In this document: positions 1-49,526 of the stretch, in pieces
Layout: each line of letters begins with the position of its first letter
Position numbering within the stretch: the stretch's first letter is position 1
Assembly: GCA_945872825.1 (NCBI GenBank)
Contig: CAMCBD010000009.1
Span: 1 to 49,526, forward strand
Direction of reading: 5' to 3'
Source: Nitrosomonas ureae
GTDB lineage: Bacteria > Pseudomonadota > Gammaproteobacteria > Burkholderiales > Nitrosomonadaceae
Length of the DNA: 49,526 bases
Made by a program: the position numbers and the translations under genes
The notes under the pieces: model-generated
The model's database searches: none
What the model saw: the letters and a program-made list of their open reading frames with translations, nothing else
Told to the model about the DNA's origin: nothing

Positions 1-77
1 GCTTTCATCAAGGTCTTGATAACCAAACTCCCAATGAGGTTTATTATCAATATCAAGCAATTCATCAGGCTGCCTGA
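1..77 (+). mobile_element. C-terminal end of an IS transposase (integrase core)
   Basis: An open frame enters from the left edge and stops at the TGA at 75-77. Its last residues read FHQGLDNQTPNEVYY and then a short tail, the typical end of IS3/IS481-type DDE integrase-core transposases (pattern H-x-L/G-x-x-x-TP-x-E/D-V-Y). Only about 24 residues lie in the window, so the family cannot be fixed and it is unknown whether the element is complete to the left. The inverted repeat that should end it is not identified; GC-rich sequence around 120-150 is a candidate. Confidence 0.7.
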
Positions 78-346
78 GCTTGATTAACTACCCATATCAG
101 AGCTTAATTCTACTCTCAGGTTGGACAGTTGCAGGAGACCACTTCAGAAGATAATCCAGAAAAAAATAATGGACGCACCGGGAATCTCACTTTGTGAAGA
201 ATGTAACCTAAAGAAAATTGGATTAAATAACATCAAGCGCCGACCACCCCGCTCAATCACACATCTATTAACAACGCAATGTCAAAAAAGAATATCCACT
301 TTTTAATAAAATCGGTAAAATTGTAATTGAATCTAAAATATTAATT
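78..346. other. Non-coding stretch between IS end and fnr leader
   Basis: About 270 bases without a convincing gene. A 61-codon frame at 121-306 opens with TTG, has no ribosome-binding site and matches no family I recognise. The left part probably holds the outer end of the IS whose transposase tail is at 1-77. Confidence 0.5.
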
Positions 347-360
347 TTGATTCAGATCAA
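347..360. promoter_or_regulatory. FNR box upstream of the FNR-type regulator gene
   Basis: The sequence TTGAT-TCAG-ATCAA is an exact match to the FNR consensus TTGAT-N4-ATCAA and is a perfect inverted repeat. Its centre is 64 bases before the start codon of the FNR gene at 418, so the simplest reading is autoregulation by that gene's own product, as known for fnr of enteric bacteria. Confidence 0.75.
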
Positions 361-371
361 TCAAAACACTG

Positions 372-406
372 AAATGTAATTCTCTAAAAATGTAATTCTC
401 TACATT
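372..406. repeat. 15-bp tandem repeat ending in an operator-like palindrome
   Basis: AAATGTAATTCTCTA occurs twice in tandem (372-386 and 388-402). The second copy continues into TACATT, making the inverted repeat AATGTA-attctc-TACATT at 389-406. It lies between the FNR box and the start codon, where the promoter core and transcription start should be. Either a second operator or a duplication of the initial transcribed region. Confidence 0.5.
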
Positions 407-417
407 CGGAAAATACT

Positions 418-1170
418 TTGCTTCACGATACTCCACTACGTAATCATCTTGATATTTCACATGTGAGATCAAGCTGTGCTTCTTGTAGTCTGCGTGAGCT
501 ATGTTTACCGGTTGGCCTTAATGATGATGAAATTCAAGTTCTGGGTGATGTAGTAAGTCATAAACGCAAGATCCAGCGGGGCGGGTATCTGCATCATACA
601 GGCGCAAAGTTCCAATCATTATTTGCTATTCGTAGCGGATTTCTAAAGACCTGTGTACTTGAACAAGATGGGCGGCAGCAAGTTACCGGTTTTCATATGA
701 CTGGAGAATTGCTGGGTTTGGACGCTATCAGCACAGACACACACACCTGTGATGCGGTTGCTCTTGAAGATAGCGAAGTATGTGAAATTCCCTTTGCCAA
801 ATTAGAAGAAATTAGCCGAATTATTCCATCCCTTATGCGTCATTTTCATAAAATGATGAGTCGTGAAATAGTGCGGGATCATGGCGTTATGTTGCTACTG
901 GGCAGCATGAAAGCTGAAGAACGCTTAGCAACATTTTTGCTGAATTTGTCGCGCCGCTTTCTTGTGCGCGGTTATTCCGAATCTGATTTCAATCTGCGCA
1001 TGACTCGCGAGGAAATTGGCAGCTATCTTGGTCTTAAGCTAGAAACCGTTAGCCGTGCTTTCTCTAAATTACAAGACGAGAATATCATTACCGTTGACAA
1101 TAAACATATCCGTATAAACGATATTGCCCGCTTAAGAATGAAAATGGGAAATTCATCCTGTGTTACTTGA
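418..1170 (+). CDS. fnr: FNR-type oxygen-sensing transcription regulator
   Basis: Crp/Fnr family regulator, 250 residues. Cysteines 20, 23 and 29 (C-x2-C-x5-C) occupy the same positions as in E. coli FNR, and further cysteines follow in the sensor domain, so a 4Fe-4S oxygen sensor is expected. The cyclic-nucleotide-like beta-roll occupies roughly 35-150, a dimer helix follows, and the C-terminal winged helix-turn-helix carries the ETVSR recognition motif that reads TTGAT half-sites. The start codon is TTG; it was chosen because it places the cysteines at the family's positions. A perfect FNR box and a palindrome lie just upstream. It is transcribed alone, ahead of the rpsB block. It likely switches genes for low-oxygen or nitrogen-oxide metabolism. 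The family call is firm; the start is moderately sure. Confidence 0.93.
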   Translation: MLHDTPLRNHLDISHVRSSCASCSLRELCLPVGLNDDEIQVLGDVVSHKRKIQRGGYLHHTGAKFQSLFAIRSGFLKTCVLEQDGRQQVTGFHMTGELLGLDAISTDTHTCDAVALEDSEVCEIPFAKLEEISRIIPSLMRHFHKMMSREIVRDHGVMLLLGSMKAEERLATFLLNLSRRFLVRGYSESDFNLRMTREEIGSYLGLKLETVSRAFSKLQDENIITVDNKHIRINDIARLRMKMGNSSCVT

Positions 1171-1273
1171 GAATTGCCAACACCATCCTTCGATCACGTC
1201 TGGTATACAGCAGTAAAATACTCCCTCGCAATATAAACATCATCTTCATCTCTTCATTCAAATTCTTATCAGC

Positions 1274-1301
1274 TTGAGTAAGCATAAGAAAATGCTATAA
1301 T
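1274..1301 (+). promoter_or_regulatory. Sigma-70-type promoter for rpsB
   Basis: TTGAGT at 1274-1279 and TATAAT at 1296-1301 are separated by 16 bases. The start of transcription would fall near 1308, leaving a 5' leader of about 130 bases before rpsB, fitting the long leaders through which S2 represses its own operon in other proteobacteria. Confidence 0.65.
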
Positions 1302-1436
1302 GCAACGCTAATTTGACTATCTACGTAATAATGCATGATATGCAGGTCAAATTAAATTCACACATTTGTCTAAGTGCCCTAAACAATTTAGAGCGGCTGG
1401 GATGAATGGAGGCTCAATCCTAATGGAGAACAATTT

Positions 1437-2156
1437 ATGTCAGTAACTATGCGTCAAATGCTGGAAGCAGGTGTTCATTTCGGGCATCAAACACGCTTCT
1501 GGAATCCGAAGATGGCGCCCTATATATTTGGTCATCGCAATAAAATCCATATCATCAATCTAGAAAAGACCCTGGTGATGTATGAAGAGGCCATGAAATA
1601 CGTGCGCCAATTATCAGCAAACAAAGGGGTTATCTTGTTTGTAGGTACCAAGCGGCAAGCACGCGATATTGTACGCGAAGAAGCAACACGATGCGGATCC
1701 CCCTATGTGGATCAACGCTGGTTAGGCGGCATGTTAACTAATTTCAAAACCATCAAACAATCCATCAAGCGCTTACAAGATATGGAAACAATGGTTCAGG
1801 ACGGAACGTTGGATAAGCTTGTAAAAAAAGAAGCGCTCGATCTTCATCGAGAATTGGATAAGCTCAATAGTAGCTTAGGTGGTATCAAAGATATGAAAGG
1901 CCTACCGGATGCGTTATTTGTAATAGATGTTGGATATCAAAAAGGCGCTATCACAGAAGCCAAGAAACTTGGCATTCCGGTAATTGGCGTGATCGATACC
2001 AATCATAATCCAGATGGATTGCAATACCTGATTCCTGGAAATGATGATTCAAGCCGGGCAATACGTTTATATGCTCGTGGCGCAGCCGATGCTGTTCTTG
2101 AAGGACGTAATCAATCTATTCAGGAAATCGTGGAAATGAGTGCAGAAGCCGAGTAA
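1437..2156 (+). CDS. rpsB: 30S ribosomal protein S2
   Basis: Ribosomal protein S2, 239 residues, close to the 241 of E. coli. It begins with the family signature [20 protein letters not shown] and carries the other hallmark, the segment [13 protein letters not shown] near residue 95, and the C-terminal [11 protein letters not shown] motif. S2 joins the 30S subunit late and is needed for binding S1 and mRNA. An ATG with the purine-rich GGAGAAC ahead of it gives the start. It leads the rpsB-tsf pair, the usual gene order in bacteria; a strong AT-rich hairpin separates it from tsf. Confidence 0.99.
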
Positions 2157-2203
2157 AACGACGGCAATTCTGCATTTGTATTAGCATACTGGCATTTATA
2201 AAT

Positions 2204-2240
2204 TAATAATCAGATAAATACATCATTTATCTGATTATTA
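2204..2240. terminator. Hairpin between rpsB and tsf, probable attenuator
   Basis: A perfect 16-bp inverted repeat: arm 2204-2219, five-base loop ACATC, arm 2225-2240. The stem is almost entirely A/T and is followed by an A-rich, not T-rich, tract, so it is not a canonical rho-independent terminator. In E. coli a partial terminator lies at this place and lowers tsf relative to rpsB; the same role, or mRNA end protection, is inferred here. Confidence 0.55.
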
Positions 2241-2327
2241 TAAAAATAGCCTTTATGATAAGCATATCTTTGTCTTAATAAATATCTATATCCTATTCAT
2301 AAACTAAATTTTGTATCTGGAGTAAAT

Positions 2328-3212
2328 ATGGCGGATATTACCGCAAGCATGGTAAAAGAATTGCGTGAGATGACCGGGCTTGGCATGATGGATTGCAAAA
2401 AAGCCTTGGCGGAGACTGACGGCGATATGAAAGCGGCAGAAGATCTGTTGAGAATCAAAAGTGGTGCCAAAGCAAGTAAGGCAGCAGGCCGAATCGCAGC
2501 CGAAGGTGTAATTGGTGCCTATGTCTCAGCAGACGGTCAATGTGGCGCGCTGGTTGAAGTTAATTGTGAGACAGATTTTGTTGCCAGAAATGAGGACATT
2601 ATTGATTTTGCCAAAAGACTGGCTGAGCTTATTGCAACAAAGAACTTGACCGAAATTTCAGCGCTCAGCGATGCGTCGTTGTCAACTAGCGAAACCATAG
2701 AGACAGTTCGCAAAGCATTGATTATGAAATTGGGGGAGAACATCAGTATTCGCCGGTGCGGACGCCACGTAACAAAAGGACAACTGGCTTATTATCTGCA
2801 TGGAACCAAGATTGGCGTGATGGTAGATTATGTCGGTGGCGATGAAACATTAGGCAAGGATATCGCGATGCATATTGCCGCAAGTAAGCCGATGTGTGTG
2901 TCAAAAGAGCAGGTATCTGAAGATGTATTGGAGCATGAACGCCAGATTTATACAGCTCAGGCTGCCGAAAGTGGAAAACCAGCAAATATTATTGAGAAAA
3001 TGGTTGATGGCCGCATTGCAAAATATTTAGCCGAAATAACTTTGCTAGGTCAGCCCTTTGTTAAAGATCCAGAGCAAACTATAGAAAAATTACTGACAAA
3101 GAAATCTGCCAAAGTAAATAGTTTTACAATGTTCATCGTCGGCGAAGGAATAGAAAAGAAATCTGAAAATTTTGCAGAAGAAGTAAAAGCACAGATGGAA
3201 CAGGCCAAATAA
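2328..3212 (+). CDS. tsf: Elongation factor Ts
   Basis: EF-Ts, 294 residues, the nucleotide exchange factor that regenerates EF-Tu-GTP. The N-terminal UBA-like domain reads [19 protein letters not shown] (residues 9-27) and the core contains the CETDFVARN motif (around 80-88) that contacts EF-Tu; both EF-Ts signatures are present. The ATG has the ribosome-binding site GGAGT eight bases upstream. It follows rpsB after a 171-base gap that contains the hairpin at 2204-2240 and precedes pyrH, the widely conserved order. Confidence 0.99.
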
Positions 3213-3245
3213 AGCAGACTACCATAATTCTCAAATTTATAATCA

Positions 3246-3962
3246 ATGACCACCGTTACCTATAAACGTATTTTGCTAAAGCTATCCGGCGAAGCCCTGA
3301 TGGGCGAAGACAAATATGGCATTAACCATACCGTAATGGGAAGAATTGTTGCTGAAATTGAAGAAGTTAGCAAACTTGGCGTTGAAATTGCAATTGTTGT
3401 AGGCGGTGGGAATATCTTTCGCGGCATGAAATCAGCCAATGATGGGCTTGAGCGTGTTACCGCAGATTATATGGGTATGTTAGCCACTGTGATGAATGCT
3501 TTAGCCCTGCAAGATGCCATGAAATTGGTTGGGCTGGTGCCGCGCATACAATCAGCTTTGCGAATCGAGCAGGTGGTAGAGCCTTATATCCGCGGACGAG
3601 CAATGCGTTATCTGAAAGATGGTAGGATAGTGATTTTTGCAGCAGGAACGGGCAATCCTTTTTTTACTACCGATACTGCGGCTGCTTTACGTGGCATGGA
3701 AATGAATGTAGATATCATGCTTAAAGCAACAAAGGTGGATGGTATTTATACCAGCGACCCAAAAATTGATTCGGATGCAACTCGTTTCCATAAATTATCT
3801 TTTGATGAAGCTATTGCCAGAAATTTGCAAGTAATGGATGCAACGGCGTTAACACTATGCCGTGATCAGAAATTACCACTGAATGTATTTAGTATTTTCA
3901 AGGCTGGGGCTCTAAAACGTATAATAACGGGAGAAGATGAAGGTACCTTGGTAACAGTCTGA
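3246..3962 (+). CDS. pyrH: UMP kinase
   Basis: Uridylate kinase of the amino-acid kinase fold, 238 residues, making UDP from UMP and ATP. Visible motifs are KLSGEALMG at 10-18, the nucleotide loop VGGGNIFRG around 55-63, and [16 protein letters not shown] (around 132-147), diagnostic for bacterial hexameric PyrH, which is unrelated to eukaryotic UMP kinases. It lies 33 bases after tsf and 49 before frr, in the standard tsf-pyrH-frr order, so it is probably read from the same transcript. Confidence 0.98.
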
Positions 3963-4011
3963 TTCAAATATAGTTAGCTTCCTGAGAATAGATGCAAAAG
4001 GAATGGATATT

Positions 4012-4569
4012 ATGATTGCCGATGTAAAAAAATCTGCTGAACAGAAAATGCAAAAAAGCTTGGAAGCATTAAAAGTAGATTTAAGTAAAGTCAGAAGTGG
4101 CCGGGCTCATACTGGTCTGTTGGATCATGTCACGATTGATTATTATGGTGCGCAAACTCCAATTAACCAATTAGCGAATATCAATCTAATCGATGCACGC
4201 ACGATTGGCGTTGTTCCTTGGGAAAAGAAAATGGCCAATGCAATTGAAAAGGCAATTCGTGAATCTGACTTGGGTTTAAATCCGATGCCGGTGGGTGAAA
4301 CTATTCGTGTGCCAATGCCAGCTCTCACTGAAGAACGCCGCCGTGATCTTATTAAAGTGGTAAAACATGAAGCGGAAGCTGTCCGTGTTGCAATGCGTAA
4401 TATTCGCCGCGATGCGAATGCTCACTTAAAAGAGTTATTAAAATCCAAAGAAGTATCGGAAGATGATGAGCGTCGTGGCCAAGATGAGATCCAGAAGCTT
4501 ACTGACCGGTATATCACAGAGATCGATAAAGTTTTACAAGTTAAAGAAGCCGAATTGATGGCTGTTTGA
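4012..4569 (+). CDS. frr: Ribosome recycling factor
   Basis: RRF, 185 residues from the chosen start, exactly the normal family length. It splits post-termination ribosomes together with EF-G. The protein shows the three-helix-bundle sequence with [15 protein letters not shown] near the N-terminus and a C-terminal stretch [20 protein letters not shown]. An ATG three codons earlier (4003) touches the AAGGA box directly, whereas the ATG at 4012 lies nine bases from it, so 4012 is preferred. The stop is one base before the uppS start, suggesting translational coupling. Confidence 0.98.
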
Positions 4570-4570
4570 T

Positions 4571-5338
4571 ATGCCTCAAGGCCCGAGCTCAACCCGAGAG
4601 ATACCTGAAGCAGGATCAATCCCAAAACATATCGCTATTATCATGGATGGTAATGGCCGATGGGCTCAGAATCGTTATTTGCCCCGTATCGCTGGACATA
4701 AACAAGGTGTTGAAACGGTTCGTGGTGTTATTAAATCTTGCATGGAACGCAATATTTCCTATCTCACTCTATTTGCTTTTAGCAGTGAAAACTGGCGGCG
4801 CCCTACTGACGAAGTTACCTCTTTGATGCAACTTTTCCTTAGTGCTTTAGAACAAGAAATTACAAAGCTCCATGAAAATGGCATTCATTTTAAAGTAATC
4901 GGTGATTTATCAAAATTTGAGTCTAAGATCATAGAATCCATTCAGATTGGCGAACAACTGACTGCCGAAAATACACGCCTCACATTTACCATAGCAGCCA
5001 ACTACGGCGGCCGCTGGGATATCATGCAGGCCATGCGAAAAATGATTGTGCAATCAACGAATTTACCACTTAATTTTGAAGAAGAAAACCTGGCGCAATA
5101 CCTTTCTATGAGCTATGCTCCTGAGCCGGATTTGTTTATTCGCACTGGCGGAGAATGCCGGGTCAGTAATTTTTTATTATGGCAACTTGCTTATACAGAA
5201 TTATATTTCACCAATACGCTATGGCCTGACTTTGACGAACATGAACTGGAGTTAGCCATTCAATCGTATCAGCAGCGAGAGCGCCGGTTTGGTCGCACAA
5301 GCGAGCAAATTCAAATGGGCATATCTGCTAAAGGATAA
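4571..5338 (+). CDS. uppS: Undecaprenyl diphosphate synthase (cis-prenyltransferase)
   Basis: 255 residues; makes the C55 lipid carrier for peptidoglycan and polysaccharide from FPP and IPP in the cytosol. The catalytic loop IMDGNGRWA puts the magnesium-binding aspartate at residue 26, as in E. coli UppS. The [11 protein letters not shown] motif follows near 70, and the C-terminal signature appears as [20 protein letters not shown], with a cysteine where most relatives have glutamine. The gene starts two bases after frr ends and 14 bases lie between it and cdsA, so it is part of the frr-uppS-cdsA-dxr run. Confidence 0.97.
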
Positions 5339-5352
5339 GAAGAAAATTTTAA

Positions 5353-6177
5353 ATGCTTAAAGCCCGCATTCTCACGGCAATTGTCGTATTGCCTTTATTT
5401 CTCTCGGCATTATTTTTCCTGCAAGATATTTTTTGGGCTACTTTGTTACTTGCTCTGACGGTTATCGGATCCCGCGAATGGAGTCAATTAGCTAGATTTT
5501 CTGTCAGAAATACGATATTTTTTATGTTACTCACGACTTTAGCGGGTGGAGAATTATTGTTTCAATTAAGTGAATCTGTAAAAGTCGATGCCTACTCGTC
5601 AGATCCAATGTGGATATATATATTGTCGGCTGCATTTTGGATAGTATGTGCACCGTTATATCTGAAGCAACTCTATTTTGTTAAAAACCCGTATATCTGG
5701 ATGCTAATCGGCTGGATGCTGTTGTTACCAACCTGTCTTGCGCTCTATCAGTTACGTGCTATCAGTCCATTACTTTTACTAGGCTTTATGGCAACCATCT
5801 GGATTTCCGATACAGCAGCTTATTTTACCGGACGATCGTTTGGCAAGCACAAACTTGCGCCCACTATTAGTCCGAATAAAACTTGGGAAGGCGTTGCCGG
5901 TGCTTTAATTGCTGTATTAATTTATGGCTTGATTTGGGATTTCTGGCTTAATGAAGAATCTTTAGCTTCAAAGTTGTTACCATTGCTGTTATTGATGGCC
6001 ATATTAGGCATCATCGGTGATTTGTACGAATCATTGATGAAACGCCATGCCAATGTCAAGGATAGCGGAAATATTCTGCCAGGGCATGGTGGAATACTGG
6101 ATCGGATTGATGCTTTGACTTCTTCATTGCCATTCGCCATATTGGCACTACTTATTTTTTATTCGCCCGATTTATGA
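5353..6177 (+). CDS. cdsA: Phosphatidate cytidylyltransferase (CDP-diacylglycerol synthase)
   Basis: Integral membrane enzyme, 274 residues with about eight hydrophobic segments, making CDP-diacylglycerol from phosphatidic acid and CTP, the branch point for phospholipids. The C-terminal half has the family signature: [15 protein letters not shown] near 158, SPNKTWEG near 176, and [18 protein letters not shown], ending in [14 protein letters not shown]. The stop overlaps the dxr start by four bases (ATGA), a sign of coupled translation. Confidence 0.97.
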
Positions 6178-7361
6178 AAACTGTCCGCCAAATAACGATA
6201 CTTGGCTCCACCGGCAGCATTGGAGAGAGCACACTGGATGTGATAGCACGCCACCCTGACCGCTTTCGGGCATTTGCGTTAACTGCCAATCAGAATGTTG
6301 AAAAAATGTTGTCGCAATGCCAACGCTTCCAGCCGCGTTATGCGGTAATGCTGGATAGAGAAAGTGCGGAGCAATTGGCCAGCGCAATTCAGGCAGCCAG
6401 GATAGATACGGAAGTATTATCGGGTATTGAATCATTGGAAAAGGTAGCTTCTCTTCCTGAAGTGGATACTGTCATGGCAGCAATTGTAGGTGCTGCCGGT
6501 ATCCTTCCAACGTTTGCTGCGGCTCGAACCGGGAAACTTGTATTACTAGCCAATAAAGAGACTCTGGTGATGGCCGGGCGTATTTTCATGGATCTGGTCA
6601 AACAGCACAACGCAACACTGCTACCTATTGATAGCGAACATAATGCAATTTATCAATCTCTACCGCATCATTTCAATGGTAACTTAGCGGCGGCAGGCAT
6701 CAGCCGCATACTACTCACTGCTTCGGGTGGACCATTTCGATGCACACCGTTAGCTACGCTGGAGAAAGTAACGCCAGAACAGGCATGTGCGCATCCGAAT
6801 TGGGATATGGGACAGAAGATTTCCGTCGATTCTGCCACCATGATGAATAAAGGATTGGAAGTAATTGAAGCGCATTGGCTGTTTGATGCGCCTCCGGATA
6901 AAATTCAGGTTGTGATTCATCCACAAAGTGTGATCCACTCGATGGTTGCCTATGTCGATGGTTCAGTCATAGCACAATTAGGTAATCCTGATATGCGTAC
7001 CCCTATTGCACATGCGATGGGTTATCCCGAGCGGATAGAAAGCGGAGTACCCGCTTTAGATATGTTCAAAGTTGCGCATCTTGATTTTGAAGAACCTGAT
7101 TTTAAAAGATTTCCATGCCTGGGTCTAGCCTACCAAGCGCTTGCGTCAGGCGGGAATATGCCCGCAGTACTCAATGCCGCAAATGAGATTGCGGTAGAGT
7201 CCTTTCTTAAAGAGCACATGAAATTTACCGCCATCCCAGCTATGATTGAACATGTTATGCAGACAGTACAACAAGAAGATATGGCAACACTGGATGATGT
7301 ATTGAGAACAGATGCATTGGCTCGTGCCGTAGCGCGAGAGTGGCTTGCAAATCTGCAGTAA
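6174..7361 (+). CDS. dxr: 1-deoxy-D-xylulose 5-phosphate reductoisomerase
   Basis: 395 residues; second step of the MEP isoprenoid pathway, giving 2-C-methyl-D-erythritol 4-phosphate with NADPH. The N-terminal Rossmann motif is [14 protein letters not shown] (11-24). The metal and substrate residues lie in [20 protein letters not shown] and [20 protein letters not shown], all intact. It overlaps cdsA by four bases. Isoprenoid made here feeds uppS two genes upstream. A 109-base gap separates it from rseP. Confidence 0.98.
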
Positions 7362-7470
7362 AAAATTCAGAAAACTGCTCACTATGACAAGATTCAATTT
7401 TTCTTAATTAATGAGAGTATCGTGCTGATAAGATCTTCCCCTAAGTGCACTTTTCACACACTGGCCTGAT

Positions 7471-8838
7471 ATGACAATAGCTTATACTATCATTTCTTTC
7501 ATTATTGCCTTAGGCATACTGATTACGTTTCATGAATTTGGTCATTATCTGGTAGCCCGCTGGAATGGCGTAAAAGTATTACGGTTCAGCATCGGTTTTG
7601 GCCAACCCATTTTCCGCAAGCGTTTGGGAAAAGACAAAACAGAATGGGTGATTGCCGCCATTCCATTAGGCGGCTACGTCAAGATGCTGGATGAGAATGA
7701 AGGGATAGTAGCGCCTGAAGATTTACCCCGTGCATTTAACCGCCAACCAGTAGCATGCCGCTTTGCCATTGTTGCAGCCGGCCCCCTTGCCAATTTTTTG
7801 CTGGCTATCGTTTTATACTGGCTGCTCTTCATTCTGGGTGTAAATGGAATGAAGCCAGTGCTTGGCCCAATTGAGCCAGCCTCTCCTGCTGCATATGCAA
7901 AATTTGAGCCAGGTGAAACCATTGTCACTATCGAGAACGAATCGGTTGCCAGCTGGCAAGATGCTCGCTGGACTTTATTACGATATGCTATCGATCAATC
8001 AGTGAATGTAAAAGTACAAACCATTAATAAAAATGGCGAGATCAATTGGCGGCAGCTGGATTTAAGTCATATTGACCCGGATAAGCTCAATGAAAATTTC
8101 CTAGGAATTATTGGTCTTAGCAGCTATCAACCCATTCTGAAGCCGGTTATCGGACAAGTAGTTACCGATGGTGCGGGTCAGCATGCCGGTTTGTTAGCAG
8201 GCGATGAAATTTTAGCCGTTAATGATGCTGAAATTCATACCTGGATGGATTTTGTTCAACAGATACGCACAAACCCGGAGAACACTCTGGAACTAGATAT
8301 TTTGCGTAATAATCAAGTCATATTAATTGCCATTACACCGGAGAAAACCACAGAAAATGGCAAGCAAGTGGGTAAGATCGGCGTAGCGCCCGTGGTTAAT
8401 CAGTCCGAATTTGAAGAATTGCTTGTCACAGTCAGCTATCCTCCCGGCAAAGCATTCCAGAAAGCTATCGAGAAGACTTGGGAAACAACCATACTAACAT
8501 TACAAATGTTATCCAAAATGGTTACCGGCGATGTATCTTGGAAGAATATCAGCGGGCCGATTTCAATTGCCGACTATGCCGGTCAATCTGCGCAGATTGG
8601 ATTGGTATCCTATCTGGCATTTCTTGCGCTGATCAGTGTCAGTATCGGTGTTCTGAACTTACTGCCGATCCCAATTCTAGATGGCGGGCATTTAATGTAT
8701 TATCTTATTGAAATAATTAAAGGAAGCCCTCTTTCTGACAAAACTATTTTGATTGGACAAAAAATCGGTTTAACCTTGCTGTTTACACTCATGACATTTG
8801 CCATCTATAACGATATTAATCGGCTTATCACTGGTTAG
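7471..8838 (+). CDS. rseP: Site-2 protease RseP (zinc membrane metalloprotease)
   Basis: 455 residues, inner membrane. The zinc motif HEFGH is at 21-25 in the first membrane segment and the second catalytic motif, NLLPIPILDGGH, lies near the C-terminus. Two PDZ domains are inferred between them from length and the GQHAGLLAGDEILAVND segment. In E. coli RseP cuts the anti-sigma factor RseA and clears signal peptides; no rseA is in this window. The gene sits three bases before bamA, the usual arrangement, linking envelope stress sensing to outer-membrane assembly. Confidence 0.97.
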   Translation: MTIAYTIISFIIALGILITFHEFGHYLVARWNGVKVLRFSIGFGQPIFRKRLGKDKTEWVIAAIPLGGYVKMLDENEGIVAPEDLPRAFNRQPVACRFAIVAAGPLANFLLAIVLYWLLFILGVNGMKPVLGPIEPASPAAYAKFEPGETIVTIENESVASWQDARWTLLRYAIDQSVNVKVQTINKNGEINWRQLDLSHIDPDKLNENFLGIIGLSSYQPILKPVIGQVVTDGAGQHAGLLAGDEILAVNDAEIHTWMDFVQQIRTNPENTLELDILRNNQVILIAITPEKTTENGKQVGKIGVAPVVNQSEFEELLVTVSYPPGKAFQKAIEKTWETTILTLQMLSKMVTGDVSWKNISGPISIADYAGQSAQIGLVSYLAFLALISVSIGVLNLLPIPILDGGHLMYYLIEIIKGSPLSDKTILIGQKIGLTLLFTLMTFAIYNDINRLITG

Positions 8839-8841
8839 AGA

Positions 8842-11115
8842 ATGAAATTCCGGTTTCTTGTAGCACTTGTCAGTTTCTTTTATGCTTTCTCATCCTGGGC
8901 CAGCGATTCTTTCATTGTTAAGGATATTCGCGTTGAAGGCATACAACGGACTGAGGCCGGTACGGTATTCAGCTATCTTCCTGTTAAAGTAGGCGATACA
9001 CTTGATGAAGAAAAGGCAACAGAAGCGATCAAGGCGCTCTATGCAACCGGATTCTTCAAAGACGTAAAATTAAAATCCGAGAATGGCGTTTTAATCGTAG
9101 AAGTTGATGAACGACCGGCTATTGCACAAATTAGTATTAATGGTGCAAAAGAGTTTGAGAAAGATAAATTGCTCGAGGGGCTAAAACAGGCCGGCATATC
9201 GGAATCCCGGATTTTCAGCCGCTCACTTTTAGACAGAGCCGAACAGGAATTAAAACGCCAGTATATCAGCCGAGGAAAATATGCCGTCAAAATCACGACA
9301 ACGACCACACCACTAGAACGTAATCGTATTGCAATTAATTTTGATATTAATGAAGGCCGGACAGCTAGGATTAAGAAAGTCAGTTTTGTCGGTAACGAGA
9401 AATTTAAAGACAAAGAGTTACGCGGTATACTGGTCCTCAGGAAACCTGATTTATTAAGCTGGTTCACCAAAAATGATCAATATTCAAAACAGAAATTATC
9501 CGCCGATTTAGAGACACTCCGATCTTATTATCTTGATCGAGGTTATCTGGAATTCAATATTGAATCCACTCAAGTTTCCATAACGCCAGACTTGCGCGAT
9601 ATCTATATCACGATCAATATTACCGAAGGTGCTCAATATACAGTCTCTGATATCAAAGTAGCTGGAGAACTCCTGTTACCGGAAGAAGAGATACGTAAAC
9701 TGATATTACTAAAGGCTGGAGAAGTATTTGCACGCCAAAAATTGACCGAATCCACTAAATTAATTACCGACCGCTTAGGTGATGACGGCTATGCATTTGC
9801 CAATATCAATGCATCACCGGAATTGGATCACGAAAAACGGCAAGTGGCATTTACATTCTTTATTGATCCAGGCCGACGTGTCTATATCCGACGTATCAAC
9901 ATTACCGGCAATGATCGTACGCGCGACGAGGTGATACGTCGTGAGTTTCGTCAAATGGAAGGCGCTTGGCATTCCACTAAAAATATTAATATTTCCAGAC
10001 AACGCGTTGACCGATTATTTTTCTTTAACAGTGTTAATGTGGAAACACCCGCTGTGCCCAATAAAACCGACCAGGTTGATATCAATGTCAAAGTAGAAGA
10101 AAGACCAACCGGGTCTATCATGTTTGGTGCAGGTTATTCTGATCGTCAAGGCATAATTTTGAACGGTTCAATTTCGCAAAACAATATTTTTGGTACGGGT
10201 AATTTTTTTAGTCTTGACGTAAATACAGGCGCTATCAACAAAACTTATGCAGCATCATTCACCAATCCTTATTTTACTGTGAATGGGGTCAGTCTTGGTT
10301 TTGATGTCTACAAACGTGACCTGGATACACGTCCCCTGTCCCGGGTTGGTACATTTAAAACTGAAACCGTAGGTGCAGGTGTGCGGCTCGGTATACCGAT
10401 CGCTGAAAATGATATTGTATCTATCGGTCTGGCAGCAGAAAATACCGTGTTGGGTGTTTTTGCTGACAGCCCGCAACGCAATAAAGATTTCGTTACCGAA
10501 TTTGGAAAGTCGACCAACAATTTTCCACTCACGCTCAGCTGGGCGCGTGATCGCCGTGACAGTGCAATTTGGACCACTTCGGGAACGACGCACCGGCTGT
10601 TTGGTGAAGTCAGTGTTCCCGGCGGAGATTTAGATTATTATAAAATAAGTTACCATCAGAAATGGTTCTTCCCCATTACTGATAATCTGACACTCATGCT
10701 AAATGGTGAATTTGGATATGGTGATGGATATACCGGACGCTCACTGCCTTTTTTCAAGAACTTCTTTGCCGGGGGTAATAATTCCGTGCGCGGTTATGAT
10801 CTGAATTCCTTAGGTCCTCGCGATGATAGAAGACTTTCATTAGGTGGCAGCAAGCGCATAGTCGGTAATATCGAACTGCTCTTCCCGGTTCCCTTCATGA
10901 AAGAAGATAGATCACTTCGTTTAAGCGCATTCCTTGATGGCGGTACCGTATTTGCCCGAGATATTGACTTTAATTTAATGCGTTATTCGGCTGGCATTGC
11001 GCTCACTTGGGTTTCGCCGATGGGGCCACTGAAAGTCAGTATTGCCGAACCATTAAACGACCGGCCGGAAGATAGATTGCAAGCTTTCCAATTTATGTTT
11101 GGGCAACAATTCTAA
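8842..11115 (+). CDS. bamA: Outer membrane protein assembly factor BamA
   Basis: 757 residues. A signal peptide ends around ASDSF (residue 21-25). Five POTRA domains follow (to about 420), then a 16-strand barrel ending in a C-terminal phenylalanine. The barrel has the VRGY motif in NNSVRGYDLNSLGPRDDRR, part of the Omp85 family signature. It folds and inserts outer-membrane proteins with BamB-E. It starts three bases after rseP and is followed by the chaperone gene skp, with which it works. Confidence 0.98.
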   Translation: MKFRFLVALVSFFYAFSSWASDSFIVKDIRVEGIQRTEAGTVFSYLPVKVGDTLDEEKATEAIKALYATGFFKDVKLKSENGVLIVEVDERPAIAQISINGAKEFEKDKLLEGLKQAGISESRIFSRSLLDRAEQELKRQYISRGKYAVKITTTTTPLERNRIAINFDINEGRTARIKKVSFVGNEKFKDKELRGILVLRKPDLLSWFTKNDQYSKQKLSADLETLRSYYLDRGYLEFNIESTQVSITPDLRDIYITINITEGAQYTVSDIKVAGELLLPEEEIRKLILLKAGEVFARQKLTESTKLITDRLGDDGYAFANINASPELDHEKRQVAFTFFIDPGRRVYIRRINITGNDRTRDEVIRREFRQMEGAWHSTKNINISRQRVDRLFFFNSVNVETPAVPNKTDQVDINVKVEERPTGSIMFGAGYSDRQGIILNGSISQNNIFGTGNFFSLDVNTGAINKTYAASFTNPYFTVNGVSLGFDVYKRDLDTRPLSRVGTFKTETVGAGVRLGIPIAENDIVSIGLAAENTVLGVFADSPQRNKDFVTEFGKSTNNFPLTLSWARDRRDSAIWTTSGTTHRLFGEVSVPGGDLDYYKISYHQKWFFPITDNLTLMLNGEFGYGDGYTGRSLPFFKNFFAGGNNSVRGYDLNSLGPRDDRRLSLGGSKRIVGNIELLFPVPFMKEDRSLRLSAFLDGGTVFARDIDFNLMRYSAGIALTWVSPMGPLKVSIAEPLNDRPEDRLQAFQFMFGQQF

Positions 11116-11135
11116 AATTAGTTGGGGTCTATCCA

Positions 11136-11669
11136 GTGAATGGTCTAAAACGAATCAATCGGTGGTGCACTATGGTTATAGTTTTTATAACCATAGTTTC
11201 AATCAGTGAACCCGCGATGGTTTTTGCCGGGGATATCAAAATAGGCGTGGTAAATACAGAGAAAATTTTGCGCGAATCCTTGCCGGCAATTCAGGCACAG
11301 AAAAAAATAGATCAGGAATTTGTGCCGCGTGATGAAGATATCAAGAGAATGGCTGTTCAAGCCAAAACATTGCAAGACAAGCTTGAAAAAGACAGCACTG
11401 CCATGGAAGAAACCGAACGGCGTAATTTAGAAAGAAATCTTGCCAATCTGAGCCGTGAATATCAACGCGCACAAAGGCAAATGCGAGAAGACTTAAATGT
11501 ACGTCAGAATGAAGAATACAGTGTAATTCTGGAACGAACCAATCGAGCTATCAGCAAAATTGCTGAAGCAGAAAAGTATGATCTGATATTACAACTCCAG
11601 GACTCCGTCTACAGAAGTCAACGAATTGATATTACAGATAAAGTTATTAAGGCACTCGAGAATGAATAG
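11136..11669 (+). CDS. skp: Periplasmic chaperone Skp / OmpH family
   Basis: 177 residues from the GTG at 11136; an ATG at 11172 would remove 12 residues and still leave a signal peptide, so the start is open. The signal sequence ends near VFAGDIK. The mature part is a long charged coiled coil (about 45-150) typical of the tentacle-shaped Skp trimer, which carries unfolded outer-membrane proteins to BamA. In E. coli and most beta- and gammaproteobacteria lpxD comes next; here only 65 bases separate skp from fabZ and no trace of lpxD is seen. Confidence 0.93.
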
Positions 11670-11734
11670 GGCAAAATCCAATAAATTCTGTTCAAGTGTC
11701 ATCACTAAAAGTCTTGGGTCAAAAGGAAAATAGT

Positions 11735-12178
11735 ATGAATTCCATGAATATTCACGAAATCTTAAAATACCTGCCTCATCGCTACCCACTTTTATTAGTG
11801 GACAAAGTAATCTCCTACGAGGCGGGCAAGGATATCGTTGCATTAAAAAATGTTTCCATCAATGAACCATTCTTTTCAGGGCATTTCCCGCATTATCCAG
11901 TCATGCCGGGTGTCCTAATTGTTGAGGCTTTAGCCCAGGCTGCAGCCATTCTGACGCTTAGAACCGTAGACACGATCAACAAAGACGATACAGTTTATTA
12001 TTTTGTCGGAATAGACGGCGTTCGTTTTAAAAAACCCGTTATGGCTGGTGATCAATTAATTCTCAAGGTTGCCATAGAACGGCAAATAAAGGGATTATGG
12101 AAATACTCAGCCCGCGCTGAAGTAGATGGACAGCTTGTGACCGAAGCTAAGCTAATGTGTACTGCAAGAAATGTATAA
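11735..12178 (+). CDS. fabZ: 3-hydroxyacyl-ACP dehydratase FabZ
   Basis: 147 residues from the ATG at 11735, which has AAGGA seven bases upstream; a longer frame from 11696 starts at GTG without such a site and is rejected. Hot-dog fold enzyme removing water from 3-hydroxyacyl-ACP in fatty-acid synthesis. [13 protein letters not shown] is near the N-terminus, the catalytic histidine is in [13 protein letters not shown] and the glutamate in VEALAQAA. It normally lies between lpxD and lpxA; both neighbours are absent here. Confidence 0.96.
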
Positions 12179-12183
12179 CCATG

Positions 12184-12327
12184 AACAGGTCATTGAAAAA
12201 CGTATTTGAGGAAGCAATCGATGCAAGGTAAAAACAGGTGGAGAAGCGAATTTTTGCTTAATCAATGAGCATTTTGAGTCTGTTTTTAACACTACGGCGG
12301 CAACACAGATAGTTTCAACGGCCTGTT
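12184..12327. repeat. MITE-like palindromic repeat (family gamma)
   Basis: A 144-bp block flanked by imperfect inverted ends: AACAGGTCATTGAAAAACG on the left and, read from the other strand, AACAGGCCGTTGAAACTAT on the right. I recognise the general form (AACAGGCCGTTGAAAAACT ends) as a dispersed non-coding repeat of related betaproteobacteria, from memory and not from a search. It fills most of the gap between fabZ and rnhB, the place where lpxA and lpxB usually are. Confidence 0.55.
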
Positions 12328-12382
12328 GAGAAATCAATTCGTATTATCCTGGTACCTATCAACCTAGTGAGCTTAGAATAAA

Positions 12383-12979
12383 ATTAACACTTTCAGTGCG
12401 AATGAAGTAATTTGCGGAGTAGACGAAGCTGGCAGAGGGCCATTGGCTGGGCCTGTTTATGCCGCGTGTGTGGTATTCAACGGTGCCTATCAAATAACTG
12501 GATTAGCCGATTCTAAGGCGTTGAGTGAGAAAAAGCGTGAAGCGCTTGCAATCACTATCAAGAAATATGCCAAAGCATGGGCAATTGCTTCCGCCTCGGT
12601 GCAAGAAATTGATCAGCTAAATATTCTACAGGCAAGTTTGCTCGCGATGAAACGCGCTGTAGAAAGTTTGCCTTTTATACCGGATATGGTGCTTGTCGAT
12701 GGAAATCAAAGTCCTAGCCTGGAGTGTTCAGTACGTACAATCATTAGAGGTGATAGCTTGATACCTGAAATCTCAGCGGCCTCTATTTTAGCCAAGACAA
12801 CACGTGATAAGGAAATGCAAAGACTGCATGAGTGTTTTCCACTCTATGGATTTGATCAGCACAAAGGGTACCCTACTAAAAAACATTTGATTGCATTACA
12901 AATGCATGGCGCATGTGAGATACATCGGCAAAGTTTTGCGCCTGTCACCGCATTAAAATTTAGTAAAAAGTATTCCTAG
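12383..12979 (+). CDS. rnhB: Ribonuclease HII with no ordinary start codon
   Basis: Cleaves RNA in RNA-DNA hybrids and single ribonucleotides in DNA. The catalytic core is intact: [31 protein letters not shown] and the later [12 protein letters not shown] with its aspartate. The frame is open from 12377 (after TAG at 12374-12376) but contains no ATG, GTG or TTG before the DEAGRG motif; the first, TTG at 12443, would delete the first catalytic residues. Candidate starts are ATT at 12383 (198 residues, the normal length) or ATT at 12410. No clear ribosome-binding site is seen. Coordinates use 12383. The 5' end may have been lost with lpxB, and the gene may be weakly expressed or dead. Confidence 0.8.
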
Positions 12980-13137
12980 ATCAACGATAACGCTGAACTG
13001 TTTTTATCTGAAAGAAAGGAAGAAAATCACTTTGTGCGTATAATAAAATCTATTCAATTCAGTTCGGGTAGCAGATAACAACCCTGATTATTAATCATAT
13101 TTACATTTTTTAATCATTAAACAAGGATAAACTTAAT

Positions 13138-13614
13138 ATGCGTATTGAGAAAAATACTGTAGTTTCACTCAACTATGAATTATCAGATGATACCGGAAAA
13201 ATTCTGGAGAAAACGGATACACCGATCAGTTATTTACATGGTGGCTATGGCGGCATTTTCCCTCTGGTTGAAGAAGCGCTTCATGAAATGGAAATTGGTC
13301 ATTCGTGCACGGTTTCAATGGACCCGGAAGATACGTTTGGTGAATATGATGCTGAGTTAATCCGCGTCGAGCCGCGCGACTCTTTTCCTGATAATGTGAC
13401 AGTTGGCATGCATTTTGAGGGGGGAGCAGAAGGTTCAGACGACATTATCATCTACCAAGTTACAGAAATTGCTGACGATACCGTCATTGTCGATGGCAAT
13501 CATCCTTTTGCGGGCATGAAATTGATTTTTGTCTGCACAGTAACTGCAGTCCGCCCAGCCACAGAGGAAGAAATTACCCATCAGCATGGGCATGGGCATG
13601 AGCATGAGCATTAA
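13138..13614 (+). CDS. slyD: SlyD-like FKBP peptidyl-prolyl isomerase
   Basis: 158 residues, cytosolic. The FKBP part begins IEKNTVVSLNYELSDDTGK and the insert-in-flap chaperone domain lies near 70-125. The short histidine-rich tail, HQHGHGHEHEH, is a metal-binding C-terminus as in SlyD proteins, though shorter than the E. coli tail. It catalyses prolyl isomerisation and may bind nickel. ATG preceded by AAGGA at a fair distance. It lies downstream of rnhB and converges with mutS, 29 bases apart. SlpA-type FKBP is the alternative name. Confidence 0.88.
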   Translation: MRIEKNTVVSLNYELSDDTGKILEKTDTPISYLHGGYGGIFPLVEEALHEMEIGHSCTVSMDPEDTFGEYDAELIRVEPRDSFPDNVTVGMHFEGGAEGSDDIIIYQVTEIADDTVIVDGNHPFAGMKLIFVCTVTAVRPATEEEITHQHGHGHEHEH

Positions 13615-13643
13615 TGAAATAGGGTTTTCGATTGTTCAACAGA

Positions 13644-16244
13644 TTAACTGTTATTCGTCGCACCCATCGCTTTTTTCAATAAATAAAGCTGCTCCAATGC
13701 TTGCCTGGGGCTGAGTTCATCCGGCGAGAGGTTCTGTAACATTGCAATCACCGGATGTTCTTGCCGAATGTCTTCTTCCGGTTCTGGAATGGAAAAAGAA
13801 AATAGATCCAGCTGAGGTTCCTTCTTTACACTTTCCTGTTCCAGTTTAATCAAGTGCTTTCTGGCCACTTTGATTACTGATTCAGGAACACCTGCCAGTG
13901 CAGCAACTTGTAGTCCATAACTTTGGCTGGCCGGACCCTCGGCTACTTTATGTAGAAAAACAATGTGGTGTTTATACTCCACGGCATCCAAATGGACATT
14001 TTGGATTTGCTTAAACTCCTCAGCAAGTTTCGTTAATTCAAAGTAATGCGTAGCAAAGAGTGTAAAGCTGCGATTTCTGCTTAACAAATGCCGGGCAATG
14101 GCAAACGCTAGCGCCAAGCCGTCAAAAGTGGAAGTGCCGCGCCCAACTTCATCCATAAGCACCAGACTTTGTGCTGTTGCGTTATGAAGTATATTGGCAG
14201 TTTCCGTCATTTCCACCATAAACGTAGAACGCCCGCTGGCAAGATCATCAGCAGCACCAATACGGGTAAAGATCTGATCCAGCGCACCGATGCGTATTTT
14301 TTTGGCAGGTACATAACACCCGCAATGCGCCAGTAAAGCAATCAGCGCAATTTGTCGCATGTAAGTTGATTTACCGCCCATATTGGGACCGGTAATTATC
14401 AACATTTGCGGTTTCCCGGTATCGTCAGCACCTAACTGAACATCATTGGCAACAAAGTTTTCTACCTGACTTTCCACAACTGGGTGGCGACCCATATCGA
14501 TCTCAAAAATTTCCTCATGCGACAAATACGGCGCGGTATAGTCAAGCGCTTGTGCGCGCTCCGCAAATGTGCATAAAACATCAATTTCCGCAACGCTCGC
14601 AGCCATTTTCTGCAAGGGATGGATATACTGCAAAAGTGCATTCAGGAGTTCATCATATAAATATTTCTCCCGTGCCAATGCGCGATCTTGTGCGGACAAT
14701 GCTTTATCTTCGAAAGCTTTTAGCTCTGGCGTGATATAACGCTCAGCACTTTTTAATGTTTGCCTGCGCCGGTAATCAGCGGGAATTTTTTCACTGTGTG
14801 CGTGCGTGACTTCGATATAGAAACCATGCACACGGTTATATTCCACCTTAAGATTAGGGATGCCCGTACGTTCCTTTTCACGAATCTCCAGCTGCAACAG
14901 GAATTCACCGCAATTATTTTGCAGGCCACGCAATTCATCCAGATCGGCATCATAACCATCGGCAATCACATTGCCTTCACGCAACACCACACCGGGTTCT
15001 TCCAGCAAGGATTTATTCAATAACGCAATGAGAGCCGGTTCGATCTGCATAGCCAGACTCAATTGACTAATTCTCTCGCTGGAACCATTTGCAATGGCTT
15101 GAATGACTTCCGGCAATAGTTTCAGGCTATCACGCAAACCCGATAAGTCTCTCGGGCGCGCTGATTTGAGTGCAATGCGGGCAGTAATTCGCTCAACATC
15201 TACAAAATGCCGAAGCAGATCTCTTACAGCAAAATACTTGCTCTGCTGACTTTCTCCGATTAAGGCTGCAACGCTATCGAGCCGCTTTTGTATAGCCGCA
15301 TGATCCCGCAATGGATGATGCAGCCAGTATTGCAACAAGCGGCTGCCCATATTGGTTGAGCAAGTATCCAATAATGACAATAACGTAGGCGATCGTTCAC
15401 CGCGTATGGTTTCGGAAATTTCCAGATTACGCCGTGTCGCAGCATCCATCCGAATATAAATACTATCCCGCTCGGCTTGTAATGACGTGATATGGAGAGC
15501 AACAGATCCTTGAGTCAGACGGGTGTATTCCAATAAGGCACCGGCGGCACATAGCGCAATCGGTAAATCCTCACAACCAAAGCCAGACAGATCATGCGTC
15601 TCAAATTGCCGCGTAAGATTACTGAGCGCGGTATCGCTATCAAACTGCCAAACCGGTAATCGTTTTAACGCCCAATTTTTACCTTGCAGGTCAGCTTGTT
15701 TCAGTGATTCTGGCACTAGAATCTCTGACGGTTGCAGACGTTCCAGCTCGCTCAGCAGATTTTGTGGTGACGTCTCCATCACGCGTAATTGCCCTGCTGC
15801 CAGATTCAGCCAAGCCAATCCCAAAATCGATTCATGCACCCATAAAGCCAATAATATGCAGTCACGTTTATCCTCAAGCAATGCCGCATCCGTCAATGTT
15901 CCAGGCGTGATGATACGAGTGACCTCACGTGCAACAGGACCTTTGCTAGTAGCCGGATCGCCCACCTGCTCGCAAATCGCTACAGATTCACCTGACTTGA
16001 CCAGTTTTGCCAAATATTGCTCTGCCGCATGATAGGGCACTCCCGCCATTTTAATGGGCTCCCCGGCAGAAGCGCCACGTTGCGTTAAAGTAATTCCTAA
16101 GAGCTTTGCAGCCTTCTCCGCATCGTCAAAAAACAGCTCATAAAAATCCCCCATGCGATAAAACATCAGCATGTCTGGATGCTGTGCCTTGATACGCAGG
16201 TACTGTTGCATCATGGGAGTATGTTGATCTTTCTGGATTTTCAT
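13644..16244 (-). CDS. mutS: DNA mismatch repair protein MutS
   Basis: 866 residues, normal length. The mismatch-reading motif is F34-x-E36 in MGDFYELF. The connector, lever and clamp domains follow. The C-terminal ATPase has Walker [14 protein letters not shown], the Walker B aspartate-glutamate in [16 protein letters not shown], and the FATHYFELT segment. Recognises mismatches and loops and recruits MutL. Transcribed alone on the minus strand, converging with slyD. The gene is intact, so a mutator phenotype from mutS does not explain the decayed genes elsewhere in this window. Confidence 0.98.
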
Positions 16245-16860
16245 TGGCTCTACATCAGATTATTTACGCAGTGGAGAATACCTTATTGTGCTGCAATAAT
16301 CTCATTTACTAAAGGGCACCTCTAAATACCCCAAATAGAAATACGCTCAATCCCTATCGATAGAAGTGATAGCAAAAACATTATCTAGAAAGTCGATGAT
16401 AACTGGGATATCTTGATAAATACAAAAGCTGGATTAACCATACGCCTCAGCAAAGAATTGATTGGTAAATCGATAGTGATTTTAGAAGAGTTGTAGTTAA
16501 CTTTATCCTCTATTTTGCGACTTTTTCGTTTCTATTAGCTTCGACTATGCAATTGTCTGACTACATTTTGTAGGCTGTTTTTAACACCGCAGATCATTAG
16601 TTTCTCAACGAACTATTAATCGTTGTAACAGTAACCAATTGACAGTAAAATATTTTTATCACAAATCTCGGCTGAGGTTCTTAGGATAATGGCTTGGCTA
16701 ATGTGATTGTCGGTGTATCGAGGCTAACAGGCCAATGGAACGGAGGGTTTTGGAATTAATCCGGATTGAATATTTCGTGTCATTGAAAGTAATGATATCG
16801 AAATACCTCGATAGCGTACAAAAGCGCTACGTGTTCATTCTTTTATAAGGAATCTATATC
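16245..16860. other. Gene-free stretch with repeat and gene relics
   Basis: 616 bases between divergent mutS and the first FG-GAP gene. Three relics are visible. At 16314-16327 GGGCACCTCTAAAT resembles one end of the alpha MITE. Around 16565-16620 the sequence resembles the right half of the gamma repeat (CTGTTTTTAACAC, TAGTTT, CAACG). At 16688-16720 a degraded FG-GAP motif can be translated. From 16745 the leader shared with the second FG-GAP gene begins; it contains TAGCG-N8-CGCTA as a possible hairpin. Confidence 0.5.
16688..16720 (+). pseudogene. Relic of an FG-GAP repeat
   Basis: Translating this stretch gives NGLANVIVGVS, which aligns with the DGFDDVIVGAS core of the neighbouring genes; at the DNA level about 25 of 34 bases match the motif at 16962-16996. 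A stop codon lies just before it and one follows. It suggests that a further upstream copy of the propeller gene once existed. Confidence 0.4.
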
Positions 16861-18387
16861 ATGACTTTCAGTATTAATTTAGCCAGTCTCAATGGCAGCA
16901 ATGGTTTTCATTTGAATGGGGGGTTCGGCATATTAGTCAGCCATGCCGGGGATGTCAACGGCGATGGATTTGATGATGTGATTGTCGGTGCTTCCAATTC
17001 CAGCTACGTAGTGTTTGGTAAAGCATCCGGTTTTGATGCCTCAATGGATTTATCTAATCTCAACGGTACTAACGGCTTTCGTCTGGATAGAGAAACATCT
17101 CTGGACATCTACTTTAATTCGATCAGCAATGCTGGGGATATCAACGGCGATGGTTTTGATGATATATTGGTGGGGGCTAATATGCCTGATTTCTATGGCG
17201 ATCCCGTCTATCCCAATGATCGGGGTTACAGTTATGTAATATTTGGCAAGTCTTCTGGGTTTAGTCCTACCATGAATTTATCCACTCTGGATGGAAGTAA
17301 TGGCTTCCGCTCCTCCACGTCTATCTCTGACGGTAATAATGTCAGTAATGCCGGAGATATTAATGGAGATGGTTTCGATGATTTCATTATTGGTGCACCC
17401 AGTTCCTTCCTTGCCGGCGACTACGGTGAAAGCTATATCGTATTTGGCAAAGCATCCGGCTTCAGTGCTACGATGAATTTATCCAGTCTCAATGGTAGCA
17501 ATGGTTTTCGTTTGGATGGAGAAACGGCACCTGATTTATCGGGCGAATCAGTCAGCAATGCCGGGGATGTCAACGGCGATGGCTTTGATGATTTGATTGT
17601 CGGTGCTGGGAGCGCTGATTCGAATGGCGTCAATTCCGGTTCCAGCTACGTGGTGTTTGGCAAAGCATCCGGTTTCAGTGCTGCGATGGATTTATCCACT
17701 CTCAATGGCAGCAATGGTTTTCGTTTGGATGGAGAGGCGGCGTCTGATTATTCGGGCCGCTCAGTCAGCACTGCCGGGGATATGAATGGCGATGGGTTTG
17801 ATGATTTAATTGTTGGGGCTGCTTCCGGTTCCAGCTACGTGATCTTTGGCCGCAGTGATTTTGGTAGTGGGCTGCCTGAAATTCTAGGCACATCCGAGGA
17901 TGACATTCTCAAAGGCACGACAGCGGCGGAGCATTTTAAAGCCGGTGATGGCAACGACAAGCTGATCGGTCGCGGCGGCGCGGATAGCTTTGACGGCGGC
18001 GCAGGCGATGACAAGACTCAAGTCGCTGATCTGAGTTTCGCCTCGGTCGATGGCGGCGCGGGCGTTGATGTGCTGCATCTGGCTGGTACCGGCCTGAATC
18101 TGAACCTGGCGGATTCCGGCGATCGCATCAGCGACATCGAAATCATCTCCTTATACAGCCAGGGCGACCGCAATACGCTCACACTCACGGCAGCCAATTT
18201 GCTCAATCTGTCGACTACCACCAATACCCTGAAAGTCAATGGCAATGCCGGAGGCCACATCATTGTGGAAGATAGCGGCTGGATCGACGGCGGCAACCGT
18301 GGCGGGAACGGTTATTATCATGTGTATACGCAGGATGATGCGGTGTTGCTGGTCGGGCAGAACTTGACGGTGGATTTTGTGGTGTAA
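16861..18387 (+). CDS. FG-GAP beta-propeller protein with RTX-like C-terminus, copy 1
   Basis: 508 residues, no N-terminal signal peptide. Five propeller repeats of about 65-75 residues, each with the calcium-binding FG-GAP motif such as AGDVNGDGFDDLIVGA and ending in YVVFGKASGF. After about residue 330 comes a glycine-aspartate-rich segment, ILGTSEDDILKGTTAAEHF and GGADSFDGGAGDDK, resembling RTX nonapeptide repeats, then a C-terminal beta-rich region ending in hydrophobic VDFVV. Lack of a signal peptide plus such a C-terminus is typical of type I secretion substrates, so an exported adhesin-like or surface protein is inferred; no exporter gene is adjacent. The ATG has AAGGA upstream. Copy 2 follows at 18754. 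Confidence 0.85.
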   Translation: MTFSINLASLNGSNGFHLNGGFGILVSHAGDVNGDGFDDVIVGASNSSYVVFGKASGFDASMDLSNLNGTNGFRLDRETSLDIYFNSISNAGDINGDGFDDILVGANMPDFYGDPVYPNDRGYSYVIFGKSSGFSPTMNLSTLDGSNGFRSSTSISDGNNVSNAGDINGDGFDDFIIGAPSSFLAGDYGESYIVFGKASGFSATMNLSSLNGSNGFRLDGETAPDLSGESVSNAGDVNGDGFDDLIVGAGSADSNGVNSGSSYVVFGKASGFSAAMDLSTLNGSNGFRLDGEAASDYSGRSVSTAGDMNGDGFDDLIVGAASGSSYVIFGRSDFGSGLPEILGTSEDDILKGTTAAEHFKAGDGNDKLIGRGGADSFDGGAGDDKTQVADLSFASVDGGAGVDVLHLAGTGLNLNLADSGDRISDIEIISLYSQGDRNTLTLTAANLLNLSTTTNTLKVNGNAGGHIIVEDSGWIDGGNRGGNGYYHVYTQDDAVLLVGQNLTVDFVV

Positions 18388-18436
18388 ACAATTACACAAG
18401 TGGTGCTGGTGATTAGGAAGCGCGGATTAACTCATT

Positions 18437-18468
18437 TTTGTCATTCCGAGCGCAGTGAGGAATCTTTA
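18437..18468. repeat. Beta MITE, left arm only, cut by an alpha MITE
   Basis: TTTGTCATTCCGAGCGCAGTG and the following GAGGAATCTTTA match the left half of the beta repeat seen at 20579, 21785 and 45243. The right half is absent: the alpha element begins at the next base. Confidence 0.7.
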
Positions 18469-18608
18469 GGGCGCCTCTAAAAATTCAGAGTTCTAAACAA
18501 AACGAGGTGCGAGCAAAAAATGGTTACGCAGCATATGTATGCTATGTAAGGAAACATTTTTTCGAGCAACAAAGTGTTGTAACAAAATTTGGATTTCTAG
18601 AGATACCC
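18469..18608. repeat. MITE family alpha, copy 1
   Basis: A 140-bp non-coding element with terminal inverted repeats of the form GGGCGCCTCTAAAAAT (left) and, read on the other strand, GGGTATCTCTAGAAATCC (right). It is nearly identical (roughly ten differences) to the reverse complement of 41875-42015. No reading frame of note. It is inserted in a beta repeat within the tail of FG-GAP unit 1. An IS5-type transposase acting in trans is a likely mover, by inference only. Confidence 0.85.
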
Positions 18609-18639
18609 TAAAGACGTCTGTGTCCCAATATCTATAGAG

Positions 18640-20610
18640 GGGTTTTGGAATTAATCCGGATTGAATATTTCGTGTCATTGAAAGTAATGATACGAAATAC
18701 CTCGGTAGCGTACAAAAGCGCTACATGTTCATTTTTTGTAAGGAATCGATATCATGACTTTCAGTATTAATTTATTTGATCTTGATGGCAGCAATGGTTT
18801 TCGTTTGGATGGAGAGACGGCGTCTGATTTCTCGGGCCGCTCAGTCAGCAATGCAGGAGATGTGAATGGCGATGGGTTTGATGATGTGATTGTCGGTGCT
18901 TTTGGAGCTGATCCGAACAGCATCTTTTCAGGCTCCAGTTACGTGGTGTTTGGTCAAGCATCCGGTTTCAGTGCGACGATGGATTTATCCAGCCTTAATG
19001 GTAACAATGGTTTTCGTTTGGATGGAGAGGTGTATGATTTTTCGGGCCGATCCGTCAGCACTGCCGGGGATGTCAACGGCGATGGGTTTGATGATGTGAT
19101 TGTCGGCGCATCTTCTGCTGATCAGAACGGCTACGAATCAGGTTCCAGTTATGTGGTGTTTGGTCGAGCATCCGGCTTCAATGCTACGATGGATTTATCC
19201 AGTTTGAATGGCAGCAATGGTTTTAGTTTGGATGGAGAGGCGGCGTCTGATTTCTCGGGCTGCTCAGTCAGCACTGCCGGGGATGTCAACGGCGATGGGT
19301 TTGATGATTTGATTGTCGGTGCTTTTGGAGCTGATCCGAACGGCATCTTTTCAGGCTCCAGTTACGTGGTGTTTGGTCAAGCATCCGGTTTCAGTGCCAC
19401 GATGGATTTATCCAGCCTTAATGGTAACAATGGTTTTCGTTTGGATGGAGAGGCGGCGTCTGATTATTCGGGCCGCTCAGTCAGCACTGCCGGGGATGTG
19501 AATGGCGATGGGTTTGATGATTTGATCATTGGGGCTTACGGAACTGCTTCCAGTTACGTGGTGTTTGGCAAAGCATCCGGTTTCAGTGCTGCGATGGATT
19601 TATCCAGTTTGGATGGTAGCAATGGCTTTCGTTTGGATGGGGCGGCAGGTGATTATTCGGGCGGATCAGTCAGCACTGCCGGGGATGTCAACGGTGATGG
19701 GTTTGATGATTTGATTGTCGGCGCTCCTTTCGTCAGCCTGAACGGCTCTTACTCCGGTTCTAGTTACGTGGTGTTTGGTCAAGCATCTGGTTTCAGTGCT
19801 ACGATGGATTTATCTACTCTCAATGGCAGCAATGGTTTTCGTTTGGATGGAGAGGCGAAGTTTGATTTATCGGGCTGGTCGGTTAGCACTGCCGGGGATG
19901 TCAACGGCGATGGCTTTGATGATTTGATTGTCGGTGCGTGGGGAGCTGACCCGAATGGTGGTGCCTCCGGTTCCAGTTACATCATCTTTGGCCGCAGTAA
20001 TTTTGGTAGTGGGCTGCCTGAAATTCTAGGCACATCCGGGGATGACACGCTCACAGGCACTTCAGCGGCGGAGTATTTTAAGGCCGGTGACGGCAACGAC
20101 AACCTGATCGGTCGGGGCGGCGCGGATATCTTTGACGGCGGGACGGGCAATGACAAGATTCGCGTGGCTGATCTGAGTTTCGCCTCGATTGGTGGCGGCG
20201 CGGGCATTGATGTGCTGCATCTGGCCGGTACCGGCCTGAATCTGAACCTGGCGGATTCCGGCGATCGCATCAGCGGCATCGAAATCATCTCCTTGTACAG
20301 CCAGGGCGACCGCAATACGCTAACGCTCACGGCAGCCGATTTGCTCAATCTGTCGACTACTACCAATACCCTGAAAGTCAATGGCAATGCCGGAGGCCAC
20401 ATTATTGTGGAAGATAGCGGCTGGATCGACGGCGACAACCGTGGCGGGAACGGTTATTATCATGTGTATATGCAGGAAAATGCGGTGTTGCTGGTCGGGC
20501 AGAACTTGACGGTGGATTTTGTGGTGTAAACAATTACACAAGTGGTGCTGGTGATTAGGAAGCGCGGATTAACTCATTTTTGTCATTCCGAGCGTAGAAA
20601 TTAATCTTTA
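18640..20610 (+). repeat. Tandem duplication, unit 2
   Basis: Second copy of the segment described at 16745-18468. The leader (18640-18753) differs from unit 1 at only a few bases, and the 3' part of the gene from about 19980 and the tail through the beta-repeat arm are also near identical. Confidence 0.85.
18754..20529 (+). CDS. FG-GAP beta-propeller protein with RTX-like C-terminus, copy 2
   Basis: 591 residues with six FG-GAP repeats, one more than copy 1. Each holds AGDVNGDGFDDLIVGA or a close variant, a calcium-binding D-x-N-x-D-G-x-x-D loop. Repeats 1 and 3 share a near-identical 129-bp segment (18901-19029 and 19324-19452), which points to internal unequal recombination. The C-terminal segment (ILGTSGDDTLTGTSAAEYF, GGADIFDGGTGNDK and the region ending VDFVV) is almost the same as in copy 1, while the propeller is more variable: a conserved secretion-like tail on a changing surface domain. 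No signal peptide. Seven blades are usual in integrin-type propellers, so six repeats may form a smaller or paired propeller. Confidence 0.85.
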   Translation: MTFSINLFDLDGSNGFRLDGETASDFSGRSVSNAGDVNGDGFDDVIVGAFGADPNSIFSGSSYVVFGQASGFSATMDLSSLNGNNGFRLDGEVYDFSGRSVSTAGDVNGDGFDDVIVGASSADQNGYESGSSYVVFGRASGFNATMDLSSLNGSNGFSLDGEAASDFSGCSVSTAGDVNGDGFDDLIVGAFGADPNGIFSGSSYVVFGQASGFSATMDLSSLNGNNGFRLDGEAASDYSGRSVSTAGDVNGDGFDDLIIGAYGTASSYVVFGKASGFSAAMDLSSLDGSNGFRLDGAAGDYSGGSVSTAGDVNGDGFDDLIVGAPFVSLNGSYSGSSYVVFGQASGFSATMDLSTLNGSNGFRLDGEAKFDLSGWSVSTAGDVNGDGFDDLIVGAWGADPNGGASGSSYIIFGRSNFGSGLPEILGTSGDDTLTGTSAAEYFKAGDGNDNLIGRGGADIFDGGTGNDKIRVADLSFASIGGGAGIDVLHLAGTGLNLNLADSGDRISGIEIISLYSQGDRNTLTLTAADLLNLSTTTNTLKVNGNAGGHIIVEDSGWIDGDNRGGNGYYHVYMQENAVLLVGQNLTVDFVV

Positions 20611-20662
20611 GTAATCAACAGTATATATTTCTCTCTATGCTCGAAATGACAGTTATTCAGAG
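20579..20662. repeat. MITE-like repeat family beta, copy 2
   Basis: Inverted arms GTCATTCCGAGC on the left and GCTCGAAATGAC on the right enclose AATCTTTAGTAATCAACAGT; the right end is AGTTATTCAGAG. The left outer end (CTCTGAATAATT in the full copy at 45243) is missing. Confidence 0.7.
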
Positions 20663-20710
20663 AATTCTTAAGCGAATTGATCGAAGCATTTGATTAAAAC
20701 AGGATATTGA

Positions 20711-21763
20711 ATGGATTCTAGCGAAACAGAGGTTAAGCCTACACTCGAAATCAGTTCTTCCCGTCAGTTGTTGTCTTGGTTGGCTGAGCAGCAGCTGAGT
20801 ATTGCATTGACAACCTATCAAGTTGGCAAATTGTATTTTATCGGGCTCAAACCGGATAACGGACTTTCGGTATTCGAACGCAGCTTTAACCGTTGCATGG
20901 GGTTGTGCGCTACTCCGAATGGTTTGTATATGAGCAGCCTGTATCAGGTTTGGCGCTTTGAGAATGTATTTGAGCCGGGACAGCACCAGGATGGTTTTGA
21001 CCGGTTATATGTGCCGCAAGTGGGTTATACCACCGGTGATCTGGATATTCATGACATGGCAGTGGATCGGAATGGTCGTTTAGTGTTCGTGAATACCTTA
21101 TTTGGGTGTTTGGCAACATTGAGTGAAACGCATAGCTTCAAACCGCTATGGCAACCTCCGTTTATCAGCAAGCTGGCGGCAGAAGACCGCTGCCACTTAA
21201 ACGGCTTGGCGATGAAGGATGGTCAGCCGGGGTATGTGACCGCGGTCAGTCAATCCGATGTTGCCGATGGTTGGCGTGAGCATCGCACTAGCGGGGGACT
21301 TGTCATTGATGTCACTCGCAATGATATTGTGTGTACTGGGCTGTCGATGCCGCATTCGCCGCGTTGGTACCATGATAAATTGTGGCTGCTCAATTCCGGA
21401 ACAGGAGATTTTGGCTACGTTGATCTTGCAACAGGGCGCTTTGAATCTGTGTGCTTCTGTCCGGGTTATATGCGTGGTTTAAGCTTTCACGGACATTTTG
21501 CCTTAGTAGGCTTGTCCAAACCACGTCACAATAAAACCTTTAGTGGACTGGCACTGGATGATAATCTTAAATCACGCAATGCCGAAGCGCGTTGTGGGGT
21601 GCAAATCATCGATTTGCGTACCGGCGATATCGTGCATTGGATACGCATGGAAGGCGTGGTTGATGAGTTGTATGACGTGATTACTTTGCCGCATGTGCGC
21701 CGCCCGATGGCACTGGGATTCAAGACGGATGAGATTCGCCGTGTGCTGAGTATTGAAACCTAA
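20711..21763 (+). CDS. TIGR03032 / DUF4915 family protein of unknown function
   Basis: 350 residues, soluble, without signal peptide or membrane segment. I recognise the family from its pattern: an N-terminal region ending in FNRCMGLC, the segment GDLDIHDMAVD near 115, PHSPRWYHDKLWLLNSGTG near 215 and RGLSFHGHFALVGLSKPRH near 255. The repeated short beta motifs suggest a propeller-like fold with possible metal ligands (His/Asp clusters), which is inference. Function is not known. It lies 180 bases after FG-GAP copy 2 in the same direction. It could act on the secreted propeller proteins or be unrelated. Confidence 0.75.
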   Translation: MDSSETEVKPTLEISSSRQLLSWLAEQQLSIALTTYQVGKLYFIGLKPDNGLSVFERSFNRCMGLCATPNGLYMSSLYQVWRFENVFEPGQHQDGFDRLYVPQVGYTTGDLDIHDMAVDRNGRLVFVNTLFGCLATLSETHSFKPLWQPPFISKLAAEDRCHLNGLAMKDGQPGYVTAVSQSDVADGWREHRTSGGLVIDVTRNDIVCTGLSMPHSPRWYHDKLWLLNSGTGDFGYVDLATGRFESVCFCPGYMRGLSFHGHFALVGLSKPRHNKTFSGLALDDNLKSRNAEARCGVQIIDLRTGDIVHWIRMEGVVDELYDVITLPHVRRPMALGFKTDEIRRVLSIET

Positions 21764-22062
21764 TCTGTCGGATCTAAGGAAATTCTGAATAATTCAACTT
21801 TGTCATTCCGAACACAGTGAGGAATCTTTTCGAATTAACAGTATAGATTTCTCGTTCTGCTCGAAATGACAGCTATTCAGTGGCTTGTTAAAACGCACGC
21901 GAAATTGTGAGCTTATCCACTTCCCTATCATCCCGTCCAAATTCAAACACCATGAGGGTCCCCCTCGCATTTTGCCGGCGTGTTTGACATCAATACGCGA
22001 TGTATGGGATTCTCACCCCATTCCTGTTCGATGGGATCAACACGGCTATTTCCCCTACTCAA
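21764..22062. other. Spacer with a full beta repeat before the efflux operon
   Basis: 299 bases. The beta repeat takes 21785-21880. The remainder should contain the promoter of the efflux operon, but no clear -35/-10 pair stands out. The reading frame of the first efflux gene extends back to an ATG at 22000. Confidence 0.5.
21785..21880. repeat. MITE-like repeat family beta, copy 3
   Basis: Outer ends CTGAATAATT and, on the other strand, CTGAATAGCT; inner arms TTTGTCATTCCGAACACAGT and GCTCGAAATGACA. Same architecture and similar length (96 bp) as the copy at 45243-45348. Confidence 0.75.
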
Positions 22063-23457
22063 ATGAAATGTGATCGCCACTGGCTTCGAATATTATTATT
22101 GCTCCCCGGTTTGCTGCTAACGGCTTGCGCCATGGGGCCTGACTATTTGCGCCCGCAAGTCGATACCGCTGAGAAATTTCGCATGTCTCAGATGGAAGGG
22201 GAATCGGTCGCCAACCTGCGCTGGTGGGAACTGTTGCAGGATGAAACACTGCAGCAGTTGATCCATCAAGCTTTGAAGGAAAATAAGGATCTCAAGCAGG
22301 CGGTGGCCAGTGTTGAGGAATTTGAGGCACGTTTGTACACCGCACGCATGGGATTTATTCCCAATATGGGCATCGATGCCAATGCACCGGCTTTCGGCAG
22401 GATGGGTGGATTCCGCTTTCCGGGGTTTCCTACGCCGTTTAATTATTACGGTCAGGTGACTTTGAATTGGGAGTTGGATATCTGGGGCAGAATCCGCCGC
22501 TCCAACGAAGCGGCGCGGGCCGATCTGTTGGAGCGTGAGGAAAACCGTCATGCCGTCATTCTGACGCTGGTCAGCGCGGTGGCGCAGTCCTACTTTGATT
22601 TGTTGCAATTGGATATGCAACGGGATATCGCTCATCGTGCCTTGGTTTCGTGGGAAGAATCGGTTGCCATCGCGCAAGCGCTGTTACAGGGCGGCATCAC
22701 GTCTCGCCTCGACCTCGATCAATTCGAGTCCGAGCATGCCAATGCCGCGGCCCGGGTTGCCGAACTGGAGCGGCAAATGCGGCAAAAGGAGAACGAACTC
22801 AACGTGCTGCTGGGAAAAAATCCGGCGCCGATTGACCGAGGATATACGCTAACCGAGCAATTGATGCCGCCGGAAGTACCTGCGGGCTTGCCTTCCGAAT
22901 TGCTGCAGCGGCGTCCCGATATTCTTCGTTCCGAACAAACGCTGGCGGCAGCTACTGCAAAAATCGGGGTGGCTAAAGCGGCACGGTTTCCTAAGTTTTC
23001 TATCACCGGTTTCCTTGGTGTCGCCAGTCCGGCTCTGTCCAATCTGCTGCTTTCCGGCAGTGAGTTTGGCGCCGGTGGACTCGGCCTGGCTGGACCATTA
23101 CTGAATGCGCAAAGCCTGGGTTTCGAGCAACGCGTAGCGGAAGCGCAGGCGCGGCAAGCCTTGGCGCAATACGAGCAGACCATCCTGGTAGCATTTAAGG
23201 AAGTTGAAGATACGCTGGTAGCAGTACGTACCGCCAACGATCAACGCAAAGCACAGCAAATGCAGGTCGAAGCGCTACGTTCTGCTTTGCAGGTAGCGGA
23301 TCTGCGTTACCAGGGCGGGATCACAAGCTATGTCGACGTACTGCTGGCCAAGCGCAATCTGTTCGATGCCGAATTTGCGCTGATGGCGACACACCGTTTG
23401 CACCTGGTATCGATCGTACAACTCTACAAAGCACTTGGCGGTGGCTGGATGTTGTAA
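22063..23457 (+). CDS. RND efflux outer-membrane lipoprotein (OprM/NodT family)
   Basis: 464 residues from the ATG at 22063, chosen because it gives a clean lipoprotein signal peptide ending LLLTAC with Cys22 as the lipid site; the longer start at 22000 puts 21 odd residues ahead of it. The protein begins MGPDYLRP after the cysteine, as usual for this family, and has two repeats of a TolC-like fold, with AYEQ/YEQTILVAFKEVEDTL and GGITSYVDVL in the second half. It forms the outer-membrane channel of a tripartite pump with the next two genes. Its base composition is richer in G and C than the rpsB block. Confidence 0.93.
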   Translation: MKCDRHWLRILLLLPGLLLTACAMGPDYLRPQVDTAEKFRMSQMEGESVANLRWWELLQDETLQQLIHQALKENKDLKQAVASVEEFEARLYTARMGFIPNMGIDANAPAFGRMGGFRFPGFPTPFNYYGQVTLNWELDIWGRIRRSNEAARADLLEREENRHAVILTLVSAVAQSYFDLLQLDMQRDIAHRALVSWEESVAIAQALLQGGITSRLDLDQFESEHANAAARVAELERQMRQKENELNVLLGKNPAPIDRGYTLTEQLMPPEVPAGLPSELLQRRPDILRSEQTLAAATAKIGVAKAARFPKFSITGFLGVASPALSNLLLSGSEFGAGGLGLAGPLLNAQSLGFEQRVAEAQARQALAQYEQTILVAFKEVEDTLVAVRTANDQRKAQQMQVEALRSALQVADLRYQGGITSYVDVLLAKRNLFDAEFALMATHRLHLVSIVQLYKALGGGWML

Positions 23458-23606
23458 AGATCGATGTTGTGCCAACGCTGGAAGCTGGTGCACAAATTGA
23501 ATCGGGACAGGATTACGCGGTAGGACCTTATCGCATGATACGATTATTACATTAATTTCTTTTGGATCCATCCGCCGCTTAATTAGAATAACCAAGGATC
23601 GAGCCT

Positions 23607-24848
23607 ATGCCAAGAACATCTCTATGGATCACCACAGCGGCGGCACGAATCGGGTCTGCCATGATCAACACGGGGGCCGGATTGTTACTGATTCTGCTCG
23701 CAGCCTGCGCACAACAGCCGCCGGAAAACGCCTCCCCGCCGCTGCCGCAAGTTCAGGTGATCACTGTGACAACACAAGCGATTGAGGACGAACCGGAATT
23801 CATTGGGCAGACGGAAGCTTTCCGCCCGGTGGAGATTCGCCCGCAGGTGAGCGGAATTATCAAACAGGTTTATTTCACCGAAGGGCGCAATGCCAAAAAA
23901 GGCGATCGGTTGTATTTGATTGATCCGGTGCCATTCAAGGCGATTTATCTCAGCAGTAAAGCCAAAGTGGCGCAAATGCAGGCGCGCTTGAATCAAGCCA
24001 AGCAAGATCTGGCACGGGTCAAACCGTTGCTTGAAAAGCAGGCAGTCAGCAAGAAAAATGTCGATGATGCCGAATCCGAAGTGCTGGCGGTCAAAGCATC
24101 GCTGGAAGCGGCGCAAAATGATCTAATCAAGGCAAAATTTGATCTGGATAATACGCTGATTACCGCGCCGGTGAACGGCCGGATCGGTCGTAGCCATTTT
24201 TATGAAGGCCGGCTGGTTTCTGCACAGGAAACGCTGCTGACTACGATTGATCAACTCGATCCCATGTACGTCAATGTCAGTGTGCCCGAAAGCTATCTGC
24301 TGCGCCGCCGCCGCGAACTGGTCGAACAAAAGGTGGAGAGACCGGATATCTTCAAATTACGCGGCGTCATGACGTTTACCGATGGCAGCGTGTATCCGCA
24401 GGAAGGCGTACTGGATTTCGCCGATGTGGCGATACGGCCGGAAACGGGTACATTGCAGGGCCGGTTTAAATTTCCCAATCCGGAAGGCAGTATGGCGCCG
24501 GGACAATCCTACTTTTATCCCGGCCAATTTGTCAGAATTCGCATTAGGGGGTATATCCGCAACAATGCTATTCTGATTCCGCAGCGCGCCGTTCAACAAG
24601 GGCCAAACGGTTCCTTTGTGTATGTGATTGACGCGGCAGATCAGGCACAGCTTCGTCCGGTTCAAGCCAGCGCGTGGCGTGGCAAAGAATGGTTGATCGA
24701 AAATGGCTTACAATCCGGGGAACGCATCGTGGTGGAAGGGTTTTATCGTATCCTGCCAGGAAGCAAAGTCCATGCGATTCCGCATAAATCAGAAGCAACC
24801 GCATCAACGCCTCATGCCGAGGAATCCACCCAGCAGGTTGCGCCATGA
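23607..24848 (+). CDS. RND efflux periplasmic adaptor (AcrA/MexE type)
   Basis: 413 residues; lipoprotein signal ending LLAAC (Cys 34 from the first ATG; ATG at 23661 is an alternative start). Membrane-fusion protein: lipoyl halves (RPQVSGIIKQVYFTEG and ITAPVNGRIG) flank an alpha hairpin (about 115-170), then the beta-barrel and membrane-proximal domains. It bridges the pump and the outer-membrane channel. It follows the channel gene after 149 bases and overlaps the pump gene by four bases (ATGA), so adaptor and pump are coupled. Confidence 0.94.
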   Translation: MPRTSLWITTAAARIGSAMINTGAGLLLILLAACAQQPPENASPPLPQVQVITVTTQAIEDEPEFIGQTEAFRPVEIRPQVSGIIKQVYFTEGRNAKKGDRLYLIDPVPFKAIYLSSKAKVAQMQARLNQAKQDLARVKPLLEKQAVSKKNVDDAESEVLAVKASLEAAQNDLIKAKFDLDNTLITAPVNGRIGRSHFYEGRLVSAQETLLTTIDQLDPMYVNVSVPESYLLRRRRELVEQKVERPDIFKLRGVMTFTDGSVYPQEGVLDFADVAIRPETGTLQGRFKFPNPEGSMAPGQSYFYPGQFVRIRIRGYIRNNAILIPQRAVQQGPNGSFVYVIDAADQAQLRPVQASAWRGKEWLIENGLQSGERIVVEGFYRILPGSKVHAIPHKSEATASTPHAEESTQQVAP

Positions 24849-27800
24849 AATCGCATTTCTTTATCGACCGGCCTATTTTCGCATCGGTGCTGTCGATCAT
24901 CATTGTCGTTCTGGGTCTGGTGGCATTGCAGAAATTGCCGATCGCACAATTTCCGCAAATCACGCCGCCGATGGTACAAATCGACGCGGATTATCCGGGC
25001 GCCAGTGCGGAAGTCGTCGCAGAAGCGGTGGCACGCCCAATCGAAGTGCAATTGCCCGGCATCGACAATCTGCTGTACTACGAATCGGTCAGCACCAACG
25101 ACGGCCACATGATGCTGCGGCTGACGTTCGAGATCGGTACGGATATCGATATCGCACAGGTGCAGACACAGAACCGGCAACGTCTGGCCGAACCGCAATT
25201 GCCGGATGAAGTGGTACGACAGGGCATAACGGTGAAAAAGACTTCACCCGATTTACTCGCCGTGATTGCGCTGAGTTCCACCGATCCCAAGCATGACAAC
25301 GTTTATCTATCGAATTATGCGTTGCTGCGTATTCTCGATAATGTGAAGCGGCTTCCCGGTGTCGGCGATGCCATCATTTTCGGCGGACAGAATTATTCGA
25401 TGCGACTGATTCTCGATCCGGTTCGCATGGCGCAACTCAATGTGACGCCGACCGAAATTGCCGCAATGGTGCGCGAGCAAAACCGCGATTTTCCTGCGGG
25501 CAGAATCGGCCGTGAACCGACTCCCCACGGAACAGAGCTGACGATTCCGGTAATTACGCGCGGGCGCATGAGCGAGGTCAAAGAATTCGAGGACATGATC
25601 GTGCGCGCTTATCCGGATGGCTCGATGGTCCGGTTGCAGGATGTGGCACGGATTGAACTGGGCGCGCAATCGTATGACCTGCAAGGACGCTGGAACGGAA
25701 AACCCAATACGTTTCTGTTAACTTTTCTGTCTCCCGGAGCCAATGCACTCGAAACCGTACAGCGCGTGCGTCAGGAAATGGAGAAATTGACTAAAGGCTT
25801 CCCGGCTGGCGTGTCTTATGATATTCCCTACGACACCACTTCTTTTATTGAAGTTTCTATCAAAGAGGTATTGAAAACGCTGGTTGAAGCGACACTTCTC
25901 GTGATTCTGGTCGTTTTTCTTTTCCTGCAAAGCTGGCGCGCCACACTGATTCCCGCTGTAGCCGTTCCTGTCTCGCTGATTGGCACGCTGGCCGGAATGG
26001 AAGCACTGGGGTTTTCCATCAACACGCTGACCCTGTTCGGGATGGTTTTGGCGATTGGTATCGTCGTCGATGATGCCATTGTGGTGGTGGAAAATGTCGA
26101 ACGGCACATGACCAAAGGCGGCTTATCGCCCAGAGACGCTGCAAAAAAAGCGATGGATGAAGTAACTGGACCAGTAATTGCCATCGTTCTGGTTTTGGCT
26201 GCGGTATTTGTGCCGGTTGCCTTTTTAGGCGGCATTACCGGTGAGTTGTATCAACAATTTGCTATTACCATCGCATTGTCCGTCGCCATATCCGGGTTCG
26301 TGGCGCTGACCCTCAGTCCGGCGTTATGCGCTTTGGTTCTCAAGCCGAGCCACGAAGCACCCAAAGGGTTCTGGAAGCTATTCAATCAATCGTTCGATTG
26401 GGTGCAAACTCGCTATACCGGAAGCGTCGGGATGATCCTGAAGCGCTCGGCGATCGCGCTGACCTTGTTTGTGGTTCTGATAGCCGTCATCCTGGGTCTA
26501 TTTAAAATAATACCGGGAAGTTTTCTGCCGGAAGAAGATCAAGGTTATTTCATTACCGTGGTCCAATTACCGGACGGCGCTTCGATGAAGCGCACCACGG
26601 AAGTCTTGAGTAAGGTAGAACAATATTATCAATCGAATCCAGCCGTACATTCAACGGACGTGTTGGCCGGACAGAATTTTGTTTTCGGCACCCGGGGAAC
26701 GAATCAGGCCACGATGTTCGTTCCGCTGCATCATTGGGATACGCGCAAAAATGCCAGCGAGCAAGTTCATGGTCTGATTGCAGCAGCTTTTCAGGAATTT
26801 GCCAAAATCCCTGAAGCGCTGATTTTGGCTTTCAATGCGCCTTCGATCAGCGGACTCGGTTCTACCGGCGGTTTTTCGGTACAAATACAAGACCCCAGCG
26901 GCGGCGACTTCGCCGAATTTGCTGCGGTTGCGCAGGAATTTACCGCCAAAGCCACGGAGCACCCGGCGATTGCAATAGCCAATACCAATTTCCGCATCAG
27001 CGCGCCACGCTTGTTCGCCACGGTAGACCGAGAACGCGCCAAGGCACTGGGTGTGCCGATTTCGGAAATCTTCGATACCATGCAGGCTTATTTCGGTAAT
27101 CTGTATATCAACGATTTTGTAAAATTTGGCCGCATCTATCGCGTACAAACTGAGGCATTACCCGAATATCGATCGAAACCGGATGACATCAGCAAAATCT
27201 ATGTGCGCGCTCAAACCAGAACCACATCGGCCATGATCCCGCTGGACTCCGTCGTGACCACTGAATTTAACAGCGGACCCGATCCGGTTACGCACTTTAA
27301 CGGTTTCAATTCCGCGCTCGTACTGGGCGGCGCGGCACCGGGATATAGCTCGGGACAAGCACTGGATGCGCTGGAACAAGTGGCCAATGAAATTCTGCTG
27401 CCGCGTGGCTATACACTTGATTGGAGCGGCATATCGTTTCAGGAACGTAAGGCGGGCGGGCAATCCGTGCTGGTATTTTCGTTTGCTATTCTGATGGTGT
27501 TTCTGGTACTGGCAGCCTTATATGAAAGCTGGTCGATTCCATTTGCTGTGATTCTTGCGATTCCTTTCGGGATACTGGGGGCATTGCTGGCAATCTGGAC
27601 GCGGGATTTAAGCAACGACATTTATTTCCAGATCGGATTGGTCACTTTGATCGGACTGGCCGCTAAAAATGCGATTCTGATCGTCGAGTTTGCCAACCAA
27701 CGCTATGCCGCGGGCGTATCGCTCACCGATGCGGCATTGGAAGCAGCACGGCTGCGCTTCCGGCCGATCATCATGACATCCCTGGCTTTTATTCTGGGCG

Positions 27801-28051
27801 TGTTTCCGCTGGTTATTGCATCCGGCGCCGGTGCTGCGAGCCGTCATTCCATCGGCACCGGGGTATTCGGCGGTATGCTGGCGGCTACATTCCTGGCCAT
27901 CTTTTTTGTCCCGCTTTTCTTCGTCGTGATTGGTAAGATCGGCCGCCGCGCCAAACATCCGGCCGCTGAAGCCGAACAAATTGAAGCAAAAAACGCTGCG
28001 CCGCAAAAGGAGGATCAGACGCCCCATCCAAAAGGCAGCGATCAGGAGTAA
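24845..28051 (+). CDS. RND multidrug efflux pump, HAE1 family (AcrB/MexF-like)
   Basis: 1068 residues, inner-membrane trimer driven by protons. It starts KSHFFIDRPIFASVLSIIIV, the usual first membrane helix; the proton-relay pair D409-D410 is in GIVVDDAIVVVENVERHM of TM4, and TM10 contains the lysine in GLAAKNAILIVEFANQR. Two large periplasmic loops (about 30-330 and 560-870) hold the porter and docking domains. The MexF/BpeF-like branch seems closest, by impression. No regulator gene (TetR, LysR) lies beside the operon, so its control is not visible here. Confidence 0.96.
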   Translation: MKSHFFIDRPIFASVLSIIIVVLGLVALQKLPIAQFPQITPPMVQIDADYPGASAEVVAEAVARPIEVQLPGIDNLLYYESVSTNDGHMMLRLTFEIGTDIDIAQVQTQNRQRLAEPQLPDEVVRQGITVKKTSPDLLAVIALSSTDPKHDNVYLSNYALLRILDNVKRLPGVGDAIIFGGQNYSMRLILDPVRMAQLNVTPTEIAAMVREQNRDFPAGRIGREPTPHGTELTIPVITRGRMSEVKEFEDMIVRAYPDGSMVRLQDVARIELGAQSYDLQGRWNGKPNTFLLTFLSPGANALETVQRVRQEMEKLTKGFPAGVSYDIPYDTTSFIEVSIKEVLKTLVEATLLVILVVFLFLQSWRATLIPAVAVPVSLIGTLAGMEALGFSINTLTLFGMVLAIGIVVDDAIVVVENVERHMTKGGLSPRDAAKKAMDEVTGPVIAIVLVLAAVFVPVAFLGGITGELYQQFAITIALSVAISGFVALTLSPALCALVLKPSHEAPKGFWKLFNQSFDWVQTRYTGSVGMILKRSAIALTLFVVLIAVILGLFKIIPGSFLPEEDQGYFITVVQLPDGASMKRTTEVLSKVEQYYQSNPAVHSTDVLAGQNFVFGTRGTNQATMFVPLHHWDTRKNASEQVHGLIAAAFQEFAKIPEALILAFNAPSISGLGSTGGFSVQIQDPSGGDFAEFAAVAQEFTAKATEHPAIAIANTNFRISAPRLFATVDRERAKALGVPISEIFDTMQAYFGNLYINDFVKFGRIYRVQTEALPEYRSKPDDISKIYVRAQTRTTSAMIPLDSVVTTEFNSGPDPVTHFNGFNSALVLGGAAPGYSSGQALDALEQVANEILLPRGYTLDWSGISFQERKAGGQSVLVFSFAILMVFLVLAALYESWSIPFAVILAIPFGILGALLAIWTRDLSNDIYFQIGLVTLIGLAAKNAILIVEFANQRYAAGVSLTDAALEAARLRFRPIIMTSLAFILGVFPLVIASGAGAASRHSIGTGVFGGMLAATFLAIFFVPLFFVVIGKIGRRAKHPAAEAEQIEAKNAAPQKEDQTPHPKGSDQE

Positions 28052-28101
28052 ACAATGAAAATGAGTTTCTTTTTAATTAGTGCGAAGCATCGAAACAAAA
28101 T

Positions 28102-28584
28102 ATGAGCTATAACCAAACAAAAGCTTTCCTGCAACGAAGCATAATGACGCTCCTGGGCCTACTGACTGCCGTCAGCGTTATGGCTCAAGAAGGCCCGCAA
28201 CCGCGCTTGCCGGTGGTCGAGTTAACGGCGGGCATGTATGTCATCCAAGCCGAAGTGGCGCAGACCATGAACGAGCAAAGCATGGGGTTAATGTACCGCC
28301 GGACTATGGGCGTCAACGAGGGCATGCTGTTCATATACGACAGCCCTCAGGTGCGCTGTTTCTGGATGCGCAACACGCCGCTGCCACTGACGATCGCCTT
28401 CATCGCCGACGACGGCAGCATCGTGAACCTCAAGGACATGCAGCCTGAGACTGAGAAATCGCACTGTTCTGCCAAACCGGTACGCTACGCACTGGAGATG
28501 AATCAGGGTTGGTTTGAAAAACGCGGTTTGAAGTCAGGCTTTAAACTGCGCGGAATTCCACCTACACCGGCAATCGCACAATAA
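28102..28584 (+). CDS. DUF192 family exported protein
   Basis: 160 residues. A signal peptide ends around VSVMAQEG (start at 28102; the ATG at 28144 would also fit). The mature part is a DUF192 domain with the motifs RTMGVNEGMLFIY, RCFWMRNTPLPLTIAFI and YALEMNQGWFEKRGLKSG. The fold is known but the biochemical role is not. It lies 50 bases after the pump gene in the same direction and may be read with it; DUF192 genes usually stand alone, so functional coupling to efflux is doubtful. Confidence 0.9.
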   Translation: MSYNQTKAFLQRSIMTLLGLLTAVSVMAQEGPQPRLPVVELTAGMYVIQAEVAQTMNEQSMGLMYRRTMGVNEGMLFIYDSPQVRCFWMRNTPLPLTIAFIADDGSIVNLKDMQPETEKSHCSAKPVRYALEMNQGWFEKRGLKSGFKLRGIPPTPAIAQ

Positions 28585-28619
28585 TTTCACAGAACCTGTC
28601 CTGCTTTTCAGATACCGTG

Positions 28620-29957
28620 TCAGCGTCCCCGCCCTCCAGCACGGCGTGGCTCAGCGAAGTGATGCGTCGCTGGACGCGCAAAACCAGCGCCCGCAGGTTT
28701 CTTTGTGGCCGGTTTTTTGTTGTTGGTCTGGTTTTTGGGTGGATTGCGTGAATGGGTTGCACCACGGGGTTCGCCGCCACGGCCATTTTTTATCGGTTCG
28801 GCTTTGATGCGCGGATCCGGTTCAAAACCGGCAATTACCTGACTGGGTATTTCACGCTTAATGAGTTTCTCGATCGCGGTCAGCAGCTTATTTTCATCGA
28901 CACAAACCAGCGATACCGCATCCCCTTCTGAACCGGCACGACCTGTGCGGCCAATGCGGTGAACATAATCCTCAGCCACATTGGGCAGTTCAAAGTTAAC
29001 AACATGCGGCAGCTCACTGATATCAATACCGCGTGCGGCAATATCGGTTGCCACCAGCACTTGCAGATCGCCTGCCTTGAATTTTGCCAATGCCAGCGTG
29101 CGTGCCGACTGACTTTTATTCCCGTGGATGGCCAGTGCAGGAATACCGTTTGCCAACAAAAACTCAGCCAGTTTATTGGCGCCATGTTTGGTGCGAGTAA
29201 ATACCAATACCTGTGACCAGCGGTGTTGCTTAATCAAATGTGCAAGCAGCTCTTTTTTGCGCTCACGATCCACCGGATGCACCACATGCGTCACCTTGTC
29301 AGCAGTCGCATTACGCCGCGCAACTTCGATCATTACCGGCTTGTTAAGTAAATTGTCCGCCAATGCCTGGATTTCATCCGAAAAAGTGGCCGAGAATAAT
29401 AAATTCTGCCGCTGCTTGGGCAGTAATGCGAGAATTTTTTTAATATCCCGGATAAACCCCATGTCCAGCATGCGATCGGCTTCATCCAGCACGAGAATCT
29501 CAATGTGCGACAGGCTCAACGTTTTTTGCTGCACATGATCGAGTAACCGTCCCGGCGTTGCGACCAAAATATCCACACGGCTTTTCAACCGGGTGATTTG
29601 CGGATTAATATTCACGCCGCCGATCATGATCATTGAGCTTAATTTCAGGTATTTGCCATAATCACGCACGCTCTCTTCCACCTGCGCGGCGAGTTCACGC
29701 GTCGGCACAAGAATGAGCGCTCGTATCGGCGGCCGCCCGCTGGACGGTCCTTTGATATTTTTGTCGGAAAGGCGATGCAAAATAGGCAGCGTAAAACCAG
29801 CGGTTTTGCCAGTACCAGTTTGTGCCCCGGCCAATAAATCGCCGCCAGCCAATACGGCTGGAATGGCTTGTGTTTGAATGGGGGTAGGAACCGTGTAGCC
29901 ACGTTCAGTGACGGCACGGATAATTTCATCGGACAAGCCGAAAGTCGAGAAAGACAT
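28620..29957 (-). CDS. rhlE: DEAD-box RNA helicase RhlE
   Basis: 445 residues. Q motif [16 protein letters not shown] near the N-terminus, Walker [13 protein letters not shown] in [16 protein letters not shown] in [12 protein letters not shown] and the C-terminal [10 protein letters not shown]. The tail after about 375 is basic and rich in glycine, proline and lysine, as in RhlE proteins, and probably binds RNA. Roles in ribosome assembly and RNA decay are known in the family. The minus-strand ATG has TGGAG seven bases ahead. Convergent with the DUF192 gene. Confidence 0.95.
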
Positions 29958-30168
29958 AAAACTCCAGGAGGGTTAACGGTCTGTCATTGCGGTTATCGCA
30001 TGACAATCAAGGTAAGCGGATGCAGAGTACTGCCATAAATCCAGATCTTATCAAGAGTATAATATGGGTTGAATTTAAAATCTCAACTATAAACAATAAA
30101 TTTCTCATATGCCGCCATGTATTTACAAGCTTATCCCGTAGCTCCGGTATCCTGCCACAATTATCACC

Positions 30169-31317
30169 ATGCGTGATTATCCCGTCGTTCATTGGCGTGA
30201 AGCGGAAGAAGAAAAATCAGCACGCTGGAACTCGGAAAAAAACCTGCCGCCACCCAAACGTATCCAAGTCATTGATGACCGCATGACAGCCGATACGGCT
30301 TACCGTTTGGCTTGCGAAGGCACTGCATTGCTATGGCGGGGTGATTTTCAAAACGCCCGCCAATTACTACAAGCCCTGGCACGGCGCCTAGACAAGAAGT
30401 GGACGGAACGTGAAAACCAAAAACCAACACTATCCCCGACTGAAACCTTTCATCTGCACCGCCAGGCGCAATCACAACGCGCTCGAACTTTGGGTCAGTT
30501 GCTGATTCCTTTCAATGCCGATCACAGTATTCCGTTACGCCGCGCACCCGATGTGCGTTCGGCGTGTCTGGAAGCGTATGGACCCCGCACAGAAGATTAT
30601 ATCGCTTCGCTACGCGAGTTACAGGGGCTGATCGGCGCCTACGAATGGCGTAAAAAAGGCATGGAGATTCCCGCATTGCAGGCGCGCATTCATCCGCATT
30701 ATGGTGTTTTCGCACCGATTCGCAGCGAGTACGTGGAATTGATCGCAGCGGCACCGTTACCCGGACTGGTCGCAACGCAATCCGTCGCATTCGATATTGG
30801 GACCGGTACCGGCGTGTTGGCTGCCGTTCTGGCACGCCGGGGAATACAGCGCATCATCGCTACGGATCAGGATTTGCGTGCATTGGACTGCGCACGCGAA
30901 AATTTGACTCGACTGAGTTTCGCCGACCAGGTTGAAGTGGTGCAGGCAGACCTTTTCCCCGAAGGACAAGCCGCACTGATCGTGTGTAACCCGCCGTGGA
31001 TTCCGGCACGGCCCAGCTCGCCGCTGGAACACGCGATATTCGACCCGGACAGCCGTATGCTGCGCGGATTTTTGCATGGCCTTAAATGCCATCTGACGCC
31101 TGGTGGTGAAGGCTGGCTGATTTTGTCTGATTTTGCCGAACACTTGGGATTGCGAACACGCGCGGAATTGCTCGAAATGATTGACGCAGCAGGCTTAAAA
31201 GTATTGGGTCATGCGGATATCAAACCGCACCATCCGCGTGTCTCGGATACCAGCGACCCGCTCCACGCTGCCCGCCACGCGGAACTCACCACCTTATGGC
31301 GGCTGACAATCCGGTAG
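30169..31317 (+). CDS. Class I SAM-dependent methyltransferase (PrmC/RlmG-like)
   Basis: 382 residues. The first 180 are helical and unassigned. The SAM-binding fold begins at FDIGTGTGVLAAVLARRG (about 206-223), the acidic strand end at ATDQD, and motif IV is CNPPWIPARP. An (N/D)PP(W/Y) motif marks methylation of a planar nitrogen in RNA, DNA or protein glutamine. The target is not known. The ATG follows a weak ribosome-binding site; the gene diverges from rhlE and converges with the small minus-strand gene at 31344. Confidence 0.85.
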   Translation: MRDYPVVHWREAEEEKSARWNSEKNLPPPKRIQVIDDRMTADTAYRLACEGTALLWRGDFQNARQLLQALARRLDKKWTERENQKPTLSPTETFHLHRQAQSQRARTLGQLLIPFNADHSIPLRRAPDVRSACLEAYGPRTEDYIASLRELQGLIGAYEWRKKGMEIPALQARIHPHYGVFAPIRSEYVELIAAAPLPGLVATQSVAFDIGTGTGVLAAVLARRGIQRIIATDQDLRALDCARENLTRLSFADQVEVVQADLFPEGQAALIVCNPPWIPARPSSPLEHAIFDPDSRMLRGFLHGLKCHLTPGGEGWLILSDFAEHLGLRTRAELLEMIDAAGLKVLGHADIKPHHPRVSDTSDPLHAARHAELTTLWRLTIR

Positions 31318-31343
31318 CCGGGGATGTTTTCTACAAAGTATCC

Positions 31344-31673
31344 TTACAACTCGGTATATTTTTTGGCAACCCCTCGGGCTTTTTCCACCGGATACTTTTG
31401 CGCGTTCTTTTCCATCTTTTCCAGTACGATCTGTTTCACATCCAAATCGTATTTTTCAGCGAGCAGAAAAGCAAACGCAAAAACATCGGCGAGTTCCTCT
31501 TTCACCTTGCCGATGTCTGCTTGCTCAGAAGATTTCCACAGAAAAGCTTCCAACAGCTCACCCGCTTCAATATTCAGCGCCAGTGCAAGATCCTTGGCAT
31601 TGTGAAATTGCGCCCAGTCCCGCTCATTACGGAATTTGAGCAATATTTCGGTGATTTCTTTAATGTCGTTCAC
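31344..31673 (-). CDS. MazG-like nucleotide pyrophosphohydrolase
   Basis: 109 residues, one all-alpha MazG/NTP-PPase domain. The metal-binding glutamates are in NIEAGELLEAFLW and KVKEELADVFAFAF, the pattern E-x-x-E followed by E-x-x-D. Small single-domain members (RS21-C6/dCTPase-like) remove pyrophosphate from non-canonical or modified dNTPs, mainly dCTP analogues. It ends 26 bases from the methyltransferase stop on the other strand. Confidence 0.9.
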   Translation of the reverse strand: MNDIKEITEILLKFRNERDWAQFHNAKDLALALNIEAGELLEAFLWKSSEQADIGKVKEELADVFAFAFLLAEKYDLDVKQIVLEKMEKNAQKYPVEKARGVAKKYTEL

Positions 31674-31941
31674 TTTGAGTAAGCTTCAATCGTTGAAAAG
31701 AAAAAATCCAGAGCATGGGTTGTGGATAAACCTGTAGAAAAACATTTTTTGGCCTTTAATCGCAAAACAGAATAGCACTGTTTTATTCTAAAATATTAAG
31801 ACATATCCAAAATTCTCTGTGTACAAAGCAAAACTTGGTGTTGTCTGAAGAAACAATCCATAGAATATCGCTCTTTTGATTGTTAACAGATACGCGGGGT
31901 AAAATTTTGCTTTCTGCTCTCAATACATGATCGGTGTGGAA

Positions 31942-33928
31942 ATGAACAAAAAAGCAATGCGCGACCCGGATTTTCTCAATGCCATTATTGAAAATGTTGG
32001 CGCACCGGTGATTGTATTGGATCATGAGGGACGCATCTATCGATTTAACGCCGCTTGTGAGAAATTAAGCGGATTCACCTTCGCCGAAGTGGAAGGTAAG
32101 TTTCCCTGGGATATTTTTTTACCCGCGGAAGATGCCGATGCCATCCGTGCGGCAGCCTTTGTAGCCCACGTAAACAACCCGCAAACCGCACTCAAACAAT
32201 ACACCAACCGTTGGCGCACAAAGTCTGGCGATTACCGATTGATCGAATGGTCCAACACGGTGTTACGTGATAATAACCAAGGCAAAGTAGAGTTCATGAT
32301 CAGCGTTGGCACGGATATCACCGAGCGCAAGCAGATTGAAGAAGATTTGCGCCACAGTGAAGAACGTATGCGCCTTGTCTTGAATGCATCCAATGACGGA
32401 ATCTGGGACTGGAATCCCATCACGCACGAGGACTATCTCTCACCGCGCTGGAAGGAAATTGTCGGTTATCAAGCTGATGAGCTGCCAAACATTGATTCTA
32501 TTTTTTTTGAACTGATTCACCCGGACGACAAAACCTCGGTCGTTCAAGCCATAACAAACCATTTTGAAAAGCGTGCGCCGTACCGTGTTGAAATGCGCTT
32601 GCGCCACAAGAATGGCAGTTACCGCTGGGTGTTATCGCGCGGCGAAGCGGTTCGAGATGCTGACGGAAAGGCAGTTCGTATGGTCGGTTCTATCACCGAC
32701 ATTACCGATCTTAAGCAAGCTGAAGAAAATCTTAAAATCCTCAATGAAGAACTCGAATCTCGTGTCAAACAACGTACCGTAGAAATGACGACAGCTCGCG
32801 ACGAAGCTGAGCGTGCCAAAAGTGTGTTTTTATCGCGTATGAGTCATGAACTAAGAACACCGATGAATGCAATTCTTGGTTTTTCCCAGCTACTCGAATA
32901 TGAAAACCTCCTACCCAAACAGTTGACGTACGCACAAGAAATCCATCGTGCTGGCGATTATCTGCTGGAACTCATCAACGAGCTATTGGATCTCGCTCGT
33001 ATCGAATCCGGAAAAATGGTGACCGTATTGCAACCCGTCAACCTGGCTACTGTCATCAACACTGCAACAGAAATTACCCGGCCGCTCGTTAATGCAAAAC
33101 AGATTCATCTGATCAATCAATGTTCTAGTAATGACACCGTATTGGCCGATCCAACCCGGCTGAGGCAAGTCCTGGTCAATCTGCTATCCAACGCTGCAAA
33201 ATACAACCTGAGCGGCGGATACATCAAAATTTCCTGTCATGATCAGAATAATGGTTTTCTCCAGCTTTGCATAACCGATACCGGTCCGGGCATTTCACCG
33301 GAAAAGCAGGCATATCTCTTCAAACCCTTTGAGCGTCTGGGTGCTGAATTCACTGAGGTGGAAGGGACCGGTATCGGGCTCGCGCTATCCAAGCAACTGA
33401 CTGAACTAATGGGCGGGCACGTTGGATTTGACAGTACGCCCGGCGAAGGCTCGACGTTCTGGATTGAATTGTCGCTTACTACAGAAGCCGTAAACACTGA
33501 AAAGCCGACACAACAAGATAAAGCGATTGTCACCGGCAAACCGGAACAAATGGTGCTGTATATCGAAGACAATGCCGCAAACCTACGTCTGGTCGAAGCC
33601 ATGCTCCGGTATCAACCGCATTTGAATGCTGATCTCCGCCACCCACGGTGAATTCGGCTTGGAACTCGCGCGGCGTTATAAACCGCAAGTTATCTTACTG
33701 GATATTCACTTACCCGGTATGGATGGCTATGAGGTGCTGGAAGCGCTCAAAACCGACCCCATAACCCGCGATATTCCGGTGATCGCCCTCACCGCAGATG
33801 CCATGCCCATCGATATCGACCGCGGGCTGCAAGCTGGTTTTATCCAGTACTTGACCAAACCGGTTAAAATGGATGTATTGCATGAAGCGATAGAGCGGTT
33901 TTGTAGTCATAGGCTGCATAGAATCTGA
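31942..33928 (+). pseudogene. Hybrid sensor histidine kinase, frameshifted before its receiver domain
   Basis: Two PAS domains (about 10-125 and 135-265, the second with a PAC tail), a short coiled coil, then HisKA with the phospho-histidine in SRMSHELRTPMN, and an ATPase domain with the N box LVNLLSNAAKYN and GTGIGLALSKQL. A receiver starts at VLYIEDNAANLRLVEAML and then shifts frame: the reading continues as LISATHGEFG in the frame that starts at ATG 33626. Removing one base near 33626-33629 restores the expected HLNLISATHGEFGLEL. The receiver's phospho-acceptor aspartate lies in LLDIHLPGMDGYEVL. The kinase part (31942-33651) could still be made with a truncated receiver. No transmembrane segment, so a cytoplasmic sensor. 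ATG 31927 is an alternative start. Confidence 0.85.
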
Positions 33929-34029
33929 TTTTTATTTTCTGTGCCTAATCGACGCCGAACACTAACCAGCAGGATGGTAGGTTGAAGTAAACTCGCGACG
34001 GCGATGGATGCAGTGCGATTGACCTTCCG

Positions 34030-34512
34030 TTATTCTTTTTCCAGGGCCGGTGTCACCCGAATGGTTGCTGGAATAGTTAGAACCGTAGCTGGTTCCATCG
34101 TTTGCATCGACAAATGGATAGTAAGCATTATCTCCTGATCGTGTTGAAGCGCTTTTAATTGACTGCGTCTCAGCATAAATACGAATTTACCTGCGCTGCC
34201 GAGCGGAAATGTGGTGAAACGAGTTTTTTTCATCGTGCCGCCGCAGCCAGCACAATCCACATTGAGTAAGAAATGATACTCGGTTGGTTTATCCTGAATG
34301 GCCTTATTCAGCTCAACAATGATAGAGAGATCCTGTTGGGCTGTAACAGGATCTATGGTGAAACGATGCACCAATTCAGGGTTGCGGACTGACAGGGTCG
34401 CAGTCATGGAATATGAGCGATGCTCATTTGCACCGCTCATATTGCACGAAAGCAGCAAACACAAGCCAAGCGCTTTACTGCTCAGGCTTACCTTGGCTAA
34501 GTAATATTTCAA
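34030..34512 (-). CDS. Small lipoprotein downstream of tyrosinase
   Basis: About 160 residues if translation starts at the TTG at 34512, which gives a signal peptide ending LCLLLSC, with a lipobox-like cysteine; the frame extends further upstream but there it only mirrors the tyrosinase gene. The mature part is beta-rich and has a C-x2-C motif in VDCAGCGG. It overlaps the end of the tyrosinase gene by 38 bases. Similar small proteins follow bacterial tyrosinases; a copper-delivery or structural role is a guess. The start codon is uncertain. Confidence 0.6.
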   Translation of the reverse strand: MKYYLAKVSLSSKALGLCLLLSCNMSGANEHRSYSMTATLSVRNPELVHRFTIDPVTAQQDLSIIVELNKAIQDKPTEYHFLLNVDCAGCGGTMKKTRFTTFPLGSAGKFVFMLRRSQLKALQHDQEIMLTIHLSMQTMEPATVLTIPATIRVTPALEKE

Positions 34513-35929
34513 GATCGGATAACTCAACTCGACCTCTTGGGATAGATTTGCCATCAAGAATCGAAACCGCCACCAAAGAGATTGATAAATCCTCACCGTC
34601 TTTAAGCAGTGATTTTTCCTTCAATCGCTTAATGGTATTGGTAATATCTATGTGGTACGTATTTCCGCCAGCGTGTTGTGCGTGCTTGCCATCCTCAAAG
34701 AAAGCAAAGCTTCCCGCATAATACAGATTATCTTTGTCACGTAAGGCATGCCCCTTCGGCGGATTGATAAACAGCCTGACAAAAGCATCACGGGTCTCTT
34801 TGATACTCGCATTATTCACTTTGAGAATATACCGGCGATCGGTCAGAGTTTCTGCCATGAGTAGTTTCCGGACAGCATTGGGCAGTTTGATAGTATTCTC
34901 CTGTTGACCATGCACGACAATCCGCTCAAGCGATTCTGCTTTGATTTGATCCAGCACTTTAATCCGGAAAGGCCCGCCTTTTTCAAGGAACTCACGCAGC
35001 TCCGCCGTACTTTTATTCAGTGGAATGGCACTAAAGCCTTTGATGAAACTGGAACAAGGAACCAACTGATCATCGAACTGGTACAAGAGCAGGGGCATCA
35101 ATGCGGTTGTACCGACGGTAAGATTATTTATCAGATTGCCATCTTTATCGCAGAACATACCACCCAGAGAAAGTTCATACCAGTTATTGCTGTTAGGGTT
35201 CGGATTGCCACGAGAGATATTCCATTCCCACCAGCATCGCTCGATCATATTATGGTGACACCAAAAAATCGGATCCAACGGCGACATAAAGCCGCTCATG
35301 TCGCCACCAATCCAGCCATGCACCAGATTATGCGGTGTAGCTTCCAGTTTACTGTAACCACCCCCAGAACCATTTCTCAATGCTGTTGACTCAAAACTCC
35401 CGAAATTTTCGAAATCACTGATAGCCAAAATATCAACCAGAATGTCTTCGCCCGTATAGGATTCCGGCACAGAATCTGTTACGCCCTTGGTTCGTGTTGC
35501 ATTAAATAACGAATTTCCCGCACCAAAAAAATGCGCCGGCATCTTAGGCTGACACGTCCAATTCCAGTAGGGCAGCGCAAAATCCTTGTAACCCGAGAGC
35601 TGACGAATAATGGTTTCAAAATAATATAAATAAGCCCGGTGCCAAGGTAAAAAATACCAATTGCCGTGCGGGCAAAAATCATTATGTATTTCAGCCTACC
35701 TTGTCCAGTTGCGTCTGTCGGAATTGGGTAGCGCTCTCATTGCTGAGACAGCCGCCCGGTAAGCTTCAACAATTGGATCATTATTGGCAAGGGTCGAAAT
35801 ATTTTTCCGAGTGGGGCGATTGCGAATCTGCTCTAACAAACTTTCACAGCCACCCAGCATACCCAAGGTGTACAGGGCGACGCCGGAGCTACCCATGAGT
35901 TTGACAAACTGTCTGCGATCTATCGACAT
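34475..35929 (-). pseudogene. Tyrosinase (type 3 copper oxidase) with in-frame amber codon
   Basis: One continuous frame of 484 codons broken by a single TAG at 35696-35698. It starts MSIDRRQFVKLMGSSG, a twin-arginine signal (RRQFVK) with a cysteine further on, behind a strong AGGAGG site. Directly after the TAG comes AEIHNDFCPHGNWYF, then LPWHRAYL, the CuA site; CuB is in HNLVHGWIG and DPIFWCHHNMIERCWWEW. The C-terminal 150 residues form a beta-sandwich like that of plant polyphenol oxidases. Relatives would have a sense codon, probably CAG (Gln), where TAG stands. Tyrosinase oxidises phenols to quinones outside the cytoplasm. As written, only a 77-residue leader is made. Confidence 0.88.
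35696..35698 (-). other. In-frame TAG inside the tyrosinase gene
   Basis: Read on the minus strand the frame runs ...NWTR-stop-AEIHNDFCPHG... without any shift. A single C-to-T change in CAG would create it. The downstream half has its own ATG at 35542 but that start would lack the CuA site. Confidence 0.9.
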
Positions 35930-36269
35930 GTTAACCTCCTTGTAGTTATAAAAATAGAACGATTAAATCCGTTTTTTTTCGTACGAACCACTAAAAAATT
36001 AATGATCACTCTAGAATAATGACTGAGTTTTTGGTTATATGACTAGGTTATCACTGACAAGCTAATGATCATACTTCTTGGTTGTAGACTTCACATTACT
36101 GCATGGGTATTGTTTCGCTTATTCATCGAATTTGCTGTGACATTTATCACGCCAAAAGTTATTTATATTGTAGTTGTATCACACAGCCGGATTACTGCAC
36201 GCAATGACGATCAATGCCTATTCGTGCATAATCCGTAACAATTATACGACACACATCACATCAACGAAT
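35930..36269. promoter_or_regulatory. Divergent intergenic region between tyrosinase and NACHT genes
   Basis: 340 AT-rich bases. On the minus strand AAGGAGG at about 35933-35941 is the tyrosinase ribosome-binding site. Both divergent promoters must lie here, but I see no clear -35/-10 pair. The NACHT frame extends upstream to 36174, yet the residues before 36270 look non-coding and were excluded. Confidence 0.5.
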
Positions 36270-39200
36270 ATGGATTGGCAGGATAAATTAGGCGATTTGG
36301 TGCTGGGTGGATTGGCCGGTACATTGGGTAGTGCACTACCTGAGCTTGAGCATTGGCGGCGGCGCGTGCGCGAACGATTGGGTGACTTTAATCCATACAA
36401 CGTCATTGCGGGCAATCATGATCTGATGCGTGCCGTGCGTCTGGCGTGGGTACGCGCTGCATTCGATGTGCTGGAAGCGGGTAAAAAAAGTGCTGAAGCA
36501 TTGCCTGCCGCAGCGCACGGCGAGTTTAATCAATCGGCTATTGTCCGCTTTGAGGCGCTTGCACGTAAAAATCTGGAAAAAATCCGTTTTGATGCATTGG
36601 ATCGGCGTACCGATCCGGGTAACAGCCCGATCGATCGCCACCTTCAGCGCATTATGCAAGGTGCCTCGGAATATGTGGCACCGGGGGAGCATCACACGCT
36701 GGATCAAACGTTAACGCAGGAATTTAATGCAACGCTGGCGGCACTCACGGAATGGCCTGTGCATGAAATCCCTGCCATTTTTGGGCGGATTGCGCGCGAC
36801 GGCTTGCCAACCCTGGATGGCGGTGCAAAGCGCAATTTTGGCGAACTAGTGTTCGCCGCTTTTGCAGAATTGCTGAAGAACCCGAAAATCTATCCGGAAG
36901 CTGCCGCGGCCTTCAACATCGCCATGCAGGATGCCGCGCGCAAATTATCGCAAGCCATTCTCGAGCAAATCAAAGGCATCGATGGCACACTCGACAATCT
37001 GGTCGATAAAGCGGATGCTTTGCAAGTTTTTCTGTCGGGCGTCGATGCTTATTTGAAGCAGACGCTGTCCGAATTGCTGCAAGGGCAGAAACGGATTGAA
37101 GATCAAAACACACAGATTCTTCAAGATATCAAGATAATCGCCCGATCCAATCCGAACTTATCCGAGGAAGCCATCACCGCGCAGTATCAAAAGTTGGTCG
37201 AACATCTGGACCGGGAAGAATTCGAGCAGGTATTGACACATAAGCCGCGCAGTCTGGGGGCTTACCGCGCGCACTGCATTGCACGCTGGTCACAAGTGCG
37301 TTATACCATTGACAAGCAATTTACCCCGCTGACGTTGTTGCTGGATCAAGGGGAAGACAGTCCACGGGAACGTTATCAGAAAGAAGATCGTAAATTCCAT
37401 GATCTGCGCGACGTGTTAACGGCTATCGAACCGGCTCAGGATCGAGTTCTGGTGGTAACCGGTGCGCCCGGCAGTGGGCTGAGATGACCGATAGTCTGCC
37501 CGATTTTTCTGCGTTGCTGGGACGCCCGTTTGTTCTGTTGCTGGATAGACTCAATGAAATGCCGCATAGCAGCCGCGATGATTATGATAACCGGCTGGGG
37601 GTCTGGAAAGTGTTTCTCGACCGGTTAGTACGCGATCATCCCACGGTTCGCGTGGTGTTCAGTTGCCGCACGCTGGATTACGGCAATCAACTCACCACCA
37701 AGGATTTGCCGCGCGTGCCGCAGGTGGAAGTCACCTCGCTGACCGCGGCGCAGGTCAAACACTTTCTGGAGATCTACAGTCCGCAGCATGCGACTGCATT
37801 ATGGAATCAATTGGACGGGTCGTCACAGTTTGATTTGTACCGGTCGCCGTATTACCTCACGTTGCTGATTGAACAAGCCAGCGACGGCCATATCCCGGCA
37901 GGCCGCGCCAGTCTTTTCACCGGCTACGTGCGTACTATGCTCAAGCGTGAAATTGCTGGGGGTAATCTGCGCTTTAAAGAAAGTTTATTGCTTACAGAAT
38001 TTGATCTTGATACTGCCGGGAAATATGAGACAAATTTTGATTTACCTTCAGAAGGGTTGCTGTTTAAAACACTAGCTGCATTTGCTTATGGATTGCAGGA
38101 TCGGCGTAACTCCGGGGATAAATCTCAGGTACGTATCAAACGCAACGAAGCTATTACCTTTCTATCTGATTCAATCGGAGCCTCCAATGGGAAGGAGGTC
38201 ACAAAACTGCTGAAGGCTGCCACTGACCTTCAAATATTAGATCTACCTGGTAAAGATGTGCTGTTCGTGCATCAGTTGTTGCAGGAGTATTTTGCTGCGC
38301 GACACCTGGCTGAACGTATCCATGCGGCGGATGATCCCGATGCATGGGCCGCAGTATGCAGATTGGCGGCAGTGAAATGGCTGGCCGCGGAGATTTCACC
38401 CAGCGTGCAGGAATTACTGCAAACATTGCCCAAGTCGGAGACGCTGCCGGATCTGCCGACCACCGGTTGGGAGGAAACGTTCCTGCTGGCCGCCGCCATG
38501 GTGAGCGAACCGGATGCGTTTTTACGCATACTGGCGGATTTCAATTTGCCGTTGGCGGGCCGTTGCGCCGCGCAACCCGACGTAGCGATATCGAAAGGCT
38601 TGCGCGCGGAACTGCAACACGCATTGGTCGCCCGCAGCCGCGATCCGGCCACCGATTTGCGTGCGCGCATCAACGCTGGCCTTGCGCTTGGGACATTGGG
38701 CGATCCGCGCTTTAAACGCCAGCAAGGCCCTTTTGGCGCATTCCTGTTGCCGCCGATGGTGGCGATCCCGGGCGGGATTTATGCCATCGACAGTGACGAA
38801 GGAATCTACGAAAATGAGGCGCCACAGCATTCAGTCTCTTTGAAACCTTTCTGGCTCGGCCAATTCCCGGTGACCAACGCCGAATTCCGTTGCTTTATCG
38901 ACGCGGGTGGCTATCAAGATGAACGCTGGTGGGATACCCCGGCCGCGCGGCGCTGGCGCCGAGGTGAAGGTACAGGTGAAGGTAGCAGAAAGAACTGGCG
39001 CCATTGGTGCAATCGATTCAAGAATGAGGCAGGACTACTGGATCGTTTTGCCGAAGAGCAAGCCTGGTCGGAAGAGCAACTGAGGAACTGGCAGAATCGT
39101 TGCGCCATGACAGATGAAGCGCTCGAGACAATAATAGTGAATCAGTGGCCGGATCAGAAATTCACCTTGCCTAAGTTCTGGAATGACCCAGCAGTCTTCA

Positions 39201-39721
39201 ACGCACCGAGTCAGCCGGTCGTCGGGGTATGCTGATTTAAGGCGCGCGCTTATTGTCGCTGGTTATCCGCGCAGACCAGGCAACCGTTTTGCTTGCCAAC
39301 CGAGGCACAATGGGAAGCGGCTGCTCGTGGTCTGGAGGGTAGGCGCTATCCCTGGGGAAACGATTACGACGAGACCCGCTGTAATGTGCTGGAAACGAGG
39401 CTGCGCCGAACCACACCGGTTGGCGTATTCCCGCAGGGCGATACGCCCGTGTTATTCCAAGAAGGGCAGACCAAGGACGCAGCGTTATCCGACATGGAAG
39501 GCAATGCGAGTGAATGGACTAGCAGTCGCTATACCCCTTACCCCTATCAACCCGACGACGGACGTGAAGACGCGGAAGCGGAATGTACCCGCGTGCTGCG
39601 CGGTGGTTCCTGGTACGGTTATCCGGTCTACGTGCGCATATCGGTGCGCGACGCCTACTATCCGGACGGTCGTTACGACGGTATCGGGTTCCGGGTATTG
39701 TGTTTGTCCCCCATCGAATAG
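36270..39721 (+). pseudogene. NACHT-type STAND NTPase with FGE-sulfatase domain, broken twice
   Basis: Starts MDWQDKLGDLVLGG with a 380-residue helical region (to about 37430), then NACHT. The P-loop reads VLVVTGAPGSG and then LR-stop: the lysine and threonine of Walker A and perhaps 60 residues are missing. Sequence resumes in another frame as RQWAEMTDSLPDF and the Walker B region PFVLLLDRLNEMP, followed by the sensor VVFSCRTLDYGN and the winged-helix part. The C-terminal domain is of the FGE/SUMF1 type: LKPFWLGQFPVTNAEFRCFI, LPTEAQWEAAARG, YPWGNDYDE, GNASEWTSS and VLRGGSWYG. It is cut by a TGA at 39233-39235 where relatives have Trp. NACHT-FGE proteins are suspected conflict or signalling sensors; some bacterial NACHT proteins defend against phage. 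Confidence 0.85.
39233..39235 (+). other. In-frame TGA inside the FGE domain
   Basis: The frame continues without shift on both sides: VVGVC-stop-FKARAYCRWLS. The usual family sequence here is V-S-W-F/Y-E-A-x-A-Y-C-x-W, so TGA replaces the tryptophan codon TGG by one base. Confidence 0.88.
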
Positions 39722-39770
39722 CGGATCACCGGCGCGCTGATCGCTGATACACTGGTTTTCTGTTCACTGA

Positions 39771-39798
39771 GCGCCGCGCAGCGGCGCCGCGTTTTTTT
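39771..39798 (+). terminator. Rho-independent terminator after the NACHT-FGE gene
   Basis: GCGCCGC (39771-39777), loop GCA, GCGGCGC (39781-39787), a few GC bases and then seven T at 39792-39798. It separates the broken gene from the exporter operon that begins 13 bases later, so the exporter needs its own promoter overlapping this region or reads through. Confidence 0.75.
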
Positions 39799-39810
39799 GA
39801 GAAATAACGG

Positions 39811-40707
39811 ATGCGCTTTAGCAAAAAATATCTTTTCTACCTCATTGCAAGTTGTGTTTTCACGTGCTCCAGTGTACTGGCCGAGACACAGTGCCGGTTG
39901 GATGCCAAGCCAGGAATCGGTGCGCTGGGTCGCATTGAGCCGCGTTCCCGGGTGATCAAAGTGTCGCATAATGCGGGGCCTGAAGGGGCGCGTGTGGCGC
40001 AATTGTTTTTTCAGGAAGCGGATTCTGTCCAATCCGGTGCGAAGCTGGCGGTGCTCTCGGATCATGTCAAAAGAAAAACGGAGGTGCAAGCTGCCGGAAC
40101 GCGTATTAAGGTTCTGGAAGCGCAGCGGGCTGTTGAGCAGATTGCGCTCACTTTTAACCAGAAAGAACATCTGCGCCATCAATCGCTTGAACCCGGCGCG
40201 GTCAGTATTTCACTGATAGATGCGAAACGGCTGGCGTATGAGCAATCCCTAGCCAATCTGAAGCGCTTGTCGGCAGAGATCGCCCGCGCGCAAGCCGAAC
40301 TGAAAATTGCGGAAGCCGAATTGGACAATATGCTGATCACGGCGCCGATCACCGGCACGGTCGTAAAAATCTTCGCCCGCCCGGGAGAACGGATCGGCGA
40401 CAATGGATTGTTGCAAATCGCCGATTTGTCGCAGTTGGATGTCGTGGCGGAAGTCTACGAATCGGAGTTACCTCAAGTCAAAATAGGGCAAACCGGATGT
40501 ATCACGGCGTCCGGTTTCAAACGGAGCTATCGGGCGCAGGTCAGAGAATTGGGATTTCTGGTCCGAAAAAACGATTTGAATGACACCGATCCCTTGGCCG
40601 ACCGGGATAATCGCATCATCGAAGTGCGCCTTACCCTTGAACCGGAAGCCGTTGCGGATTTGCAGCACCAGATTTTCCGGCAGGTTAAGGTACGGATTTC
40701 GCCGTGA
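39811..40707 (+). CDS. devB: HlyD/DevB-type periplasmic adaptor of an ABC exporter
   Basis: 298 residues with a signal peptide ending SSVLAETQ. Membrane-fusion protein: GIGALGRIEPRSRVIKVS and ITAPITGTVVKIFARPGE are the two lipoyl halves, with a coiled-coil hairpin at about 80-180 between them. This family (DevB) works with DevC and DevA to export glycolipids in cyanobacteria; in proteobacteria the cargo is not established. It overlaps devC by four bases. Confidence 0.85.
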   Translation: MRFSKKYLFYLIASCVFTCSSVLAETQCRLDAKPGIGALGRIEPRSRVIKVSHNAGPEGARVAQLFFQEADSVQSGAKLAVLSDHVKRKTEVQAAGTRIKVLEAQRAVEQIALTFNQKEHLRHQSLEPGAVSISLIDAKRLAYEQSLANLKRLSAEIARAQAELKIAEAELDNMLITAPITGTVVKIFARPGERIGDNGLLQIADLSQLDVVAEVYESELPQVKIGQTGCITASGFKRSYRAQVRELGFLVRKNDLNDTDPLADRDNRIIEVRLTLEPEAVADLQHQIFRQVKVRISP

Positions 40708-41873
40708 ATAAGCTGGCCTGGTTTTATTTTCCCGCATGCCTGGCCTGGCGCCAGCTCATCTTTGACCGCAGCAAACTGGTCGCCGCGATTTGTGGGGTTC
40801 TGTTCGCTTGCGTATTGGTATTCATGCAGTTGGGCTTCAAGGATTCCTTGTATGCCAGCGCAGCTTCTGCGCCGGTAAAATTGAATGGCGATTTATTCCT
40901 GATGCACAAGCAAAGTGAAGCCATGTGGCGGCCAATCCAGTTTAAGCGCAGTGAGCTGATGCGTGTTTTGGGAAACCCGGCAGTTGCGGAAGTTTACCCG
41001 CTGTATCTCGGGTTAGCGCCTTTCAAAAATATCCAAACCCAGGTTAAACGAACCTTGATGGTTTACGGTTTTGATCCGGATTCGCTGATCTTCAACATCG
41101 ATGAAATCAAAAGCAAGCAAGTTGAGTTGCGGCTCAAGGATACAGTACTGTTTGACGAATACTCCCGCCCGGAATTCGGCCCCGTTCGCCAACTGCTGGA
41201 AGCAGACCAAAATGTGACTGAAATTAATGATTACAAGGTTAACATCGTCGGATTATTCCGTATGGGGGTTTCATTTGCCGCCGATGGCAATGTCATTACC
41301 AGCGATTTGAATTTCATGCGTATTTTTCCCAGAAGAGATTCCAGCGATATCGATATGGGTGTCATTAAACTCCATCCCGGCGCATCGGCCAAACAGGTCG
41401 AAGCGGAGCTTAAAAGCCAACTGAACGAATTCGTTAACATTTTTACCTATGAAGAGTTGCTGAAATATGAGAAGGATTATTGGGCGAATACGGCGCCGAT
41501 TGGGTTTATTTTTGGATTTGGCACGGTCATGGGATGGGTGGTCGGCTTAGTGATCGTCTATCAGATATTGTTTACCGACATCGCCAATCATCGTAATGAA
41601 TTTGCCACGCTGAAAGCCATGGGCTATGAGCACAGTTACTTTATTCGCCTGGTGTTTGCTTCGGCTTTCTTTTTGGCAGTCCTCGGATTTATTCCTGGTT
41701 ATCTGCTTTCTGTGGGGCTTTACCACCTGGCTGAATCACAAATGTATATGCCGATGCCGATGCTCTTGAGCAAAATCATCACGGTGTTTATGTTTATTCT
41801 TTCGATGTGCGTCATGGCCGGACTACTGGCAATTCGCAAGTTGAAAGATGCTAATCCGGCTGATATGTTCTGA
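40704..41873 (+). CDS. devC: DevC-type ABC exporter permease (FtsX domain)
   Basis: 389 residues: one N-terminal membrane segment (about 20-45), a periplasmic domain of some 210 residues, then three C-terminal membrane segments of the FtsX/MacB type (about 265-380). The segment FATLKAMGYEHSYFIRLV between TM2 and TM3 is the family's ATPase-contact loop. It ends in TGA at 41871-41873, after which a MITE begins two bases later. It pairs with the adaptor upstream and the ATPase downstream. Confidence 0.87.
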   Translation: MNKLAWFYFPACLAWRQLIFDRSKLVAAICGVLFACVLVFMQLGFKDSLYASAASAPVKLNGDLFLMHKQSEAMWRPIQFKRSELMRVLGNPAVAEVYPLYLGLAPFKNIQTQVKRTLMVYGFDPDSLIFNIDEIKSKQVELRLKDTVLFDEYSRPEFGPVRQLLEADQNVTEINDYKVNIVGLFRMGVSFAADGNVITSDLNFMRIFPRRDSSDIDMGVIKLHPGASAKQVEAELKSQLNEFVNIFTYEELLKYEKDYWANTAPIGFIFGFGTVMGWVVGLVIVYQILFTDIANHRNEFATLKAMGYEHSYFIRLVFASAFFLAVLGFIPGYLLSVGLYHLAESQMYMPMPMLLSKIITVFMFILSMCVMAGLLAIRKLKDANPADMF

Positions 41874-41874
41874 T

Positions 41875-42015
41875 GGGCATCTCTAAAAATCCAAATTACG
41901 TCACAACACTTTGTTGCTCGCAAAAAATGTTTCCTTACATATCATACATATGCTGCGTAACCATTTTTTGCTCGTGCCTCGTGTTGTTTAGAACTTTGAA
42001 TTTTTAGAGGCGCCC
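41875..42015. repeat. MITE family alpha, copy 2, inserted between devC and devA
   Basis: 141 bp, terminal inverted repeats GGGCATCTCTAAAAATCC and, on the other strand, GGGCGCCTCTAAAAATTC. It is flanked by the direct repeat TGAT (41871-41874 and 42016-42019), a target-site duplication. It is the reverse complement of the copy at 18469-18608 with about ten differences. No coding frame. The right end carries AGAGG at 42006-42010, seven bases before the devA ATG. Confidence 0.92.
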
Positions 42016-42017
42016 TG

Positions 42018-42695
42018 ATGTCAACGGTCATTGATGTCGAACATCTGGATTTTAGCTTTGGGAGCGGCGCTTTAACGCAACCGGTGCTGAAAGACATCAC
42101 CCTCTCAATCCATAAAGGTGAGATTGTGCTCATCACCGGACCTTCCGGTTCGGGTAAAACCACCTTTCTGACCATTATCGGCGGTCTGCGCCAAGCTTTC
42201 CACGGCAGCGTGAAAGTGCTTGATCAGCAATTTATCAACAGCAGTGAGCCGGTTAAAGTCAAAATACGGCAACAGATCGGCTACATTTTTCAACAACATA
42301 ATTTACTTAAATCACTCACTGCGCTACAAAATGTCAGTATGACGTTAGAAATGGGGAATACGCTGACAGAACAGCAAAGACGCGACCGGTCGGCGGAAAT
42401 GCTGATTGCCGTGGGACTGGGTGATCGGCTTGATTACAAACCCGGGCAACTTTCAGGCGGACAACTGCAACGTGTTTCCATCGCCAGAGCCCTGGTCGGG
42501 CAACCAAAAATCATCCTGGCCGATGAACCGACTGCCTCGCTGGATAAACAAAGTGGCTATGAAGCGGTCAGTCTCCTGAAACAATTAGCCAAAGAATCGC
42601 AAACCACCATTCTTCTGGTCACGCATGACTATCGTATTCTGGATATTGCTGATCGGGTTGTGGAGCTGGAGGATGGTGTGATCAAGAAGGTATGA
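42018..42695 (+). CDS. devA: DevA-type ABC exporter ATPase
   Basis: 225 residues. Walker A GPSGSGKTTFL (about 41-51), Q-loop in GYIFQQHNLL, signature LSGGQLQRVSIARAL, Walker B IILADEPTASLD and the H-loop in TTILLVTHDYR. LolD/MacB/DevA group. It energises the DevBC exporter. Without the MITE its ATG would have overlapped the devC stop as TGATG; now 144 bases intervene and the ribosome-binding site seems to come from the MITE end. Confidence 0.92.
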   Translation: MSTVIDVEHLDFSFGSGALTQPVLKDITLSIHKGEIVLITGPSGSGKTTFLTIIGGLRQAFHGSVKVLDQQFINSSEPVKVKIRQQIGYIFQQHNLLKSLTALQNVSMTLEMGNTLTEQQRRDRSAEMLIAVGLGDRLDYKPGQLSGGQLQRVSIARALVGQPKIILADEPTASLDKQSGYEAVSLLKQLAKESQTTILLVTHDYRILDIADRVVELEDGVIKKV

Positions 42696-42769
42696 TTTTG
42701 CGATTTTTTTGAATTAAGGCGCAGAACTGCAACTGGATAGCCACTGCACAATCAGCTTGAAAAAGCCGA

Positions 42770-43513
42770 TTACGTTGCGATCCGGTCAGGCAGCAGGCGA
42801 TCGTATTCCCTTTTGACCACACGGTAGCACTCACAGACATTATCCTCCAATCCCTGCCGATCCAGCAGCGTAATGTGGCCGCGGCGGTATTCAATCAGGC
42901 CGGCGCTTTGTAATTTACGGGCTGCATCGGTGATGCCCTCGCGGCGTACGCCGAGCATATTGCTGATCAATTCTTGCGTCATGACCAACTCGTCTGAAGG
43001 CAAGCGATCGAAACTTAACAGTAGCCAGCGGCAGAGTTGCTGTTCTATCGAATGATGTCGATTGCATACCGCCGTTTGCGCCATTTGCGTGAGGAGTGCC
43101 TGGGCATAACGTAGCAGCAGGTGCCGCATGGGCAGGGAGCGATTGAATTCCTGCTGCAGCAGTTGCGCTTTCAGCCGGTAAGCGTAGCCCGCGCTCTGCA
43201 CCACAGCCATATTCGGCATGGTACCTCCGCCCATAAAGATGGCCACCCCGATCATTCCTTCATTGCCGACTATCGAGATTTCGGCCGATGCGCCATCTTC
43301 TGTAACGTAGAGCAGGGATATGATCGCGGTGGTGGGGAAATAAACGTGACTCAGCTTGCCGCCAAACTCGTAAATAACTTCGCCGAGCGGAAGCGGTATC
43401 AGTTCCAGATGGTGCTGGATCCGTTCCAATTCATCTGCAGGCAGGGCGGCAAGCAGGTCGTTCTGGCTTAGAACGTGGAAGCTATGGGAAATATGCGCGT
43501 GTGTTGTAGGCAT
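42770..43513 (-). CDS. Crp/Fnr family transcription regulator
   Basis: 247 residues. A cyclic-nucleotide-type beta-roll occupies about 15-150 (ISIVGNEGMIGVAIFMGG) and a winged helix-turn-helix at 185-225 contains MTQELISNMLGVRREGITDA. It lacks the FNR cysteine cluster and the recognition helix differs from FNR and CRP, so the ligand and target site are unknown. GAAGGAGA gives a good ribosome-binding site. Divergent from the desaturase genes, which are the natural candidates for control. Confidence 0.88.
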   Translation of the reverse strand: MPTTHAHISHSFHVLSQNDLLAALPADELERIQHHLELIPLPLGEVIYEFGGKLSHVYFPTTAIISLLYVTEDGASAEISIVGNEGMIGVAIFMGGGTMPNMAVVQSAGYAYRLKAQLLQQEFNRSLPMRHLLLRYAQALLTQMAQTAVCNRHHSIEQQLCRWLLLSFDRLPSDELVMTQELISNMLGVRREGITDAARKLQSAGLIEYRRGHITLLDRQGLEDNVCECYRVVKREYDRLLPDRIAT

Positions 43514-43825
43514 TGTCCGTCTCCTTCTATAGGAAAAACCGAATAAATATATAGATATAACTAGACTAACGCATCAATTCCATAATACACAAAAATCAGT
43601 CTGTGTGATAGCGCACAGAAATAACAGCCGATTGGGCGTATTTTTTAAAAGTGTGTGGTGAAGCTGCATTAGCTGATTAATCCATCAGCGTTTTGCGTGG
43701 ATGAAATAGATTCTCATCACACCCTATGACTTCGCAATGAATTAAAAGAGAGAAAACCTCGTAGAAATGAAAAGGGCAGGAGGTTTTTGATTCAAGTTTC
43801 ATTTAAATAAAGGATCTAATTATTT
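43514..43825. promoter_or_regulatory. Divergent control region between the Crp-like gene and the desaturase
   Basis: 312 AT-rich bases with no gene. It must hold both promoters. AAGGA at 43809-43813 is the likely ribosome-binding site of the desaturase. I do not see a clear palindromic operator. Confidence 0.45.
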
Positions 43826-44574
43826 ATGCAACAATTTATGCAACTTGGCCTATTTGAACTGCCGTGGTGGGGCTACGTGTTGGTTACGTTGATCATGACA
43901 CACATGACTATCGCTTCCGTGACGATTTTTCTCCACCGGCATCGGCGCACCACGCACTGGCGCTGCATTCCATTGTGAGCCACTGCTTCCGTTTCTGGCT
44001 ATGGCTTACCACCGGAATGGTCACCAAAGAATGGGTAGCCATTCACCGTAAGCACCATGCCAAGTGCGAAACCGTCGAGGATCCGCACAGTCCGCAGTTT
44101 CATGGCATCCGTAAAGTGTTGTTCGAGGGTACTAAGCTGTATTGTATTGAAGCTAAAAATACCGCAACGCTCGATAAATACGGTCACGGCACTCCCGACG
44201 ACTGGATCGAGCACCATTTATACTCGCCGCATCCGGCGCTGGGTATCGGCATCATGCTGGCGATTGATCTGGTTCTATTCGGTCCGATCGGGTTCATTGT
44301 GTGGGGAGTGCAGATGCTATGGATTCCACTCTTCGCCGCCGGTGTCATCAACGGTGTGGGGCACTATTACGGTTATCGCAATTTCGCGCCGAATGACACT
44401 TCCACCAATATCCTGCCGTGGGGCATCCTCATTGGCGGAGAGGAGCTGCACAACAATCACCATGCCTACGTAACTTCGGCCAAGCTATCCCACAAGTGGT
44501 GGGAATTCGACATCGGCTGGATGTACATTCGCGCCCTGGAAATGCTGGGTTTGGCTACACGGTATGTAAGGTAG
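43826..44574 (+). pseudogene. Membrane fatty-acid (acyl-CoA) desaturase with one-base deletion
   Basis: The first frame (ATG 43826, or 43838) gives LPWWGYVLVTLIMTHMTIAS and reaches the first histidine box FLHRH, then goes out of frame and stops at 43977. Inserting one base between 43943 and 43944 restores HRHQAHHALALHSIVSH, and the rest reads normally: second box IHRKHHAKC, third box EELHNNHHAY. All eight usual diiron histidines are then present and the length (about 249) is right. Delta-9 type desaturases raise membrane fluidity. As written the product is truncated; a start downstream (43864 frame) would lack the first membrane helix and box. Confidence 0.88.
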
Positions 44575-44579
44575 CGCCT

Positions 44580-45017
44580 ATGATTCGCTTTAATCTGCCC
44601 AAGACGCCCTGCGACGAGGGAACTTTGCAGGCCGTGATCACCCATCGCTTCGACGTGCTGGCCAAGTTTGCCAAATACCTGAAGCAGCCCACAATAACTG
44701 AGATTCGCAGTCTGCGCGCTCGCGCTATACCCGGTCTGCAAGATGCCCAGATCCTCGAAGCCGTTAGGCATTGGCTGCAAAATGATGTCGGTAAGATCGC
44801 GGAGAAAGAGCGAGTGGCCTTGGACCAGGCGCTCCATTCCAGCCAAGTACTGAGCACGATTTACTCAATGCGACAAGATCTGGCCGCTTTATGGAGCAGT
44901 TCCACAACATCCAAGGAGCAACTGTTAAAGCAACTGGAAAACTGGTGTCGGCGTGCCGAGGAGAGCGACATCAGCGCATTACAGAATTTCTCCCGGAAAC
45001 TACGCTGTTACGACTAA
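44580..45017 (+). CDS. Conserved small protein downstream of desaturase, unknown function
   Basis: 145 residues from the ATG at 44580, five bases after the desaturase stop; an overlapping longer frame from 44418 only shadows the desaturase. Soluble and helical, starting MIRFNLPKTPCDEGTLQAVI, charged, without signal or membrane segments. I cannot name a family. Tight spacing suggests co-translation with the desaturase and a supporting role. Codons look like those of the neighbours. Confidence 0.75.
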   Translation: MIRFNLPKTPCDEGTLQAVITHRFDVLAKFAKYLKQPTITEIRSLRARAIPGLQDAQILEAVRHWLQNDVGKIAEKERVALDQALHSSQVLSTIYSMRQDLAALWSSSTTSKEQLLKQLENWCRRAEESDISALQNFSRKLRCYD

Positions 45018-45038
45018 TCGGTAGGAAGGAGAAATAAA

Positions 45039-45197
45039 ATGTCTGTAGGAACAATACTTTTAATCATTTTGATTCTAATGTTGCTTGGCGCGATTCCAAC
45101 GTGGCCACACAGCAGGGGATGGGGTTATGCGCCCAGTGGCCTCCTCGGAACAGTGGTGCTGATCTTGCTCATCCTGTTGCTGATGGGCCGAATATAG
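45039..45197 (+). CDS. DUF3309 small membrane protein
   Basis: 52 residues: MSVGTILLIILILMLLGAIP, then WPHSRGWGYAPSG and a second hydrophobic helix ending LLMGRI. Two membrane helices joined by the conserved W-x-x-S-x-x-W-G-Y-x-P loop identify DUF3309. GGAAGGAG gives a strong ribosome-binding site. It lies 21 bases after the preceding gene, so it belongs to the desaturase transcript. Function unknown; these peptides are often linked to envelope stress in databases, which I recall but cannot check. Confidence 0.88.
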   Translation: MSVGTILLIILILMLLGAIPTWPHSRGWGYAPSGLLGTVVLILLILLLMGRI

Positions 45198-45242
45198 CGC
45201 CATCATTTGATGAGTACGCAAGATAACATAGCATTCAGGAGT

Positions 45243-45348
45243 CTCTGAATAATTTACCTTTGTCATTCCGAATGGAGTGAGGAATCTTTAGCAATCAAAC
45301 AGAACAGTATAGATTTCTCGCTGTGCTCGAAATGACAATTATTCAGAG
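45243..45348. repeat. MITE-like repeat family beta, most complete copy
   Basis: 106 bp with a perfect 12-bp terminal inverted repeat: CTCTGAATAATT (45243-45254) and AATTATTCAGAG (45337-45348). Inner arms GTCATTCCGA and TCGAAATGAC and then GAGGAATCT and AGATTTCTC extend the palindrome. It sits between the DUF3309 gene and the diiron gene; the rest of the 327-base gap (45349-45524) shows no gene. Confidence 0.85.
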
Positions 45349-45524
45349 GTTTCTTAAAGTATAAGTAGTATCGCACATAGGCGTTCTGTGCTTTAATGTA
45401 CAAAATCAACCCAGTGTTTGCGTATTTCCTCTGCGAACGTGAGTAAATACATAGCAGCAATATGCTGTAGCAACGCACTCAACCTTTTAAATTGGGTAAA
45501 AAAATCAGCCGGGAGATCTCGCCA

Positions 45525-46418
45525 ATGGAAGTACCAAAATTTCGCTCTATTTTCACATCCGCATCCAAACACGAACGCACTAAAAATTTTGAAAATTATT
45601 GGCTCTTTACTCAGCATCACAATGGTGAGTTGCTGGAAGATGACAAAGATTTAGTAAAAAAACGCGCCAAGTTCCAGTTCTTCCAAGACAATCCCGTTCA
45701 GTTACGAACACCGCTCGTCAATCCCGAAGCTTTCTATCGCAATTATATTGTGATGCAGGATGATCCCAAGACTTTGGATAACATGACGCTCATGTTGACC
45801 AGTATGTATAAATTCGCCCGCCATGAGTGGGTTGGCATTAAAGGCGCCTGGGATGTGGTGCCCAATATGGCCAATTCGCATTCAGTTGAAGATAAAATTA
45901 GCCGTGTCCATTTGGCGGAAGAATTTTGCCATGTCCGCTTATTTGATGAAATGCTGCGTACTTGCGGTTTAGATAAAGTCGAGTGGGTACCGTTAGGCCC
46001 GATTAAAGAAAAAATCTACGAACAATTTCCTAAATTTCCCGGATTTATAATGGATTCGCCTGCTTTTGTGACGGAATTGATGGGCGTTACTTACTATTGC
46101 CATTTAAATCGTCTGATCGACGAATTATTGGTCGATGAACCAGAAGTACAGAAGCGTTTAAAAGAACTGCTCGATGAAATTACCATTGATGAAGTCGCCC
46201 ATGTCGGGCAACGAAGAAATTTCATCGGCCCTATTGGGATACGGATTTCCAAATGGCTAGTAAAACCGTTTTACACCCTGTTCTTTAACGATATCCCGGA
46301 AGTTGCCAAGCTATTTGACGTCAAACAGATGATTAAAGACGGCGAAGCGTTTGATTTTAATCACTTGCCTGATTACATTATCGAAAAAAGCTGGATTCCT
46401 TCCTACTGCAAAGTTTAA
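45525..46418 (+). CDS. Diiron ferritin-like protein of unknown substrate
   Basis: 297 residues from the ATG at 45525, which has GGGAG nine bases ahead; the longer frame from 45492 has no such site. Helical protein with two E-x-x-H motifs, EEFCH (around 130) and DEVAH (around 222), plus further acidic residues, the ligand set of ferritin-like diiron oxidases. It resembles the AurF/oxygenase-like group more than ferritins or ribonucleotide reductases, by impression. No signal peptide. Stands alone after a beta MITE. Substrate not known. Confidence 0.75.
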   Translation: MEVPKFRSIFTSASKHERTKNFENYWLFTQHHNGELLEDDKDLVKKRAKFQFFQDNPVQLRTPLVNPEAFYRNYIVMQDDPKTLDNMTLMLTSMYKFARHEWVGIKGAWDVVPNMANSHSVEDKISRVHLAEEFCHVRLFDEMLRTCGLDKVEWVPLGPIKEKIYEQFPKFPGFIMDSPAFVTELMGVTYYCHLNRLIDELLVDEPEVQKRLKELLDEITIDEVAHVGQRRNFIGPIGIRISKWLVKPFYTLFFNDIPEVAKLFDVKQMIKDGEAFDFNHLPDYIIEKSWIPSYCKV

Positions 46419-47116
46419 ATATTTACAATTCTAAAGCAGCTATCTTACTGACAAGATTGGTTAATAAATCTCAGACAGCGTGATGAGTCGGATTGGTGCT
46501 GAGCACAGATCCCAATTGGGCGGCAGGATCATCGGAAGCTGCTCGGGAAAAATTTCTGTTAGATGGTCATTACACAAAATTATTGACACCCCCTAAAAAG
46601 GGTTCACAATTGTAAGTCATTTTAGTTTCAAATAACGCACCTCACCGCAAGCAGTGAAGTATTATCTGTGCTCTTCAATCTGCTGGTTTTCAGCCAGCTC
46701 TCGCCCCAAGGGGCGGGAAACCAAACCCTTAGAGATAAATTGCAGGGAAATTTCCTCTCTATTTTCAGTTTCTAAGCCGCCTCGTAGGTATTATACTTAA
46801 TGCCATAGTATCGTAATCGATTCGAGAACACCGTATTGGGAATGTAAAAAATGTAATGGATTCTTTGCTGGAGCAGATGTCTAAAGCTATTTTGCAATGT
46901 GTCGTTGAATTGTGCCAATGCCTATGACAGCCGTCTCACACAATGGATTATGTAACGACTTAGTATTGTTTCTTATAATTTCTCTGGAGAATACAAGAAA
47001 TAAAATATAGCGCTTTTATTTTTGGTTTTGAAATGCTAGTTTCAGTTACACTAGTATATATATTAATATATAATATCTAAATCCATTACCATGTACTACG
47101 AATACACAAAAACCTT
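46419..47116. other. 698-base gap with hairpins and a short unassigned frame
   Basis: No real gene recognised. A 40-codon frame (46493-46615, TTG or GTG start) reads STDPNWAAGSSEAAREKF and further; it could be the tail of a lost gene. Two adjacent hairpins follow: GCTGG-N7-CCAGC at 46682-46698 and CGCCC-CAAG-GGGCG at 46702-46715, not followed by a T run. 47040-47090 is very A/T-rich (repeated TATA) and is the likely promoter area of the downstream operon. Confidence 0.45.
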
Positions 47117-48175
47117 ATGACAATAAAAAATAAGTATAAATGGACAATGTATGGCATTGTGATAGGAGCCTTCTTTTTCTGGTTCTCAATGCGTGACATC
47201 GACACTCATTCTGCGTTAGAGAGCCTCCGGACTGCTGAGTTGATACCAGCTATACTGGTTTTACCGGCTGGGATGTTATTCATGCTGATTAAGGCTTGGC
47301 GCTGGTCTGTTATTTTAGGGCCAGTGGCACACGTAGGGATGTCTACATTGCATTCTGCAGCTTATATAGGTACTGCAGCCAATCTAAGTATCGCTCATTC
47401 CGGAGAGATCCTCAGGGCTGTGCTAATCGGGCGGAGATCACACATTGCAACGACCGCTATCCTTGCATCGATAGGGGTCGAACGGATTTTTGATTTTATG
47501 GTGGTAGTGGCACTGTTCGGCATCCTTTTAATTATTGACCCGCAGTTGCCAGAGTATGTTGCTATAGCTGGATTTATCGCCCTATTTATGGTCGGGGCAG
47601 GTTTGCTAACAATTGCGGTGCTTTCGGTACCTTCGAAAGTCCGATATCATTTAAGATTGTTGGTAATTAGTCTCCTCCCAGAAAAGTTTTTAGAACTAAA
47701 TAAAAATCAACTCAAGCGTGGTCTTGTGGGTTTTTCAGCATTGAGCAGTCCTTCTATAGTAGTCAATATCTTCTTGCTATCTGTCTTGCAATGGGGTTGC
47801 ATTATTGGTGCGATCTGGTTATGTGCATATTCGGCTGGCTATACATTGACAATCTCTATGGCAATTTCAGTATGGACACTTATGGTGATTGGCCTCACAT
47901 TACCGTCCTCTCCAGCCCAATTGGGCACGACACAGTTAGCTTTTACATTAGGTCTTTCGATGGCGCTTCACGAAACACAGATTCCCTTTGCAGCCTCAGT
48001 TATCTACACAGTCTGCTTGAATTTACCCTACATGCTTATTGGTATGATTTGTTGGATAAAGGTCGGCAAAATCGACAGACGAATCGCATCAAAAAAATGG
48101 TCTGCCGAAATCGATAGAAGAGGAAAAAAAGTACAGCAAGATTCCTTAACAGTGCCCGTAGAGGAGAAGTCATAA
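47117..48175 (+). CDS. Flippase-like membrane protein (LPG synthase TM / UPF0104 family)
   Basis: 352 residues with about eight membrane helices. The family signature is near the N-terminus: FMLIKAWRWSVILGP, followed by IGTAANLSIAHSGEILRAVL and GVERIFDF. Proteins of this family include the membrane part of lysylphosphatidylglycerol synthase and glycolipid-linked flippase-like proteins of polysaccharide loci. Stop and start of the next gene overlap as TAATG, so it is translated together with wecB; a role in a cell-surface glycan is inferred. Codon use is rather A/T-rich. Confidence 0.85.
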   Translation: MTIKNKYKWTMYGIVIGAFFFWFSMRDIDTHSALESLRTAELIPAILVLPAGMLFMLIKAWRWSVILGPVAHVGMSTLHSAAYIGTAANLSIAHSGEILRAVLIGRRSHIATTAILASIGVERIFDFMVVVALFGILLIIDPQLPEYVAIAGFIALFMVGAGLLTIAVLSVPSKVRYHLRLLVISLLPEKFLELNKNQLKRGLVGFSALSSPSIVVNIFLLSVLQWGCIIGAIWLCAYSAGYTLTISMAISVWTLMVIGLTLPSSPAQLGTTQLAFTLGLSMALHETQIPFAASVIYTVCLNLPYMLIGMICWIKVGKIDRRIASKKWSAEIDRRGKKVQQDSLTVPVEEKS

Positions 48176-49338
48176 TGACCGCAAGATCAGGAGCTAATCG
48201 TAACAATGTGAAGACAATTCTGACGCTCTTTGGAACCCGGCCAGAGATAATTAAGCTGGCGCCGGTTATATGGGCTATTGAACGAAGTCACGATACTTTG
48301 CGAAGCATCAATGTCTCGTCTTCGCAGCATACAGACTTGCTGCGGCCCTTTATACACGAACTTGACATAAGCATTGATCATGACCTAGCAGTCATGATGC
48401 CTGGTCAGACTCCTAATGCTGTATTGGCGCGGGTGCTTGAAGCGCTGGAGCCATTGCTCCTAGCGGAGCGGCCCGATTTAGTTTTAGTTCAGGGTGACAC
48501 GACAACAGCGATTGCCGGTGCATTGGCAGCTTTTTATGCACGGATACCCGTGGCTCACGTTGAAGCAGGCCTGCGCACTGGTAATCGCCATAGCCCATTC
48601 CCAGAGGAAATGAATCGTCGTCTAATTACTCAATTGGCGGATCTCCATTTCGCCGCCACCCCAAAAAATGTTGAGATTTTACTTTCTGAAGGTGTCCAGA
48701 AAAAATCCATTGTGCTAACTGGAAACCCGGTTGTTGACGCACTCCAGCACATTCTCGCACGCTCTCCGGCTTCTTCGTCATTCTCTAAATTTCTTGACAG
48801 TTTTGCAGGTAAGCGTTTGATTGTACTTACGACACATCGTCGAGAGAATTTCGGGCAGGTTATGTCCTCACACTTGAAAGCACTCCGGCGATTTGTGGGA
48901 CGACATCAAGATGTTGAACTTGTTTTTCCAGTACACCCAAATCCATCGGTGCGTGCCGTGGTTGATGCGGAATTTACCGGTGCAGAGCGAATCCACTGCG
49001 TTGATCCGCTCAAATATGACGATTTTCTGCACTTACTCTCACGCGCATGGTTAGTGATCTCTGATTCCGGAGGTATTCAAGAAGAGGCACCTTCACTGGG
49101 TAAGCCACTGTTAATCCTGCGTGATACGACTGAACGACCCGAAGTGATTGACTGTGGTATTGGGCGGCTTGTCGGTCACTCAGGAGAGCGCCTTGAAGAG
49201 ATGCTTGAGGCAACTCTCTTAGACAAATCATGGTTTGATACAGCTAATACTACGGAAAACCCATTTGGTAAAGGTAATGCCGGGGAACAGATAGCATCGG
49301 CCGTCGTACAATTTCTGACTGCTGGAGAGGGTGGCTGA
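48175..49338 (+). CDS. wecB: UDP-N-acetylglucosamine 2-epimerase (non-hydrolysing)
   Basis: 387 residues, GT-B fold. LFGTRPEIIKLAPVI near residue 17, VQGDTTTAIAGALAA near 103, HVEAGLRTGNRHSPFPEEMN, THRRENFG near 220 and SDSGGIQEEAPSLGKPLLIL near 297 are all intact. It makes UDP-ManNAc from UDP-GlcNAc for enterobacterial-common-antigen-like or capsule sugars. Coupled with the membrane protein upstream. Its TGA overlaps a new ATG (TGATG) that begins a short frame cut by an IS. Confidence 0.96.
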   Translation: MTARSGANRNNVKTILTLFGTRPEIIKLAPVIWAIERSHDTLRSINVSSSQHTDLLRPFIHELDISIDHDLAVMMPGQTPNAVLARVLEALEPLLLAERPDLVLVQGDTTTAIAGALAAFYARIPVAHVEAGLRTGNRHSPFPEEMNRRLITQLADLHFAATPKNVEILLSEGVQKKSIVLTGNPVVDALQHILARSPASSSFSKFLDSFAGKRLIVLTTHRRENFGQVMSSHLKALRRFVGRHQDVELVFPVHPNPSVRAVVDAEFTGAERIHCVDPLKYDDFLHLLSRAWLVISDSGGIQEEAPSLGKPLLILRDTTERPEVIDCGIGRLVGHSGERLEEMLEATLLDKSWFDTANTTENPFGKGNAGEQIASAVVQFLTAGEGG

Positions 49339-49421
49339 TGGATCAGACACAACCAACTCAAAACGGCAAGCCACTGGCTAGCTGTTTAGTCCCACGATGT
49401 GCTGGAATGGATCAAAGATAA
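49338..49421 (+). pseudogene. 5' fragment of a gene interrupted by an IS
   Basis: ATG overlapping the wecB stop begins a 27-codon frame, MDQTQPTQNGKPLASCL, whose last part runs into the insertion element. The TGATG overlap suggests a third gene of the glycan operon once followed, of which only the first dozen codons remain. Confidence 0.5.
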
Positions 49422-49526
49422 AACGTTCTGGCTCATTTGTCCAGATTTTGCAGATGTATTCGTAGGGCGTGAGTCCCTTGAGAGTTTTCAGGCGTCTGGC
49501 GAAGTTGTAGGCCATCAGGAAGGTAT
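49378..49526 (-). mobile_element. IS481-like transposase, C-terminal part (runs off window)
   Basis: On the minus strand a frame enters from the right edge and ends at the TAG at 49380-49378. It reads AYNFARRLKTLKGLTPYEYI, then CKIWTNEPERF and ends VGLN-S. This is the C-terminus of IS481-family integrase-core transposases. The outer end of the element should lie within the 40 bases before 49378. Confidence 0.85.

Follow-up and report, generated by a model that had tools for sequence, protein, structure and literature searches.

The junction between devC and devA in a putative exporter operon carries a 141-bp insertion, placed exactly where the devC stop would have overlapped the devA start, that leaves both genes with their own stop and start codons. 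The preferred reading, which we regard as about evenly balanced between right and wrong, is that a candidate relay cistron running through the inserted element preserves devC-devA coupling; the steps of translation in this reading are ones that we infer. The window analyzed here is the entire 49,526-base contig (C9) of a draft genome in 151 contigs (G000), and the operon and the parts of the insertion described below lie on its + strand.

On curated profile scores, the operon devB-devC-devA is that of a DevBCA-type ABC exporter. The open reading frames for the membrane-fusion protein devB (39811..40707; TIGR02971, 177 bits, with the cut-off at 129), the permease devC (40704..41873; TIGR01185, 421 bits against 290), and the ATPase subunit devA (42018..42695; TIGR02982, 310 bits against 296) all exceed their NCBIfam cut-offs, which upholds the names devC and devA given to these genes in an earlier sequence-only reading of the same DNA. 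The devB stop overlaps the GTG start of devC. A search for devC in named genomes gave 26 loci, 25 of them labeled Nitrosomonas and one labeled only Proteobacteria.

That reading had also placed an element between two copies of TGAT and had claimed that devC keeps its stop and devA its ATG, and the insertion is confirmed as it was then observed. The element (41875..42015) is bounded by perfect 4-bp repeats at 41871..41874 and 42016..42019; the devC stop TGA (41871-41873) lies within the left copy, and the devA ATG (42018-42020) takes its A and T from the right copy and its G from the next base, with 144 bases between the two genes. The terminal arms of the element (41875-41909 and 41981-42015) are 35 nt each and 77% complementary, and its terminal 16-mer has five matches in the window, two of them its own ends, where 0.55 would be expected. 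No terminator-like sites were found in 41600-42250, and no promoter-like sites on the + strand within the element. A repeated sequence of about short-read length, in a draft of so many contigs, could have been misplaced here by the assembly, or one of the genes could be unreal. We consider this scarcely credible, as the target duplication is perfect, the devB-devC-devA order is conserved, all three genes have curated family matches, and a stub of this end of the element occurs in two relatives at precisely that base.

Shared terminal repeats, the lack of a transposase gene, multiple copies, and a short target duplication together identify the 141-bp element, from sequence, as an IS5-family MITE. 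It has seven matches in its own genome, including one 54-nt fragment, and at least one match in at least 68 of 125 genomes of the bacterial family (mostly with six candidates scored per genome). The 4-bp target duplication is exact at 24 of the 36 copies read and imperfect, with at least one base differing, at the other 12; to the eye, target sites are AT-rich with no specificity for TGAT. The 16-nt ends are also those of a 1343-bp IS5-family element in G025, which has GGGCACCTCTAAAAAT at both ends with TTTA on each side, and whose 299-aa ORF matches the IS5 family transposase profile NF033581 (223 bits, cut-off 140) as well as DDE_Tnp_1. Insertion sites are found both occupied and precisely empty across relatives. 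Thus far the element resembles other IS5-family MITEs, which are short and non-autonomous, share ends with a longer IS5-family element, and make a short target duplication; it differs in that the site is a stop-start overlap, both genes are intact, and the overlap has been rebuilt at the left edge. A search of the 125 genomes for further insertions at TRATG sites gave 12 pattern matches in 11 genomes; seven of these matches are the element, and only the window copy has long ORFs on both sides. A match to TGATGGGCACCTGATG in G009, lying by eye within a short lipoprotein-like ORF, was taken as chance.

Junctions in relatives show what the site looks like when empty. Homologs of devA at E <= 1e-70 were present in 53 of the 125 genomes, a set called same-genus, and all 53 devC-devA junctions were read. 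Stop and start overlap at 45 of these, as TGATG at 40 and as TAATG at five, so that the empty site TGATG predicted by the sequence-only reading is borne out for most. Five junctions have unrelated spacers of 4, 5, 5, 5, and 15 nt to the next ATG (G073, G009, G019, G020, and G079). Of the remaining three, one is the MITE-bearing junction of the window, and those of two close relatives, G046 and G025, have the sequence TGAT-GGGCACC-TGATG, a state that had gone unnoticed and that is repeated letter for letter in the named record of G046 (NZ_JAIEME010000002.1, L212). GGGCACC equals the first seven bases of the MITE consensus and sits between two TGAT copies, and for that reason we take it to be a stub left by this insertion, presumably derived from the full element. 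In these genomes ATG GGC ACC TGA forms a three-codon frame that is chained from devC to devA by two TGATG overlaps.

The preferred reading starts from the left edge of the insertion. An IS5-family MITE would have inserted into the TGAT of the overlap TGATG, and duplication of TGAT would have left devC its stop and devA its start. As the first base of the MITE is G, the left TGAT and this G re-form TGATG at 41871-41875, behind the sequence that would precede devA if the MITE were absent. The ancestral reinitiation context would now open a 44-codon frame, the candidate relay cistron (41873..42007), whose ATG lies within TGATG at the devC stop and whose TAG (42005-42007), in the right terminal repeat, overlaps a Shine-Dalgarno-like AGAGG (42006..42010) and ends 10 nt 5' of the devA ATG. 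Ribosomes finishing devC would reinitiate on the relay frame, their translation of it would open the MITE hairpin, and after stopping at the relay TAG they would reinitiate on devA; in G046 and G025, the 7-bp stub would leave a relay of three codons with a TGATG overlap on either side. Neither the rebuilt TGATG nor the 44-codon frame had been noted in the sequence-only reading, and the frame would offer a second, perhaps better, way of keeping devA translated. Counting against a relay, one screen showed a negative correlation between coupling and structure immediately following a stop codon (PMC12548453).

The relay frame belongs to the family as well as to this site. Of the 54 copies read at the loci covered, 37 keep it open over 43 codons or more, wherever they lie, and in none is the corresponding frame of the other orientation open that far; when the interior was shuffled with the 16-base ends fixed, the frame stayed open in about 24% of cases. 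Column permutation on 41 copies gave no significant sign of coding selection on the MITE frame: premature stops occur in seven copies, with 14.5 +/- 6.8 expected (18.8% of permutations were as low), and the synonymous fraction is 0.307 against 0.259 +/- 0.060. A frame maintained by selection, which we would have expected of an adapted relay, was thus not seen in these 41 copies. Since the open frame is common to the family and coding constraint on it is undetectable, there is no detectable selection for a peptide, and the frame may be accidental at this site; the family may have this relay by luck and not through adaptation. We also reason that a stub would fall in frame by chance in about 1 of 3 cases.

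A stronger claim would be that the build of this MITE family makes it harmless within operons. Its initial G would recreate ATG after any target ending in AT, its 44-codon frame would be stop-free in one orientation, its end would place a stop, together with a Shine-Dalgarno motif, 10 nt before the gene that follows, in a TGATG overlap it would re-form a coupled three-cistron chain, and decay would be tolerated only to an in-frame stub, as with the 7-bp stub kept as a mini-relay in two lineages. We consider this general design improbable.

The AGAGG at the right end of the MITE was the basis of the original proposal, namely that the element supplies devA with a ribosome-binding site. The motif does lie where it was placed, with seven nucleotides (42011-42017) between it and the devA ATG, and it has the strongest predicted pairing of all the junctions to an assumed anti-Shine-Dalgarno sequence (-5.8 kcal/mol; the 53 junctions average -3.47, sd 1.74), although in the five spacer genomes the stretch scored precedes the aligned first codon and not the real ATG. 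With no relay peptide made, devA might be translated from an independent site, with ribosomes at the devC stop perhaps opening the stem, and RNA unfolding is one of the two models proposed for coupling (PMC12548453). We consider this possible but unlikely. The MITE is predicted to fold on itself into a strong hairpin (-42.5 kcal/mol, z -4.4), and in free RNA with 290 nt of context the predicted probability of being unpaired is 0.00 for AGAGG and 0.01 for the devA ATG. With the motif and the start codon both buried in free RNA, unassisted initiation at devA should be weak. Blocking 41858-41884, as by a ribosome at the devC stop, raises these predicted values only to 0.20 and 0.12. AGAGG also belongs to the terminal repeat, which makes its occurrence uninformative about selection at this site. 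The proposal of a binding site supplied by the MITE therefore stands as to position and pairing strength and is weakened by a motif predicted to be fully paired; as a mechanism, the Shine-Dalgarno site is possible and probably insufficient alone.

Folding does not prove the preferred reading either. When the whole MITE is held open, the predicted probability of being unpaired is 0.42 for AGAGG, and for the devA ATG it is still 0.01, so the start codon can pair elsewhere, and folding is no proof of a relay. Direct reinitiation from the devC stop is a further route to consider. In E. coli, a gap of 38 nt cut reinitiation by 80-90% or abolished it (PMC10666635), and with 144 nt here long-distance reinitiation is not likely.

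The insertion might instead have uncoupled the operon, leaving a low, tolerated level of devA that arises by leaky initiation, or from a transcript cut in the MITE hairpin with the devA part translated alone. The hairpin is strong, RNase cleavage of MITE-containing transcripts is described (PMC10969869), and the relay frame is a trait of the family, not of this site. Codon changes were polarized with the outgroups G051, G023, G024, and G076. For devA, the G000 branch has 16 synonymous and two non-synonymous changes and the G046 branch 10 and two, with 12 of the 42 codons that differ left unassigned; the corresponding counts for devC are 22 and four, and 17 and five, with 31 of 79 unassigned. 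The two genes thus look similarly constrained, and constraint on devA in the lineage of the window argues that it is still made, but a low level could suffice. Both stub relatives also have the stub in frame, although a single shared stub would make this a weak argument. On balance, we find an uncoupled operon rather unlikely.

How the full element and the stub came to be distributed as they are depends on relationships that differ among genes. The dev operon occupies the same position in G000, G046, and G025, with flanks that align on both sides; for G051, G023, G024, G076, and G084, alignment is limited to the operon in the stretches fetched. A search for rpoB in G046 found none, and in the other genomes rpoB groups G025 with G000 and G054. 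A tree of gyrB and secA gives (G025,(G046,(G000,G054))); with gyrB alone, G054 falls beside G025 (support 0.71), and the genes may therefore have conflicting histories. Compared with window 40468-42468, the dev locus of G025 (L146) shows a devC-devA core that differs from G000 and G046 by about 20%, within flanks that differ by only about 10%. The devA and devC trees also place G025 with low support. From these two features we conclude that the core has, by its sequence, a mixed history, with allele replacement of part of the operon probable in G025. A single shared loss behind both stubs would be a poor simple fit with the gyrB and secA order and with the divergence of the G025 core. The stub in G025 and G046 beside the full element in G000 would reflect either two identical losses or exchange or recombination between lineages; for the deletion itself, a 3-bp CCT microhomology is visible by eye. 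In G054, with 40 of 85 candidates scored, the dev genes had no match apart from MITE copies; the other matches there were two short stretches immediately 5' of devB, a dispersed repeat, a 70% stretch of a regulator gene, and a 66% stretch of the following gene. The window repeat at 45234-45357 is a dispersed one, with more than 20 matching places in G054.

Joined flanks of 27 insertion sites were also searched against four genomes for footprints. The 50 loci examined gave 42 rows for 20 of the 27 sites: 23 precisely empty, six with the full element, three whose inserts are longer (48, 71, and 93 nt), and 10 in which the gap is of another size or the flanks overlap (-11). Precisely empty sites may represent the pre-insertion state or precise loss. 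A general 7-nt excision footprint was rejected, as none of the 36 rows without the full element shows a 7-nt stub; 11-nt gaps at site L181 were suggestive in length and unrelated in their letters. At site L176, the element is present in G000 and G054, G025 holds an insert with a similar left end, and G046 is empty, a pattern that favors loss or recombination in G046.

In sequence layout, the window element resembles the mycobacterial interspersed repetitive units (MIRUs), the nearest known case, and would work like them; we liken it to MIRUs without classing it as one; the original paper on these is said to be that of Supply et al. Joined to the upstream stop and adjoining the downstream start, the ORF of the repeat has the arrangement of a MIRU-like element at the level of sequence. 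According to a 2025 review (PMC12548453), start codons appear to be where MIRUs insert, so that an ORF of their own becomes coupled to the gene, which likely lessens the impact of insertion. The two are alike in being small, mobile-looking repeats at a start codon with an internal ORF adjoining the host gene. They differ in that MIRU ORFs couple at -4 nt in mycobacteria, whereas entry here would be through TGATG (-1) and exit at +10 nt, and in that the window holds an IS5-type MITE with terminal repeats, a 4-bp target duplication, and a frame without detectable coding constraint. Chunjie-1, a 235-bp MITE of Geobacter uraniireducens (Chen et al.), is similar in lying within an operon; according to a review, it disrupts one copy of a phosphate uptake operon (PMC10969869). 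The enterobacterial repeats RU-1/2/3 are MITE-like, 103-168 bp long, and contain an open frame (PMC2759123); that frame is discussed as fused to other ORFs, whereas in the window it would form a cistron of its own between devC and devA. Our literature search, with most subscription journals outside its coverage, turned up no paper that treats this element or links MITEs with translational coupling.

Should the relay prove real, a site that is among the most sensitive to insertion in a bacterial operon can be crossed by a transposon with the genes still coupled, by a route that calls for no later adaptation. Related species provide a natural series of three states at one site, namely the overlap, a 144-nt insertion, and a 10-nt stub, and this series makes the roles of ribosome hand-on and RNA unfolding in coupling directly testable.

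Other copies of the MITE were seen in the window and in relatives. A second copy at 18469-18608 in the window is 92% identical to the first and lies, by eye, 3' of a repeat-rich coding stretch; its flanks recur in part on the same contig, at 20521-20611 and 16745-16808. Next to it, at about 18440-18470, is a repeat that by eye is of the GTCATTCCGA...GAGGAATC type and has many matches in four genomes. A lone terminal-repeat-like end, GGGCACCTCTAAATAC, occurs at 16314-16329 with three mismatches and is possibly a decayed element or a chance match. One insertion site holds two lengths, 88 bp in G046 (L154, G046:C10:21029-21116) and 142 bp in G025 (L169, G025:C1:3591483-3591624), and forms of 87 and 56 bp with 4-bp target duplications are also present (L172 and L158). 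With these 88-, 87-, and 56-bp forms beside the 142-bp form, the family seems to decay by internal deletion. Allowing up to two mismatches, the terminal 16-mer has 34-53 matches in four other genomes, against 20-31 for reversed controls; in G074 it has 622 matches against 16 for the reversed control, which suggests a large expansion of the MITE family.
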